NCBI GenBank assembly: GCA_001717545.1
Contig: CP017039.1
Span: 1,178,001-1,242,000, forward strand
DNA: 64,000 bases
Direction: 5' to 3'
Origin: Anaerolineaceae bacterium oral taxon 439
GTDB lineage: Bacteria; Chloroflexota; Anaerolineae; Anaerolineales; Anaerolineaceae
Part shown: piece by piece, positions 1 to 64,000 of the stretch
How positions within the stretch are numbered: position 1 is the stretch's first letter
Layout of the letters: each line of letters opens with the position of its first letter
The notes under the pieces: model-generated
Seen by the model: only the letters and a program-made list of their open reading frames with translations
Told to the model about the DNA's origin: nothing
The model's database searches: none
Position numbers and translations under genes: made by a program

Positions 1-2
1 CG

Positions 3-845
3 ACGCATTCCTGGCTGGGAATGGTTCTGGAGGTAAGCTGTCCGTTTATCAGCGGCTTTCTGGTAACGCTGCTCCAGTTCGCTTCGCTGTATATCCTGCT
101 CAATTTTATGAATTCGTTTATCTGGGTACGGACGAACGCGACGTTCCTGTTCGGGTTGAAGAATCTTGGAATGGTCATGATGATTCTGGGCGGGATTGAA
201 ACGCTGACGCAGCGTTCTTTTCAGCGTATTCAGTCAGCGGTTTATCTTGCTGAAAACGGCGTGGCGCTGATGCTGCTGGGGTTCAGGACGCCGGAATCGC
301 TGACGATCTTTTTTTCGCTGCTGTTTATCCGCGTCCTGTCGGGAATATTCTGGGCGACGGCGAATAAATCCTACCTGAGCGGCGAGCGTGCGCGGGAAGC
401 GGGGACGGGCGCCGGTTCGAATCGTCCGGCGACTGTTTTCATGATGATCCTTGCTTATTTTTCGATAACCGGTTTCCCGTTTCTGGCTTCCTTCCCGCTC
501 AAGGTTTCGTTTTTATCGCTTTCATTTTCGCAATCGGAAACGATCGGGGGGCTTGCGTCGGCCGGTTGTTTGCTGCTGACGATTGGCGGATTCCGTTATG
601 GGTACGGACTGCTGGCCGGGCTGCGCCGGTCCGTCCCGGCGGCGGACGGGGACGAAACGCAGCGGGCCGAAGCGGGCGAACGCGAACCGGGAGACATGAA
701 GCCGTCGGACGACGAGAGCCGCGGACTGAAATTCGCGTTTTATGGGGGCGGAGCTTTCCTGATTTCGATCCTGCTTTATCCGGAGCTGTTGAACGCGTTT
801 CTCGTCGGAATCCGGAATCATTTCTCGCTGATCGTCGGCGGCTGA
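3..845 (+). CDS. Proton-conducting membrane transporter, NuoN/MrpD-like, C-terminal part
   Basis: The reading frame is open to the left edge, so the N-terminus lies outside the window; the first ATG inside is at 21. About seven hydrophobic segments are visible, with a short soluble stretch rich in Glu, Asp and Arg before the last one. The pattern of helices, the motif SITGFPFLASFPLK near the middle and the lack of a soluble domain fit the C-terminal half of the antiporter-like subunits of complex I or Mrp (proton_antipo_M family). Such subunits translocate H+ or Na+ in the cytoplasmic membrane. It could also be a stand-alone NuoN-like protein; the missing N-terminus prevents assignment to a subunit. 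The stop is followed by a short gap and an unrelated coiled-coil gene. Confidence 0.55.
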   Translation, partial: THSWLGMVLEVSCPFISGFLVTLLQFASLYILLNFMNSFIWVRTNATFLFGLKNLGMVMMILGGIETLTQRSFQRIQSAVYLAENGVALMLLGFRTPESLTIFFSLLFIRVLSGIFWATANKSYLSGERAREAGTGAGSNRPATVFMMILAYFSITGFPFLASFPLKVSFLSLSFSQSETIGGLASAGCLLLTIGGFRYGYGLLAGLRRSVPAADGDETQRAEAGEREPGDMKPSDDESRGLKFAFYGGGAFLISILLYPELLNAFLVGIRNHFSLIVGG

Positions 846-921
846 GGATTTGAAAAGTCGCCGCTGAATCTTCGGAGATAACGGTATAATTGCTTTATAT
901 TTTTGGGAGTAACAGACTTTT

Positions 922-2127
922 ATGGCACAATCCTGGAACCGAACGGTTGATGACGGCTTCGTCGACATGGAGCAGATCATCAAGCGGCTTGAATGGCTCG
1001 ATAACGAGCGCCGGAAAGATAAGAGTCGGATTACGGCGTTGGAAAGCCGGATAACCGACCTGAATACGAACCATTCTCTTTTACAGAGCGAGATCAAGGA
1101 CCTTCAGGAAGAATTCGCCAGGTTTTCGAGTTTTCAGAATCGGATCGACCTGTTGGATCATCAGATTTCCCAGCTGCGGATCGACGCCTTCCGGCAGATT
1201 GAAGAGCGCGATAAGACGCATACGGAACGCGAAAAGGAGATCGATAGCGCGCGCCGGAACGGGCTGGATTCGGCGAATCGGACGCTCAGCGAGCTTCGGA
1301 AGTCAATCGAACCGCTTCAGGAAATCCGAAAGACGCTCCTGACGCGGAACGAGGAATATTTCCGCCTGAACCGCATGATTGAGGAGGTCAATTCGCGGAT
1401 TGAATCCGCCGCGCTTGATAAGGAAGAGTACAACCGATTTCAGAAGACGATCGAAGAAAACCGGAAGCAGGACGCGAAGCGCGTTACCGACGTGCATACC
1501 GAAATGGGGGCGTACCGCAAGCGGATCGACGAGATGCGCGGACGGGTGGACTTGGTGAACGATAATTTGCGTAAGGTTGAACAGCGCATGAACGAGCTTC
1601 TCTCGTCGGAAAGCGAGCGGAAGCAATCGTCGATTTCGTTCCAGGAAAAACAGTCGCTGACGCTGCTTGAATTCGAAAAGACGTGGCAGGAGTGGAAGAA
1701 GGCGTTCGACGAAATCGTCGTTAAGGCGGCAGGTCTCGAAACGCAGATGCAATCGATCGAGAATACGCAGCGATCCGTCAAGCGTTCGCAGGATACGCTC
1801 GACGAGGTTACGAATCGTTTCGACCGGCGGACGAACGAGCTGGTCGAGATGGAACGGCTGATGGAAGAGAAACTGCGGCAGGAATGGTCAACGTTTAAGG
1901 AAGACAATCAGAAGCGTTGGCAGTCTTATCAGCTCGGACAGGAAGAAATCCTCAACGATCAGAAGCGAACGGCCGACGTGCTGCAAACGCGGATACAGCT
2001 GATTGAGGATAATTACGCGACGCAGATGGACGACGTTAACCTGCGGGACGAATTATACGTTTCCCAGATGCAGGAGCTGTACACGATGGTACGCGGTTGG
2101 CTCGAAAAAATGGGCAAAACTGACTAA
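922..2127 (+). CDS. Long coiled-coil protein of unknown function
   Basis: The 401-residue product has no signal peptide or membrane segment and is almost entirely charged and helical. Heptad-like spacing of Leu, Ile and Met with abundant Glu, Lys, Arg and Gln runs from about residue 20 to 395, so a cytoplasmic coiled-coil dimer or filament is likely. I do not recognise a family. A GGGAG motif lies 11 bases before the ATG, and a TATAAT at 885-890 could be a -10 element. The next gene (UDP-glucose dehydrogenase) starts 24 bases after the stop, so the two may be co-transcribed. That would hint at a role in envelope or polysaccharide organisation, which is inference only. Similarity to SMC-like proteins would be compositional. 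Confidence 0.7.
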   Translation: MAQSWNRTVDDGFVDMEQIIKRLEWLDNERRKDKSRITALESRITDLNTNHSLLQSEIKDLQEEFARFSSFQNRIDLLDHQISQLRIDAFRQIEERDKTHTEREKEIDSARRNGLDSANRTLSELRKSIEPLQEIRKTLLTRNEEYFRLNRMIEEVNSRIESAALDKEEYNRFQKTIEENRKQDAKRVTDVHTEMGAYRKRIDEMRGRVDLVNDNLRKVEQRMNELLSSESERKQSSISFQEKQSLTLLEFEKTWQEWKKAFDEIVVKAAGLETQMQSIENTQRSVKRSQDTLDEVTNRFDRRTNELVEMERLMEEKLRQEWSTFKEDNQKRWQSYQLGQEEILNDQKRTADVLQTRIQLIEDNYATQMDDVNLRDELYVSQMQELYTMVRGWLEKMGKTD

Positions 2128-2151
2128 CAACATAAGGGAATCGATTCATTC

Positions 2152-3465
2152 ATGAAGAAAATTACTGTTATTGGGACTGGTTATGTCGGGTTGGTCACCG
2201 GCGCGTGTTTCGCGGATTTAGGGAATTTCGTAACGTGTCTGGATATCAATGAAAAGCGGATTTCGGACCTGCGGGCGGGCGTGATGCCGATTTATGAGCC
2301 CGGGCTTGACCAGATCGTCGAACGGTCTTACCGCGCCGGCCGGCTGAGGTTTTCGACGGATTACGCTGAGGCGCTGAAAAACGTCGAGATTATTTTTATT
2401 GCGGTCGGGACGCCTTCCGGCGAAAACGGTGAAGCGGATTTATCGTACGTCGAATCCGCGGTGGAGCGGATCGCGGAGGTCGTCGAGGGGGCGTTTATTA
2501 TTGTCGATAAATCGACGGTTCCGGTTGGCACGGGCGATTGGATTGACGACATGCTCCAGCATCACGCGAACGGGAAGACGTTCGATTTCAGCGTCGTTTC
2601 GAACCCTGAGTTCTTACGCGAAGGATCGGCGATCGGCGATTTCATGCGTCCGGACCGCGTCGTTCTGGGGTCGAAGAATCCGCGCGCGGTCGACATGATC
2701 GAAGAATTGTACGCGCCGCTGCGCTGTCCGATCGTGAAGACCGATATCCGAACGGCTGAAATGATCAAGTATGCGTCGAACGCGTTTTTAGCGGCGAAAA
2801 TTTCGTTTATTAACGAGATCGCGAATATCTGCGAAAAGGTTGGAGCGGACGTGATCGACGTCGCCAGGGGGATGGGGCTGGATAACCGGATCGGGCCGAA
2901 GTTCCTGAACGCCGGGATTGGCTGGGGCGGGAGCTGCTTCCCGAAGGACGTAAAAGCGCTCGCGCATATCGCGCGGGAATACGGGACCCAGCCGCAGCTT
3001 CTCGAAGCCGTTATCCGGATCAATCAGACCCAGCGAATGCGCGTCGTTGAAAAGCTGGAAACGCTCTTCGGCGACGTAAAGGGGAAGCGTATCGGAGTTC
3101 TTGGGCTGGCGTTTAAGGCGGATACCGACGACATGCGCGAGAGTCCGGCGGCGGATATTATCGGGATTCTCGTCAGGAAGGGCGCTGTCGTTCGAAGCTA
3201 TGACCCCGAGGCAATGGAGCAGGCGCGATCGCTGGTCCCCGCGGAGGTGACGCTCTGCGAAAATCCGTATCAGGTTGTCGAAGGCGCGGACGCGCTGGTC
3301 CTGGCGACGGAATGGAACGAGTTTAAGCAGCTCGATTTTGATAAGGTCTCGAAGCTCATGGCGCAGAAAATCGTTCTCGACGGACGGAACCTCTGGGATC
3401 CGGAGCTGCTGACGTCGATGGGGTACCGGTATTTCGGCGTGGGGTTGGGGAAATATACGATTTGA
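2152..3465 (+). CDS. ugd: UDP-glucose 6-dehydrogenase
   Basis: Oxidises UDP-glucose to UDP-glucuronate with two NAD+, supplying uronic acid for capsule, exopolysaccharide or cell-wall glycans. The 437-residue length matches the family. The N-terminus has a Rossmann nucleotide-binding motif, GTGYVGLVTG (residues 8-17). The central part contains STVPVGTG and NPEFLREG, and the catalytic GGSCFPKD motif places the nucleophile at Cys262. The C-terminal UDP-binding domain contains LGLAFKADTDDMRESP. It follows a coiled-coil gene by 24 bases and ends at a strong hairpin shared with convergent tyrS. No glycosyltransferases are in view, so the polysaccharide served is unknown. The NDP-sugar dehydrogenase class is certain; UDP-glucose rather than UDP-ManNAc or UDP-GlcNAc as substrate is the best fit. 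Confidence 0.94.
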   Translation: MKKITVIGTGYVGLVTGACFADLGNFVTCLDINEKRISDLRAGVMPIYEPGLDQIVERSYRAGRLRFSTDYAEALKNVEIIFIAVGTPSGENGEADLSYVESAVERIAEVVEGAFIIVDKSTVPVGTGDWIDDMLQHHANGKTFDFSVVSNPEFLREGSAIGDFMRPDRVVLGSKNPRAVDMIEELYAPLRCPIVKTDIRTAEMIKYASNAFLAAKISFINEIANICEKVGADVIDVARGMGLDNRIGPKFLNAGIGWGGSCFPKDVKALAHIAREYGTQPQLLEAVIRINQTQRMRVVEKLETLFGDVKGKRIGVLGLAFKADTDDMRESPAADIIGILVRKGAVVRSYDPEAMEQARSLVPAEVTLCENPYQVVEGADALVLATEWNEFKQLDFDKVSKLMAQKIVLDGRNLWDPELLTSMGYRYFGVGLGKYTI

Positions 3466-3484
3466 TCTTTTAATTCCGGGAATA

Positions 3485-3575
3485 AAAAAAGCGGGACGCG
3501 GGCGTGAGACGGCTTCCTCAGGTCAGATTCTGGCCTGATTTTCAGAGGCAGCTCGCAGCGCGATCCCGCTTTTTC
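3485..3575. terminator. Bidirectional terminator between ugd and tyrS
   Basis: An inverted repeat pairs AAAAAGCGGGA (3486-3496) with TCCCGCTTTTT (3564-3574), giving A/T tracts on both sides as needed for two convergent genes. The 67-base interior can fold further: TCAGGTCA and TGGCCTGA form an inner stem around 3519-3540, with weaker CGCG/CGCG pairing outside it. Confidence 0.75.
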
Positions 3576-3589
3576 GTACGCTGGACGCG

Positions 3590-4882
3590 TTATTCTTCGC
3601 TCAGGCGAACCAGGAAGTAGTTTTTCTTTCCGCGGCGGAGGACGAGGAACGCGCCTTCGATAAAGTCCGATCGGGTGACGATTGCGGCCGCGTTGTCGGC
3701 GCGATGATTATTCAGGTAGATTCCGCCTTCGGCGATCGCCCGGCGCGCCTCCCCTTTCGATTTCAGGAAGCCGCTCGTCTCGCTCAGGAAGGCCGCGAGG
3801 TCGACCGGCGCGCCGCTCAGCTCGGCGGGACGGATTGTCTTCGACGGAACGTCGGCGAAGATATCCTGAATATCGTCGGCGGAAAGGCCGTCGATATCGC
3901 CGCCGAAAAGAGCCGAGGTCGCCTGACGCGCCTTGTCGAGCGCTTTCTGCCCGTGCATCAGGTACGTCATCTCTTCCGCTAAGGCCCGCTGCGCCGCGCG
4001 TTCTTCGGGGCGGTTCGCCGTTTTATCTTCCAGCTCGGCGATTTTTTCCGGCGTAAAAAACGTATAGAAACGGATAAAGTCGATGACGTCGCTGTCGTCG
4101 GCGTTGAGCCAGAACTGATAGAACTTATATGGCGAGGTTCGTTTCGGATCGAGCCAGACGGCGCCGCCGGCGGTCTTCCCGAACTTCGTCCCGTCTTTCT
4201 TTTTGATCAGCGGGTAAACGATCCCATAGGCCGTTTGTCCGAGTTTCCGGCGGATCAGCTCGACGCCGGCGGTAATATTCCCCCATTGATCCGAGCCGCC
4301 CGCCTGAACCGTGCAGCCGTAGTTTTTATACAGGTGATAAAAGTCGTACGACTGAAGAAGGCTGTAACTGAACTCGGTAAACGAAATCCCGTTTTCACGG
4401 TCGATCCGACTTTTAACCGCGTCCTTCGCGAGCATGGCGTTGACGGTAAAATGCTTCCCGATACTGCGGAGAAAATCGATCAGGTTCAGCTGGTTGAGCC
4501 AATCAGCGTTGTTCATGATCCGCGCGGGGTTGGTCTTAACCTCGAAATCGAGGAAGTGCGCTAATTGCTTCTGGATCATTTCGACGTTATGATGAATTTC
4601 GTCCGGCCCGAGCAGGTTCCGTTCGTCGGATTTTCCGCTGGGATCGCCGATCATTCCGGTCCCGCCCCCGGCGAGCGCGATTACATGATGTCCGCAGCGC
4701 TGCCAGCGCGCCAGCGCGAGCATGGGGACCATATGCCCGACATGCAGCGAGTCGGCGGTTGGGTCGAATCCGTTATACAGCGTTACGGATTGTCCGGCGA
4801 GGATTTCCGGTAAACCTTCGATGACATCGTGGACCATGCCGCGGGATTTCAGCTCGGTAAAGATATTTTTTGGGATCGTCAT
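3590..4882 (-). CDS. tyrS: Tyrosyl-tRNA synthetase
   Basis: Charges tRNA-Tyr with tyrosine in the cytoplasm. The 430-residue product carries the class I signatures: HVGH (residues 47-50) for HIGH and KFGKT (233-237) for KMSKS. Between them lies the tyrosine/ATP pocket with GGSDQWGNI. An S4-type RNA-binding domain occupies roughly residues 360-425. Length and motifs fit the bacterial TyrRS (TyrS rather than TyrZ) family. It lies 18 bases downstream of a GNAT gene in the same direction, so the two probably share a promoter near 5395. No T-box leader is seen upstream. It ends at the shared hairpin opposite ugd. Confidence 0.97.
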   Translation of the reverse strand: MTIPKNIFTELKSRGMVHDVIEGLPEILAGQSVTLYNGFDPTADSLHVGHMVPMLALARWQRCGHHVIALAGGGTGMIGDPSGKSDERNLLGPDEIHHNVEMIQKQLAHFLDFEVKTNPARIMNNADWLNQLNLIDFLRSIGKHFTVNAMLAKDAVKSRIDRENGISFTEFSYSLLQSYDFYHLYKNYGCTVQAGGSDQWGNITAGVELIRRKLGQTAYGIVYPLIKKKDGTKFGKTAGGAVWLDPKRTSPYKFYQFWLNADDSDVIDFIRFYTFFTPEKIAELEDKTANRPEERAAQRALAEEMTYLMHGQKALDKARQATSALFGGDIDGLSADDIQDIFADVPSKTIRPAELSGAPVDLAAFLSETSGFLKSKGEARRAIAEGGIYLNNHRADNAAAIVTRSDFIEGAFLVLRRGKKNYFLVRLSEE

Positions 4883-4900
4883 GGGGTTGGTCGCCTTTCG

Positions 4901-5341
4901 TTAACTTTCGATTGAGAGCCGATAAATATTCGTTTCACGCTGAACGAAGCCGCAGCGCCGGTACAATCGGTTCGCGGCCTCACGGGAGGGGCGGGAGGTC
5001 AGGTCGACGGTAATCGCGCCCGCGGTTTTCGCGCGCTCGATCGCGGCTTGAACCAGCCGTTCGCCGATTCCCTGCCCGCGGCTGTCCTCGTCGACGACGA
5101 CGTCTTCGATCCAGGCGCGGACGCCGGTCGGGATCCGGAATACCGCGAGCGTCAGCATCCCTGCCGCCGCGCTGCCCTGATCTTCCTCGACCGCCATGAG
5201 TAAAATCGATGCCTCCCCCCGGATCAGGTCTTTAATTTCCGCGGTCGTCGGTCTTTTTGCAGAAGCGGAAAGCTGCGGGAGGAGGCGGAGAATCGCTTTC
5301 TCAGCCGCTTCGGAATATTCGGTTACTTCGATTATTTTCAT
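4901..5341 (-). CDS. GNAT-family N-acetyltransferase
   Basis: A 146-residue single-domain acetyltransferase of the GNAT fold, using acetyl-CoA to modify an amino group. The acetyl-CoA pyrophosphate loop is visible as DSRGQGIGERL (Q/R-x-x-G-x-G/A), preceded by the typical strand IEDVVVDED and followed by helix and the SRPSREAANRLYRRCGF region that closes the CoA site. No substrate can be read from the sequence. It is the first gene of a probable two-gene unit with tyrS. Pairing of an acetyltransferase with an aminoacyl-tRNA synthetase is probably incidental. Confidence 0.85.
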   Translation of the reverse strand: MKIIEVTEYSEAAEKAILRLLPQLSASAKRPTTAEIKDLIRGEASILLMAVEEDQGSAAAGMLTLAVFRIPTGVRAWIEDVVVDEDSRGQGIGERLVQAAIERAKTAGAITVDLTSRPSREAANRLYRRCGFVQRETNIYRLSIES

Positions 5342-5394
5342 CTTTTCCTTCTTTTGCTTGCTTTTCCGATCGGAGCCGACCGGAATTGTCCTTG

Positions 5395-5400
5395 ATTATA
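5395..5400 (-). promoter_or_regulatory. Candidate -10 element for the GNAT-tyrS unit
   Basis: TATAAT on the minus strand lies about 55 bases before the GNAT start. A weak TTAATC 18 bases upstream could serve as -35. The -10 match is exact but the -35 is poor, so this is a tentative call. Confidence 0.35.
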
Positions 5401-5530
5401 CTATTCAAACGTTGCCACGATTAACAGGCTGGTCAATTTTACAGCTTCGGTCGGCATAGTTATTGCATGAGGTACAATTATAGAAGTTGGCGTTTGTCAA
5501 GGTCTATAACGATTGTTGTCGGAGGACAGG

Positions 5531-5860
5531 ATGCAAAAAGGGTTTGTTCGGTTTGTCGGGGTGATTCTGATTTTTTTCGGACTGTTTCAGCTGCTTCCGA
5601 TGCTGAATATTTCGGTTGTGATTGGAAATTTTAACTTTGTGAAATGGTTCCCGATCGCGTATGTCCTGATCGGGCTGGTCGAGTTCGCGAACGGCGAAAA
5701 CGGCGGCGGCTGGTTCTGGGGGTTGTTCGCGCTGCTGTTCGGTTTGATTGCGCTGCGTCCGTTGATTGAAGTGCCGCTGCTGAACGCGATCCCGTTAGAG
5801 GGGTTCTTTGCGCCGGTTCTGGTCCTGGCTTATGGAGTTAAAACGTTGACGGAAAAATAG
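5531..5860 (+). CDS. Small membrane protein (DUF5668/LiaF-TM-like)
   Basis: A 109-residue protein of about four hydrophobic helices with short polar loops, and a glycine-rich GENGGGW turn in the middle. It resembles the small helical-hairpin modules called DUF5668 or LiaF transmembrane domains, but I cannot be sure of the family. The start was placed at 5531 because a clean GGAGG (5521-5525) sits five bases before this ATG; the frame can be extended upstream to a TTG at 5513. The gene stands alone, convergent with the metal regulator at 6017. Function unknown. Confidence 0.72.
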   Translation: MQKGFVRFVGVILIFFGLFQLLPMLNISVVIGNFNFVKWFPIAYVLIGLVEFANGENGGGWFWGLFALLFGLIALRPLIEVPLLNAIPLEGFFAPVLVLAYGVKTLTEK

Positions 5861-6016
5861 CGGATTTCGGCGCGGGACAGGGTTTCATCCACCCGCCGCC
5901 GATTGCCGCACAGGGAAATACCTTCCCCGCAGGTCAAAAGTGCAGGGGCTGTTATCGATCGGCAGCTCCGGACGATTCGGAAAAAGCGCAGACCAAAAAC
6001 GCGGTCTCCGGTCCTT

Positions 6017-6433
6017 TTACGAAGCGACGTCGGGACCCGGCTGGCTTTCGTTTTTTTCCTCCGATTCCTCGAATTTCCTGACGAAATCTTTTATGCGGCT
6101 GAACGTTTCCTGGCTGATGACATGTTCAACACGGCAGGCGTCTTTCGTCGCGTTCGGTTCAGAGACCCCGAGCATCCTGAAGCACCGGGACAGCGTCGTA
6201 TGCCGTTCGTAGGTGCGTTCGGCGATTTTTCGGCCTTCCGGAAGCAGCTCGATCAGGTTGTTATGATCCATGGAAACGAGATTATTTTCGCGGAACTTCT
6301 TCATCGCGATACTGACGCTGGGTTTTGAAAACCCCAGGTAGTTCGCGATGTCGACCGATTGAACGGCGCCATTCTTCTTTTCCAGAATCAGGATCGCTTC
6401 CAGATAATCCTCAGCAGATTCTTTGATTTTCAT
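6017..6433 (-). CDS. DtxR/MntR-family metal-dependent transcriptional regulator
   Basis: A 138-residue repressor with an N-terminal winged helix (about residues 6-65, including SVDIANYLGFSKPSVS as the recognition region) and the dimerisation/metal-binding domain after it, but no SH3-like third domain. Candidate metal ligands are Asp9 and Glu12 near the N-terminus, His78 or a neighbour, and the ACRVEHVIS motif. The motif puts a cysteine where B. subtilis MntR has Glu99 and where DtxR/IdeR has Cys102, which suggests Fe2+ rather than Mn2+ sensing. An AAGGAGAAGAGG ribosome-binding site precedes the start. It follows ecfT by 62 bases in the same direction and may regulate that importer. Regulator class is certain, metal is inference. 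Confidence 0.88.
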   Translation of the reverse strand: MKIKESAEDYLEAILILEKKNGAVQSVDIANYLGFSKPSVSIAMKKFRENNLVSMDHNNLIELLPEGRKIAERTYERHTTLSRCFRMLGVSEPNATKDACRVEHVISQETFSRIKDFVRKFEESEEKNESQPGPDVAS

Positions 6434-6495
6434 GATCCTCTTCTCCTTTCATGTATTAATAATCATAGCATAATTTGCGGCGACTAACGAGAATG

Positions 6496-7332
6496 TTATC
6501 GAAAGGGGTTGAAGAAACGTCCGCCGTTCGCGAAGGTGATCGCGATCCCGCCCAGGCTCAGCAGCGCGGCGACGATCAGGACTGCGTAATCGGATCGGGT
6601 CATCGGCCGTTCGCAGTACCACGTCCGCCGTTCTTTTTTTCCGAACCCGCGCAGGTCCATCGCGTTGGAGATCAGCTCAATCCGTCCCAGCGACGAGAAG
6701 ATCAGCGGGATCGCGACCTCGGTCAGTCCGGCGATCCGTTTTCGAAGCGGCGCTTCCCGCGACAGGTCGGTCCCGCGCGCCTGCTGCGCCTGCGAAATAT
6801 TGTGAAGATCGGTCTGAATATCGTCGATATAACGGAGGGTGATCGAGACGGCGTAGCTTATCCGGTAGGACAGTTTCAGTCGGGTTAACGATCCGGCGAA
6901 TTCGCTTGGGTCGGTCGTGACGATAAACAGGAGCGCGATCGGAACGATCGTTATATATTTCAGCGTAACGTTAAAGAGGTAAAAGAGCTGTTCCCGCGTG
7001 ACGGTAAAGTTAGTCGTGAAGCGGAAGTATTCCCGCCGGGTTCCATAGATTTCGACGCCCTGTTCCGGGGCGAAAAGATAAATTGTCAGGTCGTTCAGAA
7101 GAAGAAAAATCAGGATGAAGAGGACGACGGCTCGGATTTCGCTGAATTTTATCCGCGCAATTTTCAGAACGATGATCGACAGGATCAGCGCCAGACCTAG
7201 GACGCGGGTATCGTAGCTGATCATGCAGACAATCGTCCAGAGCAGAAAGACGATCAGTTTCGTCGCGCCGGTGAGGCGATGAACCGGACTGTCTCGATCA
7301 ATATAGCTTAGCAGGTTGTTTTCAGACGCCAT
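6496..7332 (-). CDS. ecfT: ECF transporter transmembrane subunit EcfT
   Basis: The 278-residue membrane scaffold of an energy-coupling-factor importer. It joins the ATPase pair to the substrate-binding S component and transmits ATP hydrolysis to it. Four to six hydrophobic segments occupy the first 110 residues and the C-terminus, and the cytoplasmic coupling helices carry the ARG motifs, seen as QARGTDL and DLRGFGKK. Its start lies inside the 3' end of the ATPase gene (25-base overlap), so translation of the two is probably coupled. It is followed by the DtxR-type regulator. Confidence 0.92.
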   Translation of the reverse strand: MASENNLLSYIDRDSPVHRLTGATKLIVFLLWTIVCMISYDTRVLGLALILSIIVLKIARIKFSEIRAVVLFILIFLLLNDLTIYLFAPEQGVEIYGTRREYFRFTTNFTVTREQLFYLFNVTLKYITIVPIALLFIVTTDPSEFAGSLTRLKLSYRISYAVSITLRYIDDIQTDLHNISQAQQARGTDLSREAPLRKRIAGLTEVAIPLIFSSLGRIELISNAMDLRGFGKKERRTWYCERPMTRSDYAVLIVAALLSLGGIAITFANGGRFFNPFR

Positions 7333-9035
7333 TTCTCCCTTTCTTCGCGGTCGAAGTCGATAAACCGCTGGACGAAGCGGATCGGGTCGGCAATTCCGGA
7401 CGCTTTCGCGATCGTCAGCAGGCTCGTTTCCTTCAGGTTGGCCTTCCGGATAACGTCGCCGTCGGTCAGGACGCGGGACGGCAGCTCGTCGCAGATCAGC
7501 TTTCCGTCGGCGATAACGATCGCGCGTTCGGTATATTCGAGCATGAGGTGCATATCGTGGGTGACCATGACGATTGTCAGCCCGCGCCGCTGGAGATCGA
7601 CCAGAAATTCCATGATTTCGGTATAGTGACGGAAGTCCTGCCCGGCGGTCGGCTCGTCGAGAAGAAGGACGTCCGGTTCGAGGACGAGGATCGCGGCGAT
7701 CGTGACGCGTTTTTTCTGACCGTACGAGAGCGCGGAGACGGGCCAGTTCCGAAACGGATACAATCCGCAGATTTTCAGGACCTCGTCGACGCGCCGGTCG
7801 ATTTCCTGTTTTTCGACGTCGCGCAGCTTCAATCCCAGTCCAACTTCCTCGCGGATCAGGACCTTCGAGAGCATCTGGTTCGGGTTTTGCATGACGTAGC
7901 CGATCGAATCGGCTCGGCGGCGGATCGATACGTCTTTCAGGCTCTTTCCGCGCAGCCGGATCTCGCCGCTCGTGGGTTTTTCAAATCCGCAGATCAGCTT
8001 GCACAGCGTGCTTTTCCCCGCGCCGTTTTTTCCGACGATCGCGATCATTTCGCCTTTGTGGATCGTGAAGTTAATCTCTTTCAATACTTCGCGCGTATCG
8101 TTATAAGCGAACGAAACGTCGTCGAACGTCAGGATCTCTTCTTTTTCTTCGCTCGTTTGAGGAACGTTAATCGACCGGTACCAGCGCTGGATCGGTTCGC
8201 GGATTTTTTCGATCGGAAGCTTCGCGACGGACGCGGGGCGAAGCTCCGGCGTAACCGGAACGCCGGCGTAGCGGAGCGCAGTCAGGTAGAGCGGTTCGCG
8301 AATCCCGTACTCGCGGAGCATCCCTGAGGCTAAGATCCGGTCAGGCGTGTCGTCGGCGATAACCGTCCCATGATCCATCAGGAAGATCCGGTCGATTCCG
8401 CGCCAGAGTACGTCTTCGAGCCGGTGTTCGATGATGAGGATGGTTTTGCTCTCGTCCTGCGCGAGGCGGTCGATCAGTTCGATCGCGTACTGGCCGGTCG
8501 CGGGGTCCAGGTTCGCGAGCGGTTCGTCGAAAAGAAGAATATCGACGTTGTCGATCAGGACGCCAGCCAGCGCGACGCGCTGTTTCTGCCCGCCGGAGAC
8601 TTCCTGCGGCGTGGATTTGAGATGGTGATCGATGTCGACGAGGCGGGCGACCGCTTCGACGCGCGGGATCATTTCGCTCTGCGGGACGCAGTCGTTTTCC
8701 AGCGAAAACGCAATATCTTCGCCGACGGTCTGACCGACGAACTGCCCGTCCGAATCCTGGAGCACGGTCCCGATCATCTTCGATCGGTCATAAATTACAG
8801 TGTCGTTTGCGACGGAACCCTGAATTTCGATCGTTCCGGTGATCTTACCTTTGTAATAATGCGGGGCGAGACCGTTGACGCAATGTCCCAGCGTGCTTTT
8901 CCCGCTTCCCGACGGGCCGAGGATCAGGATTTTTTCGCCGGCGTAAACGGTTAAATTGATATCTTTGAGCGTTGGTTTCGCTTGCGCAGTGTAATGAAAG
9001 GAGAAGTTTTTAAATTGAATGACGGGCTGTTTCAT
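7308..9035 (-). CDS. ecfA: Fused double ECF ATPase (EcfA1-EcfA2 in one chain)
   Basis: Two ABC ATPase domains in one 575-residue chain replace the usual EcfA/EcfA' pair and power the ECF importer. Domain 1 has Walker A GPSGSGKS (residues 40-47), signature VSGGQKQR and Walker B ILLFDEP. Domain 2 starts near residue 300 with GKNGAGKS, signature LSYGQKKR and LLLDEP. The second signature has Tyr in place of the first Gly of LSGGQ, common in this family. I chose the ATG at 9035; a TTG at 9095 in the same frame would add 20 residues but has no better ribosome-binding site. It is separated from the S-component gene by a 275-base leader with hairpins. Confidence 0.93.
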   Translation of the reverse strand: MKQPVIQFKNFSFHYTAQAKPTLKDINLTVYAGEKILILGPSGSGKSTLGHCVNGLAPHYYKGKITGTIEIQGSVANDTVIYDRSKMIGTVLQDSDGQFVGQTVGEDIAFSLENDCVPQSEMIPRVEAVARLVDIDHHLKSTPQEVSGGQKQRVALAGVLIDNVDILLFDEPLANLDPATGQYAIELIDRLAQDESKTILIIEHRLEDVLWRGIDRIFLMDHGTVIADDTPDRILASGMLREYGIREPLYLTALRYAGVPVTPELRPASVAKLPIEKIREPIQRWYRSINVPQTSEEKEEILTFDDVSFAYNDTREVLKEINFTIHKGEMIAIVGKNGAGKSTLCKLICGFEKPTSGEIRLRGKSLKDVSIRRRADSIGYVMQNPNQMLSKVLIREEVGLGLKLRDVEKQEIDRRVDEVLKICGLYPFRNWPVSALSYGQKKRVTIAAILVLEPDVLLLDEPTAGQDFRHYTEIMEFLVDLQRRGLTIVMVTHDMHLMLEYTERAIVIADGKLICDELPSRVLTDGDVIRKANLKETSLLTIAKASGIADPIRFVQRFIDFDREEREKWRLKTTC

Positions 9036-9178
9036 CGGCTTTCCGGTCGAAGCTGCGTTTGGACGCGCGAACCGCTCGGCGGAAAGCCTGTCCAAACCTG
9101 CGTGGGAAGCGGGCGCGCGATCATCTATGATAACGATCTGATTCGGAACTTTTCCCGGTTTGGGAGGTTAATTCAGGC

Positions 9179-9235
9179 GAGGAAGCGGGAGAGCGTCCCC
9201 GCTTCCTCATCCCGCCACGCTCAGGTTTGAGCGCC
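9179..9235 (-). other. Paired hairpins in the 5' leader of ecfA
   Basis: In the 275 bases between the S component and the ATPase, GAGGAAGCGGG (9179-9189) pairs perfectly with CCCGCTTCCTC (9198-9208). A second small stem, CGCTCA/TGAGCG, lies at about 9218-9233. Neither has a T-run on the minus strand, so simple termination is unlikely. A possible -10 (TACAAT, minus strand) near 9255 would place both in a transcribed leader. It matches no riboswitch class I know. Confidence 0.4.
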
Positions 9236-9310
9236 AACACGTTCCAAATTGTATAGCGTTACCGTAGAATGGAAACCGGTCCCGCTTTTTCCTGACGAGG
9301 AGCGTTTTTT

Positions 9311-9856
9311 TTATTCTTCCCGAAGACTTCCGGACTGGGTTCGCGTTTTCGAGTAAGCGAACAGGAAGAGCGAGCCTAAGATCAGGATGGAAAGCATGTT
9401 AGCGAGGCTGGCCGCAGCTGCCTGACTGAATACTTTCTGCGCCGGTTCAGCGTAGATCAGCATGTCGAGCCCCGGAGCGATCAGTCCCCAGGCGATGGCG
9501 TTGCCGATGATCTGGAAGACGTTGAACGTAATGAAATCGGAGAGCTTCGTTTCGCCTCGTTCGATCGAGAGCCGGTTCCAGCAGGAGCCGACGATCGCGC
9601 CCAGCGCGATTGAGCCGACGACCCAGCTCCACCAGACGCCGCCGTAGAAGAGCATATCGGTCAGCGCATGACCGATCAATCCGATCAGCGCGCCGGCGAT
9701 CGGGCCGAAGAGCGCCGCCATGAATGCCAGGAACGGATACGCGGTCGAAATATTCGTATTCGGAATCGGGGTCGGGATTGAAACGAAACGGTTCAGGACG
9801 AGGAAGATGGCTGAGCCAATGCCTATCGCAACAATGGTTCGGGTGTTCAATTTCAT
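9311..9856 (-). CDS. ECF transporter S component, UPF0397 family
   Basis: The 181-residue integral membrane protein gives substrate specificity to the ECF importer downstream. Five to six hydrophobic segments are seen. The family signature is clear: IPTPIPNTNIS near residue 30, FGPIAGALIGLIGHALTD in the middle and WWSWVVGS after it. Members are annotated as ECF-type riboflavin transporter substrate-binding proteins (UPF0397), but I regard the substrate as not settled. The nearby DtxR-type regulator would also suit a metal cofactor or haem. It comes 69 bases after livF in the same direction, and its own promoter could lie in that AT-rich gap. Confidence 0.88.
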   Translation of the reverse strand: MKLNTRTIVAIGIGSAIFLVLNRFVSIPTPIPNTNISTAYPFLAFMAALFGPIAGALIGLIGHALTDMLFYGGVWWSWVVGSIALGAIVGSCWNRLSIERGETKLSDFITFNVFQIIGNAIAWGLIAPGLDMLIYAEPAQKVFSQAAAASLANMLSILILGSLFLFAYSKTRTQSGSLREE

Positions 9857-9925
9857 TTTGGTACTTTTCCTTTCCGGTTTTCTGTTGCCTGAATTATACT
9901 TAGAATTATCAGAAAAAACGTAATT

Positions 9926-10675
9926 CTAAAAATAATAAGCTCCCGGTTCCCCGTTCCCGGAACCATTCCCGCCGCCGAGATACGCAGCCTGAACCTTCGG
10001 ATTGTTGAGCAGCTCTAAACCCGTGCCGGTTAAAACGATTTCGCCCGTTTCGAGGACGTAGCCGCGATCGGCGACCGCCAGCGCCATTTGCGCGTTCTGC
10101 TCGACGAGGAGAATCGAGGTGCCCTGAGCGTTGATATCGACGATGATATCGAAGATCTGCTCGACGAGGATTGGAGAAAGCCCCATCGACGGTTCGTCGA
10201 GGAGCATTAAGTCCGGATTCCCCATCAGCCCACGTCCGATCGCGAGCATCTGCTGTTCCCCGCCGGAGAGGGTGCCGCCGGCCTGGCTTCGCCGTTCTTT
10301 CATCCGCGGGAAGAGTTCGTAAACGCGGTCAAGGTCGCGGCGGATCTGCGCCGGGTCGTTCTTGAGGAACGCGCCCATCTCCAGATTTTCCTGCACGGTC
10401 ATTTTCGGGAAAATATGCCGTCCTTCCGGGACCTGAACGAGGCCCTTTCGAACGATCTGATCGGTGGGGATACTGGTGACGTTTTCGTCCTGATACGTAA
10501 TCGATCCGCTGGTAATTTCGACGACGCCGGAAATCGAATTCAGCGTGGAGCTTTTCCCTGCGCCGTTCCCGCCGATCAGCGCGACGATTTCGCCGCGATT
10601 AACGGTCAGCGAGATTCCCTGAAGCGCGTGGATCGCGCGGTAATAGACGTTGAGGTCTCGAATCTGAAAGTACAT
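9926..10675 (-). CDS. livF: Branched-chain amino acid ABC transporter ATPase LivF
   Basis: One of two cytoplasmic ATPases of a high-affinity amino-acid importer. The 249-residue ABC domain has Walker A GGNGAGKSS, signature LSGGEQQ and Walker B LMLLDEPSMGL, and the VPEGRHIFPKMTV segment typical of LivF. The C-terminal glycine-rich tail (GGGNGSGNG) is longer than usual. Its start overlaps the livG stop by one base, implying translational coupling. It is the last gene of the liv unit before the ECF genes. Confidence 0.95.
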   Translation of the reverse strand: MYFQIRDLNVYYRAIHALQGISLTVNRGEIVALIGGNGAGKSSTLNSISGVVEITSGSITYQDENVTSIPTDQIVRKGLVQVPEGRHIFPKMTVQENLEMGAFLKNDPAQIRRDLDRVYELFPRMKERRSQAGGTLSGGEQQMLAIGRGLMGNPDLMLLDEPSMGLSPILVEQIFDIIVDINAQGTSILLVEQNAQMALAVADRGYVLETGEIVLTGTGLELLNNPKVQAAYLGGGNGSGNGEPGAYYF

Positions 10676-11520
10676 TATGCTTCTCGCTTTCCCTGTTTTT
10701 TCCGCTGCGCATATTTCACGACGAGATTTTCGGTTCCCGCCCCGAGGTACGCTTCGATAACGCGCTGATCGTGGCGGATGACCTCCGGGGTTCCTTCGGC
10801 GATTTTTTCGCCGTGGTCGAGAACGACGATATGGTCCGAAATGTTCATGACGACTTTCATATCATGTTCAATGAGGATGATCGTGATTTTGAGCTCTGAA
10901 CGAAGCGTGTTGATCAGCTCGATCATCGCGTCCGATTCATGCGGATTCATTCCGGCGCAGGGTTCGTCCAGGAGGAGCAGGTGCGGATTGTTCCCCAGCG
11001 CGCGGGCGATTTCGAGCCGGCGCTGCGCCCCATAGGGAAGGTTTTTGGATAGTTCGTTCGCGTAGCCGGTCAACCCTACGAAGTCGAGGAGGTTGGCGGC
11101 TTTTTGAATCGACTGCTTTTCCTCGCGGCGGTTGCGGTAGGTCTGGAAAATTGCGTCGACCGGATTTGAACGCAGCCGCGGCTGCTGTCCGATGAGGATG
11201 TTTTCGATGACCGACATGCTGGAGAAGAGCCGGATATTCTGATAAGTTCGCGAGATTCCGAGGTTAGCGACTTCGTCGGTCGGGATGCCGTTGATCGGGC
11301 GGCCCTGGAAGAGGACGGTTCCCGAGTCGATTTTATAGAAGCCGGAGATGCAGTTGAAGAAAGTCGTTTTTCCGGCGCCGTTCGGACCGATAATTGAAAA
11401 GATCGACTGATACGGGACTTTGACGTTGACGTTATTCACGGCGGTCAGCCCGCCAAAGTTGATAATAATATCTTCGGTTTCGAGGATATTGAGACGGCGA
11501 GAGGGGGCGGCTTCGCTCAT
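10675..11520 (-). CDS. livG: Branched-chain amino acid ABC transporter ATPase LivG
   Basis: The second ATPase of the Liv importer, 281 residues. Walker A is GPNGAGKTT and Walker B is LLLLDEPCAGMNPHES, with the LivG-type insertion containing RTYQNIRLFSSMSV. The signature reads NLPYGAQRR, the relaxed LSGGQ form typical of LivG. It overlaps livM by four bases (ATGA) and livF by one. The short Lys/Arg-rich tail has no assigned role. Confidence 0.95.
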   Translation of the reverse strand: MSEAAPSRRLNILETEDIIINFGGLTAVNNVNVKVPYQSIFSIIGPNGAGKTTFFNCISGFYKIDSGTVLFQGRPINGIPTDEVANLGISRTYQNIRLFSSMSVIENILIGQQPRLRSNPVDAIFQTYRNRREEKQSIQKAANLLDFVGLTGYANELSKNLPYGAQRRLEIARALGNNPHLLLLDEPCAGMNPHESDAMIELINTLRSELKITIILIEHDMKVVMNISDHIVVLDHGEKIAEGTPEVIRHDQRVIEAYLGAGTENLVVKYAQRKKQGKREA

Positions 11521-13100
11521 GGCTTCAGTTCCTCCTTCAGCTTTTCCAGATTTTTATCCGGCTCCGCGTAAATTTTCCTCCTGCGGATCGGGAATAATCC
11601 TTCCGGCCGGATAATCATCATCGCGATCAGCAGTACGCCGAACACGACCATCCGGTAGTTTTCAAGATCGCGGAGAAGCTCGGGAACGCCTTTGATCATG
11701 AACGCTCCGATCAGCGCGCCGGGGATCGACCCCATGCCGCCGACGACGATGACCGCGAGCGAGTTTACGGAGACCATGAAGACGAAATCGCCCGGCCCGA
11801 TATACGTATTCCGCGAGGCGTAAAGCGCGCCGGCGGCTCCGGCGATGACCGCGCCGATAATTACGGCGAGGACTTTATAGCTCCCGACGGAAACGCCGCA
11901 GGCCTGCGCAACGGTTTCATCCTCGCGCATCGCTTCCCAGCTTCGCCCGACGCGCGAATATTGGAGCCTGTAAACGACGTAGAGGCAGAGCGCGAACAGG
12001 AAGATCATCACATAAAGGAAATATAGATTATCTGGGATGGGTTTCCCGAAGAGCCGGTCGATGAACTCGAATCGTCCCGGCTGCCCGATGTCTTTGATCC
12101 CCTGCGGACCGCCGGTAAAGTCGGCGAGCAGGTTTGAATTTACGAGCGCGCGGACGATCTCGGCGAACCCAAGCGTCACGATCGCCAGGTAATCGCCGCG
12201 CAGGTTCATAATGGGCAGCCCGACGATGACGCCGCCCAGCCCAGAGATGACGAGGGCGATAATGAACGCGAGCGGAAATGAGAATTCGAGCCCGAGCGGC
12301 TTTGGCGCGGTCAGCAGCGCGAACGTGTACGCGCCGATCGCGTAAAAGGCGACGAAGCCGAAAACGAGCTGACCTGAGAGTCCGACGATCAGGTTCAGCC
12401 CGAGGCCCAGGATCGCGTAAATCAGGATCAGTCCGAGGACGGAAATCCCGTAGGGACTTAGAACCAGCGGGAGCGCGAGGCAAAGCAGGATGACGATAAC
12501 GGGGAAAGTCATCCGAACGGTTTTGTTCCTGCGGATGCGGCGGATCGCTTCGTTTCCGGCGACGCTTTTCTGAAGCGCGCGCCAGGATTTCGCCGGCTGG
12601 TCGGTCGTCTTGAGGATCCAGGCAAGGACTCCGCCGCAGAGCGCGCCGGCGGCGGTCAGCCCGATGTAGACGGCGATCATGCGGGGGATTTCGAGCCCAA
12701 ACGCGGCGGTCCGGATTGCATCGGGAGACATCATGTCTAAATAGGCGCGGATTTTTACTCCGTCCGCGTTTAACCTTCCAAGAACCGCGTTCAGCGCCGC
12801 GATCAGGACGCCGGCGCAAACGCCGAGCAGGAGCGACTGGCCAAGGCTGCGCCCGAGCGACGGTTTGGCCGTTCCGGGACGGTAGAGCGACCGGATGTAG
12901 CTGAGCGCTGCGAAAAAGGCGACGAGCGCGACGACGCCGGCGTAAAACGCCGGAGAGGACGTTTTGACTTTATCGTTCGACGTCAGCAGCTTTTCAAGCA
13001 TGATCCCAAGCGCGGCGGTCATGTTAATCAATTCAAGGAAAATGAGAATGACGCCGGCGAGAACCCCTTTTATCGCCGCGTTTCCGAATGAATTTTTCAT
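11517..13100 (-). CDS. livM: Branched-chain amino acid ABC transporter permease LivM, with extended N-terminus
   Basis: One of two membrane-spanning subunits that form the amino-acid channel. The product is 527 residues against about 300-425 for most LivM. The conserved permease core starts near residue 195 and contains LGLGLNLIVGLSGQLVFG and the EAA-like cytoplasmic loop WEAMREDETVAQACGV. The first 190 residues hold about four additional hydrophobic segments joined by basic loops, with no family I recognise. An extended N-terminus also occurs in E. coli LivM, though shorter. The gene starts one base after livH ends and overlaps livG, so it sits in the middle of a tight operon. Confidence 0.93.
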   Translation of the reverse strand: MKNSFGNAAIKGVLAGVILIFLELINMTAALGIMLEKLLTSNDKVKTSSPAFYAGVVALVAFFAALSYIRSLYRPGTAKPSLGRSLGQSLLLGVCAGVLIAALNAVLGRLNADGVKIRAYLDMMSPDAIRTAAFGLEIPRMIAVYIGLTAAGALCGGVLAWILKTTDQPAKSWRALQKSVAGNEAIRRIRRNKTVRMTFPVIVILLCLALPLVLSPYGISVLGLILIYAILGLGLNLIVGLSGQLVFGFVAFYAIGAYTFALLTAPKPLGLEFSFPLAFIIALVISGLGGVIVGLPIMNLRGDYLAIVTLGFAEIVRALVNSNLLADFTGGPQGIKDIGQPGRFEFIDRLFGKPIPDNLYFLYVMIFLFALCLYVVYRLQYSRVGRSWEAMREDETVAQACGVSVGSYKVLAVIIGAVIAGAAGALYASRNTYIGPGDFVFMVSVNSLAVIVVGGMGSIPGALIGAFMIKGVPELLRDLENYRMVVFGVLLIAMMIIRPEGLFPIRRRKIYAEPDKNLEKLKEELKP

Positions 13101-13101
13101 G

Positions 13102-14205
13102 TCAGACTTTCTCCTGTGTCGATAGGTTTCGGGTAAAGAGGCCGGACGGTTTAAGGATCAATACGAGGATCAGGATCGAGAACGCGATAACGTCTTTCAG
13201 CTGGAAATCGATTCCGAGAAAAGCCGGGCCGATCGATTCGACGATCCCCAGGATCATTCCGCCGGCCATTGCGCCCGGGATATTTCCGATTCCTCCGAGG
13301 ACGGCGGCCGTGAAAGCTTTGATCCCCGGGAGGAAGCCGACGTAATGATTAAAAAGGCCGTTATGGATCCCCCACATGACGCCGGCGGCTCCGGCGAGGA
13401 AACCGCTGATAATAAACGTCTGGCTGGCGACCCGGTCGGTATTGATCCCCATCAGCTGTGCGGTATTTTTATCCTGCGACACGGCGCGGATCGATTTCCC
13501 CAGCCTGGTTTTCTGAACGAAGAGGTATAGCGCGATCATCAGGATCAGCGCCAGAACGAGGCTGAAAACGCCGGTCTTGGTAATCACGATCATGCCTTCG
13601 CCCATTTCGATATTCCAGCCGCTCCCACGAGCGAGGATACCGGGGTTTTTATAGGTTTTCTTTGTCGCCCCGAACATCAGTTGCGCGGCGGTTTCGATAA
13701 AAATCGACGCGCCGACGGCGCTGATCAGCGGGGCTAATCGGACCGGAGAGTTTCGCAGCGGTCGGTATGCGATTTTTTCGAGGAGGAACCCACTGAGCAT
13801 TGAGACTGACGTTCCGATCAGGAAGGCGACCGCGATCGCCAGGACAGGGTAGGCGTTCATGAAATTCGATTCGCCGATTTGCCATGCGTCAAGCGCTTCG
13901 AACGTAAAAAATCCCGCGAAGCATCCCAACATCATGATATCGCCATGGGCGAAGTTAATCAGCGCCATGACTCCGTAAACGAGCGTATAGCCGATCGCGA
14001 TCAGCGCGTACATTCCGCCGACGATCAGCCCGGTGTTCAGGAAGCTGAGCCAGAAAACCGATCCATAGGTTGGACGGGTGATCAGGATGATCGTCCGGTA
14101 AATCAGGAACGATAAAGCGCCGAGACCGACGATTATCCGAAGCCAGTTGATCCGGCGGACGCCGGTCGGCTTCTTTTTGCTCGAAGAAAATAAGTTAAAC
14201 GCCAT
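13102..14205 (-). CDS. livH: Branched-chain amino acid ABC transporter permease LivH
   Basis: The partner permease to LivM. The conserved core begins near residue 55 and includes GGMYALIAIGYTLVYGVMALINFAHG split across the first helices, the GAVGASIF segment, and RAVSQDKNTAQLMGIN as the cytoplasmic ATPase-contact loop. At 367 residues it is about 60 longer than usual because of a basic, lysine-rich N-terminus plus one extra hydrophobic helix. It is the first gene of a tight livHMGF unit, separated from livK by 279 bases that contain a terminator. A perfect TTGACA on the minus strand at 14284-14289 could be the -35 of an internal promoter, though its -10 partner is weak. Confidence 0.93.
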   Translation of the reverse strand: MAFNLFSSSKKKPTGVRRINWLRIIVGLGALSFLIYRTIILITRPTYGSVFWLSFLNTGLIVGGMYALIAIGYTLVYGVMALINFAHGDIMMLGCFAGFFTFEALDAWQIGESNFMNAYPVLAIAVAFLIGTSVSMLSGFLLEKIAYRPLRNSPVRLAPLISAVGASIFIETAAQLMFGATKKTYKNPGILARGSGWNIEMGEGMIVITKTGVFSLVLALILMIALYLFVQKTRLGKSIRAVSQDKNTAQLMGINTDRVASQTFIISGFLAGAAGVMWGIHNGLFNHYVGFLPGIKAFTAAVLGGIGNIPGAMAGGMILGIVESIGPAFLGIDFQLKDVIAFSILILVLILKPSGLFTRNLSTQEKV

Positions 14206-14422
14206 GGAATTGCATGTCCTCTCTGTCAGACACAGCTTAAGTCAGCCCGGATTTAGAAATTAAAGATTACCTGAGGAGGGCGTTGTCAAGTCGGATTCAG
14301 GTTGGTAACCGCTGCGGCTGAAGTTAATTGTGTCAATTCTACCATTGCCGACGGATCATTTTTCTACAGTAGCAGGATAATGTGACGTAGATAAAATCGG
14401 ATTCTGCGCTTATACATGTTTG

Positions 14423-14460
14423 AAAAACCTGCCTCATGAAGACACAGACGAGGCAGGTTT
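14423..14460 (-). terminator. Hairpin terminator after livK
   Basis: AAACCTGCCTC (14425-14435) pairs perfectly with GAGGCAGGTTT (14450-14460), and on the minus strand the stem is followed by a T-run (complement of 14423-14427). It lies 25 bases past the livK stop and inside the liv cluster, so it would lower livHMGF relative to livK. Confidence 0.8.
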
Positions 14461-14484
14461 GGCTAACGGGTTTGCGAACGACGG

Positions 14485-15687
14485 TTATTCGGAGATAATT
14501 TCCCATTTGCCGTCGACGACGCGGTAGAAGGTCGGTCCTGACGCGTTGCATTCGCCGACTTCCGAGCATGTGATTTCGCCGGTGATCCCCTGGAACCCGG
14601 AGGTCGTCCGAACGGCTTTCACGAGTTCAGCGCGTGGAACATACAAGTTTCCGTCTTCGCCAACGAACGCGACGGAACGGATCCGATCGGCGAGCACCTG
14701 AACGGTGTCATACGAGAACCAGGCGAACGAGCTCATCGATCCGGGGACGCGTCCGTATTTTTCCTCGTATTCCGCGTCGAAGGCTAATTTCGCTTCCGAT
14801 TCTCCCGGAACGGTCGAGGTCCCGATCAGGCCTTCAGCGTTGGCGCCGGCTTTTTCGAGGACTTCGACGCCGAACGCGCCGTCGTCGGAGAAGATCGGCG
14901 TTCCGGCAAGACCGAACTGCGCTTTCTGGTTCAGGAGAACAGAGAGTTCAGCCGTGAAACCGCCGTAGTAGATAATCTCGGGTTTTGTTGAGGCGACGGC
15001 GGCCAGAACCGCGCCGTAGTCGGCTTCTCCGGCGGTAATCGATTCATAGGCGACCGGTTCGATTCCGGCGTCGCGAAGCGTCGACACGACGGTATCGGCG
15101 ATTCCTTTTCCGTAGTCTCCGCCGTCATGGATAATCGCGACTTTCGAGAATTTCAGCGTGTTGAGGATGAACTCGGCGGCGAAAGCGCCCTGGGCCGAGT
15201 CCTGGAAGACGAGCCGGTTGAAAACGTCGTTGTCTACGGTCAGGTTTGCGCCTGTCGCGGACGGGGACATCATCGGGATAAACGCTTTCTCGAAGATCGG
15301 GATGACTGCGGCGGATTCGGCGGTGAAAACGTTTCCGGCGTCGGCGACGAAGGTTGGATCGGTGATCCATTTATTCGCGACCGCGACCGCGGTCTCGGCC
15401 GACCCTAACGTGTCTTCCGGGAGGAGCTCCCAGCCGAAGCCTTCGATCGGTTCGAGATTTTCGATCGCTATCGCCTGAGATTCGGTGATGTCCTGTCCGT
15501 ACATCGCGTATTCGCCGGTAATCGGACCGGCGACGCCAATTTTAATCGTGTCGCCCGGTTCAATCCTGGCGCATCCGCCTTCAGCGTCGCAGCGGGTCAT
15601 ATCGGACTGAGCGGAAACGCTTAGCGCCGAAAAAGCGATCGCGAGCAGCGCGATCCAAAAGACGAGGGAGTTTTTTTTGTGGTTCAT
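14485..15687 (-). CDS. livK: Periplasmic-type amino acid-binding protein of the Liv transporter
   Basis: The extracytoplasmic binding protein delivers substrate to LivHM. The 400-residue product begins with a Sec signal peptide (basic start, hydrophobic core, cleavage near VSAQS at about residue 27). The type I periplasmic-binding fold follows, starting at IKIGVAGPITGEYAMYG with the usual ligand-contact region and a later AIIHDGGDYGKG segment. There is no lipobox. A Cys pair near the N-terminus (CDAEGGC) and another near the C-terminus (CSEVGEC) may form disulphides. The substrate is probably a branched-chain or other neutral amino acid; related proteins bind amides or small peptides. Confidence 0.9.
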   Translation of the reverse strand: MNHKKNSLVFWIALLAIAFSALSVSAQSDMTRCDAEGGCARIEPGDTIKIGVAGPITGEYAMYGQDITESQAIAIENLEPIEGFGWELLPEDTLGSAETAVAVANKWITDPTFVADAGNVFTAESAAVIPIFEKAFIPMMSPSATGANLTVDNDVFNRLVFQDSAQGAFAAEFILNTLKFSKVAIIHDGGDYGKGIADTVVSTLRDAGIEPVAYESITAGEADYGAVLAAVASTKPEIIYYGGFTAELSVLLNQKAQFGLAGTPIFSDDGAFGVEVLEKAGANAEGLIGTSTVPGESEAKLAFDAEYEEKYGRVPGSMSSFAWFSYDTVQVLADRIRSVAFVGEDGNLYVPRAELVKAVRTTSGFQGITGEITCSEVGECNASGPTFYRVVDGKWEIISE

Positions 15688-15818
15688 TTTTGTTTTCTCC
15701 TGAATCAGAGGTATTCCGGTTCGGTCGCTTCAGGTAGGTTGAATCGTTCGTTCCGCCGAGGGCGTGCGTTCATGTTGGGTATGAAATTGACTCCTACGTT
15801 TCGAAACCGATTAGGAAA

Positions 15819-15847
15819 ATTCTCTCATCGATAAGAATGAATGTCAA
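15819..15847 (-). promoter_or_regulatory. Candidate promoter for livK
   Basis: On the minus strand a perfect TTGACA (15842-15847) is followed after 17 bases by GAGAAT (15819-15824), about 130 bases upstream of the livK start. The -35 and spacing are ideal; the -10 matches four of six positions. Confidence 0.5.
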
Positions 15848-16032
15848 GAAGGGCAGGAAAAAACATGACAACGGCAGAGTTGTTGTAAATTGAAAAGGTA
15901 TAATGTAGCCAGATCCCGAATATAACTTTGAATATATATGTTACGTCAGAAAGCTTCAAAATCCCAAGTGTGACAATTATCTCTGTTTATTTGGCCGAAA
16001 ATCCTGTTTATGGAAAAAGCACGTTGAAATGC
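15848..16032. other. AT-rich intergenic region between livK and the catabolic island
   Basis: The intergenic gap between the two divergent units runs from 15688 to 16151. Base composition shifts to A/T near 15830. A TATAAT occurs at 15899-15904 on plus without a good -35. I see no gene, no tRNA remnant and no copy of the tRNA-Gly 3' end here. Confidence 0.5.
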
Positions 16033-16060
16033 TTGACATATTTCTCTTTTAGGTTAGAAT
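16033..16060 (+). promoter_or_regulatory. Promoter of the catabolic island operon
   Basis: TTGACA (16033-16038) and TAGAAT (16055-16060) are 16 bases apart. Transcription would start near 16067, about 85 bases before the first gene. This is the best sigma-70-type promoter in the window. Confidence 0.65.
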
Positions 16061-16079
16061 TCCAACAATAAACAACAAT

Positions 16080-16095
16080 TTGCCATAAAATGCAA
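16080..16095. promoter_or_regulatory. Possible repressor operator downstream of the island promoter
   Basis: TTGC and GCAA flank an A/T-rich eight-base centre just after the predicted start of transcription, where a repressor such as the DeoR-family protein at 22357 could block the operon. Short imperfect palindromes are common in AT-rich DNA, so this is weak. Confidence 0.25.
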
Positions 16096-16151
16096 CGCGT
16101 GATGTTTTTATTATGCCACAGGGTATGTTTCAATCATAAAAAGGAGGAATG

Positions 16152-17093
16152 ATGCTTGGTTTTGCTACAGATTATGCAGGCGAGTCGGCTTCGGTCGAAG
16201 AGATGTACAGGACGCTTTCGGATATTTCCGAAGCTGGTTTTTCTCATATTCATTGGACGCATGAATGGAGTGGCGACTATACCTATTCCGTTTATGAAAT
16301 GATCCAGATTCGCGAGTGGATGGACGCGTTAGGGCTTAAATCGAAAGGGCTTCATGCGACGGAGGGCAGCAATCGAAGAAATATTCAAGGGAAATATTCG
16401 TACCGTTGGTCGGAACAGGATCGGCGCGATTATACGTCGGAAAATGATTTGAATCGATTGGCCGGGGTGGAATTAATTAAAAATCGGATCGATCTCGCGG
16501 CGGTTCTGGGCTCATCCGAAATTGTTCTGCATATGCAGTTGCCATATATGCAATTCGAGAAAAGCGAATCGTTTAAAGAAAAATACTATTCGCAGGTCTG
16601 CAAGTCGTTTGATGAGATTGAGGCTTATTCGAAGGCAAGGAAGGTTCGCGTCTGTTTGGAGAACCTGTTGGGGACGCCCAACCGTTATCAGGTTGAACAG
16701 TTCGATTTACTCTTTAAACGATACGACGCTGACTTTTTGGGTTTTTGCTTTGATACGGGGCATGGAAATATAACGGGCGATTATTCTTTTGAATTGTTAG
16801 AACGGTATCTGGATCGATTGTTCTCGGTGCATCTGTCCGATAACCATGGCCTTCGGTCGCAGGATTGCTGGAATGTCGATAGCGAAATGACAAAATGCGA
16901 CGAGCATTTGATTCCATTCGAAGGGTCTTTAGATTGGGAGCGCTTTGCCGAGATTGTCGCAAGATCTCCTTATGAAATGCCGATCGTTCTTGAGGTTTCG
17001 AATAAAGGACGGGACAATAAAAGCTATTTGGCTGCATGTCTGGAGGCAGGGAACAGAATTACAGAATCTATTCTGTCATTTAGAAAAAACTAA
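16152..17093 (+). CDS. Sugar phosphate isomerase/epimerase, TIM-barrel (AP endonuclease 2 family)
   Basis: A 313-residue cytoplasmic TIM-barrel enzyme that probably isomerises or epimerises a sugar or sugar acid by a metal-assisted enediol mechanism. The metal ligands expected for the family are visible: Glu170 (CLENL), Asp201 and His204 (FDTGHGN), His227 (VHLSDN) and Glu281 (VLEVS). Two adjacent ATGs exist at 16149 and 16152. I chose the second because AAGGAGG (16141-16147) is only one base from the first. It opens the island operon and is followed by an MFS carrier 15 bases later. Dehydratase or endonuclease activity is less likely given the neighbours. The substrate is not evident. Confidence 0.82.
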   Translation: MLGFATDYAGESASVEEMYRTLSDISEAGFSHIHWTHEWSGDYTYSVYEMIQIREWMDALGLKSKGLHATEGSNRRNIQGKYSYRWSEQDRRDYTSENDLNRLAGVELIKNRIDLAAVLGSSEIVLHMQLPYMQFEKSESFKEKYYSQVCKSFDEIEAYSKARKVRVCLENLLGTPNRYQVEQFDLLFKRYDADFLGFCFDTGHGNITGDYSFELLERYLDRLFSVHLSDNHGLRSQDCWNVDSEMTKCDEHLIPFEGSLDWERFAEIVARSPYEMPIVLEVSNKGRDNKSYLAACLEAGNRITESILSFRKN

Positions 17094-17108
17094 GGAAAAG
17101 GAGTCTAT

Positions 17109-18401
17109 ATGGGCAATAAGTTAAGTAAGTTGGATTTTTCAAGGAAACAGTTGGTTCAATTTCTACTGATCGTTTCGAATAGTCAATTGGTATACGCGTT
17201 TATTGCGATCCGAAGTGTGCTGTATGATCCGTTCCTGGAGGCGTTGGGGGTTAATAATACTCAATTCGGCGTTCTGATGGGCTTCATTGGCTTGATAACC
17301 ACCTTTGGGAATATCGCGTTTGGATGGGTGCAGGATCGTTTCTCGACAAGGAAGGTGCTGGCGGTCAATTCGTTTGTCTACGGAATCCTGGCTTTATTTG
17401 TGGCAATTATGCCTCAGTCTCCTTTTTTCATATTGGCGATCGTATTTGTCGGATTCGGCTTTACCGGCGATGCGCTGTATTGGGCGAGCGTTTTGAAAAG
17501 CGTTCGGAACATTGCGCCAGAAACCAAGCAGGCGACGGCATTTGGAATTATGGAATTTATTCGCGGCGGGTGGGAGTTTATTACAAACGCGTTAGCTGTC
17601 GCGGTTTATACCTGGCTTGGTTATACGATTTTTGGTATGAAAGTCGCGATGTGTATCAATGCCAGTTTAACAATATTATCAGCATTAACGATATGGTTTT
17701 TTGTCCCTGAAGAGAATCTTCTTCAGACAAACGTCAGCAGCGAAAAGACAAGGCTTGCGTTTAAAGGGTTCCTGCAAGTGCTTCGGATGCCCGCTGTTTG
17801 GATGACTGGGCTTGCAGCCTCATGCGTATATGCTACATTTGCGGCAGTGAATACATATTTCGTTCCATATCTCAAAAATGTTTATCTTTTGCCGATTGCG
17901 TGGGTAAGTATCTTCGGATTGATCAATGGGTCTATTACACGCCTGACCGCCGGACCGGTCGCCGGTTTTATTTCGGATTATGCGTTCAAATCCAGCGCGC
18001 ATCTGATGAAGATTTGCTATGCGGTTTTAACCATTTTGCTGGCAGTTGCATTATTCCTTCCAAAACAGTCAAGCGTTTTTATTCCGGCTGCGATCGTGCT
18101 GATCCTGGTTTCAATAACTTGCTTCCTGATTCGAGGAGTGTATTATTCTCCAATCGGTGAAATGGGTGTCCCAAAGGAAATGGGCGCTGCTGCGATGTCG
18201 GTTGCATCGTTTATCGGTTATTCTCCTTCTTTTTGGGCTTATCCGATTTATGGGTCGGTTATCGATAGCTTCCCTTCAGCAAAGGCCTATAGTATAATTT
18301 TCATCATCTTGATTGGTTTGGCAATCTTGGGCTTTACTTTGAATTTCTTTCTTGGAAAAAAGATCCTGGAACATCGAGAATCGAATAAAGCTGGCGTTTG
18401 A
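17109..18401 (+). CDS. MFS transporter
   Basis: A 430-residue secondary carrier with about 12 hydrophobic helices in two halves. The family's loop 2-3 signature appears as GWVQDRFSTRK (compare GxLaDrxGrk), and a weaker copy in the second half follows GPVAGFISDYAF. Proline and glycine patterning and the lack of a binding-protein partner indicate a proton symporter or antiporter. It lies between the isomerase and the ABC binding protein, so it probably moves the same sugar or a product of its metabolism. An organophosphate:phosphate antiporter is one possibility. The gene is visibly AT-richer than those before 15.7 kb. Confidence 0.85.
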   Translation: MGNKLSKLDFSRKQLVQFLLIVSNSQLVYAFIAIRSVLYDPFLEALGVNNTQFGVLMGFIGLITTFGNIAFGWVQDRFSTRKVLAVNSFVYGILALFVAIMPQSPFFILAIVFVGFGFTGDALYWASVLKSVRNIAPETKQATAFGIMEFIRGGWEFITNALAVAVYTWLGYTIFGMKVAMCINASLTILSALTIWFFVPEENLLQTNVSSEKTRLAFKGFLQVLRMPAVWMTGLAASCVYATFAAVNTYFVPYLKNVYLLPIAWVSIFGLINGSITRLTAGPVAGFISDYAFKSSAHLMKICYAVLTILLAVALFLPKQSSVFIPAAIVLILVSITCFLIRGVYYSPIGEMGVPKEMGAAAMSVASFIGYSPSFWAYPIYGSVIDSFPSAKAYSIIFIILIGLAILGFTLNFFLGKKILEHRESNKAGV

Positions 18402-18463
18402 TCGAGGCCTGCGCGATCCTTTAGGAGGCAGATAATTATTAATAATATGATTTAAATTATTCG

Positions 18464-18499
18464 TATGGTCAATTGAGCTGTTCGGCTCAATTGACCATA
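18464..18499 (+). other. Perfect 15-bp hairpin in the leader of the solute-binding protein
   Basis: TATGGTCAATTGAGC (18464-18478) and its exact reverse complement (18485-18499) enclose the six-base loop TGTTCG. No T-run follows, so it is not an intrinsic terminator. It lies 30 bases before the binding-protein ATG and about 60 after the MFS stop, the position of a processing or mRNA-stabilising element. Confidence 0.7.
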
Positions 18500-18529
18500 T
18501 CTGTGTTTCAGGTGAAAAAGGGGATAAAG

Positions 18530-19630
18530 ATGAAAAAAAGGATTTTTCCGATATGCTTTATGGTTGTATCTTGTTTTCTTATAGGCGCGTGTAAATCGGG
18601 CAGGCCAGATTCTCAAGAAGTTGATCTGACTTCCGTTCCGTTGGCGACGATCATCCAAAACGCCCAGGAGGAAGGTATTATCGAGAGTGTTGGGATGCCG
18701 TCTAACTGGGCCAATTGGGGCGCAAGTTGGCTTGCGATGGAACGTAAATATGGGATTAATCATAATGATATAGATTTATCTTCTTCTGAGGAATTATCGA
18801 CGTTTGAGGTTGAAAAGAATAGCCCTACGAAGGATATTGGCGATGTCGGATATTCCTTTGGAAAGATTGCGATTGAAAAAGATCTCGTTCAGCCTTATAA
18901 AGCTTCTGTTTGGGAGTCTATTCCTGCTTGGGCGAAAGATCCGCAGGGCCGATGGGTCGTATCCTATACGGGCACGATCTCGTTAATAACCAATACGAAA
19001 TTGGTGGAAGACGCTCCTCGACAATGGGCAGATATCTTAGACGGCGATTATAAAATCACGCCGGGGGATGTGGTGCGCGGCGCATCCTCGCAAATGGCTG
19101 TTCTCAGTGCGGCTTTAGCGTTTGGCGGAAGCCTGGAGAATGTTCAACCTGGAATTGATTTCTTTGTCAATTTAGCGAAAGAAGGGCGGATCGATCCAGG
19201 AGAAATTTCGGAAGGCCGGATGGCGAAGGGGGAGGTTGCTGTCGGGCTTCATTTTGATTTCGCTGGGCTCTCCTGGCGTGAATCGATTGGCGAAATCAAT
19301 CCTGATTTAATAGTCGAAACGCATATTCCTCAGGATGGGGCTGTGCAAAGCGGGTATTGCCTGATTATAAATAAATATGCGCCGCATCCGTACGCTGCTG
19401 CTTTAGCTGTAGAGTATATGTTAAGCGACGAGGGTCAAATTGATCGGGCGAATGGTTTTGCGAGGCCAATCCGCTCCGACGTGAAAATACCTGATGAGAT
19501 TCAGGCGAAATTAATTCCTGACGTAGAGTATCAGAACGTGTATACGAGCTCTGATATCGACGCGATCAATAAAGCATGCAGCGAAATTTCAAGATTGTGG
19601 GAAGAAGAGGTTATTCCGAATATGAAATAA
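18530..19630 (+). CDS. ABC transporter solute-binding lipoprotein, ferric/polyamine type
   Basis: The 366-residue extracytoplasmic receptor of the importer encoded by the next three genes. The start at 18530 has a purine-rich AAGGGG motif before it and gives a lipoprotein signal: basic start, hydrophobic stretch and lipobox IGAC with the lipidated residue at Cys21. The mature part is a type II binding protein of the family that includes Fe3+, spermidine, thiamine and phosphonate binders, recognisable from SYTGTISLITNTKL and the C-terminal YMLSDEGQ region. In related AfuA the ligand is a hexose phosphate, which would suit the isomerase and DeoR neighbours. That is inference. Confidence 0.85.
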   Translation: MKKRIFPICFMVVSCFLIGACKSGRPDSQEVDLTSVPLATIIQNAQEEGIIESVGMPSNWANWGASWLAMERKYGINHNDIDLSSSEELSTFEVEKNSPTKDIGDVGYSFGKIAIEKDLVQPYKASVWESIPAWAKDPQGRWVVSYTGTISLITNTKLVEDAPRQWADILDGDYKITPGDVVRGASSQMAVLSAALAFGGSLENVQPGIDFFVNLAKEGRIDPGEISEGRMAKGEVAVGLHFDFAGLSWRESIGEINPDLIVETHIPQDGAVQSGYCLIINKYAPHPYAAALAVEYMLSDEGQIDRANGFARPIRSDVKIPDEIQAKLIPDVEYQNVYTSSDIDAINKACSEISRLWEEEVIPNMK

Positions 19631-19648
19631 TCTCCGGAGTAAATGATC

Positions 19649-20533
19649 ATGTTTGGCATACTGCGTCAGGTAAACGAAAAAGGCAGAAGACTGGTTTTCA
19701 GATATAAAAGCGCGATTCCGTTTTTTGTGATTGTGCTTTTCTTTGAAGTCATTCCGATCGTGAATATGATTTCGCGTAGCTTTCTGAGCTCAGGAATGCG
19801 ATTTACGTTGGATAATTACATTCTTATTTTTACTAAAGCCGTTTACCTTGTCGCGATCCGGAACAGTCTTTTCTTGTCGTTTGTCTCTTCATTCTTTGGG
19901 CTGATCATTTCTCTCGCGACCGCGCTATCGATTCCATTCTTATCGGATCGACATCAAAAAATTTTTCTGTCGATGCTGAATATGCTTTCAAATTTTGCCG
20001 GGTTACCATTGGCTTTTGCGTTTATTATCATCTTAGGGAGTTCTGGGGTGCTAATTCTTACGGCGAAGGCGATAGGATTTTCTTTTCTTGCTGATTTCCG
20101 ACTTTATACGATACAAGGTCTCGCTATCGTCTATATTTATTTCCAAATACCATTAGGCATTTTGCTGCTATTGCCGGCGATGGACAGTATAAAGAGGGAA
20201 TGGAAAGAAGCCGCTTACCTCCTGAAAGCCAATTCGTTTCAGTTTTGGCTTCGAGTTGGTGTGCCTGTCTTAATGCCCAGTTTGATCGGAACTTTTTCAA
20301 CGTTGTTTGCGAATGCGCTTGCGGCTTACGCTACCGCATACTTGTTGGTCGTGACAAACGTTCCGCTGTTGCCAATCCAAATTGCGAGCATGTATGTGGG
20401 GGACATGCGGCAGCGGCCTGAATTGGGATCGGCCCTTTCAATTACATTACTTTTGATTATGTTGATTGTGACCGCTCTATCGAACCTATTGACAAGGCGA
20501 TGTGAAAAGTATCTGATTCGAAAGGACAATTGA
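19649..20533 (+). CDS. ABC transporter permease (ferric/polyamine type), first subunit
   Basis: A 294-residue inner-membrane permease of the binding-protein-dependent superfamily, with six or seven hydrophobic segments. The cytoplasmic EAA loop that docks on the ATPase is seen as EWKEAAYLLKANSFQFWLRV. I chose the ATG at 19649 because GGAG (19636-19639) is nine bases before it; the ATG at 19643 is in the same frame but only three bases from that motif. The stop overlaps the start region of the second permease. It should form a heterodimer with that protein. Confidence 0.88.
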   Translation: MFGILRQVNEKGRRLVFRYKSAIPFFVIVLFFEVIPIVNMISRSFLSSGMRFTLDNYILIFTKAVYLVAIRNSLFLSFVSSFFGLIISLATALSIPFLSDRHQKIFLSMLNMLSNFAGLPLAFAFIIILGSSGVLILTAKAIGFSFLADFRLYTIQGLAIVYIYFQIPLGILLLLPAMDSIKREWKEAAYLLKANSFQFWLRVGVPVLMPSLIGTFSTLFANALAAYATAYLLVVTNVPLLPIQIASMYVGDMRQRPELGSALSITLLLIMLIVTALSNLLTRRCEKYLIRKDN

Positions 20534-20535
20534 GT

Positions 20536-21330
20536 ATGAGAAAAGCTTTAGCGTATATTTGGATACTCATTGTTTCCATCATTCTGATCTGTCCTTTACT
20601 TTTGACTTTTGTGTATTCTTTCAGCCAGAGTTGGGATTCAATTTTTCCAGGAAAATTTACACTTCTTTTCTACCAAACCATTTTTAACGATCCAACTTTT
20701 ATTCCTTCTGTGCTCAGGGGTTTTATTATCAGCTTTATTCCTATATTACTGATGAATATAGCTGTAGTCTTTCCTCTTTATTATTCGATTATTTACAGTT
20801 CGGTATTAGAGCGAATCCTGCAAGTTTTATGTATCTTACCCTATTCAGTTCAAGGGGTTATTTTAGCAACATCAATTCTTGGGCTTTATTCAGGCTTTGG
20901 TTTATTTCTGTCGAATCGAATTCTTTTGTTAACTCTGGCTTACTGTATTATTATTCTTCCGTATATTTATCAATCAATTCGGAACGCTTTCTACACGGTA
21001 AACCTTAAAAGATTAGTAGAGGCTGGAGAAATTTTAGGCGCAACAAAATTGGAAATTTTATTTAAAATCATATTTCCTTCATTAAAACCTGGGTTGCTCA
21101 TTTCAACGTTGCTGTCAATGGCTCTGATTTTTGGAGATTTTTCAATTATTAAAATCATAGCGGGAAATCAATATCAAACCGCCCAGATGTATTTACATAA
21201 TACGCGAAATATGCCCAACCAGATTGCGAGCGCAATTGTTGTGATTATGTTTTCGATAACGTTCATAATTTCAAATGCAATATTGGCACTTAGAAAAGAC
21301 AATCGGGCTTCGATTGGCAGGGGAATGTAG
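20536..21330 (+). CDS. ABC transporter permease (ferric/polyamine type), second subunit
   Basis: A 264-residue permease with six hydrophobic helices. The EAA loop reads EAGEILGATKLEILFKI. AAAGGA at 20521-20526 lies nine bases before the ATG at 20536, favouring that start over an in-frame TTG at 20530. The start follows the stop of the first permease by two bases. Codon use is the most AT-rich of the operon, with many TTA and ATT codons. Confidence 0.88.
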   Translation: MRKALAYIWILIVSIILICPLLLTFVYSFSQSWDSIFPGKFTLLFYQTIFNDPTFIPSVLRGFIISFIPILLMNIAVVFPLYYSIIYSSVLERILQVLCILPYSVQGVILATSILGLYSGFGLFLSNRILLLTLAYCIIILPYIYQSIRNAFYTVNLKRLVEAGEILGATKLEILFKIIFPSLKPGLLISTLLSMALIFGDFSIIKIIAGNQYQTAQMYLHNTRNMPNQIASAIVVIMFSITFIISNAILALRKDNRASIGRGM

Positions 21331-21331
21331 A

Positions 21332-22360
21332 ATGAATTATATCGAAATTGAAGACTTGAAGAAATATTACGGTCAGAATAAGGTGTTGGATGGGATAAAC
21401 ATTTCGGTTCCAGAGGGAAAATTAATTTCCTTCTTAGGCCCTTCTGGTTGTGGAAAGAGTACTTTATTGCGCTGTGTTGCAGGGCTGGAGAAAGTATCCG
21501 GCGGAAAAATTTTCCTGGATGGTATAGATATTACTGATGCCGCTATTCAGCAGCGGGATGTCGGCATGGTTTTTCAGCATTACAGCTTATTCCCAAATCT
21601 GACAGTTGCAGGAAATATTGGGTTTGGTCTGAAAATAAAACGTGTTGAGACGAGGATTATCGAAAAAGAAGTTGATTATATTCTGGATATGGTTGGATTG
21701 CAACATAAAAAAAACCAATATCCTGCTTTTCTTTCTGGCGGTGAACAGCAAAGGGTTGCTTTGGCGCGTGCGTTGATCATGAAGCCAAAGGTCTTGTTGT
21801 TGGACGAACCTTTAAGCGCGCTTGACGCGCTTTTGCGACGCACCTTGCAGGCTGAAATCCGCAGGATTCAGCGCCAGCTGCGGATTACGACCCTGTTTGT
21901 GACGCATGATCAAAATGAAGCGATGGCGATTAGCGACTTGATTTATTTGGTTAATAGAGGAAGGATTGAACGATTTGGCTCTCCAATTGAAGTGTATATG
22001 TCTCCAGAGACTGAGTTCGCGGCCAGATTTATTGGGAGCTATAACTTGCTTTCTTCTGAGGATTTTTTTGATCTGACGCAATGCAGATTGGATGCGCCTT
22101 ATATTGCTTTCCGTCCTGAAATTATCAGAATTTTGAATTCGGATATGGATCGTTGTTGTTATCATTTCACGGCGGTGGTTAAAGACGTTTCTATTCATGG
22201 CAATTTCATTCGATACAAGCTTCTGTCAACAGATATTGAGGTTTTGATGGACAGTTTGTGTGATCTGGATGTATCTTTAGTCGCTGGCGCTTCTTATACG
22301 TTTGGACTTCGAAATGAGGATGTATTAAAGATCCAAGGGGAAGGGCAAAATTTAGTATGA
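21332..22360 (+). CDS. ABC transporter ATPase (PotA/FbpC-like) with C-terminal regulatory domain
   Basis: The 342-residue ATPase that energises the importer. Walker A is GPSGCGKS (residues 36-43), the signature is LSGGEQQRVALARAL and Walker B is VLLLDEPLSALDALLR, followed by the switch histidine in VTHDQ. The final 100 residues form a TOBE-like domain as in PotA, FbpC and UgpC. The start follows the permease stop by one base; the open frame extends upstream to 21275 but overlaps the permease and lacks a better ribosome-binding site. The last four bases overlap the start of the DeoR gene. Confidence 0.92.
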   Translation: MNYIEIEDLKKYYGQNKVLDGINISVPEGKLISFLGPSGCGKSTLLRCVAGLEKVSGGKIFLDGIDITDAAIQQRDVGMVFQHYSLFPNLTVAGNIGFGLKIKRVETRIIEKEVDYILDMVGLQHKKNQYPAFLSGGEQQRVALARALIMKPKVLLLDEPLSALDALLRRTLQAEIRRIQRQLRITTLFVTHDQNEAMAISDLIYLVNRGRIERFGSPIEVYMSPETEFAARFIGSYNLLSSEDFFDLTQCRLDAPYIAFRPEIIRILNSDMDRCCYHFTAVVKDVSIHGNFIRYKLLSTDIEVLMDSLCDLDVSLVAGASYTFGLRNEDVLKIQGEGQNLV

Positions 22361-23133
22361 TGAATTATATTCAAACTGAACGGATTAACGATATCGAACG
22401 ATTAATTCAGCAGCAAAGCATTATAAAAATTTCAGATCTTGCGAAAAAATTTAATGTATCTTCGGAAACGATTCGGCGTGACCTGAGCGAGCTTGAAAAT
22501 CGCGGCGTCTTGCGACGCGTTCATGGCGGTGCAGTCAAGATGAATCAGTTGGCTGAAGAGGTTCCGTTTCAATCTCGCCAGGTTATTCATTTGGCGGAAA
22601 AAGGTGTTATTGCTTGTGCTGTTGCGGATTTAGTATCCGATGGAGATTCATTAATTCTTGATGTCGGGACAACGGTGCAGGAGGTTGCTAAACGCCTGGT
22701 GGAGAAGAGCGATTTATTTGTTGTTACGAATTCTTCTGTTGTTGCAGGAATCTTATCTCCGAATAAAAGTCATAAAATCGTGCTGTTAGGCGGCGAACTT
22801 CGTGCAGACGAACTGTCTACGCATGGGCCAATTGCGATCGAGCAGGTCCGGCGCTTTATAGCGAACAAGGCGATTTTAGGGGCTGGCGGCATAACGGAAG
22901 AGGCGATTACAGATTTTCATTTTGAACAGGCTCTGCTGCGTCGTGAGATGATTTGCCGAAGTAAGGAAACTGTTTTTGCGATTGATTCGAGTAAATTTGG
23001 CGCGACCGCGCTGCATCAAATCTGCAAACCGTCTGAGATAAATTTGATTGTTACGGATCGCGGCGTGAAGGATAACGAGTTCGGGATGAATTTAAGCGCG
23101 TTTCCGCTCATGATTGCTGAGGGAAGATCCTGA
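22357..23133 (+). CDS. DeoR-family transcriptional repressor
   Basis: A 258-residue sugar-operon regulator. The N-terminal winged helix (about residues 6-57) contains the signature SSETIRRDLSELENRGVLRRVHGGAV. The C-terminal sugar-phosphate sensor domain of the DeoR/ribose-isomerase-like fold has ILDVGTTV and LGAGGIT motifs. Regulators of this family usually release DNA on binding a phosphorylated sugar, which supports a phosphosugar pathway for the operon. It is the last gene and overlaps the ATPase gene by four bases, so it is co-transcribed and probably autoregulated through the promoter at 16033. Confidence 0.93.
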   Translation: MMNYIQTERINDIERLIQQQSIIKISDLAKKFNVSSETIRRDLSELENRGVLRRVHGGAVKMNQLAEEVPFQSRQVIHLAEKGVIACAVADLVSDGDSLILDVGTTVQEVAKRLVEKSDLFVVTNSSVVAGILSPNKSHKIVLLGGELRADELSTHGPIAIEQVRRFIANKAILGAGGITEEAITDFHFEQALLRREMICRSKETVFAIDSSKFGATALHQICKPSEINLIVTDRGVKDNEFGMNLSAFPLMIAEGRS

Positions 23134-23173
23134 TCGTGCGTCTGTCAAAACAGCCATAATTTAAATAAAAAAG

Positions 23174-23245
23174 AGCGGGAGACCGGATTCGAACCGGCGC
23201 GTGTTAGCTTGGAAGGCTAATGCCTTACCACTTGGCGACTCCCGC
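23174..23245 (-). tRNA. tRNA-Gly (anticodon TCC)
   Basis: A complete cloverleaf on the minus strand. The acceptor GCGGGAG pairs with CTCCCGC, followed by one discriminator base. The anticodon stem-loop is TTAGC-CTTCCAA-GCTAA with anticodon TCC (reads GGA). The T arm is GCCGG-TTCGAAT-CCGGT. CCA is not encoded. A T-run follows the 3' end. The 3' end faces the AT-rich island, the usual polarity for integration at a tRNA gene. Confidence 0.97.
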
Positions 23246-23260
23246 TTAAGAACAAATCAG

Positions 23261-23288
23261 ATTATATCAGACTCCGGAAAAATTGCAA
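23261..23288 (-). promoter_or_regulatory. Promoter of tRNA-Gly
   Basis: On the minus strand TTGCAA (23283-23288) and a perfect TATAAT (23261-23266) are 16 bases apart, with the tRNA starting about 15 bases downstream of the -10. Confidence 0.7.
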
Positions 23289-23607
23289 AATCAGACAGAA
23301 GCGGAAAACGAATTCGCAGATTTCCGCTTAGCCGGCGCAAATGCATTATAATTATTTATCTCACGTACAATCGCATATCCGTTCGCATGAAAGGGGCTCG
23401 TCAGCATGAACAAGTTTCCATTTAAGATAGAATCTGAAGCCTTATCCGCCTGTTGCCGCATGTTCGCGCAGCAGCTTCCTTCCTAAACCGAAGCGTTCGC
23501 AGAAATTCTCTCCATCGCGGAAAAACTGAGCGCAGGCGAATCGGCCGGCTTGGGTTTTTAAACCAGAAATGCCCCATCGGGCATTCGAATTACAACCTCG
23601 ATCTTCG
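23289..23607. other. Intergenic stretch between tRNA-Gly and the DUF1275 gene
   Basis: AAGCGGAAA (23299-23307) and TTTCCGCTT (23321-23329) form a nine-base stem with a 13-base loop. On the minus strand it is followed after a few bases by a short T stretch, so it may terminate guaA-DUF1275 transcripts before the tRNA. The remaining 280 bases contain open frames in both directions without ribosome-binding sites or recognisable products; I see no gene. Confidence 0.4.
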
Positions 23608-24306
23608 CTATTTCTCTCGCTTCGCCTTTCGCGGCAGCGCCAGCAGTATAAAGCAGGATAAAAGCATGCCGCAAACGGCAAAAATTGCGAATTGCGGGGG
23701 AAACCACTGCGCAACGGAAACGACGCTTCCCAGTCCTGCCCCAACGAAGAAGACGACCGTAATCAGGAAATATTGCCATGCCTGATCCAGGGCGCTCCGC
23801 TCCCGCGTCCGGAGATAGACGCTGAATGCTTCCATCCCGCTGCGGACGTTCCCGATACACATCGTACTCGCGTATGTATAACCGTTAACATTTCGAAATG
23901 TCTGAACCTGCATTGCGCAGGAGAACGAGGTCAGAACATTGGCGACCGGGTTAAAAAAATCGCTGACAGGAAGGAGCCCGACGATCGCCAGCAAACAGAT
24001 TTTGGTTGCGAGAACGATATGGCGCCAGTCGAAGGATCCGTCGGAACGGCTATGGGCGTGGATCTGGTCCGCGACGATAACGCCGAATCCGAACGCAATA
24101 ATCGGAAAAAGGTAACGGACCGCGCCGCTGAAATCCCCTGTGAAAAAATGGTGCCCCATGAGAACGAAATTCCCGGTCAGCGCGTTCGCGAAAACTTTTC
24201 CTCTCACGAAATATGAATACGCATCCTGAAATCCGCCGGCGAGCGTCAGCGGGATCATGACAGCGGTCGTATCCGATCGCGGAAGATGCGGCTGGCTTTT
24301 TGTCAT
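23608..24306 (-). CDS. DUF1275 (YoaK-like) membrane protein
   Basis: A 232-residue integral membrane protein with about six hydrophobic segments. The family pattern is clear: LTLAGGFQDAYSYFVRGKVFANALTGN is spread over the first helices (an AGxxDa.s.l..g.vF....TGN consensus), later NVNGYTYASTMCIGNVRSG. I placed the start at the ATG 24306, which follows guaA's stop by 34 bases and has a purine-rich GAGAAA before it; the longer open frame overlaps guaA. Family members are membrane proteins of unknown transport function. Co-transcription with guaA is likely. Confidence 0.85.
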   Translation of the reverse strand: MTKSQPHLPRSDTTAVMIPLTLAGGFQDAYSYFVRGKVFANALTGNFVLMGHHFFTGDFSGAVRYLFPIIAFGFGVIVADQIHAHSRSDGSFDWRHIVLATKICLLAIVGLLPVSDFFNPVANVLTSFSCAMQVQTFRNVNGYTYASTMCIGNVRSGMEAFSVYLRTRERSALDQAWQYFLITVVFFVGAGLGSVVSVAQWFPPQFAIFAVCGMLLSCFILLALPRKAKREK

Positions 24307-24340
24307 TTTCTCGTTGCGTTCATGCGTTCGCTGTCGACCG

Positions 24341-25867
24341 CTATTCCCACTCGATCGTCGCGGGCGGTTTCCCTGAGATATCGTAAACGACCCGTCCGGC
24401 TCCGCTGACTTCGTTCGAAATACGCGCTGAAATTTTCGCAAGAACGCGATGCGGAAGCTGCGCATATTCGGCGGTCATGAAATCGGTCGTATAGATTGCG
24501 CGGACGCCGATTACGTAATCATGCGCCCGTTCGTCGCCGACGACGCCGACCGAACGGATCCCAGGGAGGACGGCGAAATACTGATCCGGTTTTTTCTTTA
24601 ATTTTCCGATTTCTTCCCGGACGATCGCGTCGGATTCGCGAAGGATGCTGAGTTTTTCCCCGGTAATTTCGCCGATGACGCGGACGGCGAGACCGGGGCC
24701 TGGGAACGGCTGACGGTCGACGAGGTCGTCGGGCAGCCCGAGGCTTCGGCCGATCGCTCGGACTTCATCTTTAAACAGGCCGCGGAGCGGTTCGATCAGG
24801 CCTTCGAATCCGATATTTTTGGGGAGACCGCCGACGTTATGATGGCTCTTGATTGTCGCGGCGCTTGCGTCCCCCGATTCGATAACGTCAGGGTAGATCG
24901 TTCCCTGCGCGAGGAAGGGGATCTTTCCGAGTTCTTTCGCTGCGTCTTCGAAGACGCGAATAAACGTTTCGCCGATCGTTTTGCGTTTGCGTTCGGGATC
25001 GCTGACGCCGGAGAGCGCGTTCAGGAAACGGTCCTGCGCGTTGATCCGGACGAAGTCGATATCGCGTTTCGTGAAAACGGCCTCGATTTCGTCGCCCTCG
25101 TTTTTCCGCATGAGGCCATGATCCACGAAGACGCAGGTCAGCTTATTCGGTAGGGCTTTCGCGATCAGCGCGGCGCAGACCGACGAATCGACGCCGCCGG
25201 ACAGCGCTAAAAGGACGCGGTTTCCGCCGACGCGGGCGCGGATTTCGGAAATCGCGCTATCGATAACGTCGTCCGTATTATAGTCGCCCGTCAGTTCGCA
25301 GACGTCGAACAGGAAGTTTCGAAAGATTTCCGTACCGTGCTGCGAATGCTTGACCTCAGGATGGAACTGGACGCCGTAAAGCTTCCGGCGATCGTCGGCG
25401 ATCGCGGCGATTGGGCAGCGGCTGGTCGCGGCGGTTACGCTGAATCCGTCGGGAGCGGCGGTCACGGCGTCAAAATGGCTCATCAGCGTCTTCATTCTCG
25501 CCGGCATGTTCCGGAAGAGGGTTGATTCAGTCAGCGACGCCATGGCAATCCCGTATTCGCCGCCTTTTTTAGCCGGTTCGACTTTTCCGCCGAGAACGCA
25601 GCTCATGAGCTGCATCCCGTAGCAGATCCCCAGTACCGGGATCCCAAGCTCGAATATTTCGCGGCTCGTCGTCGGCGATCCGTCTTTATAAACGCTTTTC
25701 GGTCCGCCCGTCAGCACGATCCCGCGCGGAGCGATCGCCCTGATTTCCGCCGCGGTCAGGCTCCCCGGCCTGATCATTGCGTAAACGCCCAGCTTACGAA
25801 TCTGCGACGCGATGAGTTCCTTGTACTGCCCGCCGAAATCGAGAACTAAAACCGTTTGATTCTTCAT
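24341..25867 (-). CDS. guaA: GMP synthase (glutamine-hydrolysing)
   Basis: Converts XMP to GMP with ATP and glutamine, the last step of guanine nucleotide synthesis. The 508-residue protein has an N-terminal glutaminase with nucleophile Cys82 (GICYGMQ) and the His/Glu pair in QFHPEV. The ATP-pyrophosphatase domain follows with the SGGVDSS loop near residue 230. The C-terminal dimerisation domain contains RQPFPGPGLAVR and ends PPATIEWE, the canonical terminus. It is the first gene of a unit with the DUF1275 gene. No purine riboswitch is apparent upstream. Confidence 0.98.
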   Translation of the reverse strand: MKNQTVLVLDFGGQYKELIASQIRKLGVYAMIRPGSLTAAEIRAIAPRGIVLTGGPKSVYKDGSPTTSREIFELGIPVLGICYGMQLMSCVLGGKVEPAKKGGEYGIAMASLTESTLFRNMPARMKTLMSHFDAVTAAPDGFSVTAATSRCPIAAIADDRRKLYGVQFHPEVKHSQHGTEIFRNFLFDVCELTGDYNTDDVIDSAISEIRARVGGNRVLLALSGGVDSSVCAALIAKALPNKLTCVFVDHGLMRKNEGDEIEAVFTKRDIDFVRINAQDRFLNALSGVSDPERKRKTIGETFIRVFEDAAKELGKIPFLAQGTIYPDVIESGDASAATIKSHHNVGGLPKNIGFEGLIEPLRGLFKDEVRAIGRSLGLPDDLVDRQPFPGPGLAVRVIGEITGEKLSILRESDAIVREEIGKLKKKPDQYFAVLPGIRSVGVVGDERAHDYVIGVRAIYTTDFMTAEYAQLPHRVLAKISARISNEVSGAGRVVYDISGKPPATIEWE

Positions 25868-26154
25868 TCTTCGCCCTCCATGCTGATTATTGATTTTACC
25901 CGATCGGCGCGCTGAGGAAAAATCTTCCGTTCTATATCCGGTTTTTCAGAAACCGTCAAGAAAACGCACTTCAAAATTACGAATTTCCGCGTGATATTTC
26001 CATGATTTCCGGCCTGTTTTGCCGCGCCGGATGGCCCTGGTTTTATGACGCCGGGTATGACGGAAAGAATCTTGTTTCATCCGGCATGATTCCGTAAAAT
26101 TTTAATCGGGCTTTGAAACGTTTGATGGAGATTCAATTCAAAGGAGAAAAAAAG

Positions 26155-26886
26155 ATGAAGAAAAGTCTAAGTTTGTTGTTCAGCGTCCTGTTTATTTTGG
26201 TTTTCGCCGCCGGCGTCAGCGCGCAGACCGCGGTTCCCGGCTATGACGTCGTTCTTCGCGCGGAAGCGCCGGAAATCGACGGCGATCTTTCCGACGCGGT
26301 TTGGGCGGAGGTCCCAGTCCTTAACGGCGCGTTCCGTTTTCCATGGGAAGCGGTCGAGGCCCCGGCTACGACTTTCAGGTCATTCAGCGACGGTGAAAAG
26401 CTGTATTTCATGTTCTCTGTAACCGACGGAGCGGTTTTGGCCGAAGACGAATGGTCGGGAGAATCAACGGTCGACGACGAGGATCGGGTTGAACTGTTCT
26501 TCGCGGCGGGGCCGGTCGATTTACCCGTCGATTATGAGCTTCCGCTGTATTACTGTATCGAAGTCGATCCAAAGGGAAGGACGCATGACTATTCCGTCAA
26601 ATATTACCGTGATTTCGACAGCGAATGGAGCATGGCCGGGTTGGAAACGGCCGCGGCGCTGACTGAAACCGGATATTCCGTCGAGGGGGCGGTTCCGCTG
26701 ACGACGTTCGCCGGTCTGGACCTGATCGACGAGATGGGGACGATGAAGGTCGGCGTTTTTCGCGCTGAATTTACGAAGCCGGCGGACGAAATCGTTATGC
26801 AGTGGATCTCATGGGTTGATCCGAAGACGCCGGTTCCGGATTTTCATGTCGACAGCGCGTTCGGCGAATTCCGATTTCTGAAATGA
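26155..26886 (+). CDS. Secreted protein with CBM9-like beta-sandwich domain
   Basis: A 243-residue secreted protein. I set the start at 26155 because AAAGGAG lies about nine bases upstream and the result is a clean Sec signal peptide ending at VSAQ near residue 23. The rest resembles carbohydrate-binding module family 9: the opening EAPEIDGDLSDAVWAEVPVL, the central LYFMFSVTD strand, ESTVDDEDRVELFF and YSVEGAVPL are typical. CBM9-like domains bind sugar chain ends, but many stand-alone members are uncharacterised. No catalytic domain is attached. It is a single-gene unit with its own terminator. Confidence 0.8.
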   Translation: MKKSLSLLFSVLFILVFAAGVSAQTAVPGYDVVLRAEAPEIDGDLSDAVWAEVPVLNGAFRFPWEAVEAPATTFRSFSDGEKLYFMFSVTDGAVLAEDEWSGESTVDDEDRVELFFAAGPVDLPVDYELPLYYCIEVDPKGRTHDYSVKYYRDFDSEWSMAGLETAAALTETGYSVEGAVPLTTFAGLDLIDEMGTMKVGVFRAEFTKPADEIVMQWISWVDPKTPVPDFHVDSAFGEFRFLK

Positions 26887-26919
26887 TTGAACCTGGGTCT
26901 TGAAACCGTACGGGCCCGG

Positions 26920-26954
26920 AAGCGCGACCGCTGTAAACGCGGCCGCGCTTTTTT
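26920..26954 (+). terminator. Terminator after the CBM9-like gene
   Basis: AAGCGCG (26920-26926) pairs with CGCGCTT (26944-26950), extended inward by CCGC/GCGG with one mismatch, and is followed by a T-run ending at 26954. Confidence 0.85.
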
Positions 26955-27029
26955 CAATGCCGCAGCGGCAAAGGATAAAATAAACACGGCAGGTTGGTTT
27001 GTCAGAGTTTACGCGAGCGTGGAGAAAAA

Positions 27030-27797
27030 ATGACGATTCATGAGTTTGGGGAGGAAAATAAGGAGCTCCTTGTTTTGTTCCACCCGCTCGGCGTGCGGTG
27101 GGATGTTTTCAATTATGTGACGCCGATCTTGAAAAAAGACTATCATCTCGTTATTCCTGCAATGCCCGGCTTTGATCCGGATGCGCCGAAGACAGATTTT
27201 ACAAGTGTGGAGCAGATTGCCGACGAAATGGCTGTATGGCTGATCGATCATGGTTTCGGAAGGATTAAATGTCTTTACGGCTGTTCTATGGGCGGAGGTA
27301 TCGTGGCGCGGATGCTGGCGGTTGGAAAGGTCGACGCTGACTGCGCTGTGATGGACGGAGGCATGACTCCGTATCCGTTCTGGAAGCCGCTGACCTACCT
27401 CGTTGGCGTTCGTGATTTTGTAATGATGGAGATTGGCAGGCATATGAGCGTCAAGGCGCTGCGGAGCATGTTCGACCTTGAAAAATACACGGACGACGAT
27501 CTCAAATATATCAGGGAGGCCATGCACAGCATGAGCGCGAAAACGATCTGGCGCTCGTTTTACTCCTGCAATAATTACTCGATGTCGGAGCCTGTTCCGC
27601 CCGTCAGCTGCAGGATAGCATATTGGTACGGCTCTGACGAGAAAAAGTCGCGGGGATGGGACATCGCCTATATCCGAAAAGCGTTTCCCAATGCGAGGAT
27701 CGTCGAAAACGCAGGGCTGGATCATGCGGAGTTTTTTACGCTGCATCCGAAGGAGTTTTGCGAAAAACTGATTGCATGGATCCGTTTATCTGCATGA
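27030..27797 (+). CDS. Alpha/beta hydrolase
   Basis: A 255-residue cytoplasmic hydrolase of the alpha/beta fold. The nucleophile elbow is GCSMG with Ser86, the oxyanion region is FHPLGVRWDVF near residue 18, and a late His in GLDHAEFF completes a likely triad with an Asp in the YWYGSDEKK region. The start at 27030 is supported by GTGGAG a few bases upstream. The substrate cannot be read; esterase or peptidase activity is usual. It begins the AT-richer accessory patch, and its 3' end abuts a truncated GNAT fragment, so the locus has been rearranged just after this gene. Confidence 0.78.
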   Translation: MTIHEFGEENKELLVLFHPLGVRWDVFNYVTPILKKDYHLVIPAMPGFDPDAPKTDFTSVEQIADEMAVWLIDHGFGRIKCLYGCSMGGGIVARMLAVGKVDADCAVMDGGMTPYPFWKPLTYLVGVRDFVMMEIGRHMSVKALRSMFDLEKYTDDDLKYIREAMHSMSAKTIWRSFYSCNNYSMSEPVPPVSCRIAYWYGSDEKKSRGWDIAYIRKAFPNARIVENAGLDHAEFFTLHPKEFCEKLIAWIRLSA

Positions 27798-27807
27798 GAC
27801 AAAGGAC

Positions 27808-28047
27808 GATAACTACAACCTATGGCGATTGATGACAGGAAAAGATTTTCAAAATAAGAGATACGGTAAGCAAGCGGTTGAAAAAGCATTGGCATACATC
27901 AGGACATTTCCCTGCGGAAAAGCGAAGTGCTGCTGGCTGTCTTACGAGCGTGAAAACGCGGCGGCGGGGCATTGATATGCGTCCTTTGGCTTTAGGGAAA
28001 CCTGGGATAAAGACGGCGAAGAAATCATAGCGGTTCTCGAACTGTAA
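27808..28047 (+). pseudogene. GNAT acetyltransferase remnant (3' half, internal stop)
   Basis: The translated segment matches residues 82-160 of the intact GNAT at 28746 at most positions (YGKQAVEKALAYIRTF is identical). It lacks the first half, has Arg in place of the first Gly of the CoA loop (QNKRYG against QNRGYG) and is interrupted by a TGA at 27973-27975 where the intact copy reads TTA. Beyond the stop the frame continues to the same C-terminus. It starts about 10 bases after the hydrolase stop, so the breakpoint is close to 27808. Confidence 0.85.
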
Positions 28048-28071
28048 AGCGAACGTTCGCTTCAAGAAGAC
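27809..28071 (+). repeat. Direct repeat copy 1 (GNAT 3' half plus downstream palindrome)
   Basis: 263 bases align without gaps to 28990-29252 with about 19 mismatches by eye (roughly 93% identity), 1181 bases apart. Divergence is concentrated in the first 70 bases. The repeat includes coding sequence, the stop and 24 bases beyond it. Confidence 0.9.
28047..28062. repeat. Perfect 16-bp palindrome after the GNAT remnant
   Basis: AAGCGAACGTTCGCTT is its own reverse complement and is found at the same place after both GNAT copies (again at 29228-29243). It overlaps the end of the stop codon. Confidence 0.8.
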
Positions 28072-28110
28072 GCTAACCATATCCTGGCCGTGCAGTATAA
28101 TGACGAAGTG

Positions 28111-28139
28111 TTGATATTAAACGAATAATCGTGTATGCT
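28111..28139 (+). promoter_or_regulatory. Promoter of the DinJ/YafQ-like pair
   Basis: TTGATA (28111-28116) and TATGCT (28134-28139) are 17 bases apart, about 25 bases before the antitoxin ATG. The DinJ/YafQ complex normally represses its own promoter at a palindrome; none is obvious here. Confidence 0.5.
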
Positions 28140-28164
28140 GCTATCAGAAACGGAGGCATATGCA

Positions 28165-28437
28165 ATGGCTACCACGAACTTGAATATCAGAACAGATAAG
28201 GACGTTAAGGAACAGGCTGATCGGATTTTTTCCGAACTGGGGCTGAATATGACCACTGCTATCAACATGTTTCTCAGAACAGCCATCCGTGAAAATGGGA
28301 TTCCCTTCTCACTGAAGCTGGACACGCCAAATGAGGTGACGGCAGCTGCCATCGAGGAAGGCAGACGCATCGCTTATGACAGCAGCGTAAAGGGCTATAC
28401 CAATATGGATGACCTCAAGGCGGCGCTGGAAGCATGA
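28165..28437 (+). CDS. DinJ/RelB-family antitoxin
   Basis: A 90-residue antitoxin. The N-terminal ribbon-helix-helix DNA-binding domain is recognisable from TTNLNIRTDKDVKEQAD and GLNMTTAINMFLRTAI, the classic DinJ pattern. The C-terminal half would wrap the toxin. GGAGG (28152-28156) eight bases before this ATG supports the start over an in-frame upstream codon. Its stop overlaps the next gene's start by four bases, the usual antitoxin-toxin coupling. The gene looks intact, unlike its partner. Confidence 0.88.
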   Translation: MATTNLNIRTDKDVKEQADRIFSELGLNMTTAINMFLRTAIRENGIPFSLKLDTPNEVTAAAIEEGRRIAYDSSVKGYTNMDDLKAALEA

Positions 28438-28679
28438 AATACGAAGTCAAATTCACAAATCAGTTTAAGAAAGACCTGAAGTTGGCAAGGAAGCAGAACA
28501 GGGATCTGGATAAGCTGTTTGCCGCGGTAAATATACTTGCGGGCGGCGGCACGCTGGATGCAAAATACCGCGATCATGACAAAAAAGGTATTACCAACCC
28601 TGACTACTGCGTTTTGAAGCTTACAGCAATAAGTGGTAGATATTATTACGATTTAAAAAATAGAAAATTTTACCGTTGA
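28434..28679 (+). CDS. YafQ-type toxin with lost or replaced C-terminus
   Basis: The first 48 or so residues fit YafQ, an mRNA interferase of the RelE fold: KYEVKFTNQFKKDLKLA, a middle helix, then LAGGG and KYRDHD. From about residue 50 the sequence no longer matches. The segment that carries the remaining catalytic residues in E. coli YafQ (the H-I-E-P-D-W-like motif and the final His) is replaced by an unrelated Tyr-rich tail of about 30 residues. Total length is 81 against about 92. The toxin is therefore probably inactive, and a frameshift or recombination at about 28580 is the likely cause. Confidence 0.7.
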   Translation: MKYEVKFTNQFKKDLKLARKQNRDLDKLFAAVNILAGGGTLDAKYRDHDKKGITNPDYCVLKLTAISGRYYYDLKNRKFYR

Positions 28680-28745
28680 ATAAGATAACTCCCGGTTTGC
28701 AGAACTAATAAAAATGGGTAAATTTAACTTTTCAGGAGAGGGGAA

Positions 28746-29228
28746 ATGGTCCGTTTAAAAAAAGCAGACGGAAAGAATGTCTGGGATATTCTGAAATTAG
28801 AAATAAAAGACAGCCAGAGAGGCTTTGTAGCTAAAAATGAAACCAGTATCATTCAAGCCTGGATCGCTGATCATGCGAACGGTACGGCGCTGCCGTTCGG
28901 TATTTATGACGATGAATTGCTGGTGGGATTTTTGATGATCGGTTTTGATAAAGATGATTATTGGGTCGACGCGCCGGCGATTGCGAGCAATAACTACAAT
29001 CTATGGCGATTTATGATAGGAAAAGAATTCCAGAACCGGGGATACGGTAAGCAAGCGGTTGAAAAAGCATTGGCATACATCAGGACATTCCCCTGCGGAA
29101 AAGCGAAGTACTGCTGGCTGTCTTACGAGCCTGAAAACGCGGCGGCAAGGCATTTATATGCGTCCTTTGGCTTCAAGGAAACCGGGGATAAAGACGGCGA
29201 AGAAATCATAGCGGTTCTCGAACTGTAA
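28746..29228 (+). CDS. GNAT-family N-acetyltransferase (intact copy)
   Basis: A complete 160-residue GNAT enzyme. The acetyl-CoA loop is FQNRGYGKQAVEKAL (residues about 95-110), followed by the ENAAARHLYASFGF helix. It resembles the spermidine/spermine or aminoglycoside-type small acetyltransferases, but the substrate is not evident. GGAGAGG lies six to seven bases before the ATG. Its 3' half is duplicated as a broken copy 1181 bases upstream, with the toxin-antitoxin pair lying between. AT-richer than the flanking chromosomal genes. Confidence 0.87.
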   Translation: MVRLKKADGKNVWDILKLEIKDSQRGFVAKNETSIIQAWIADHANGTALPFGIYDDELLVGFLMIGFDKDDYWVDAPAIASNNYNLWRFMIGKEFQNRGYGKQAVEKALAYIRTFPCGKAKYCWLSYEPENAAARHLYASFGFKETGDKDGEEIIAVLEL

Positions 29229-29252
29229 AGCGAACGTTCGCTTCAAGAAGAC
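28990..29252 (+). repeat. Direct repeat copy 2
   Basis: Partner of 27809-28071; same 263-base length without gaps. It spans the intact GNAT's 3' half, its stop and the palindrome at 29228-29243. The two copies bracket the DinJ/YafQ-like genes and the GNAT 5' half. Confidence 0.9.
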
Positions 29253-29335
29253 AATCGCCCGCTGCTTGAGAGTTCTTTGCGGGATTGTGTTCTATTTCCT
29301 GTATAATAAGAAGAAACGCAGGCAAGGAGCAAAAC

Positions 29336-30172
29336 ATGATCAAACAGATTAACGCAGCGGCGTATCACGAAGCGGCGCGGGAAATTCAGAAGCGGATTCA
29401 AATCCAACCGGAGATTGGGCTGGTTCTGGGCTCCGGACTGGGCCCGTTGGCCGACGAGGTTGAAAATCCGGTCGTGATCGAAACGGCGTCGATTCCGGGT
29501 TGGCCGCGGTCGACGGTCCAGGGTCATTCCGGCAGGCTTGTCGTCGGGACCTGGGCGGGGCGGAGCGTTCTCGTTCAGCAGGGCCGGGTCCATTTTTACG
29601 AGGGATACGAACCGAGCGATCTGATTTTTGCGGTACGCGTCATGCGGCTCCTGGGGGTTCGGTCGCTCGTCGTTACCAACGCGGCCGGCGGGATCAATCC
29701 GAAGTTTAAAGCTGGCGACGTCATGATGATCACGGATCAGATCAGCTTTGCTGCGATGAGCGGGTTTCATCCGCTGCGGGGAAGGAATCTCGATGAATTC
29801 GGGACCCGTTTCCCGGACATGTCGCAGGCGTACGATCGCGAATATCAGGCGCTCGTCCGTCAGGCGGCGGAAAAAGTCGGCGTTACGGTTCAGGAAGGCG
29901 TTTATACCTGGCTTTCCGGGCCTTCCTTCGAGACGCCGGCGGAAGTTCGCTTTCTGGGTGCGATGGGAACGGACGCGGTCGGCATGTCGACAGTTCCGGA
30001 GGTTATCGCCGCGAATCATTGCGGAATGCGCGTGTTGGGGTTTTCGGGGATTACGAACGCCTGTACGCATGACGGTGAAGCGAAAACGACGCATCAGGAG
30101 GTTCTCGAAGCCGCCGGTATAATCGGCCCGAAAATTATCCGGATCTTAAAGGAAGTTCTTCCGAGCCTCTAA
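29336..30172 (+). CDS. punA: Purine nucleoside phosphorylase (inosine/guanosine type)
   Basis: Splits inosine, guanosine and their deoxy forms with phosphate into base and (deoxy)ribose 1-phosphate. The 278-residue length and motifs match the trimeric PNP class. The phosphate-binding GSGLG is at residues 32-36, then HSGRLVVG, TNAAGG for the purine site, the GPSFETPAEVR segment, and STVPEVIAANHCGM near the C-terminus with GITNAC. GGAG upstream supports the ATG at 29336 rather than 29285. It may feed on nucleosides brought in by the BMP importer at 48-53 kb. MTA phosphorylase is less likely because of the AE/N base-contact pattern. Confidence 0.95.
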   Translation: MIKQINAAAYHEAAREIQKRIQIQPEIGLVLGSGLGPLADEVENPVVIETASIPGWPRSTVQGHSGRLVVGTWAGRSVLVQQGRVHFYEGYEPSDLIFAVRVMRLLGVRSLVVTNAAGGINPKFKAGDVMMITDQISFAAMSGFHPLRGRNLDEFGTRFPDMSQAYDREYQALVRQAAEKVGVTVQEGVYTWLSGPSFETPAEVRFLGAMGTDAVGMSTVPEVIAANHCGMRVLGFSGITNACTHDGEAKTTHQEVLEAAGIIGPKIIRILKEVLPSL

Positions 30173-30274
30173 AGGCTTTGGACGGCGGCGCGGCGCGGAA
30201 CCGGCGGAAAACGGGCTGGTCCGTTTGATGACGCGCGGATGTTTTCAGAGCGGTTGGCGGGATGAAGGCGGAGA

Positions 30275-30961
30275 ATGGATTCTCTTTTTATTTTTCTGGT
30301 CCGTTATCAGACCTGGATTTACGTAATCCTGGGGTTGATTCTGGCGATCTATCTGAAAAAGCTGCTGGCCGCGACGCAGGACTGGAACGCGACGATTTTC
30401 GGTCTGGAACGCGATTATGCGCAGAAAAAGCTGAATACCGCGCTGGTCATGGTCGTCGTCACCGGGCTGCTCTTAGCGGCGGAATTCGTGTCTGTGAATT
30501 ACCTGATTTCCGATTTGCCGGCGTTCGATCCGCTGACGGGCGCGGCGCTGACGACGGCGGAAGTTGATGTGGAAATCGTCAGCGAAGCGCAGCGCTCCGG
30601 CGCGGAAGATATTCAGGGCGGTTTGGGCGGGTTTGCCGGCGGCTGCCAGGCGGGCGTTTTAGAATGGATTTCGCCGAGCCCGTCGGAGGTCGTCAGCGGC
30701 CTCTACACGCTGAAAGCGACGGTTAACGTTCCGGAGATGGGTTTTTTCCGCTATGATTACGCGCCGATTAATGATCCGTCGCGCTGGAACGCGATTTCGG
30801 CGGGGAACCTCCCCGTGATCGAAGGGACGCTGGGACCGCTGGCGACGACCGAGATCGAAAACGGCGATTATATCCTGCGGCTCGAAGTCCTGAGCAAGAC
30901 GAATGAAGCGTGGGCGCCCTGCGACGTGTCGATTCGGATCATGAATGAAACGGAGGAATAG
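30275..30961 (+). CDS. Membrane-anchored protein of unknown function
   Basis: A 228-residue protein with two N-terminal hydrophobic helices (about residues 12-30 and 53-75) linked by a charged cytoplasmic loop, followed by an extracytoplasmic domain of about 150 residues. The latter contains SPSPSEVVSGLYTLKATVNVP and VIEGTLGPLATTEIENGDYILRLEV spread over strands, so it is probably beta-sandwich. No family recognised. It begins a run of plus-strand genes leading to the FtsK gene. A purine-rich GGCGGAG precedes the start. Confidence 0.68.
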   Translation: MDSLFIFLVRYQTWIYVILGLILAIYLKKLLAATQDWNATIFGLERDYAQKKLNTALVMVVVTGLLLAAEFVSVNYLISDLPAFDPLTGAALTTAEVDVEIVSEAQRSGAEDIQGGLGGFAGGCQAGVLEWISPSPSEVVSGLYTLKATVNVPEMGFFRYDYAPINDPSRWNAISAGNLPVIEGTLGPLATTEIENGDYILRLEVLSKTNEAWAPCDVSIRIMNETEE

Positions 30962-31008
30962 CCGTCCTCGATCGGAACGCGGTTGGGACTCTGCCGGAGA
31001 TGGCGGCG

Positions 31009-31560
31009 ATGCGTATGGAAAGTGAAACTGTAGTCGTTCGTCCGGCGGCAATGGCCGACGGGATCATTTTAGCTCGGGTCGTTTTAGACTTCGAAAGCGA
31101 GTTCGTTTTCAAGGCGCGGATCGAGGAGGGATTGGAAGAAATCATTGCGGAGTTTCAGAAGGTCAGGCTGCCGAGGCGGGACCGGATCGCGTTTCAGTCT
31201 GTTGCGCCCGAAGTCCTTGAAGCCTATGTCCGCCGGAACGACGTTCTGGTCGCAACGATCGACAATCGGATTGTCGGGTATCTTTGCCTGGACGCCGACG
31301 CTGGATTGAGCTGCCTGCGGCTTTGTCAGGGCGGGGTCCAGCCGGACCAGCGGCGAAAAGGCGTCGGAAGCGCGTTGGCCGCGTCGGCGGAGATGATCGC
31401 GAAGAAGCGAGGACTTCGGCGGATAACCGTCGCGATCCAGGCGAAAAACGAACCCGCGATCGCGTTTATCCGGAAACAGGGGTACGTTCCCGGCGGATAC
31501 GAGGAGTTTTATTTTCCGAACCTTGAAATCGCGCTTTTTTATTCGAAGATGATTCGGTGA
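31009..31560 (+). CDS. GNAT-family N-acetyltransferase
   Basis: A 183-residue acetyltransferase. The CoA loop is QRRKGVGSAL, followed by AEMIAKKRGLRRITVAIQAKNEPAIAFIRKQGY, the classical motif A and B arrangement of RimI-like GNAT enzymes. Three in-frame ATGs exist (31000, 31009, 31015); CGGAG at 30995-30999 leaves nine bases before the second, so I chose it. The N-terminal 80 residues are typical in length but divergent. Substrate unknown. It lies between two membrane-protein genes with short gaps. Confidence 0.83.
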   Translation: MRMESETVVVRPAAMADGIILARVVLDFESEFVFKARIEEGLEEIIAEFQKVRLPRRDRIAFQSVAPEVLEAYVRRNDVLVATIDNRIVGYLCLDADAGLSCLRLCQGGVQPDQRRKGVGSALAASAEMIAKKRGLRRITVAIQAKNEPAIAFIRKQGYVPGGYEEFYFPNLEIALFYSKMIR

Positions 31561-31580
31561 GGGGCGGATTCGGGTGAATT

Positions 31581-33530
31581 ATGGAAAATTATTCGGTCTG
31601 GTTGGTTCCGGTCCTGCGGACGATCAGCGAGGCGCTGATCGCCGGCGTGGCGATTTCCTGTTTTTCCGTCTTTTTATTCCTTCTTGGATATTTAAGGAAG
31701 GAGGTTTTAGCCCGCGTTTTTACGGTCATTTTAGCGCTGCTGGCGGGGATTTTTACCGCGGATGCGTTTAGTCTGACGACGGATTCGATCGCGTTTTTTT
31801 CCGTCATGCAGCTGGCGCAATGGAGCGGTTTCTTCCTTGTATACGCTGGTTTTTTTCATTTTTCGCTGACAATTTTAGCGATGACCGGGGCGAAGCTGCG
31901 CCGCGCCCGGAGGCTCGCGACGATCGGCGCGTACTTATCGGCGGCTTTTCTGGTTTATTTGCTGCTGGACGGGCGAATTTTTGTCAATCCGAAGCTTTTC
32001 GCTTCGGGAGGTACGATTACCGGTTTTGCCGATTTTCAGCCGTGGATCTGGGTTTGGACCGGGCTGATCCTGATCGGCTGTATAACGATCCTGATTCTCG
32101 CGATCAGCCGGACAAAAACGAAGACGAGCCGGCGCCGGATGCGGTACCTGCTGATCAGTTCGATTATCGTTCAGCTCAGTACGACGCTTTCCGTTTTTGC
32201 CGGTTTCCGTTTTAAGATTTCGGCGCTCTGGTGGTATTGGCCGCTCAGCGTTTTCGCGTATCTCGGGCTGCTGTCGATGATCTTCCTGCTGGCGTATGCG
32301 GTGGTGACGTTCTGCGTAACCTGGTCGCACCGCGTCGTCCGGCTCCGCCTGATTGAATGGGTCCTGCGCGGCCCGGTGACGGCGAGCGTGACGCTGATCC
32401 TGGTGACGTTGGTCCGGCGGACGGCGAAGGTCCTGGCGATTAATTCGGAGGGCTGGACGTCGCTCCTGACGGTCCTTTCGATTTTACTGCTGCAATACCT
32501 GATTACGGTCCTGACGCCGCTGATGCGCCGGAATAATTATTCCGGCTATGGGCGCGAGGATTATGAAATGCTGTCCGAGCTGGAAAACATGATGATTTTC
32601 CGCGCTGAAATGGAAACGTATCTCGAATCGCTGTGCTCTGTGATCTGCGACAAGCTTCAGGTATCGGGAGCGTTCGTCGTCGCCGGCGGCGTCTCCGGCC
32701 AGCCGGAATCGATTATCACGGCGGGCCTGATTTCCAATGAGCAGCGGAAAGCGATTCACGCGTACGCGTCCGAGCGGATGGCGGTGTCGTCGGAACTCGA
32801 ATCGGATACCGTTTCGTACGCGAACGGATTCGCTTACCTCCCGATCGAATATCCGATCGCTGGAAACGACGATCCGTATTTCCTGGCGCTGATCGGGGCC
32901 GCGGTTTCGAATGGGTCGCATGATCCGTCGATTCAGGAGGTTTTGCTGTCGGCGGCGGTCGACTGCGCTCAGGTTCTTTGGCAGCGGCGTTATTACGCGC
33001 GGACGGTTCGGACGCTCGAAGGAATTTCGGAAAACGAACTGAACCAGCGCTACCGAACGGTCAGCCTGCTGAATCCGGAGGCAGGATTCGGACGGGGGGA
33101 CCCGCCGCTTCCGTCGGACGTGTCGCTATGGGTCCGCGACGCGCTGACGCACTATTGGGGCGGACCGCGGCTTTCCGAAAGTCCGCTCTTAAGTTGGCGA
33201 ATCGTCGAGAGCGAGACCGGCGAATCGGACGGGAATCGAATTAACGCGCTGCGAAAGGTGCTTCGGGACGCGATCGAGAAGACACGTCCGGACGGCGAGC
33301 CGAGTATTTCGCTGGAATGGACGCTGTATAATATTCTGGTATTGAAGTTTATCGAAGGCCGGAAGGTCAAGGAAATCGTTCGCAGGCTGGCGATGTCTGA
33401 GGCGGATTTTTACCGGAAACAGAAGGTCGCGATCGAAGAGGTTGCGAAGCTTCTCAGCGCCGCGGAAAACGAAGCGCGCGATTCGGCGGTTCAGGGCGCG
33501 GCTGAGACGGATGAAAGTTCGGACGGCTGA
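31581..33530 (+). CDS. Polytopic membrane protein with GAF-like and C-terminal helix-turn-helix-like regions
   Basis: A 649-residue protein with about nine hydrophobic segments in the first 320 residues, then a soluble region. Residues about 340-480 resemble a GAF domain (LENMMIFRAEMETYLESLCSVI split over a helix, then a sheet region). The last 100 residues contain SLEWTLYNILVLKFIEGRKVKEI and RRLAMSEADFYRKQKVAIEEVAK, reminiscent of a sigma-region-4-like helix-turn-helix. No histidine-kinase, GGDEF or EAL motifs are present. It could be a membrane sensor coupled to DNA or protein binding, which is inference. The gene overlaps the FtsK gene by 20 bases. Confidence 0.72.
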   Translation: MENYSVWLVPVLRTISEALIAGVAISCFSVFLFLLGYLRKEVLARVFTVILALLAGIFTADAFSLTTDSIAFFSVMQLAQWSGFFLVYAGFFHFSLTILAMTGAKLRRARRLATIGAYLSAAFLVYLLLDGRIFVNPKLFASGGTITGFADFQPWIWVWTGLILIGCITILILAISRTKTKTSRRRMRYLLISSIIVQLSTTLSVFAGFRFKISALWWYWPLSVFAYLGLLSMIFLLAYAVVTFCVTWSHRVVRLRLIEWVLRGPVTASVTLILVTLVRRTAKVLAINSEGWTSLLTVLSILLLQYLITVLTPLMRRNNYSGYGREDYEMLSELENMMIFRAEMETYLESLCSVICDKLQVSGAFVVAGGVSGQPESIITAGLISNEQRKAIHAYASERMAVSSELESDTVSYANGFAYLPIEYPIAGNDDPYFLALIGAAVSNGSHDPSIQEVLLSAAVDCAQVLWQRRYYARTVRTLEGISENELNQRYRTVSLLNPEAGFGRGDPPLPSDVSLWVRDALTHYWGGPRLSESPLLSWRIVESETGESDGNRINALRKVLRDAIEKTRPDGEPSISLEWTLYNILVLKFIEGRKVKEIVRRLAMSEADFYRKQKVAIEEVAKLLSAAENEARDSAVQGAAETDESSDG

Positions 33531-35649
33531 CGACGGGCCGCCGGAGCGGTCGAGCAGCCGTCCGCTGATCCTGACGATTTCTCTGGCGTTCCTGACGATT
33601 TTCAGCGCAGTCGCTTTTTCCGGCGCGGCAGGCGGGACGATTCTCCTTCCGATTCAGCGATTTTTCCTGAACTGGCTGGGGGCGGGACGTTACGTGTTTA
33701 CGCTGCTGCTGCTGGGAATGACGCTGAGTTCCTTCTGGACGGTGCTGCGAAAGCCGCCGCTGACCGTCACCGCGTGGCAGTGCGTCGGTTTCCTTCTGTT
33801 CTTTTTCGCGCTGCTGACGTTCCTGGCGGCGGAAAAAGGCGAGCCGGGTGGTCGGCTGGGCTGTTTATTGCACGAGGTGCTTCGTCGGCGTCTCGGAGAG
33901 GCCGGCGAAATGGTAGGATTAATAGTTGGGGCGCTGGCTGCCGCGGCGCTGATCGGGAAGCTGAGCGCGCGTCCTTTTTTTGCGCGGGCGATCGCGGCGG
34001 CGCGGAAAAAGGCCATGCGGCGTTCCGTCGTTCCGGAAGCGATCTGCGAACCCGAACCGTGGGAGACGACGGCGGAAGAGAGCGTCGGACGATCGGCGCA
34101 GGAGCTTCCCACGCCGGTTCGCGAAACGGATAAGGAGTCGGAAGAAGATTTGGAAGCGAAGAGATATCGGAATAAATATCCGCCGATGAACCTGCTCGAA
34201 CCGGAAATGGGGTTTATTAACCGGGAGATCGACGTTACCGACACGGTTCAGGCGATTATGACGGCGATGGAGGAATTGGAAACGCCGGTGGAAATCGTGT
34301 CGCACTGCGTCGGCCCGGCGATTATTCAATATCAGGTGCGCCCCAGTTCCAGGCGCGGCCCAGGCCCGGAAAGCGCTTCGAGGCGGATTAAGGTTGGGGA
34401 CGTTGCGAAGGTCGAGCGCGATCTGGCGGTCCAGCTTGGCGTCACGAATTTGGCGATTCAGGCGCCGGTTCCTGGAAAATCGTATATCGGGATCGATTTG
34501 CCGAATCCGGCGGCGCTGACGGTTCGGCTGCGTCCGCTGATGGAAAGCCGAACGTTCCGGGAAATGAAGTCGAAGCTGAGGATCGCGCTCGGGCGCGATA
34601 TTACGGGAAAGCCGGTCGTTGTCGACCTGGAGCAGATGCCGCACCTGCTGATTGCGGGAACGACGAACTCAGGTAAATCGATCTGCATGCGTTCGATCGC
34701 GCTTTGTCTGCTGATGAATAATTCGCCGGAGGACCTGCGCGTGATCATGATCGATCCGAAGCGGGTCGAGCTTTTCCGATTTAACGGCGTTCCGCACTTG
34801 TACGGCAACGTTGAGACAGAGTTCGAACGGTCGCTCGCGGTTTTGAACTGGGCGGTTTTCGAAATGAACGAGCGATACAAGCTTTTCGAGAACGAGGGAA
34901 ACGGCGTCAACAAGATTGAAGCGCATAATCAGTTAGCGCTGTCGCGCGGCGAAAAGCCGATGGCCCGGATCGTTATTTTTATCGATGAGGTCGCGGAAAT
35001 TATGAACGGGCCGGATAAATCGGGCGTGGAGGCGATCGATAAGCTGGCGTCGCTTTCCCGCGCGACCGGGATCCACCTGATCCTCGCGACGCAGCGCCCG
35101 GATACGTCGGTGATTACCGGGGTTATCAAGAATAATATTCCGGCGCGGATTGCGTTGAACGTTGCGTCCGGGATCGATTCGCGCGTGATCATGGGGAAAC
35201 AGGGCGCGGAGAAGCTGTTGGGGCGCGGGGATATGTACCTGGTTCAGCCCAGCCAGCATACGCCGCTGCGGATCCAGGGGCCGATGCTGATGGACAGCGA
35301 GATCGACGCGGTCGTTAATTTCTGGCGCAGGCTTGCGCCTCCGCCGGAGAACGCAGACGAAATGGGCGCGCCCTGGGAGACGATCATCGCGCAGCAGGAG
35401 GACGAGGAGCTTCATGATAAGGTTTTCCGCGACGCGGTTAAAGCCGTCTGTACGACGGGGCGGGCGACGACGAATTTTTTGCAGACGAAGTTCAGGATCA
35501 GCTTCCCGCGCGCGAAACGGATTTTATCGCGGATGGAAGATTTAGGGATTGTCGGCCCGTCGCAGGCGGGCGGTAAACCGCGCGAGGTCCTTTGGTCGCC
35601 GGACGAAGCGGATCGTTTAGAGGAGAAAATTGGCGTAACGGAGGAATAA
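33511..35649 (+). CDS. ftsK: FtsK/SpoIIIE-family DNA translocase
   Basis: A 712-residue DNA motor that pumps chromosome ends through the division septum. The N-terminus has about four membrane helices (residues 20-165), then a linker rich in Glu and Arg. The alpha-beta motor domain has Walker A GTTNSGKS at 383-390 and Walker B VIFIDEVAEI later, with LATQRPD and the arginine-finger regions. The C-terminal gamma winged helix (about 640-700) carries FLQTKFRISFPRAKRIL, which in FtsK reads KOPS. The start at 33511 lies inside the preceding gene; a longer open frame from 33442 lacks support. Length is on the short side for FtsK and fits SpoIIIE/SftA-like forms. Confidence 0.93.
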   Translation: MKVRTADDGPPERSSSRPLILTISLAFLTIFSAVAFSGAAGGTILLPIQRFFLNWLGAGRYVFTLLLLGMTLSSFWTVLRKPPLTVTAWQCVGFLLFFFALLTFLAAEKGEPGGRLGCLLHEVLRRRLGEAGEMVGLIVGALAAAALIGKLSARPFFARAIAAARKKAMRRSVVPEAICEPEPWETTAEESVGRSAQELPTPVRETDKESEEDLEAKRYRNKYPPMNLLEPEMGFINREIDVTDTVQAIMTAMEELETPVEIVSHCVGPAIIQYQVRPSSRRGPGPESASRRIKVGDVAKVERDLAVQLGVTNLAIQAPVPGKSYIGIDLPNPAALTVRLRPLMESRTFREMKSKLRIALGRDITGKPVVVDLEQMPHLLIAGTTNSGKSICMRSIALCLLMNNSPEDLRVIMIDPKRVELFRFNGVPHLYGNVETEFERSLAVLNWAVFEMNERYKLFENEGNGVNKIEAHNQLALSRGEKPMARIVIFIDEVAEIMNGPDKSGVEAIDKLASLSRATGIHLILATQRPDTSVITGVIKNNIPARIALNVASGIDSRVIMGKQGAEKLLGRGDMYLVQPSQHTPLRIQGPMLMDSEIDAVVNFWRRLAPPPENADEMGAPWETIIAQQEDEELHDKVFRDAVKAVCTTGRATTNFLQTKFRISFPRAKRILSRMEDLGIVGPSQAGGKPREVLWSPDEADRLEEKIGVTEE

Positions 35650-35655
35650 AAACGA

Positions 35656-36357
35656 ATGAACGAGACGTATACGACTTTTACGGATAAAATGCGCAAGGCG
35701 TTCCGGGCGTTTGGCGAAACCTGTTCGAGGTATCTGCTGGGAATTGGGTTGACGGCGAACGCTGTGACGCTGATCGGCTGCCTGGGGCACGTTTTAGCGG
35801 CGGTCGCGATCGCCGGGGGCCATTTTACGTTGGCGGGGCTGCTTCTGATTTTCTTCGCCGTGACCGATTTCTTCGATGGGACGATGTCGCGGATGCAAAC
35901 CGGCGGGAAGGGGACGGCGTTCGGCGCGGTCCTGGATTCGACGACCGACCGATACGCCGAGTTTATCGTCTTCGCCGGATTTATTTATTATTACGCTGTA
36001 CGAAACGAATTCTTTACGATGACGGTCGCGTACCTGGCGATTATGGGATCGATCCTTGTATCTTACACGCGCGCAAAGGGCGAGATCGCGGGGTTGAACA
36101 TGAAGCTGGGGCTGATGTCGCGGTTGGAGCGGTATTTGTTCCTGGTTCCGTGTCTCCTGATTGGGATTCCCGTGATCGCGGTCTGGGCGATCGCGATCGG
36201 GTCGCAGTTTACCGCGATTCAGCGGCTCCTGTACATGCGGCGGCAGCTTCAGCCGGACGTTCGTCCGGCTGAACGGGCGGCGGAGCCTGAGGCGGACAGG
36301 CCGGATCCGGACGATTCGAACGATTCGGATCAGGGCGGCGGGACGGAAGCGGCATGA
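35656..36357 (+). CDS. CDP-alcohol phosphatidyltransferase family protein
   Basis: A 233-residue integral membrane enzyme that transfers a phosphatidyl group from CDP-diacylglycerol to an alcohol, making for example phosphatidylglycerol phosphate or phosphatidylinositol phosphate. The metal- and CDP-binding signature D-x-x-D-G-x-x-[A]-R ... G-x-x-x-D-x-x-x-D is present as Asp71, Asp74 with DGTMSR (74-79), then Gly90, Asp94 and Asp98. Ser78 replaces the usual Ala. About six hydrophobic helices follow the family pattern. It follows ftsK by six bases and overlaps lgt by four, indicating a lipid/lipoprotein biogenesis unit. Its acceptor is not known. Confidence 0.88.
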   Translation: MNETYTTFTDKMRKAFRAFGETCSRYLLGIGLTANAVTLIGCLGHVLAAVAIAGGHFTLAGLLLIFFAVTDFFDGTMSRMQTGGKGTAFGAVLDSTTDRYAEFIVFAGFIYYYAVRNEFFTMTVAYLAIMGSILVSYTRAKGEIAGLNMKLGLMSRLERYLFLVPCLLIGIPVIAVWAIAIGSQFTAIQRLLYMRRQLQPDVRPAERAAEPEADRPDPDDSNDSDQGGGTEAA

Positions 36358-37172
36358 CAGTCACTTCGCAGGCAATTCAGGTCGGATCGCTCGTTATCCG
36401 GTTTTACAGTTTGACGATGATTGCCGGGATCCTGCTGGGGACGCAGCTGTTTTCGCGATTCGGGCGGGAAAAAGGGATCGCGCCGGAAACGGCCTGGGAC
36501 AGCCTGATCTGGTTTTTTATTGGCGGAATGATCGGGGCCCGACTGTGGCATGTCGTTTTTCCGTCGGCGTCGTCCGGCTTGTCGTTCGGGTATTACCTGC
36601 GCCAACCGTGGCTGATCCTGGCGGTTTGGAACGGCGGGCTGGGAATTCCGGGTACGATTATCGGCGGGGCGATGGCGATGGCGCTGTTCTGCCGCCGGTA
36701 CGGGTTCCGGGCCGCGGCCTTTTTTGACGCGGCGGCGCCGGGACTGGCGCTGGGTCAGGCGGTTGGACGGTTGGGGAATTATTTCAATCAGGAATTATAC
36801 GGCGCGCCTTCGGATTTGCCCTGGGCGATAACGATCGATCCGCCGTTCCGGCTCGCCCGATACGCCGGCGTTTCACGATACCATCCGCTTTTTGCGTATG
36901 AAATGATCCTGAGCCTGATCAACGTTGTCGTTCTGATCTGGGCGGATCGGAAATTCCGGAACCGCCTCAATCCGGGGGATACGTTTGCGCTTTACCTGAT
37001 TTTGTATCCGGTTGAGCGCTTCGTGCTCGAATTCCTTCGGCTTGATTTCGTGTCGCTCGGCGGTTTGAACTGGAACCAGACGGTTATGGGCGTAACGGCG
37101 CTGGCGGCCGCCGGGTACCTGATCGTGACGCATTTCATTCTCCGCAGCGAAGGGCTTTCCGCGGCGCGATAA
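36354..37172 (+). CDS. lgt: Prolipoprotein diacylglyceryl transferase
   Basis: Attaches diacylglycerol from phosphatidylglycerol to the cysteine of prolipoproteins, the first step of lipoprotein maturation. The 272-residue protein has seven hydrophobic helices and the Lgt signature GRLGNYFNQELYG (compare GRxGNFxNxE). The conserved ARLWHV region and the final-helix motif are also visible. It overlaps the preceding gene by four bases. LspA, the next enzyme of the pathway, is encoded convergently 1 kb away. After the stop, an imperfect hairpin (37173-37222) lies between lgt and rluD. Confidence 0.96.
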   Translation: MTVTSQAIQVGSLVIRFYSLTMIAGILLGTQLFSRFGREKGIAPETAWDSLIWFFIGGMIGARLWHVVFPSASSGLSFGYYLRQPWLILAVWNGGLGIPGTIIGGAMAMALFCRRYGFRAAAFFDAAAPGLALGQAVGRLGNYFNQELYGAPSDLPWAITIDPPFRLARYAGVSRYHPLFAYEMILSLINVVVLIWADRKFRNRLNPGDTFALYLILYPVERFVLEFLRLDFVSLGGLNWNQTVMGVTALAAAGYLIVTHFILRSEGLSAAR

Positions 37173-37239
37173 GCAGGGACTTCGCGTAGAGATACGCAGC
37201 TGTCTGTATTCCTACGTCCTGCCTTCGGACCGGGCGGCT

Positions 37240-38169
37240 TTATTTGATACGCTCCGGTTCGAGCTCTTTCAGCGCGTTCGCGAGCTCGTCCGGAAGCGGC
37301 GCTTCGAAGGTTGAGGCCTGCGCCTGTCCCGGGAGCGTGATCCTGACTTTGTACGCGTGAAGGAAATGGCGTCCGAGCGGGATCGATTGTTTCCGATAGC
37401 CGTAGAGGTTGTCGGCGACAATCGGACATTTCAGAAAGGCGAAATGGACGCGGAGCTGGTGCGTCCGGCCGGTCAGCAGCCTGGCTTCCAGGAGCGTATG
37501 ACGCCTGTATTCGGTTTTCGTAAAATATTCGGTTACGGCGGCGCGGCCCTGATCGGCGGGCAGGATCGCCATCATCTGGCGGCGTTTCGGGTCGCGGCCG
37601 ATTGGGGCTTCGATCCGTCCGTCAGGGGTCGGCGGCCTGCCGTCGACGAGCGCCAGGTAGCGTTTATCGATTTCGCGCGATTTGAATTGCGACTGGAGAA
37701 AAATCAGCGATTTTTCGTTCTTGGCCAGGATCAGGATCCCGGAGGTGTCGCGGTCGAGCCGGTGCACGACGCCGGGACGGATCTCTCCGCCGAAGCTTTG
37801 TAAATCCTTGCAGTGCGCAAGGACAGCATGTACGATCGTCCCGCTTTCATGGCCGAAGGAAGGATGAACGACGACGCCGGCGGGTTTATTCAGGATAATC
37901 GTGTTCTCGTCTTCGTAGAGGATATCGAGCTCGCGCTCTTCCGGAATCAGCGCGGACGGCCGCTCTTCGGGAAGCGTCAGCTCGACGCTGTCGTTCGAGC
38001 CGAGCCAGAGGCCGCCTTTGACGGCGGGGCTGCCGTTGACCGAGACGCGGCCTTCTTTAATATATTGAAGGATCCGCGAGCGCGACGCGTCGCTGAATTC
38101 GGCGGATAAAAACCGGTCCAATCGGATCGGATCGGTCCCATCATACGTGATCTGGAACGGTTTATTCAT
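37240..38169 (-). CDS. rluD: RluD-like 23S rRNA pseudouridine synthase
   Basis: Isomerises specific uridines of an RNA, probably 23S rRNA, to pseudouridine. The 309-residue protein has an N-terminal S4 RNA-binding domain (about residues 15-60) and the synthase domain with motif HRLDRDTSG (136-144), whose Asp139 is the catalytic residue. Further motifs include LNKPAGVVVHPSFGH and GRTHQLRVH. The RluA/RluC/RluD subclass is clear; exact sites are not. Its start overlaps the lspA stop by eight bases, a pairing of lspA and rluD that is common in bacteria. Confidence 0.93.
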   Translation of the reverse strand: MNKPFQITYDGTDPIRLDRFLSAEFSDASRSRILQYIKEGRVSVNGSPAVKGGLWLGSNDSVELTLPEERPSALIPEERELDILYEDENTIILNKPAGVVVHPSFGHESGTIVHAVLAHCKDLQSFGGEIRPGVVHRLDRDTSGILILAKNEKSLIFLQSQFKSREIDKRYLALVDGRPPTPDGRIEAPIGRDPKRRQMMAILPADQGRAAVTEYFTKTEYRRHTLLEARLLTGRTHQLRVHFAFLKCPIVADNLYGYRKQSIPLGRHFLHAYKVRITLPGQAQASTFEAPLPDELANALKELEPERIK

Positions 38170-38725
38170 GGGTTTTGTCTGCCGCTGACGCAGCGTTAAA
38201 GTTTTTATTGAATGCGTCGCCGGACTCAGATGGCTGAGCCTTTTTCACGGCGGCCAGATCGCTTTTCCAGAGCGTTATCAACAGGATCCCAGCGCCAATG
38301 ACAACCGCGCAGTCGGCCAGATTGAAAACCGGGTATTTCCAGATCCAGATAAAATCGACGACATATCCGATTTCAGGGTTCAGCCGATCTATCAGGTTCC
38401 CGATCGCTCCGCCGAGCTGAAGCCCGATCGCGATTGCGAAGGAAAAAGATCCGTTCAGGATCGGTTTATAGAAAAGGACGATCAGCGCGAGAAAGACTAA
38501 CCCGGCGAAGGGCATTATCCAGCCAACGCCGGGGAACAGCCCGAAGGCAACGCCGGTATTTTTCCAATGGACGATCTGGAAATAATCGCCGAGGGCTTCG
38601 ATCGGGGTCCAGGTCTCGCGAATCGCGAGCGCGTTCCGGACCGTGAATTTAGAGGCCTGGTCGATGACGATGACGATAGCGGCGATGGCGCCGATTCCCA
38701 GCAGGCGTTTCAGCGGTAATTTCAA
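38162..38725 (-). CDS. lspA: Lipoprotein signal peptidase (signal peptidase II)
   Basis: Removes the signal peptide from diacylglyceryl-modified prolipoproteins. I chose the TTG at 38725, giving 187 residues, because GGGAG (38732-38736 on the complementary strand) lies six bases before it. The ATG at 38752 would overlap the -10 region of the promoter and has no ribosome-binding site. The family motifs are present: NTGVAFG, GAIGNLIDRL and the VVDFI and FNLAD segments that supply the two catalytic Asp. Four hydrophobic helices are seen. It overlaps rluD by eight bases. The C-terminal tail of about 30 residues is polar and longer than usual. Confidence 0.92.
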   Translation of the reverse strand: MKLPLKRLLGIGAIAAIVIVIDQASKFTVRNALAIRETWTPIEALGDYFQIVHWKNTGVAFGLFPGVGWIMPFAGLVFLALIVLFYKPILNGSFSFAIAIGLQLGGAIGNLIDRLNPEIGYVVDFIWIWKYPVFNLADCAVVIGAGILLITLWKSDLAAVKKAQPSESGDAFNKNFNAASAADKTHE

Positions 38726-38756
38726 GTGTGACTCCCTGTCATTCGAATTCATAGCT

Positions 38757-38762
38757 ATTATA
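38757..38762 (-). promoter_or_regulatory. -10 element of the lspA-rluD operon
   Basis: A perfect TATAAT on the minus strand; transcription would begin near 38750. The -35 is not clear. The position argues against the ATG at 38752 as the lspA start. Confidence 0.45.
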
Positions 38763-38799
38763 GCTGAAAAGAATACTCTGAATCCGCGCGTTCCCGGCA

Positions 38800-38931
38800 T
38801 TGGTGAAACCGGTGCAAATCCCGGGCGGCTGCGTACGATATAATGATATCAGCGTTACTGCGGGCGGCGGCGATTCTGCTTCTTCGGAGGAGCCCGGGCT
38901 CGACGACGGACGTAAGGACAGGAGGCTGTGC
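38800..38931 (+). promoter_or_regulatory. Candidate cobalamin-riboswitch-like leader
   Basis: CCGGTGCAAATCC (38809-38821) matches the B12-box core, preceded by GGTGAA where GGGAA is usual. A stem-loop (GCT...GATAT/ATATC...AGC) follows at about 38828-38852, with GCGTTACTG at its end where the consensus has GCNACTG. AAGGACAGGAGGCTG (38914-38928) resembles the terminal AAGCCAGGAGACCTG box. The last motif contains the ribosome-binding GGAGG, so ligand binding could control translation. The match is by eye and several consensus positions are off, so this is tentative. Confidence 0.3.
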
Positions 38932-39741
38932 ATGTATAGGAAAATTCTACCGATTCTTTTGATTCTATGGATATTCGCGATAGGCGTCGGCGCGGGGGCG
39001 CTGGCCCGGGAAAATTCTTCGACGGTCCCCTCGAGGTCCTCGGTTCAGCCGGTCGGGACCGCTCAGCGCGATGATCCGGAAGATCCCGATGCCGATCCGG
39101 AGGACTTAACGGAGCTGGTTCAGGATTTGATCCATGCCGAAGGCGAATATCAGAACGAATATGGAGATATTTTCCCGTACGGTTATCGCGTTCCGGAGCT
39201 GAAAATCGATTCGCCTGCGGCGCGGAGTATCAACGTTGAAATCGACGAAACGATCGGAACGCTGGCGCGGGATCAGCTCCAGCTTATTCACGACGGAGGC
39301 GACGAGGACCCCATGACGTATCTGATTGACTGGAATGCGTCGTTGACGGATGGAATCCTTTCGTTAATCGTGGAATATCGGGATATCTGGTGGAAACCGA
39401 AATATTTCGTTTATGTCTACGATATAAATCGTGATCTTCGGCTTGACAATTTCGATTTGATCGAGCTTTTCGGTTATTCAGAAGACGATTTTTTAGCGTC
39501 CGTTCGCGATGCCGCGGGGTGGGAATATATTTTGGCGAACGAGGGCGTTCCGGCGGAATACCGCGGCGAAATGTATGACGACCGATATGCGTTTACGATT
39601 TCAGACGAAAATATTTCGTTTGAAAACCTGATGATTTATCTGGAATCGGACGGTCGGGTCGCCGTTCTCGCCCGGATCGGCTCGATGGCGGGGGCGGGTT
39701 GGTATTATCATGTCGTATATCCGTTCGAGGCGGTCGGGTGA
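38932..39741 (+). CDS. Secreted protein of unknown function (possible DUF3298/RsiV-like fold)
   Basis: A 269-residue exported protein. GGAGG at 38921-38925, six bases before ATG 38932, fixes the start; the open frame extends upstream to 38800 without support. The N-terminus is a Sec signal peptide or single anchor (residues 5-25), then an acidic linker with DPEDPDADPEDLTE. The mature domain has alternating aromatic strands and a pattern (PELKIDSPAARSINVEIDETI, later FVYVYDINRDLRLDNFDLIELF region) that recalls DUF3298/PdaC-like domains. I am not certain of the family. It ends at a hairpin shared with the convergent P-ATPase. The leader may be a riboswitch. Confidence 0.7.
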   Translation: MYRKILPILLILWIFAIGVGAGALARENSSTVPSRSSVQPVGTAQRDDPEDPDADPEDLTELVQDLIHAEGEYQNEYGDIFPYGYRVPELKIDSPAARSINVEIDETIGTLARDQLQLIHDGGDEDPMTYLIDWNASLTDGILSLIVEYRDIWWKPKYFVYVYDINRDLRLDNFDLIELFGYSEDDFLASVRDAAGWEYILANEGVPAEYRGEMYDDRYAFTISDENISFENLMIYLESDGRVAVLARIGSMAGAGWYYHVVYPFEAVG

Positions 39742-39760
39742 GGATCGGACGGAGAAGACG

Positions 39761-39792
39761 AAAAGCCCCGGGCGCAATCACGGCCCGGGGCT
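39761..39792 (-). terminator. Terminator of the P-type ATPase gene
   Basis: AGCCCCGGGC (39764-39773) pairs perfectly with GCCCGGGGCT (39783-39792). On the minus strand a short T-run (complement of 39761-39764) follows. It also lies downstream of the convergent secreted-protein gene. Confidence 0.75.
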
Positions 39793-39809
39793 GTAAAACG
39801 AACTTTAGG

Positions 39810-42458
<2,649 letters not shown>

Positions 42459-42840
42459 AAAACTCCCTCTCAAATCCTTAAAACGAACTGAATGTCCGGT
42501 TGTCTCGGGATTTTCTGGCTGATGAGATGGTCGGAACGGTTTGGGGCGATAGGTCGTTTCGATTCCGTCAATCCCGATTCCAATGAAAAAAATAGTGAAG
42601 CTGCCGGTAGGAAGGTTTGCCGCCGGCTTCCTGCTTCACGGCGGAGATCCTTCCTTGATCTGTAAAAAAGTATACCCTGAAATGATCAGAGAATTTGACG
42701 GTCTCCTGATCGCGCGGCCCGAACGTTCCGTCGGCCGACCGGAATGAGAGGTTTCCCCGCGCCGCATGGGTTAAATTGGCGCGCGGGTCGATTGCCGCCG
42801 TTTTCGGCGGTATACTTAAATCGGAGAACATTGATTTTAG
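42459..42840. other. Intergenic region upstream of the zinc-ribbon protein
   Basis: Of these 382 bases, the plus strand ends in a hairpin CCGCCG-TTTT-CGGCGG (42795-42810) directly followed by TATACT (42811-42816), a possible -10 for the gene at 42841. The middle contains a conserved-looking minus-strand open frame described separately. Nothing else is recognisable. Confidence 0.4.
42568..42831 (-). CDS. Possible small protein, unrecognised
   Basis: An 87-residue open frame in the gap before the zinc-ribbon gene. Its second half (SADGTFGPRDQETVKFSD, then FRVYFFTDQGRI and GGKPSYRQLHYFFHW) has the aromatic and Gly pattern of a folded domain and reasonable codon use. The proposed ATG has no ribosome-binding site and the start would be nine bases from a divergent gene. 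It may also be a relic of a longer gene. I do not know the family. Confidence 0.25.
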   Translation of the reverse strand: MFSDLSIPPKTAAIDPRANLTHAARGNLSFRSADGTFGPRDQETVKFSDHFRVYFFTDQGRISAVKQEAGGKPSYRQLHYFFHWNRD

Positions 42841-43758
42841 ATGAAGCATTGCTTGAACTGTTACCGGAAAATCCCGAACGACGCTGCCGTTTGTCATTAT
42901 TGTGGCGCTCCCCAGGTGGAGAAAGGGGCGGTCCCGGTTTCTGGCGTTGCCCGTTGTCCGAATTGTTTATCTTACTTGTATTCTGAGACGTCGGGATGCC
43001 AGAAATGCGGTTACGTTCCGACGGCGAAAAAAAGAAGCGTTCGCGGCTTCGTTTTGGGAGTCGCGGGGGCGCTCCTTTTTTCGATTTTCGCGTTGTGGCA
43101 ATTGGGCGTGTTGACGTTTTTACCGTCGCCGGGAAAGCTGGCGGAATCGATCCAGGCGACCGGCGAGTCCATTACGCCCTTGGATTTCGGACTTTCCGCG
43201 TGGGAAGAAGACCGGGACGCGGTTCCGTCACCGACGGTCTACGGCGATTTTGACGGAGTTGTCGTTATTTTTGAGGAGGCTATGGAGGAGGCGACCGCGC
43301 TTCCGGAGGTCGCGGCGGCCGCGCTGGCGGCGGATGAAAGCTTTGCGGAGCCGACGCCTGAAGCCGATCCGGCGACGACGGTCCCGGACGCGCTGGGCAT
43401 GATGGCTATCATGGCGACCGGGACGCAGCCTGAGCTGGGGGCGGAGGCGGTTGAAAATCCGCCGACGATGACGCCGACGGCCGATACGGCGTTCCGCTGC
43501 GGGGACATGCGTCATCAGTTCGAAGCGGGCGCGTCCGGGACGTCAAGCGGTTCGTCGATCAAAGTGCGATCCGAGCCGGGGACGAACGGGGAGCAGCTGA
43601 CTATCCTGCGCGCCGGGATGACGTTTCAGGCGCTGGACGCTGAACCGGTCTGCGACGGGAAGTATATGTGGATTAAAATTCATGTCGCGGGCGAAAACGT
43701 GACCGGGTGGACGGTTGAGGCGGACGACCGCTATTATTGGGTCGTCCCGGCGAAGTAA
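42841..43758 (+). CDS. Zinc-ribbon membrane protein with extracytoplasmic SH3-like domain
   Basis: A 305-residue protein. The cytoplasmic N-terminus carries two four-cysteine zinc ribbons: CLNCYRKIPNDAAVCHYCG at about residues 4-22, and CPNC plus CQKC between 39 and 57. One membrane helix follows (about 67-90), then an outer segment rich in Ala, Glu, Thr and Pro (about 110-220). The C-terminal 75 residues look like a bacterial SH3 domain: SSIKVRSEPGTNGEQLTILRAG, then a YMWIKI strand and TGWTVE. Such domains bind cell-wall peptides. The start lacks a strong ribosome-binding site. Confidence 0.78.
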   Translation: MKHCLNCYRKIPNDAAVCHYCGAPQVEKGAVPVSGVARCPNCLSYLYSETSGCQKCGYVPTAKKRSVRGFVLGVAGALLFSIFALWQLGVLTFLPSPGKLAESIQATGESITPLDFGLSAWEEDRDAVPSPTVYGDFDGVVVIFEEAMEEATALPEVAAAALAADESFAEPTPEADPATTVPDALGMMAIMATGTQPELGAEAVENPPTMTPTADTAFRCGDMRHQFEAGASGTSSGSSIKVRSEPGTNGEQLTILRAGMTFQALDAEPVCDGKYMWIKIHVAGENVTGWTVEADDRYYWVVPAK

Positions 43759-43778
43759 AATAACGTTATCAATTCAAC

Positions 43779-44192
43779 TCAGATAACCATGATCAGCGTT
43801 CCCGCGGCGATCAGCAGGCATCCGATCAGCGATTTCGCCGTGAATTCTTCGCGCAGGAAGACGAACGCCAGCGCCAGCGTTATAACGACGCTTAGTTTAT
43901 CGATTGGGACGACTTTTGAGGCGTCTCCAAGCTGGAGCGCGCGGTAGTAGCAGAGCCATGACGCGCCCGTCGCGAGGCCGGAGAGCGTCAGGAAGATCCA
44001 GCTTTTCCGGCTGATCCCGGCGATGCCGCTTTGCGATTGCGTCATGAAAACCATGCCCCAGGCCATCACGACGACGACGATCGTTCGGATCGCGGTTGCG
44101 AGATGAGAATTCACGCCTTCGATCCCGACTTTCGCGAGGATGGAAGTCAGCGCCGCGAAGAGCGCGGATAACAGAGCGAAAAGCAGCCACAT
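43779..44192 (-). CDS. Half-size EamA/DMT-family transporter
   Basis: A 137-residue integral membrane protein with five hydrophobic helices that corresponds to one EamA repeat, so it should work as a dimer. Recognisable patterns are LFALLSALFAALTSILAKVGIEG at the start, ASWLCYYRALQLGDASKVVPIDKLS split over the middle helices, and LREEFTAKSLIGCLLIAAGT near the end. Proteins of this size are known as single-domain DMT carriers. GGGGGA seven bases upstream supports the ATG at 44192. Substrate unknown. Confidence 0.88.
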   Translation of the reverse strand: MWLLFALLSALFAALTSILAKVGIEGVNSHLATAIRTIVVVVMAWGMVFMTQSQSGIAGISRKSWIFLTLSGLATGASWLCYYRALQLGDASKVVPIDKLSVVITLALAFVFLREEFTAKSLIGCLLIAAGTLIMVI

Positions 44193-44458
44193 AATGACGA
44201 TCCCCCGATCTTTTTCTGTCGATTCTTTTTGTATTCCTGATTTTACTCCGCTTCGCGGTTTGCGGCGGAAATTGTATTCTGGCAAGTCCGTTTTCGTGAT
44301 TTATAACTTCTTTTCAGCGTGCGTTCCGCCGTCGCTGAAAGAATTCATGTATAATTTCATCGAGCGATTCATTCTTTTAAAATGGTTCGAACTGTCGTTT
44401 GAAGCGCTTCGGTATCTGACTGAATCCTCGGAAATTATTTTTTGCGGATGGAGAGAAC

Positions 44459-46906
44459 ATGTCGCCTGTCGATCCTCATAAATTTTTTTTAGGTCGTCTG
44501 GTCGGCGCGGATGGGAAAGAGACGGGGGAAAGTCTTCTTTACAAACCGGAAGACCTGAATACGCATTGCGTGATTACGGGAATGACCGGTTCAGGGAAGA
44601 CGGGCCTTGGGATCGTCTTACTCGAGGAATTCGCGCTGAAGAATATTCCGGCGGTGATTATCGATCCCAAAGGCGACCTGGTTAACCTCTGTCTGCATTT
44701 TCCCGAGCTGCGCGGCGAGGATTTCGAGCCTTGGATCGATCCGGAGGCGCCGGCGCGTTTAAACAAGGGGCTTTCGGTCCTGGCGGACGAGACGGCGGAA
44801 AAATGGCGGGAGGGTTTGGAACGATGGGGGTACGCGGGGCCGGACCTCGACGCGCTGAATCGGGTCGACTATACGGTATTTACGCCGGGGTCGACGATCG
44901 CGAATCCGATTAATATTTTATCAACCTACGACCCGCCGCAGGGGAACTGGGCTGAAGGCGACGAAAATATTCGCGAGCTGATTTCAACGTCGGTAACGGC
45001 GCTGCTGGACCTGGTCGGGTATTCGAATATCGATCCGATTCAAAGCCGGGAACATATCCTGTTAGCGAATATCATCGAGCATTACTGGAACCAGAATAAA
45101 TCGATCCAGATCGAGGACATGATCAACGCGATCGATCAGCCGCCGTTCGAAAAGCTGGGCGCGCTGCCGATCGATCGGATGTACCCTCCGAAAGATCGTT
45201 TCCGGCTGGCGATGGCGCTGAATAATTTTCTGGCGTCGCCGTCGTTTCAGAACTGGAAGAAGGGACCGGCGTTGGACATTGGCTCGATGCTGTATACGGA
45301 GGACGGCCGCGCGCGGTTCAATATTTTTTACATTCAGCACCTGAGCGATCATGAGCGCATGTTCTTTGTGACGATGCTGTATTCTCAGGTTGAAGCATGG
45401 ATGCGGACGCAGCCCGGGACGGGTAACTTGCGGCTGGGCGTTTATTTTGACGAGATCAGCGGCTATCTTCCCGCGACCGGACGTCCGGCGTCCCATGGCG
45501 TGATTCTGCGGCTGCTGAAGCAGGCGCGCGCGTTCGGCGTCAGCCTGATCCTCTCGTCGCAGAACCCGATCGATTTCGATTACAAAGCGCTTTCGAACGC
45601 GGGAACGTGGTTCGTTGGTCATTTGCAGACTGAGCAGGACAAGAACCGGCTGATCGACGGGCTGACGACGACAGAGGGTCAGATCGACCGGACGCAGGCG
45701 AACCGACTGATTTCTTCGTTGGGGAAGCGGGAGTTCCTGTACATGAACGTACATGAACCGGGGTTAAAGGTATTTACGACGCGGTGGGCGTTGAATTATC
45801 TGGCGGGGCCGGTAACGAGGAACCGCCTGCCGATGTTGGTTGAATTTGGATTAAGTCGCGAGGCCGGCGAAGTCGGCAGGCCCCGGCGCCAGGATGATAA
45901 CGAAGAGGAAACAGAAGAGATGGCAAACGAGACGAAGAATGACGGAACGAAGCCGGAAATCGCGGCGACGATCGGCGAGTATTACCTGCGAACGGCGAAA
46001 TCGCCGAAGGAGCTGGATTCGGACGGCGCGCTGATTACCTACGTGCCGGCCTGGTTCGCGCAGGCGGAATACCGGATCACGCAGCGAAAATACAATTTGG
46101 ATCTGACGGATTATAAGGCCGCGCTGATTGAGGACGAAGATATTCGCGGGACGACGATCCGCTGGTCGGATTATATGACCGACCCGATCGAAGACGATCG
46201 GCTCTCGAAGCGGCCGGAAAGCGACGCGGTTTATTATGCGCCGGTCCCGGGCTGGATGCTGAACGCGAGTTCGATCCGCAGCCGCGAATCGGATTTTATC
46301 GATTCGATTTACCGCGATGGACGGACGGTCGTCTACAGCAACGAGGAGCTGGGCGTGTACGGGGATTCGAAGTTATCCGAGAAGGAGTTTATTGAACTCT
46401 GCAAGGCGAAGGTTGACGAGGCGTCCAAGGCGGAGAAGGATAAGCTGACCAAGGCGTATCAGACGACGGTCGATCGGCTCGAAACGAAGATCCGCAAGGC
46501 GGCCGCCGACGTCAGCGACAAGGAAGACAAGGTCAAGTCGAAGAATATCGAGAAAATCGGCGCGGTCGGCGAATTTGCGCTGAGCCTCCTGCAGGGGCGG
46601 CGCCGGTCGGTTTCGTCGTCGATTAACAAGTTCGGTCAGTCAACGAACGCCGGCAACGCGCTCGAAAAGGCGACGATCGTTTTGGAAGAGCTTACCGAAA
46701 GTCTCGAACGCGAGACTGAATCGTATAAAGACGCGATTGCGGCGGTCGAGGCGAAATGGAGCGCGCTGGCGGAAAAGTATTCGACGGTCAGTTTATCGCC
46801 GATGAAGAAGGATATTTTCGTCGATTATTTTGGGATCCTCTGGCTCCCGTATTACACGGATTCCGCGGGGAAACTGGTCCGCGCGTATCAGGCAGCCGGA
46901 ATTTAA
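44459..46906 (+). CDS. HerA/FtsK-like ATP-binding protein with coiled-coil C-terminus
   Basis: An 815-residue ATPase of the HerA/VirB4 superfamily (DUF87/DUF853-like). The Walker A GMTGSGKT is at residues 41-48, followed by VIIDPKGDL; the second acidic motif is YFDEISGYLP and a glutamine-containing LSSQNPIDFD sensor follows. Residues about 645-690 and 735-775 form predicted coiled coils around a Gly/Arg/Ser-rich stretch (LQGRRRSVSSSI). The last part FVDYFGILWLPYYT is unusual. No NurA nuclease or conjugation partner is nearby, so it may act on its own. Helicase, pilus or defence roles are all possible. Confidence 0.85.
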   Translation: MSPVDPHKFFLGRLVGADGKETGESLLYKPEDLNTHCVITGMTGSGKTGLGIVLLEEFALKNIPAVIIDPKGDLVNLCLHFPELRGEDFEPWIDPEAPARLNKGLSVLADETAEKWREGLERWGYAGPDLDALNRVDYTVFTPGSTIANPINILSTYDPPQGNWAEGDENIRELISTSVTALLDLVGYSNIDPIQSREHILLANIIEHYWNQNKSIQIEDMINAIDQPPFEKLGALPIDRMYPPKDRFRLAMALNNFLASPSFQNWKKGPALDIGSMLYTEDGRARFNIFYIQHLSDHERMFFVTMLYSQVEAWMRTQPGTGNLRLGVYFDEISGYLPATGRPASHGVILRLLKQARAFGVSLILSSQNPIDFDYKALSNAGTWFVGHLQTEQDKNRLIDGLTTTEGQIDRTQANRLISSLGKREFLYMNVHEPGLKVFTTRWALNYLAGPVTRNRLPMLVEFGLSREAGEVGRPRRQDDNEEETEEMANETKNDGTKPEIAATIGEYYLRTAKSPKELDSDGALITYVPAWFAQAEYRITQRKYNLDLTDYKAALIEDEDIRGTTIRWSDYMTDPIEDDRLSKRPESDAVYYAPVPGWMLNASSIRSRESDFIDSIYRDGRTVVYSNEELGVYGDSKLSEKEFIELCKAKVDEASKAEKDKLTKAYQTTVDRLETKIRKAAADVSDKEDKVKSKNIEKIGAVGEFALSLLQGRRRSVSSSINKFGQSTNAGNALEKATIVLEELTESLERETESYKDAIAAVEAKWSALAEKYSTVSLSPMKKDIFVDYFGILWLPYYTDSAGKLVRAYQAAGI

Positions 46907-46914
46907 AAAACCGG

Positions 46915-46948
46915 GCGTTCCCCAAAAAAACGGGAACGCTTTTTTTTA
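46915..46948 (+). terminator. Terminator after the HerA-like gene
   Basis: GCGTTCCC (46915-46922) pairs with GGGAACGC (46932-46939) and is followed by a run of eight T. The T-run overlaps the stop region of the convergent hydrolase gene. Confidence 0.88.
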
Positions 46949-47803
46949 TTTTCGCGCCGCGGGGTGTTCGCTTCTCTCGATGATCCAATCGGTAACCCTG
47001 CGGATAACGTCTTCTTTAAGAAACGGTTCGTTATGCAGCTCGTGATAGCCGTTGGGATAAACGACGAATTCGACTTTTTCGTTTCCCTTCTTTTTCGCGA
47101 ACCGCGCGGTCATTTCCGGATCGACGCACCGGTCGGCATCGCCCTGCAGCAGGAGCAGAGGGACCGGGAACGGATCGTCGCGTTCGACCATGTCGCGGCC
47201 GAGGGTGATCAGGTCATGCGCCAGAGAGAGCGACAGGACGCCATGGACCAGCGGGTCATTCGTATAGATTTTATCTTCACCCGCGCCATGATAGAGATTC
47301 CCCGGCGGCAGGAAATTCGGCGTTGTCAGCTTCGGGAACGTCCGCCCGAGGGAACCGACGACCGCGGTCAACCAGTTTGGGTATGGCGGAACGGTTCCCA
47401 GTCCGGGCGAGCTGGCGACGACGCCGCGAATGTCTGCGGGGAACCGCTGCGCGTAGGTTAAGACCAGCGCGCCGCCCAGCGAATGCCCATAGAGGAAGAA
47501 CGGCAGGCTGGGCTCGGACATGAGGAGCTTCCCCTGGAAGTGGCGGATGAGCTGCCAGGCGGTCGCGTAGCGGTAGACGCCGCGCTTTCCGCTCGTTCGG
47601 CCGTGGCCGATATGGTCGAAGGCGGTGACGGCGATTCCGGAGTCCGTCATGGCCCGGATGACGTGATCGTACCGGCGGCAGTATTCCCCCAGTCCATGGA
47701 CGAGCAGGAGGCTGGCTTTGATTTCGGCGTCTGCGTCAGGTTTGGCTGTGAACGTGTAAACGGTTTCGCCCATCAGGTTCTGTCGTTCTTCGAGTGTTTT
47801 CAT
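46946..47803 (-). CDS. Monoacylglycerol lipase-like alpha/beta hydrolase
   Basis: A 285-residue serine hydrolase. The nucleophile motif is GHSLGG with Ser108. HGLGEYCRRYDHVI forms the oxyanion region, and FDHIGHGRTSGKRG is the family-typical loop. A late Asp (GDADRCVDPE) and His (GYHELHNE) complete the triad. The arrangement matches monoacylglycerol lipases and lysophospholipases. No signal peptide. The gene is convergent with the HerA-like gene and appears to be transcribed alone. Confidence 0.9.
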   Translation of the reverse strand: MKTLEERQNLMGETVYTFTAKPDADAEIKASLLLVHGLGEYCRRYDHVIRAMTDSGIAVTAFDHIGHGRTSGKRGVYRYATAWQLIRHFQGKLLMSEPSLPFFLYGHSLGGALVLTYAQRFPADIRGVVASSPGLGTVPPYPNWLTAVVGSLGRTFPKLTTPNFLPPGNLYHGAGEDKIYTNDPLVHGVLSLSLAHDLITLGRDMVERDDPFPVPLLLLQGDADRCVDPEMTARFAKKKGNEKVEFVVYPNGYHELHNEPFLKEDVIRRVTDWIIERSEHPAARK

Positions 47804-48067
47804 GCGGGTTCCCCTTGCGGATCGTCAGCGGCGTTTTCTCTCGTCCGGAGGACGCCGTTTCTTTAAAGTATAACTCGATTTAACGATGGGAATTCCGAGT
47901 TGGAAAATTGGCGGAAAGAACGCTTTTGAGGAACAGGACGAATGTCATTGCGAAAGGCGGAAAAGGTAACGAGCCTTGCGTTTTGGCGGGCAATGAAACG
48001 CCGCGGCGGATTGAAAATGGTAAAATGTATTGACACTTTTTTTATAACGTAAAGGAGATTCAGGCGC

Positions 48068-49087
48068 ATGTTAAAGTTACTTAGAAGTAAGGGTTTTCTG
48101 CTGGTTGCGGTTTTAGCGGCTGTTCTGGTCTTGTCATCGGCGGTTTTCGCGATCGATACGACGAAGGCGATTTTCCTGATCAACGGATCGCTCGGTGATA
48201 ACTCGTTTTACGATTCGGGCGAAGCCGGGATGAAGGCGTTGGCGGAGGAATTCGGTCTGGATTACCGAACGATCGAATGCGGCTTTGATTCGGCGCAGTA
48301 TGAACCGGGGCTTAACGCGGCGGTCCAATTCGCGGATATTATATTTGTTATTTCCTACGGATACGAAGATATCCTGACGCAGTATGCGGACGATTTCCCG
48401 GATAAGATCTTCGTGAATTTAGATACGACGGTTCAGAATCCCGGCGGAACGATTACGTCGGTCGATTACGTCGAGGAAGAGAGCGCGTATCTGGCCGGCG
48501 TGGTCGCCGCGTTGGTGACGTCGTCGGACATGCCGAAGGCTAACGCGGAGAAAATTATCGGCGTCGTCGGCGGGGATACCGATCCGACGGTCCAGTCGTT
48601 CATCTTTGCCTACAAAAATGGCGCGGAATATATTGATCCGGACGTCAGGACGGAAGTCAAATTCTTAGGCGACTGGGAAAATTCTTCCAAGGGGAAACAG
48701 GCCGCGCTTCAGCTTTACGATCAGGGCGCGGATATCGTCTTTCAGGTCGCGGCGGCCGCTGGGATGGGCGTGCTTCAGGCTTCAGGCGAGCGCGATCTGT
48801 ATTCGATCGGCGTCGACTCGAACCAGAACGCGATCGTCCCGGGTCATGTCGTCGCGTCGGATATCAAAGACGTTGGGCTGTCGATTCAGAACGTCTACCG
48901 GACGATCGTCGACGGGACGTACAAGCCCGGCGAGGTTTTGGATTACGGGTTGGCGTCCGGAACGGTTGACGTCGTTTTTGAGGATAACGGCGGCATCCTC
49001 CCGCAGGAAATTATTGACAAGGTCGCTGAAGTACGCGATATGATCATGAACGGGGAACTCGCCGTCGAGCGGTATTCGGTCGAATAG
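48068..49087 (+). CDS. BMP-family nucleoside-binding protein
   Basis: The extracytoplasmic receptor for a nucleoside ABC importer, 339 residues. A Sec signal peptide ends near residue 27; there is no lipobox Cys, unlike many BMP lipoproteins. The mature sequence has the BMP/PnrA pattern: FLINGSLGDNSFYDSGEAGMK split into the first strand and helix, SVDYVEEESAYLAGVVAAL and GVVGGDTDPTVQSF, then IGVDSNQNAI for the purine site. An AAGGAG lies about eight bases before the start. It is followed by a 256-base gap with a strong hairpin, then the ATPase and two permeases. Purine nucleosides are the probable substrate. Confidence 0.9.
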   Translation: MLKLLRSKGFLLVAVLAAVLVLSSAVFAIDTTKAIFLINGSLGDNSFYDSGEAGMKALAEEFGLDYRTIECGFDSAQYEPGLNAAVQFADIIFVISYGYEDILTQYADDFPDKIFVNLDTTVQNPGGTITSVDYVEEESAYLAGVVAALVTSSDMPKANAEKIIGVVGGDTDPTVQSFIFAYKNGAEYIDPDVRTEVKFLGDWENSSKGKQAALQLYDQGADIVFQVAAAAGMGVLQASGERDLYSIGVDSNQNAIVPGHVVASDIKDVGLSIQNVYRTIVDGTYKPGEVLDYGLASGTVDVVFEDNGGILPQEIIDKVAEVRDMIMNGELAVERYSVE

Positions 49088-49103
49088 GGCGGCGGGAGCG
49101 TAT

Positions 49104-49146
49104 GCGTCTGAGGGTAAGGCGGTTTGTCTCGTTTACCCTCAGGCGC
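49104..49146 (+). other. 14-bp hairpin downstream of the BMP-type binding protein
   Basis: GCGTCTGAGGGTAA (49104-49117) pairs with TTACCCTCAGGCGC (49133-49146), with one T:G pair, around a 15-base loop. No T-run follows. It probably protects or attenuates the transcript so that the binding protein is made in excess over the membrane subunits. Confidence 0.6.
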
Positions 49147-49343
49147 CGTGCCGACGGCGGCGCTTTTCGAAGGATCAGTTTAAAGTTGAAGACGGATGGG
49201 GAACGACGGCGTTTCCCGTTTTCTATGCCCGTTTTCTATACGCCGGATTCGCGGTGAATCTGATCATGACGCAATGAATCCGAGGTGAAACGCGATCGAG
49301 ACGCGATAAAAGACGGCTCGGAGATTCAGCGCCGGGGAGGATT

Positions 49344-50873
49344 ATGAATTCTTTGATTGAGATAGACCGTCTGGTCAAGATTTTTCCGCCGAACGTGACG
49401 GCGCTTGACGACGTCAGCGTTGATTTCCGCGAGGGCGAGATTCACGCGCTTGTGGGCGAGAACGGCGCGGGAAAATCGACTTTGATGAAAATTCTGTACG
49501 GAATGTACAGCGCCGATGGAGGCGCTGTTCGGTATCGGGGAGAGCCGGTTCGATTCGCCGAGCCGGGCGACGCGATCCGCGCGGGAATCGGCATGGTCCA
49601 TCAGGAGATCCTGCTGGTCAACGAGTATACGGTCTGGGAAAACGTCGTATTGGGGCAGGAGCCGACAGGGCTTTTCGGGCGGATCGACCGGAAGCGGGCG
49701 CGCGAAATCGTCCGGGCGAAAATCCATGAGTTCGGATTTAACCTGGACGCGGATACGCGCGTATCCGAGCTGTCGGTCGCCGCGCGTCAGAAGGTTGAAA
49801 TCCTGAAGCTGTTGTATCGCGACGTTTCGTTCCTGATTTTAGACGAGCCGACCGCGGTCCTGACGCCGCAGGAAATTCCGCAGCTTTTCGACGAGCTTCG
49901 CCGGCTCCGGGGCAACGGGCATACGATTGCGTTCATTTCGCATCACCTTGACGAAGTTCTGGCGCTGAGCGATCGGATTACCGTCCTCCGAAAGGGAAAG
50001 AAGATCGCGACGATCGCGACGGAGGAGACGAACGAGTCGCGGTTGGCGGAGATGATGGTCGGGAGGGAGGTTTTATTCAAGCCGATCAAGGACGACATCC
50101 CGGCGGGCGAGGTCGTTTTTGAATTGTCCGGCGTCGATTTAAAAGCTGAGAACGGGAAAGAAGTCCTCTCCGATCTTTCGATTCAGGTTCGCGCGAGCGA
50201 AGTCGTCGGGATCGCCGGCGTCGAAGGCAACGGGCAGCTCGAATTGGTTCAGGTTCTGATGGGACTGCGCAAGCCGGAACGGGGATCGCTCCGGATCGAA
50301 GGGCGCGAGCTTCTGGACGCCGCGATTCTGGACCGTCGGCGGTACATGTCGTTCGTTTCGCAGGACCGTTCGCGCATGGGCGGATGCTTACCGGCGTCGA
50401 TCGAGGAGAATATGCTGATGACGCATCACAGGCTCAGCGGCGCGTTCACGAGCGCGGGCGGGTTCCTGATCGACGGTCGGCGCGCCGCGGTGTTTACGGA
50501 GACTGTCTGCGCTCGGTTCGATGTCGCCTACGCCTCGATCCAGTCGCCGTTCCGTTCGCTCTCGGGCGGCAATCAGCAGAAGGTCATTTTGGGGCGGGAG
50601 CTGTCGTTGGATACGCCGTTCGTATTACTGGACCAGCCGACGCGCGGACTGGACGTCGGTTCGATCGAATACGTGCATCATCAGATTCTGGAGCTGAGCC
50701 ATGCGAATCGGGCGATCCTGATCCTGTCGGCGGATTTAGAGGAGTTATTCCGGATTACCGATCGGATCCTCGTTCTTCATCGCGGTCGTATCGTCGCTGA
50801 TCTGGAGACGGAGCGGACGGATATCGTGGAGGTCGGCGCATGGATGCTGGAAGGGGCGGGGCTGGATGCGTAG
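49344..50873 (+). CDS. Nucleoside ABC transporter ATPase, double domain
   Basis: A 509-residue chain with two ABC domains, like RbsA and the BMP-transporter ATPases. The first has Walker A GENGAGKS (38-45), a degenerate signature region ([12 protein letters not shown]) and Walker [12 protein letters not shown]. The second has a relaxed P-loop GVEGNGQLE and signature [22 protein letters not shown] precedes the ATG by four to five bases. The gene overlaps the first permease by eight bases. The remaining 200 bases of the preceding gap show no gene. Confidence 0.93.
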
Positions 50874-51906
50874 GAGTTTATTCGTTAATTTTATCGGAAT
50901 TGCGTTCGCGTTCCTGATCTGCGGCGTGGTCATGCAGGTCCAGGGGTATCCCGCGATCGAAAGCTACGCGGCTCTTTTCAACCAGTCGGTCGGGAGTTCG
51001 TTCGCTTTTTTGACGGTCCTGAAAAACTCGATCCCGCTGGTTCTGACCGGGTTGTCGGCGTCGGTTGCTTTTTCGTCTGGTCCGGTCAACCTCGGTCAGC
51101 CGGGACAGTTTCTGATTGGCGCGTTGTTCGCGACGGTCGGCGGCCTGTACGTTGAGCTTCCAGCGTTTTTGATGCTCCCGTTTCTTCTGGCGTTGGCGAT
51201 GCTCGGCGGAGCGGTCTGGTCGTTCGTTGCCGCGCTGATGAAGCAGCTGTTTGAGATGGACGAGTATATTACGACGCTGATGTTGAACATGATCGCCGAT
51301 TTTTTTACTTACTGGGCGATTTCAGGTCCGTTCTTTGAAACGGGCGCGAACTTTCCTCAGACGCCGCGGATTGCCGGAAGCGGCTGGATGCCGACCGTGG
51401 GAAAGTTCAGCACCGGCGTGATCGTCATGCTGCTGGCGTTTATGGTCGTCTGGTTCCTGTATTATCGGACGACGGCGGGGTATGAATGGCGGATGACGGG
51501 GCAGAATCCAACTTTCGCGCGGCTGGGCGGGGTCCCGACGAAGAAAAATTACCTGACGGTCATGCTCCTGACTGGCGCGTTGGCGGGGCTGGCCGGCGGT
51601 CTGGTCGTCATGACCGGTCCGCATCGTTTTATCAAGGGTCTGGGCGCGAATTACGCCTGGGACGGGATTATGGTATCGATGGTCGCGAATAATCATCTTG
51701 TCGCGACGTTGGCATACGGCCTGTTTTTCTCGATTCTGGAAACCGGCTCGCTGGGGATGGAGCTGTTCACGAAGGTCCCGAACGAAATGACGACCGTTCT
51801 TCAGGCGATCATCGTACTCGTCGTCATGGCAGGGCGCGGTTCGATCGAGGTCTTTATCCGGAAAGGGATGACGCGGAGAAAATTGAAAGCGAGGGCGGAA
51901 GGATGA
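50866..51906 (+). CDS. Nucleoside ABC transporter permease, first subunit
   Basis: A 346-residue permease of the BPD_transp_2 type with about nine hydrophobic helices. [21 protein letters not shown] near residue 65 is the hallmark region that in family members reads G.s...afraGlfNiG..GQ. The cytoplasmic loop [17 protein letters not shown] contacts the ATPase. It overlaps the ATPase gene by eight bases and the second permease by four. It forms a heterodimeric channel with that subunit. Confidence 0.92.
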
Positions 51907-52796
51907 CGGTTCTGGTCGGGTTATTGAATGGGATGATTTCCGCCGCGACGCCGCTGCTGCTTTCGTCGCTGGGAGGGGCGCTGACGTATTATGCTGGAAT
52001 TTTTAATATCGCGATGGAAGGGATGATGCTGAGCGGGGCTTTTTTCGCGGTCCTCGGCTCGTATACTTTCGGCTCCTGGGGAGCCGGGTTGATTTGCGGG
52101 GTTGCAGGCGCGATGGTGATCGCGTTAATCTTTATCCTGTTCTCGATCGTGTTGAAGGTCGACGAATTTGTGACCGGCGTCGGATTGAATATGTTCTCGC
52201 TGGGGGTGACGACATACTTGCTCAGGCAGATTTTCAAGGTTAAGGGCGCGTTTACCGATCCCGGGATTATCTCGGTCCCGAACGTGCGGATTCCGCTCGT
52301 CGAGGGGATCCCGTTCGTGGGGCGGATTGTCAGCGGTCAGAACCTGATCGTCTGGCTGGCGATCGCCGCAACGCTGGTCTGCCAATATGCCGTTTTTCGG
52401 ACGCGATTCGGGCTGCGGCTGCGCGCGGCGGGGTACAATCGAGACTGCCTGGATACGAGCGGCGTTTCGGCGAATCGGATTCGCGTTGCGTCGCTGATCT
52501 GGTGCGCTGTGCTTTGCGGACTGGCGGGGGCGTACCTGTCGTTGGGGTATGTGACGCTGTTCAGTGAAAATATGTCCGCGGGACGCGGATGGATTTCGTT
52601 AGCGGCGGTCATCCTCGTATCGGGGAACCCGCTTGGAATCGCGCTGGTCTCGCTGCTGTTTGGGTTGGCGGACGGGCTGGGTCTCTTTTTACAGCGATCG
52701 ATCCCGTCGCAGTTTACGTCGATGCTTCCATATATTGCGACGTTGGTCGCGCTATTCGTGTATTCGACGCGGAGAAGGAAGGAGGTTCGGAATTGA
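51903..52796 (+). CDS. Nucleoside ABC transporter permease, second subunit
   Basis: A 297-residue BPD_transp_2 permease with eight hydrophobic helices. The N-terminal core contains [18 protein letters not shown], the second-subunit version of the afraGlfNig.EG pattern. Loop [17 protein letters not shown] is the ATPase contact. GGISAG-like glycine runs are fewer than usual. Its stop shares a base with the next gene's ATG, so the ADP-ribosylglycohydrolase is likely translated from the same message. Confidence 0.92.
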
Positions 52797-54190
52797 TGAA
52801 GCAGGCATGGCAATTAGAGCGGGAGCTTCGCGACGCCGCGATTCCCGTCGACCGGCGCAAGCAGGCGTCGGACTGGTATACGTCGGAGACAGTGTTCCCG
52901 CATGGCGACGAGCTGATCCGGAAGTTCTGGTCATCGCAGGTTCCCGGCTCGTTCGCGCCGGAAATCCCGTATCTGGAAATGGTCCAGGCATGGAGTAATC
53001 AGGGCTACGACGTCAGCGCGGCGGAGGAGCTCCTTCCGCATGGTATCGAACTCAGCCGGGCGATCGGCAAGCCGGAGGATATGGACCGGCTGCGCGTCCT
53101 GACGGCGGAGCTGCTGCGGCGGTTGAATAACGCGCCGCTGATTGGGACGCACCCGTACTATTCATATACGCATCCGATGACCTGGGACGAGGTTCGGGCG
53201 GCGATGCCGATTGCTGAAAAAGGATGCGATTCGGTTCACGAGCCGAACGCGCAGGGCGACAGCGAACGGATTTATCAGGGCTGGCTCGGGCAGCTCAGCG
53301 GCGGGGCGTTCGGGACGGCGATCGAGGGGTATACCGGGACGCGGATCGCCGAGGTTTACGGCGAGATTACCGACTATGTCGCGGAGCCGGAAACGGTGAA
53401 CGACGACGTTGTTTATGAATTGGTCCTGCTCGACGCGGTAGAGAAGTTTGGGCGCGCCGTCACGGCGGGCCAGATCGCGGCGGAATGGATCCGGTCGCTC
53501 CGGTTCGGCTGGTCGGCGGAAGGGATCGCGATCCGCAATTTGAACATGGGAATTTATCCGCCTGAATCCGGAAAGTTTTTCAACTATTATTCAGATTGGA
53601 TCGGCGTGCAGATGAGGGCGATGGTTTGCGGAATGCTGGCTCCGGGTCAGCCGATCGAGGCGGCGCGGCTGGCTTTTACCGACGGTATCGTTTCGCATTC
53701 GAATAACGGCGTTTACGGCGGGATCGCGGCGGCGGTCATGACGTCGCTGGCGTTTGAACTGGACGATCCGCGCGCGGTTCTGACCGAGACGCTGAATTAT
53801 CTTCCGGCGCAGAGCGAATACGCGGCGAAGTACCGCCGTGTCCTGACCGTTCTCGCGAAGCATCCGGAAAGCGAGGCGCTGAAGCTGATCGCGAGTTATT
53901 TCGAGCGATATAACTGGATCCACGCGTACCCGAATATGGCGGCGGATTTATTCGCGCTCTGGTACGGGGAAGGCGATTTCACCCGTTCGATGTCGCTGCT
54001 GGCGAAGGCTGGGAATGACGTTGACTGCAACGCCGGGCTGGTCGGGAACGTTTTGGGCGTGATGAATGGTGTCCCGGAAAAATGGGCGGCGCCGATCGGC
54101 GATATTCTGGAAACGTATCTTCCGGGACGTGAAAGGAATTCGATCCGCGAATTGGCGCTGCGGACGGCGCGGCTGAGCGGGATTTTATGA
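52796..54190 (+). CDS. ADP-ribosylglycohydrolase family protein
   Basis: A 464-residue protein whose C-terminal 320 residues follow the all-helical ADP-ribosylglycohydrolase fold: [19 protein letters not shown], then [14 protein letters not shown] (in place of the usual TDDT metal motif) and [20 protein letters not shown]. The family cleaves N- or O-glycosidic ADP-ribose bonds with Mg2+. The first 140 residues precede the usual start of the domain and hold no recognised module. AAGGAGG lies 11 bases before the ATG; a TTG at 52793 is an alternative start. Location as the last gene of a nucleoside importer suggests it splits an imported nucleoside or NAD-derived sugar. That is inference. Confidence 0.82.
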
Positions 54191-54316
54191 CGCCGCGGGC
54201 GGCGTGTCCCGTTCTACGGATCAGAGCGGCCCGATCGCAGGGCGGCGATCGCGGCGTAAGTCGGAATGGAAGCAGGCGTAACATGAACCGAACCAAAGAA
54301 AGGGCAGGATTTTGAC

Positions 54317-55441
54317 GTGATAAAAAGGAAGCGGTATTTCTGGCTGATGGCGGTGTGGCTGTGTTTATTCTGTTTTTCCAGCTATGGCGCGGCGGGACAG
54401 GCGTGGGACGACGTGGACGTTTCGGAAACACCCGCGCCGTATCGCGAGATCATTCAAAGGGCGAATTCCATGATTCTGAACGGCGTAGACGACGGGGGGA
54501 GCGTGGAGGACGGGTATTACGCGCTTTCAGAGCTGGGTTTTTATCTGAATCAGGCGGAGCTCCTGGATCAGGTCGGATACGCCGTTCAGGATCTCAGCGG
54601 CGACGGCGTCCCGGAGCTGATCATCGGCGAAATCACCCGTCCGGATATGCCGGACTCGGATTCCAATCTGATCTACGCGCTGTACACGCTCGACGCGGAT
54701 GATCAGGCGCGGCTCGTTTTCGAAGGCTGGTACCGGAACGCCTACCGCTATGCTGGTGATGGCCGGTTCATGTATCTGGGCGCAGGCGGGGCCGCCAGTT
54801 CGATGTTCGGGATGTGCGGGCTGTCGCGGGATGGAAAAGACCTGATCTGGAGCGATTATTATTTTACGATTCCGCGTGAAGGAAATTATGAAATCATAGA
54901 CTACTACTATAATACGTCCGGAAAATCGGAGACGCAGGGATCGCAGCGTCTCGATATTTCGGAAGACGCCTTCTGGCAGATTTCAGATCGCCTTCAGGAT
55001 GAAGCGATTCTGATCGAGCTGGCGCCGTTCAGGGCGCTCAATGAAGACTCCGTCGTTGGCGACGCGTCTGGTGAACCGCTGCGGGCGGAAATTTTCGCGA
55101 ATACGGAAATGCGAGCGCCGGAATCTTATGATCATGCGATTATCGACCAGACAGGCTTTGAGGGACAGATCCTGTTTACGGCTGAACGCCCGATTTACGA
55201 TTTCCAGATCCTGAGCCTGGAGCTCCTGGACGTTACGCAGGCGGGTGAATTAGTCTTTGACAGCGTCGCAGTGTACGAGAAGGACGCGATTCAGCCGGAG
55301 CGCCCGCTGCTTGTCAGCCTGACTTTCTTCGGCGATTTACCGTCCTACGGTTTTTCGTATACCGACGAATCTGGCGATTATCATCGTTCTTATTTGGGTG
55401 TCAGCGGAAGGGACGGATCGCTGGTCGTCAGGGCGTTCTGA
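54317..55441 (+). CDS. Secreted protein of unknown function with a DxxGDG calcium-type loop
   Basis: A 374-residue exported protein starting at GTG 54317, with an AGGGCAGGA motif seven bases upstream. The signal peptide ends near residue 27. The DLSGDGVPELIIGEI segment (about residues 95-110) is typical of calcium-binding FG-GAP/VCBS-like loops, followed by LIYALYTLDADDQARLV and a Gly/Tyr-rich strand set. The rest (residues 230-370) looks beta-rich. It has relatives among secreted proteins of Firmicutes with no known function. The gene stands alone, ending at a bidirectional hairpin. Confidence 0.7.
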   Translation: MIKRKRYFWLMAVWLCLFCFSSYGAAGQAWDDVDVSETPAPYREIIQRANSMILNGVDDGGSVEDGYYALSELGFYLNQAELLDQVGYAVQDLSGDGVPELIIGEITRPDMPDSDSNLIYALYTLDADDQARLVFEGWYRNAYRYAGDGRFMYLGAGGAASSMFGMCGLSRDGKDLIWSDYYFTIPREGNYEIIDYYYNTSGKSETQGSQRLDISEDAFWQISDRLQDEAILIELAPFRALNEDSVVGDASGEPLRAEIFANTEMRAPESYDHAIIDQTGFEGQILFTAERPIYDFQILSLELLDVTQAGELVFDSVAVYEKDAIQPERPLLVSLTFFGDLPSYGFSYTDESGDYHRSYLGVSGRDGSLVVRAF

Positions 55442-55456
55442 GGTCCCGATCGGAGA

Positions 55457-55491
55457 AGGACGCAGCCGTATAAAAAAGGCGCTTGCGTCCT
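55457..55491. terminator. Bidirectional terminator between two convergent genes
   Basis: AGGACGCA (55457-55464) and TGCGTCCT (55484-55491) form the stem. On plus it is followed by TTT. On minus a second pairing (AAGGACGCAAGCGCC region) is followed by six T (complement of 55472-55477). Confidence 0.6.
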
Positions 55492-56415
55492 TTACCAATC
55501 TCTCATCAGCGCGGCGAGTCTCCTGTCGATATCGAGCCTGGTTTCTTTGCATTCCCGCGGGTGTTCTTTTCCCGCTTTAAACATCAGGCCGACTAACAGC
55601 CCCGAACCAATGGGGAGCATCAGCTTCAGCATGGATTCCGGAAAGATAAAGTGTGTGCCATGTTCATAGATCCAGGCTTCAAAATCGCAGTCATGCGGCA
55701 GAGTTTCCAGCCGTTGACGCATTCTGCGTATGTATTTGCAGGTGTCCCATAGAGCGTCGTCCTCAGCGCCGATACAGATAACTTTCCCACGAATGCGCTC
55801 CACCTTGATTTTTTCTTCTTCATTCAGGAGATGGCGGCGCTCTGATTCATCAAACATTTCCCGCGCGGCTATCAGGTTGCCGCTGGCTTTGGATTCTTCC
55901 TGCATTTTTTGCCAATATTCCGGATGGCGATAGGCATATGGCAGATAGGGCAGCGGAATGCCCTGCCACGATACGGCGGATTCATGGTCTCCCGGCCGCT
56001 CACGGACGCCGTCTTTCCCGTCCCGATAGAATCCTTCCATGATAAAGTCCGGGGGCGTGAGGGCGATGGTAAGCCGGATGTCTGGGTAACAGGAAGCGGC
56101 GGCAAGCGCCACCGTGCCGGTCGCCGACGCCCCAAAAATCCCGATTTTATCACAGCCCTGCGTGCGTAGAAACTCGATCGCTTTTCCGATCCGCTCCAAC
56201 GGAAAGTTATGCCAGCCGCGGTCCTTTTTGCAGGGGGAAATCGCCAGCGCGTGAATATTCTGCCGGTGCAGCCATTTCGCTCCGGAAACGATCATGCGGT
56301 TATCCGAAGAACCGTCCAACGTGATGATCATGGCACGGGAAGTTTTTACCCTGGGATTCGGGTACCAGGCTCCATAAAATCCGTCATTTTCCACCGAAAA
56401 CATTTTTCTTTGCAT
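55492..56415 (-). CDS. Alpha/beta hydrolase, BAAT/acyl-CoA thioesterase-like
   Basis: A 307-residue hydrolase. The nucleophile region GIFGASATGTVALAAA has the G-x-S-x-x-G pattern of the BAAT C-terminal family (acyl-CoA thioesterases and acyltransferases). A late Asp in GAEDDALWD and a His in YEHGTHFIFP complete a likely triad. The start at 56415 gives the length expected; the frame extends to 56481 but lacks support. No signal peptide. It lies alone between two terminated units. Substrate unknown. Confidence 0.78.
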   Translation of the reverse strand: MQRKMFSVENDGFYGAWYPNPRVKTSRAMIITLDGSSDNRMIVSGAKWLHRQNIHALAISPCKKDRGWHNFPLERIGKAIEFLRTQGCDKIGIFGASATGTVALAAASCYPDIRLTIALTPPDFIMEGFYRDGKDGVRERPGDHESAVSWQGIPLPYLPYAYRHPEYWQKMQEESKASGNLIAAREMFDESERRHLLNEEEKIKVERIRGKVICIGAEDDALWDTCKYIRRMRQRLETLPHDCDFEAWIYEHGTHFIFPESMLKLMLPIGSGLLVGLMFKAGKEHPRECKETRLDIDRRLAALMRDW

Positions 56416-56552
56416 TTTTCTTCTCTTCAGTTGATCCCCCGTTCTCGGGAGTATAGATCGCTCGATAAACCTGCTCCTCAAATTATATACCGGTTAATTT
56501 CTTCTAAACTTACCGTGTAAATGAATCGTATCCTGAGTTTACAGGACGTACG

Positions 56553-57761
56553 TCACTTTCCGAACGGGATCTCGGCGTAAACGACTTCCTCCCGCTGACG
56601 GTAGATCAGCCGGACCGATTCCGTTTCTTCGGACACGGCGATCGTTTGAACGTCGTAGCGATCGTCATCCGGAAATGGCTGGCGCAACCGTTCAGCGCCG
56701 GTCCCGGCGTCGTAGACGCGGACGACGATCGCCGAAGCGAGATCGTTCAGGTTTTCCCGGACGGCCGTTGCGAGGTATTTCCCGTTCGCGGACAGCGCCA
56801 TGTTCCGGTCCTCCATGAACTCCCGCAGCGGGATTTTCGAGACCGCGTCCGTTTCGGCGTTCCAGACGTATAACATTTTCGCGGGGAGACTTTGAAGATC
56901 GTCCGGGTCGTCCGGGATCGGCTCCGGCGGCGAAATCAGCGCGGCGGGGGACGTGACCGGCGTGTGGTCGCGGTACGGCTGGACGGCCGAAGCGTTTTCG
57001 TCGATCTCCGCGAATTCTTCCGTGTCCCGTATCGTTATCTCCTCTCCGTCCGCGCTCATCATCCCGTAAATGGCGTGCGTCGTATGGTCGGCGTCCTCCG
57101 GGACGTACTGGCTTCCTGTGAAGAAGATTGTTTCTCCGTTCCGGATCAGGTTGAAGCTGTTGATCGAGAAGGTCCCGGGCGTCAGGTCGCGCGTCATTTC
57201 GAAGATCATCGTTTCGTCCCCTGTATCTAAATTTCTTCGATAAAGGTTCCATGAGTCCGATTTATAAAAGAGATCGGCGCCGTTTCGCGCCAGTCCGAAC
57301 AGGATCGTTGTCGGAATGTCGCAGATTTCGTTCAGGTCGACGTCCCGGATCAGCTTCAGATTATCGTCATATTCGTAGAGCGCGATTCTGGTCTCGATGA
57401 AGCTTTCCCGGACTTTTTCGACGAACCAGCCGAACCCCGTTTCAAGCTCCTGAACGCGGTCCGATCGGAGGACCATCTCCGGATCGTTCAGCGATTCCGG
57501 AAACGGCGCTTCGCCGATTAGTTCCAGCGGGTCGAGCCCGAGCAGCGTCAGCCGGTCGCTCAGGATCAGCAGCCGGTCGCCCGACAAGAAGCTGAAGCTG
57601 GCGCGAGTCGCGGGCGACGCTTCTTCAGGGACGAATTCGTTCAGGGACTGCACGCGGATCGCCGGAGCGCTTTCGGCGGCGGAGGCGGGGCATGGCGGGA
57701 TGACGCCCGCCGCGAGGACGAGCGTCATCATCATTCTTATCAGCGTTTTAAATTTTTTCAT
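56553..57761 (-). CDS. Secreted beta-propeller-like paralogue 3
   Basis: A 402-residue exported protein, last of three tandem paralogues. The signal peptide (residues 1-29) ends at ASA. The shared core is FLSGDRLLILSDRLTLLGLD near residue 55, a DDNLKLIRDVDLNEI strand pair, SINSFNLIRNGETIFFTGSQ in the middle and ALSANGKYLATAV near the end. Repeated blocks of about 50 residues with Gly-Lys/Asn turns fit a beta-propeller, but no WD or Kelch signature is present. Function unknown. It starts 15 bases after paralogue 2 ends. Confidence 0.75.
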   Translation of the reverse strand: MKKFKTLIRMMMTLVLAAGVIPPCPASAAESAPAIRVQSLNEFVPEEASPATRASFSFLSGDRLLILSDRLTLLGLDPLELIGEAPFPESLNDPEMVLRSDRVQELETGFGWFVEKVRESFIETRIALYEYDDNLKLIRDVDLNEICDIPTTILFGLARNGADLFYKSDSWNLYRRNLDTGDETMIFEMTRDLTPGTFSINSFNLIRNGETIFFTGSQYVPEDADHTTHAIYGMMSADGEEITIRDTEEFAEIDENASAVQPYRDHTPVTSPAALISPPEPIPDDPDDLQSLPAKMLYVWNAETDAVSKIPLREFMEDRNMALSANGKYLATAVRENLNDLASAIVVRVYDAGTGAERLRQPFPDDDRYDVQTIAVSEETESVRLIYRQREEVVYAEIPFGK

Positions 57762-57776
57762 GGCTGCCTGATTGGG

Positions 57777-59051
57777 TTATTCGATCGGGATCTCGACATA
57801 GGAATAAGCCAGCTTATCCAGGAGTACCGCGCGGATCAGCTTATCCGACTCGGAGACGCTGATCTCGGGTACAAAGCCTGCCGTAAGGCCCGAATAGTTT
57901 TTCTCCATGAGGAGTTCGCCGTTCGACGTGTCGTAGAGCCGGACGGTTAAGGATGTGACCTCGGTCATCGGATCGTCGGCCGCTGCCGTAGCCAGGTATT
58001 TCCCGTTTTCTGAGAGCGCGGCCTTATGGTCTTCCATGCTGATCCGCAGCGGGATTTCGGTAATATCGCCCGTTTCGACGTTCCAGGCGTAAAAGCTCTT
58101 CACCGGCGGGGGCGTAAAGACGTAGTTTTCCGGATCGTCGAACCAGGTCGGTTTCGGATCGTTCGGGGTCAGCAGCATGATCGGCGACGACTGCGGGACG
58201 TTCTGCTCTCCGACGCCTACCTGATAAAATTCGTACGGGTCCTGAAGCGTCGTTGGATCCAGAATTGTCAGGTCGCTTCCGTCCGTGGACATCGATCCGT
58301 AAGCGCAAATCGTATCTCCGACCTCGCCGGTTATATCTAACTTTCCTCCGACGAAATAAAGTCTTTTCCCGCCGCGCAGCAGCCGCAGATCGGAGATGAC
58401 ATGGAATTCCGAGTCCGGCGATCGATCTGTCTGATAGATCAGGCGGTCCGAATCCGGATCGAGCGGAATCTTCCCCGCCAGAAGTTTTTCACCTTTGTCT
58501 TCCGGCGAATAAGCTACGTAATACACCTTTGACCCGTCGGGATCCGGCGCGATATTTCCGAGTCCAAAGCCAAAGGCGGACGGAAGCGCTTCGCTCAGGT
58601 TCGCTTCCTGAACGAGATTCAGATCGTTATCATATTGAAAGTAGAAAGATACCGGGCGCGTTTCGCCGCCTGCTCGCGGCGTCATATCCACCAGCCAGGC
58701 AAACCCGCTGTTGAGCGGCTGAACGCGGGCGAACAGCGCGTATTCGTCGGAAAGCTTTTCGGATATCGATTCCGGCATTTCGGCTTCCGCGGCCGCTTTC
58801 ATCGTTTTCAGGTCGACGATCGTCAGCTGGTCATGGATCACCAGCAGCCGGCCTCCGGACAGGAACGTGAACGAGAGTGGATTTCCTTCAGGAGAAATCG
58901 TCTCAGGCGTAAATTCGGCTAAGCTCCGGGTCAGGGCCTCGTCCGGATCGGCTTGGCTTTGAATCGGGAGCACGGTCAGGCCGCAAATCAGTGCAAGCAG
59001 TCCCGCGAATCCGAATACGATCCGTCCGAACCAGAGTGCATGTTTTTTCAT
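57777..59051 (-). CDS. Secreted beta-propeller-like paralogue 2
   Basis: A 424-residue exported protein. The signal peptide covers about residues 1-35 (a hydrophobic stretch GLLALICGLTVLP, then a likely cut after QSQA). It shares with its neighbours FLSGGRLLVIHDQLTIVDLKTMK near residue 65, DNDLNLVQEANLSEAL, RLLRGGKRLYFVGG and ALSENGKYLATAAADD. A PPPVKSFYAWNVETGDITEIPL strand pair corresponds to the YVWNAETDAVSKIPL part of paralogue 3. The overall pattern again suggests a propeller. It starts 24 bases after paralogue 1, so all three form one operon. Confidence 0.75.
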   Translation of the reverse strand: MKKHALWFGRIVFGFAGLLALICGLTVLPIQSQADPDEALTRSLAEFTPETISPEGNPLSFTFLSGGRLLVIHDQLTIVDLKTMKAAAEAEMPESISEKLSDEYALFARVQPLNSGFAWLVDMTPRAGGETRPVSFYFQYDNDLNLVQEANLSEALPSAFGFGLGNIAPDPDGSKVYYVAYSPEDKGEKLLAGKIPLDPDSDRLIYQTDRSPDSEFHVISDLRLLRGGKRLYFVGGKLDITGEVGDTICAYGSMSTDGSDLTILDPTTLQDPYEFYQVGVGEQNVPQSSPIMLLTPNDPKPTWFDDPENYVFTPPPVKSFYAWNVETGDITEIPLRISMEDHKAALSENGKYLATAAADDPMTEVTSLTVRLYDTSNGELLMEKNYSGLTAGFVPEISVSESDKLIRAVLLDKLAYSYVEIPIE

Positions 59052-59075
59052 TTTGTCGTTCCTTTTCTGATGATC

Positions 59076-60290
59076 TTATTTTTCGATCGGGATCCGGACG
59101 AGGCGGACGGCCTGGCCGTCCTGATACAGGACGGAGATCAGCCCGTCTTCTTCGCTGATGCCGATGGCAGCGTTCGTGCATTCGCTCAGCGCCGGGAATT
59201 CGTAGGTCGCGAGGAGCGAGCCTTTCGCGGCGCCGTAAAGCCGGGGCACGAGCGCGAAGGTCCCGTCGTCGCGGCTTTCGCAGACGGCCGTCGCGAGGTA
59301 CTTCCCGTTTTCGGACAGCTTCGCCCGTTCTTCTTCCGTCGGGGCCTGAAGCGGGATTTCGACGACGTGCTTCGCCGCGACGTCCAGCGCATAAACGGTT
59401 TTGATCATTTTTGTCTCGCTGTCATATTCTCCTGTAAAATATGGAACGATGAGCGCGATGGGGGACGTCTGCGGCGTATGAAGATGGAGCGGGCTGTACG
59501 CGTCTGTTATGATCTCCACATTGAAGTCCGGCGCGTCGGTCAGAACGCGGTTTTCCCCGTCTGGGGACATGGAACCGTATACGCGGACGGTATTGATATG
59601 GCTTCCGCCTTCTTCAACCGATAAGAATTTATCCCCGGAAAACAGTACGGTTTTACCATTATCGATCAGGCGGAGCGATCCTATTGAATTGAGATCCATA
59701 TCGAAGCCCATCTTTGTTTCGAGCAGGATTTTTTCATCGCTGCTGTCCAGATTTATTCGGCGCATCAATGAATGTTCAACTGTGTAGATTTCGGAGCCAT
59801 CTCGTGAAATATCCAGATAAACCATGTCTGGAGACGGCATATAATCGTTCAGATTGACTTCCCGAATGACGTTCAATTGGTTGTCAAACTGGTAATAGGT
59901 TCCTTTCAAATGCGGTTCGGCCGGGGTCGCTATGGAAACGATCCAGGCGAAACCGTTTTCGAGCGCTTCAACCCGATCGAATCGGATGAGTTTTTCGCTG
60001 TCGAGCGACGGTGCGGAGTCCGGCAGGGGCGCTTCGGCGATCCGCTTCATCGCGTTCAGGTCGATCAGGTTCAGCCGGTCGGTGACCGCGAAGAGGCGGT
60101 TCCCGGGAAGGAATTCGTAGACGAGCGGATCCTGAACGTCACGCGCCGGGAGGATTTCGGACAGGTCCTCAATCGGGATCTCGTCGACCCGGTAGAGCTG
60201 GTTGGGCTCCTGCGCGTGAGCGCCAACGGCGCTCGCGCAGATCAGCGCGAGCATGAGGATAAAAAGCTTGAGTTTCTTAGATCGGTTCAT
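59076..60290 (-). CDS. Secreted beta-propeller-like paralogue 1
   Basis: A 404-residue exported protein and first of the three. A strong AAGGAGG lies seven bases before the ATG. The signal peptide ends at AHAQ (about residue 27). Shared blocks are FLPGNRLFAVTDRLNLIDLNAMK (59-81), QFDNQLNVIREVNLNDYM, RLIDNGKTVLFSGD, TVYALDVAAKHVVEIPL and LSENGKYLATAV. The AT-rich 130 bases upstream contain a likely promoter and a nine-base direct repeat CGATTCTTA at 60313 and 60359. No catalytic motif is apparent; surface display or sensing of a polymer is conceivable. Confidence 0.76.
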   Translation of the reverse strand: MNRSKKLKLFILMLALICASAVGAHAQEPNQLYRVDEIPIEDLSEILPARDVQDPLVYEFLPGNRLFAVTDRLNLIDLNAMKRIAEAPLPDSAPSLDSEKLIRFDRVEALENGFAWIVSIATPAEPHLKGTYYQFDNQLNVIREVNLNDYMPSPDMVYLDISRDGSEIYTVEHSLMRRINLDSSDEKILLETKMGFDMDLNSIGSLRLIDNGKTVLFSGDKFLSVEEGGSHINTVRVYGSMSPDGENRVLTDAPDFNVEIITDAYSPLHLHTPQTSPIALIVPYFTGEYDSETKMIKTVYALDVAAKHVVEIPLQAPTEEERAKLSENGKYLATAVCESRDDGTFALVPRLYGAAKGSLLATYEFPALSECTNAAIGISEEDGLISVLYQDGQAVRLVRIPIEK

Positions 60291-60371
60291 TTTGGCCTCC
60301 TTTTTTTCTAACCGATTCTTATTCGCGCGATATTCATCGCTATCTATATAATAGAAAACGATTCTTAAGCG

Positions 60372-60403
60372 AAAAAAGTTCCCGATATTTTTCAGGAACT
60401 TTT
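60372..60403 (-). terminator. Terminator of the methylaspartate operon
   Basis: AAAAGTTCC (60374-60382) pairs perfectly with GGAACTTTT (60395-60403). On the minus strand a run of six T (complement of 60372-60377) overlaps and follows the stem. It lies 23 bases after the last gene of the operon. Confidence 0.88.
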
Positions 60404-60425
60404 CAGAGCTTCGTATCCGTTTGGC

Positions 60426-61349
60426 TCAGACGAAAATCTGGTTAATATCGCCGATCGCGTAGGACGGCGGCGTCCCGACCAGCCCGACGAGCATGTTCCG
60501 GCCGGTCATTTCGTCGACGAGGATTTCCGGATGGAGGCGGAAATTGACGATTTCGCCGGTCGTGCGGACGTGCATGCGCGGTCCGGTGCAGTAGTGGCGT
60601 TGGTCTCCGATCAGGATATGCGTCCGGTCGAGATAGGAGATCGGGATGTCCTTTTTGATCATCTCGTTGACCTGATGTTCCAGATCGAGGATATTGATCG
60701 CGCGTTTGTCCATGTAGCTGAGGATAAAGCCGTGACGGACGTCGGAATGCTCGAACGACCCGATCCCGTAACCGAGGAGGCAGAATTCGCAAAGGTCTTC
60801 GGCGGTATGGGCCATGCGCCGGTAGATGACCGACTTGGAGACGATTTTCTGGAGGTCGCGCGGGTCCGGCCCGAACATGGTCGGGCGCGTGATAATAATT
60901 TCTTCGCCGACGCCGACGAGAAGATGCGCGTTGCGCTTGATTGCCGGGTAAAGAAGGTCGAAATGCTCAACGATGACCCGTTTCCCCATCGCGGTCGCGT
61001 CGTTGATCGCCTGCACGATATCGGTCATTTGGGTAAACGCCGATTCGAAGCGGATATCGATATGATAGGTATGCGCGGAGAAAAAGCTCTGATCGTGGAG
61101 CTGAAGCAGGGGCAGGGGGCGGACGTTTACGCCTTCGTCGTCGTTCGTCATCTCCAATCCAGGGAACATCCCGCGGATCAGGACGCTTTTCCCGGATCCG
61201 GATTCGCCGACGAACCCGATCAGCGAGTCGAACGGGCTCATGTACAGCTGGGCGATCTGGTTGCCGACGTCGGCCATGCGCGGGTTCCCGCGCGGCGCGA
61301 GGTAAACGCTGAACAGGTGATTTTTCTGCATTCGAGCTGAATAGCTCAT
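60426..61349 (-). CDS. P-loop protein with C-terminal ThrRS/AlaRS-like second additional domain
   Basis: A 307-residue protein with two parts. The N-terminal half has a Walker A GESGSGKS at residues 48-55 and a kinase- or ATPase-like fold with a VIVEHFDLLYPA strand near residue 126. The C-terminal half has the second-additional-domain signature of threonyl- and alanyl-tRNA synthetases: YCTGPRMHVRTTGEIVNF with Cys254 and His260 (compare CRGPHVPNTG in ThrRS), and AHTAEDL at 180-186, where the second His of the HxxxH motif is replaced. Proteins with this name are annotated in Firmicutes without known function. It is the last gene of the methylaspartate operon. AAGGAG lies upstream of the ATG. 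Confidence 0.82.
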   Translation of the reverse strand: MSYSARMQKNHLFSVYLAPRGNPRMADVGNQIAQLYMSPFDSLIGFVGESGSGKSVLIRGMFPGLEMTNDDEGVNVRPLPLLQLHDQSFFSAHTYHIDIRFESAFTQMTDIVQAINDATAMGKRVIVEHFDLLYPAIKRNAHLLVGVGEEIIITRPTMFGPDPRDLQKIVSKSVIYRRMAHTAEDLCEFCLLGYGIGSFEHSDVRHGFILSYMDKRAINILDLEHQVNEMIKKDIPISYLDRTHILIGDQRHYCTGPRMHVRTTGEIVNFRLHPEILVDEMTGRNMLVGLVGTPPSYAIGDINQIFV

Positions 61350-61371
61350 CTTGACCGTCTCCTTCGTTGGC

Positions 61372-61707
61372 TCAGGCGGGCTGCGGCGAATCAGTATCGA
61401 GTTCGATACTGAGGAGCGGGGCGTGCTGCTGAGCCCCGTAGACGTCGGTTTCGCCTGTATCCCCGGAACAGGTCGGCCGCTGGATCGTGACCTTTATCGC
61501 TTTCGCCGGCGGGAATTCGACGATCCCGATTATTTTTTCCGGCGCGATTTTATACAGTTCGCAGATTTTTTCCGGCGAGAGGAGGCGATACTTCCGCGCC
61601 GTTTCGAAATCGTCCGCAGTTTTGAAAAGGACGTCGAGCGTCAGCTCGTATGGACCGGAGTTTTTCGAGCGGATAACGTCCGCCATTTCGGTAAGTTTTC
61701 GTTTCAT
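61372..61707 (-). CDS. DUF4387 family protein
   Basis: A 111-residue cytoplasmic protein. The signature MADVIRSKNSGPYELTLDVLF near the N-terminus is split over the first strand-helix, and the EKIIGIVEFPPAKAIKVTIQRP strand pair completes a compact domain; both match DUF4387. The last 25 residues are variable. In many genomes DUF4387 and DUF1446/AtuA proteins are adjacent or fused, so they probably form one enzyme. It starts 20 bases after the AtuA-like gene ends. Catalytic function unknown. Confidence 0.87.
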   Translation of the reverse strand: MKRKLTEMADVIRSKNSGPYELTLDVLFKTADDFETARKYRLLSPEKICELYKIAPEKIIGIVEFPPAKAIKVTIQRPTCSGDTGETDVYGAQQHAPLLSIELDTDSPQPA

Positions 61708-61727
61708 TCGGTTTTCCTTTCGCCGCG

Positions 61728-63089
61728 TTATAGTTCGTAGACGTCGATCCGGAACGGCGCGGCCGGGTCTTCGACTTCCAGCAGGTGATACACGCTGAAT
61801 TCATAGACCTTTCCCGCGTGAAAATCGCTCGGCGAGAACGGGAACGCGAGATTCCCGGCGGTCGCGATCCGTCCCGGGTAGCCGTAATGGAGCATGGTTG
61901 ATCGCGCGGTCGCGCAGACGGCGTCGGCGCGTTCCTGCGATTCGGCGACGGCTTCAATAATGATCCCCAGTTCATGCGCCGATTCGGTTCCGGGGGTGGG
62001 TTCGAGCGGCCCCATGACGCCGTCTTTTCCGTAAACGGTAAAATTCAGCCGATAGTCCCAGGGCTGATCTTTATAGATATCGGCGACGTTGGCGCGGACG
62101 GCGGCGATCGTCCGGTCGATTTCGCGGATCATGATCGGGTCGCGCGTCCCGGCGATCGAGACGGTTCGGAAGCCGACGGACTGCGCGCCTTCGAGCTTGA
62201 TCGTGTAGGGCTTGTCAGCGATGAACTTCGATCCGGAGACGCGGATTCTTCCGCTGCCCTGATCGGTGAAGGAACAGTCTCGTAAGTCAAGATGACCGCC
62301 GGGCCCGGGGAGAATATACGGGTTGGTTTTTTCGTAGAGCGTATGCGCCGCGACGGATACCGTCGTGCATTTCCGGACCGGGTTCAGCGCTTCGAGCTCG
62401 AACCAATCGTTCGTCAGCTTCCCGAACATGCAGTCCGACCCGCTTCCCGGCGAGGCGCAGATCGCGGCGCACTCAAGGATTTTCCCCAGATGCAGCGCGA
62501 GGGCGCGGTCGAAGCCGTCGCGGATCGGCAGCGCGGCGAAGACGCTCGGATCGTAGGAACGGCCGGCGAGGACAACGTCCGGAATCTCTTCAAAGGCGCG
62601 GATATACGGCTCGACGCCCATCTGGCCGACGATATGTTCCGAGTTGAGGACGCGTTCTTCGGTCAGCTCCGGCGCGCGGTCAAGCGGCCGGATTTTTCCT
62701 TTTTTGAGCGCGTCGGCGACAAAGCTTTTTTCAAATTCAGCGTGGATAACCGCGATTCTGAAATTCAGCGCTTCTTCGCGCGCGATTTCGCGGATAATCT
62801 CGAAACACCATGCCAGATGCGGCTCTGCGCCGCTTCCGCCGGCGGTTCCGACGACGACCGGGATTTTCCGTTCGACGCCGGCTTTGATCATGATTCTTAA
62901 GTCGCGTTTGACCGCCTGGCGGTCTGTAAACGAGATTCCGGACCCGAGATAGTACGGCCCCGGGTCGGTCGAACCGGCGTCCGCCGCGATCAGGTCGGGT
63001 CCTTTCGCGATCCCGGCTTCGAAGGAGGCGATCGGAAAGCCGTAACCGAGAATCGCGGTCGCGGACAGGATTTTAAATTCGGGTTTCAT
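61728..63089 (-). CDS. AtuA/DUF1446 family protein
   Basis: A 453-residue cytoplasmic protein. The N-terminal part has the family pattern: ILSATAILGYGFPIASFEAGI, then DLIAADAGSTDPGPYYLGSG and VVVGTAGGSGAEPHLAWCFEIIRE split over strands. The C-terminal half contains GSGSDCMFGKLTNDWFEL and GPGGHLDLRDCSF. The founding member AtuA belongs to acyclic terpene catabolism, where its exact chemistry is not settled. Here it lies 19 bases after methylaspartate ammonia-lyase and before DUF4387, so it more likely handles mesaconate or another C5 acid. Substrate is inference. Confidence 0.87.
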   Translation of the reverse strand: MKPEFKILSATAILGYGFPIASFEAGIAKGPDLIAADAGSTDPGPYYLGSGISFTDRQAVKRDLRIMIKAGVERKIPVVVGTAGGSGAEPHLAWCFEIIREIAREEALNFRIAVIHAEFEKSFVADALKKGKIRPLDRAPELTEERVLNSEHIVGQMGVEPYIRAFEEIPDVVLAGRSYDPSVFAALPIRDGFDRALALHLGKILECAAICASPGSGSDCMFGKLTNDWFELEALNPVRKCTTVSVAAHTLYEKTNPYILPGPGGHLDLRDCSFTDQGSGRIRVSGSKFIADKPYTIKLEGAQSVGFRTVSIAGTRDPIMIREIDRTIAAVRANVADIYKDQPWDYRLNFTVYGKDGVMGPLEPTPGTESAHELGIIIEAVAESQERADAVCATARSTMLHYGYPGRIATAGNLAFPFSPSDFHAGKVYEFSVYHLLEVEDPAAPFRIDVYEL

Positions 63090-63108
63090 TGTAAATCCTT
63101 CTTCCCTT

Positions 63109-64000
63109 CTATTTCCGGGCGGCGCGGTAAGCGAGGATCCGCTGCATTTCGTTATAAACGATCATGAAGCCTTCGTCAAATCCCATCCCCGGTTTGGCGA
63201 GCATCTGCGCCGGGGAGGTCGCCATGGCGACGTGGGCCGTAATCTGAGCGGAACGATCGGTCTCGTTGCAGCTTCCTCCCAGATACGCGCCGACGCCTTT
63301 TTCGCGGCAGTACAGGACGGCCTCGGCGGAATTATGCATGGAACCGAGATCGGGGGTCTTAATCTGGATCATGTGGCCGGCTTTGGCGTCGGCGAATTCG
63401 CGGACGTCTTCCAGCGTGTTGCACCATTCGTCGGCGACGAGTTCGACCGGGATACCGCGTTCGTCGAGCGCTGCGGTGAGCGCGGTCAGCGCGTCGCGCT
63501 GGGCGTCATGCGCGCCGTAATCGACCGGTCCTTCGATCCGGAGCCTGAACGGAGCGGCGAGTTCCGCGAGGGAGGCGAGGTAGCCGCTGATCGCCGCCCA
63601 GTCGTTTTTCGGGAAGATTTCGCCGATCGTCCCGTAAACGTCGATATGAAGGACAGGGTTATAGGACGGCGAGACGCGGAGCTCACGGATCCGGTTCGAG
63701 AGCCGCCGGACGTAGGCGGCGAGAATTTCGCCTTTTTCGCCCAGTTTTTCTTTAACGTTGTTGATCAGCGCATGCGGCAGGACGTCCGCCGACTTCAGGA
63801 TCATTTTGTCTGCGTTGAGGTCGCGTTCGTCGCCGGACTGCGCGAAGATGGGGATCGGCCTGTCGGAGACGGTCGTCCCGTATTCCCGCGCTAACGTTTC
63901 GCACATCAGCTCATGGTTGGATTTCGCGATCGCGTCGAGGACCGCCTGGCTCAGGCCGTAACGGATCGCGGTATGGAGCGGCTTCCCGTCAACGCGGATT
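63109..64000 (-). CDS. mal: Methylaspartate ammonia-lyase (C-terminal part, truncated by window edge)
   Basis: Converts L-threo-3-methylaspartate to mesaconate and ammonia, the second step of glutamate fermentation through adenosylcobalamin-dependent glutamate mutase. The frame is open to the right edge of the window, so about the first 110 residues are missing. The visible part is an enolase-superfamily barrel. The QIKTPDLGSMHNSAEAVLYC region carries the catalytic lysine, preceded by ADEWCNTLEDV with a metal-ligand acid and DYGAHD; the GAYLGGSCNETDRSAQ segment closes the site. The gene is the first visible gene of an operon that continues to 60426. Glutamate mutase genes would be expected beyond 64000. 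Confidence 0.96.
   Translation of the reverse strand, partial: IRVDGKPLHTAIRYGLSQAVLDAIAKSNHELMCETLAREYGTTVSDRPIPIFAQSGDERDLNADKMILKSADVLPHALINNVKEKLGEKGEILAAYVRRLSNRIRELRVSPSYNPVLHIDVYGTIGEIFPKNDWAAISGYLASLAELAAPFRLRIEGPVDYGAHDAQRDALTALTAALDERGIPVELVADEWCNTLEDVREFADAKAGHMIQIKTPDLGSMHNSAEAVLYCREKGVGAYLGGSCNETDRSAQITAHVAMATSPAQMLAKPGMGFDEGFMIVYNEMQRILAYRAARK

Follow-up and report, generated by a model that had tools for sequence, protein, structure and literature searches.

The t6A ATPase TsaE (YjeE, YdiB; Pfam PF02367) serves the actin-fold pair TsaB-TsaD. GlmL/MutL belongs to the reactivating proteins of B12 enzymes, a group of ATP-driven helpers of radical enzymes. A P-loop and a SAD domain occur in one chain in uridine-kinase-like proteins that carry a ThrRS-like TGS/SAD N-terminus, and none of these proteins was found in the literature search made here. 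In E. coli YjeE, the ATPase was reported to be lost in each of the mutants T43A, E108A, Y82A and W109A (PMC4330362). The zinc ligands of the trans-editing protein AlaX-S are His9, His13, Cys116 and His120 (PMC3680381), and the HxxxH and DxCRGPH motifs matter for editing by ThrRS (PMC4787780). In an AlaX-like appendage of the Plasmodium tryptophanyl-tRNA synthetase all four zinc ligands are replaced (PMC3680381).

A glmS-glmL-glmE-mal-mesaconase-cit gene set has been described for Clostridium tetanomorphum and other organisms (PMC4682846). Kronen and Berg (2015) also noted that in Enterobacteriaceae and Dictyoglomus mal is followed by a DUF1446 gene whose function is unknown, and the cluster descriptions in their text name no P-loop or SAD gene (PMC4682846). 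The literature search returned no paper joining methylaspartate ammonia-lyase (MAL) with alanyl-tRNA editing, and none joining methylaspartate mutase with AtuA.

Here a P-loop/SAD fusion protein, abbreviated PLS, is described from Anaerolineaceae bacterium oral taxon 439. The window, that is, the whole stretch of DNA that was analysed, is 64,000 nucleotides long. PLS is very likely to be dedicated to the methylaspartate pathway. A two-domain family outside Pfam and NCBIfam is now added to a textbook pathway, and a metabolic operon is shown to have recruited a SAD fold along with a TsaE-like ATPase.

The PLS gene, its operon and its family

PLS is the final gene of a methylaspartate-pathway operon, as determined by scanning the window together with the flanking stretch (Table 1). 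In order of transcription the operon encodes two class-I fumarase (mesaconase) subunits, a GntR regulator, GlmS (B12-binding), GlmL (MutL), GlmE, MAL, AtuA, a DUF4387 protein and PLS; the genes from the mesaconase subunits to glmE lie beyond the window end. The preliminary description had placed the gene in a glutamate-fermentation operon, and the mal and glm genes found by the scan bear this out. The scan for a B12 riboswitch covered 19 kb and showed none above the gathering score, the sole match being a tRNA.

Table 1. Coordinates of PLS, its domains and motifs, and the adjoining genes, given as positions in the window.
Feature	Position	Strand	Basis
PLS gene (TsaE-like/SAD fusion, 307 aa)	60426..61349	(-)	ATG-to-stop frame read directly; family alignment
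Probable ribosome-binding site AAGGAGA, purine-rich, 8 bases before PLS ATG	61358..61364	(-)	sequence read directly
TsaE/YjeE-like ATPase domain, residues ~11-161 of PLS	60867..61319	(-)	fold comparison, two models
Walker A GESGSGKS, residues 48-55	61185..61208	(-)	G48, G51, G53, K54, S55 invariant 37/37
D98, putative counterpart of the switch Asp of TsaE (PLS has YHIDIR, TsaE a YHFDLYR-like stretch)	61056..61058	(-)	invariant 37/37; by eye
E128, putative counterpart of E108 in E. coli YjeE	60966..60968	(-)	invariant 37/37; by eye
AlaX/AlaRS/ThrRS-type SAD domain, residues ~172-292 of PLS	60474..60836	(-)	fold and profile comparison
H181-TAE-D185, at HxxxH position	60795..60809	(-)	hhalign; H181 37/37, D185 36/37
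C254-TGPRM-H260, at CxxxH position with two-residue insertion	60570..60590	(-)	alignment; C254, R258 37/37, H260 36/37
DUF4387 protein, neighbour upstream of PLS	61372..61707	(-)	PF14330 E 1e-37
AtuA (DUF1446) protein	61728..63089	(-)	PF07287 E 4e-20
Methylaspartate ammonia-lyase (MAL), runs beyond window end	63109..64000	(-)	TIGR01502

The PLS frame is real, as 36 other full-length homologues align with the window protein. The position of the start codon is common to the nearest homologues, which are 70-72% identical. Read in frame, the Walker A motif is found where it had been described, at residues 48-55 (G48-E-S-G-S-G-K-S55); MAHTAEDL lies around H181-D185, CTGPRMHVRTTGEI runs from C254, and the C-terminal motif stretch is C254-TGPRMH260-VRTTGEI. 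The genome of the window carries a single copy of PLS.

No Pfam or NCBIfam family covers the protein, the only rows being sub-threshold and mostly to P-loop models, with TsaE at the top in Pfam. Homologues were found at 24 loci in a contig search (about 54-70% identity) and, among plasmid records, in Peptoclostridium acidaminophilum (55%) and Prevotella nigrescens (43%), where they are annotated 'hypothetical protein'; none was found among viral contigs. With respect to a defence role, PADLOC gave just two weak Walker-A rows with E about 0.05.

Conservation was evaluated on 37 full-length sequences, obtained from 39 matched loci by removing two fragments and one duplicate and adding the window sequence. 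Both domains are on one chain in all 37, and 57 positions are invariant. These include K54, S55, D98, R100, E128 and H129 in the ATPase part, and R177, M179, H181, A183, E184, D203, Y239, D241, H244, C254, G256, P257 and R258 in the SAD part. D185 and H260 are kept in 36 of the 37, the Prevotella protein having E and Q at these positions. The whole proteins are acidic, with a pI of 4.9-6.2 in the nine that were computed. Each of the two domains is of a known kind, while their fusion makes up a family that has no name so far.

The TsaE-like N-terminal half

Structure prediction had been called for in the preliminary description, and two AlphaFold models were made. The first, built from 21 sequences, had a pLDDT of 78.5 and a pTM of 0.74, the remaining four models ranging from 58 to 66. 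For the second a different family member was placed first among 25 sequences, and a pLDDT of 82.5 was obtained (remaining four, 57-74). The two agree that the P-loop half is TsaE-like and that the C-terminal half is a SAD domain. The top Foldseek rows for the PLS model were scaffolds that we take to be of AlaX origin, HI0065/YjeE, AlaRS and YdiB, with E values of 1e-4 to 2e-4. When the first model was compared with TsaE (YdiB) by VIA-align, the Z score was 10.1, with an rmsd of 3.0 over 124 residues. The second model gave Z 10.0, the two models together spanning 124-125 residues at an rmsd of 3.0-3.2. The next P-loop proteins in the fold list came near Z 7.

Against the Pfam TsaE model PLS scored 15.8 bits (17.7 in the whole-genome search), which is below the cut-off of 26.6 bits. 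When the N-terminal part was aligned by hhalign with 11 TsaE sequences, the score was 50.5, the maximum of the shuffled controls being 24.4. A single ABC half scored 45.8 over 15 columns, and five single TsaE sequences scored 29.8-46.0, four of them below the ABC half. Because the score of the TsaE profile hardly exceeds that of one ABC half, the TsaE assignment of PLS rests on fold. The sequence searches also gave weak rows to cytidylate kinase and to phosphoribulokinase/uridine kinase.

PLS resembles TsaE in its fold, its Walker A motif and the proposed positions of D98 and E128. By eye, S55 corresponds to T43 of YjeE and E128 to E108, so that the Walker A Thr/Ser and the catalytic Glu are present. 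It differs from TsaE in being fused to a SAD domain, in lying outside a t6A context and in having R100 and H129, both invariant, where YjeE has, again by eye, Y82 and W109. These two residues would suit a different partner.

The SAD-like C-terminal half

The C-terminal part of the 37 members was compared by hhalign with a reference set of 19 AlaRS and ThrRS editing domains from the bacterium's own phylum. The probability was 96.4 and the score 63.2, while the controls reached at most 24.6 (60 column-shuffled alignments), 13.0 (reversed alignment) and 13.1 (PLS N-terminal part). Together with the same two folds in both AlphaFold models, this upholds the P-loop and SAD fusion that had been proposed. 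The first model matched AlaX-M (9iuw) by VIA-align with Z 15.4 and an rmsd of 2.1 over 121 residues; for the second, the SAD Z scores were 13.9-14.2 (AlaRS/AlaX). The Pfam tRNA_SAD model (PF07973) had no match at E<=1 to the single PLS sequence. A profile search of PDB sequences also speaks against the SAD and TsaE assignments: AlaRS, ThrRS, AlaX and TsaE chains were absent among the 53 rows listed, although such an absence excludes nothing, and ABC transporters came first, the best rows being to ABCC5 (E 3e-4), whose best-matching stretch covers PLS residues 171-294. Since the Pfam and PDB-sequence searches gave no SAD match, the link between PLS and SAD domains is a remote one that rests on profile-profile and fold comparison.

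PLS shares with AlaX and with the AlaRS and ThrRS editing domains the fold (Z 14-15), HTAxxL, CxGP..HV..TGEI and the residues H181 and C254. In the full-length alignment the two His of AlaRS HTATH are paired with H181 and D185, in that order, and the Cys and His of CGGTH with C254 and H260, between which PLS has two extra residues. The HxxxH motif, described earlier as degenerate, can therefore be refined to HxxxD (36 of 37) or HxxxE (1 of 37), with C254 invariant; the place of CxxxH is taken by CxxxxxH (36 of 37) or a variant ending in Q. PLS differs from the editing proteins in these ligands, in the invariant Arg that accompanies the insertion, in the absence of a synthetase catalytic domain and in having its SAD domain behind an ATPase domain. 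A zinc hydrolase site is doubtful, because Asp replaces the second His of HxxxH and, in the Prevotella protein, two of the four ligand positions are occupied by E and Q. The invariance of H181, C254 and R258 suggests that the pocket is more than vestigial.

Some other proteins are related in design. In the uridine-kinase-like proteins the order of the two domains is the reverse of that in PLS and the P-loop family is a different one. GlmL/MutL-type helpers are analogous to PLS in function alone, no resemblance having appeared in the searches made. The Plasmodium tryptophanyl-tRNA synthetase is like PLS in having a SAD domain with altered ligands on an unusual partner (PMC3680381), whereas PLS keeps two ligands invariant, H260 in 36/37 and an Asp at the fourth position in 36/37.

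The possibility was considered that PLS lies here by chance and is simply the TsaE of the genome, or a free-standing AlaX of the usual kind. Although its fold is like that of each, this is hardly credible. A full TsaE is encoded separately in this genome (126.3 bits, as against 17.7 for PLS), which rules PLS out as its ordinary TsaE. PLS is likewise ruled out as an ordinary AlaX; the two SAD matches of the genome fall in other frames, ones that look like AlaRS and ThrRS, and the PLS domain pair is never split in the family.

Co-occurrence with methylaspartate ammonia-lyase

The distribution of PLS was determined in 291 evenly drawn genomes of the class Clostridia (the class of locus L005), including the carrier used as centre, with cut-offs of E 1e-10 for PLS and E 1e-30 for MAL. 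PLS was found in 10 genomes and MAL in 16. All 10 PLS carriers had MAL (9 of 9 without the centre), and none of the 275 MAL-negative genomes had PLS (Fisher p 8e-15, kinship ignored). Among 61 relatives, the genome of the window included, PLS was present in four (G000, G001, G007 and G008) and MAL was above the cut-off in exactly these; one more MAL-like match, in G045, was under it. The genomes of the 24 loci from the contig search had a MAL match in 23 cases, 21 of them above the cut-off. In the sole exception, G078, the contig ends inside glmE beside PLS. A search of 400 genomes of the bacterium's own phylum for PLS alone, at E 1e-5, returned one, the genome of the window itself.

The preliminary description had tied PLS to the methylaspartate pathway and would have given up the link if homologues proved to lie mostly in genomes without it. 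The opposite was found, with the lyase in 10 of 10 and 4 of 4 carriers; in the evenly drawn samples PLS occurred solely where the lyase was present. Since PLS is confined, among the sampled genomes, to those that encode the methylaspartate route, it probably serves this route as a dedicated helper. DUF4387 behaved otherwise: it was found in 21 of the same 291 genomes, 6 with both PLS and MAL and 15 with neither. PLS tracks the lyase, not DUF4387, and the latter 15 genomes rule it out as an accessory of AtuA-DUF4387.

PLS does not accompany every methylaspartate pathway. It was missing at E 1e-10 from 6 of the 16 MAL-positive Clostridia-class genomes, whose completeness is not given, and from 15 of the 17 plasmid-collection records with MAL, including two E. 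coli records of 4.9 Mb. PLS is therefore dispensable for the route.

Gene contexts

Contexts were tabulated with PLS and DUF4387 located by the Peptoclostridium and Prevotella reference sequences. They fall into two types, a cit type of 27 stretches (L002, L005-L027, L062, L063 and L065, with L064 omitted as a repeat of L005) and an AtuA type of 11 (L003, L004, L028, L031, L032 and L066-L071). In the cit type, citC lies immediately upstream of PLS in 18 of 27 stretches and was not detected beside it in the other 9. The citX gene is present in 13, in 11 of which it is downstream of the citC-PLS pair on the same strand; the remaining two have it past a hut gene set and on the other strand, respectively. 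The citDEF, mesaconase and glm genes are mostly on the strand opposite to PLS. In the AtuA type, AtuA and DUF4387 precede PLS, with a small intervening frame in one stretch (L095).

Five of the six PLS-less, MAL-positive Clostridia-class genomes have a glmS-glmL-glmE-mal-mesaconase-citE-citF cluster, with both citC and citX in two and citC in a third; in the sixth, mal is near a contig end. PLS is also absent from five MAL stretches of other phyla, those of Salmonella (AtuA-DUF4387-fumarase), of Gemmobacter, Ensifer and Sinorhizobium (CoA-transferase and CoA ester lyase) and of Halostagnicola, where mal has no pathway neighbours. In E. coli O157 the order is MAL-AtuA-DUF4387-FumD, and PLS is absent within the 49 kb read.

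A MAL tree was made from 29 of 34 wanted rows, those left out by the length, stop or hit filter being L014, L057, L081, L138 and L139, which include both enterobacterial rows. The PLS-positive rows require three label changes, at least two of them forced by well-supported branches; the tree has three long branches. In mirror-tree comparisons over a common set of 10 loci, PLS distances correlated with those of all cluster genes, among them GlmL (0.68), GlmE (0.67) and CitE (0.69), and with none in particular.

Discussion

Since PLS pairs with either downstream module, AtuA-DUF4387 or the citramalate-lyase genes, what its carriers have in common probably lies upstream of that step. Moreover, PLS goes with MAL rather than with the downstream module, and its likely target is therefore upstream, either 3-methylaspartate or the mutase making it. 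The reading favoured here, with a probability of roughly one in three, is that PLS is a lineage-specific, ATP-coupled quality-control accessory of the methylaspartate route that recognises 3-methylaspartate. The AlaX-like pocket would bind 3-methylaspartate or its ester, and in the editing loop the invariant Arg258, between the Cys and the His, would be a suitable contact for a second carboxylate. The pocket may hydrolyse or sequester a mis-made product, for example 3-methylaspartyl-tRNA, while ATP turnover in the TsaE-like domain would gate binding or release. In favour of quality control are the SAD fold and motif positions, with H181, A183, E184, C254, G256, P257 and R258 invariant, and the TsaE-like fold with invariant K54, S55, D98 and E128. 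The combination of H181, C254 and Arg258 in the ligand loop would be suited to recognising a dicarboxylic amino acid or an ester of one, and the conserved catalytic residues of the TsaE-like part suit a predicted ATPase that acts on a partner. The strict co-occurrence is with the very enzyme whose substrate is 3-methylaspartate, and PLS follows this lyase rather than DUF4387. It is rather doubtful that PLS is a proofreading ATPase, in which an AlaX-like pocket, reshaped with the invariant Arg, recognises non-protein 3-methylaspartate and is coupled to a TsaE-type ATPase. If it were, 3-methylaspartate would be kept out of protein or off tRNA in bacteria that make it as a fermentation intermediate.

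Several observations weigh against quality control. The altered ligands (Asp, and E and Q in Prevotella) make a zinc hydrolase doubtful, and the acidic proteins do not favour tRNA binding. The P-loop is left without explanation, because we know of no editing protein that needs ATP. The absence of PLS from lineages with the whole pathway speaks against an essential catalytic role of any kind and, to a lesser degree, against quality control, a partnership with GlmL and a sensor alike. In particular, the lack of PLS in 6/16 MAL-positive genomes of the Clostridia-class sample, and in the clusters read from E. coli, Salmonella, Gemmobacter, Ensifer and Sinorhizobium, opposes a general need for clearing of methylaspartyl-tRNA, or for mutase reactivation, by PLS.

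Nearly as likely as quality control, and equally tentative, is a role of PLS as partner of GlmL in mutase maintenance, in which the TsaE-like ATPase would drive or reset an actin-fold (ASKHA) reactivase and the SAD domain would be a substrate-sensing or docking module. The TsaE-like fold with its conserved ATPase residues is in keeping with this, given the actin-fold partners of TsaE itself. GlmL has sub-threshold matches to hydantoinase/oxoprolinase families, which we take to belong to the actin-like clan, and is probably an actin-fold protein too. Furthermore, glmL is present in all 18 PLS-positive stretches selected for comparison, and MutL/GlmL has been termed a reactivating chaperone (PMC4682846). 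However, GlmL occurs without PLS in the five Clostridia-class clusters, Salmonella and Ensifer, PLS adjoins AtuA-DUF4387 or cit genes rather than glmL, and the distance correlations do not single GlmL out. Ranked third, and rather unlikely, is a metabolite sensor or regulator whose SAD pocket would bind a pathway acid and whose ATP state would control another enzyme or the operon, with no chemistry at the SAD site. The partial loss of the editing ligands, two of them replaced in Prevotella, and the dispensability of PLS agree with such a role, but the invariance of H181, C254 and R258 does not; moreover, PLS matched no DNA-binding family and the operon already has a GntR regulator.

Less likely still is a small-molecule kinase or ligase, or a maturation factor of the citramalate-cleaving module. 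The same-strand order citC-PLS-citX of 11 of the 27 cit-type stretches, its place beside AtuA-DUF4387 in the other type and the weak kinase rows could be so explained. The maturation of citramalate lyase is weakened as an explanation because the PLS-less clusters carry citE-citF, and three of the five citC as well, one of these without citX. In addition, a third of the cit-type stretches have no citC beside PLS, the DUF4387 genomes that lack the lyase also lack PLS, and no kinase is prominent in the fold list, where TsaE stands at Z ~10 and the next P-loop proteins at ~7. PLS offers a testable member for the question, so far little explored, of how fermenters whose main intermediate is an amino-acid analogue protect translation or their radical mutase.

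Associated genes

AtuA-DUF4387 (61372-63089) fills the slot that citramalate-lyase genes, or a CoA-transferase and CoA ester lyase, occupy in other methylaspartate clusters. AtuA and cit genes were not found together in any methylaspartate stretch examined, several of which are short. AtuA-DUF4387 is a candidate for the citramalate step in the methylaspartate route; the fate of citramalate in E. coli O157 has been called unclear (PMC4682846). The AtuA-like (59%) and DUF4387-like (45%) genes of E. coli O157 (L057:46934-48618) are annotated 3-methylaspartate ammonia-lyase and acyl-CoA synthetase and are apparently mis-named; the mis-naming of an enterobacterial DUF1446 gene has been noted before (PMC4682846).

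On one Oscillospiraceae contig a hut set (histidine to glutamate) lies between PLS and citX (L019:4903-14501) and joins histidine breakdown to the methylaspartate route. Elsewhere in the window, positions 49344-54190 hold an ABC ATPase gene followed by two frames that are permease-like by eye and by a gene for an ADP-ribosylglycohydrolase-family protein. Three tandem genes at 56553-60290 (-) encode paralogues of 402, 424 and 404 aa, which matched no Pfam family; neighbours are 32-33% identical, and their starts are signal-peptide-like by eye.
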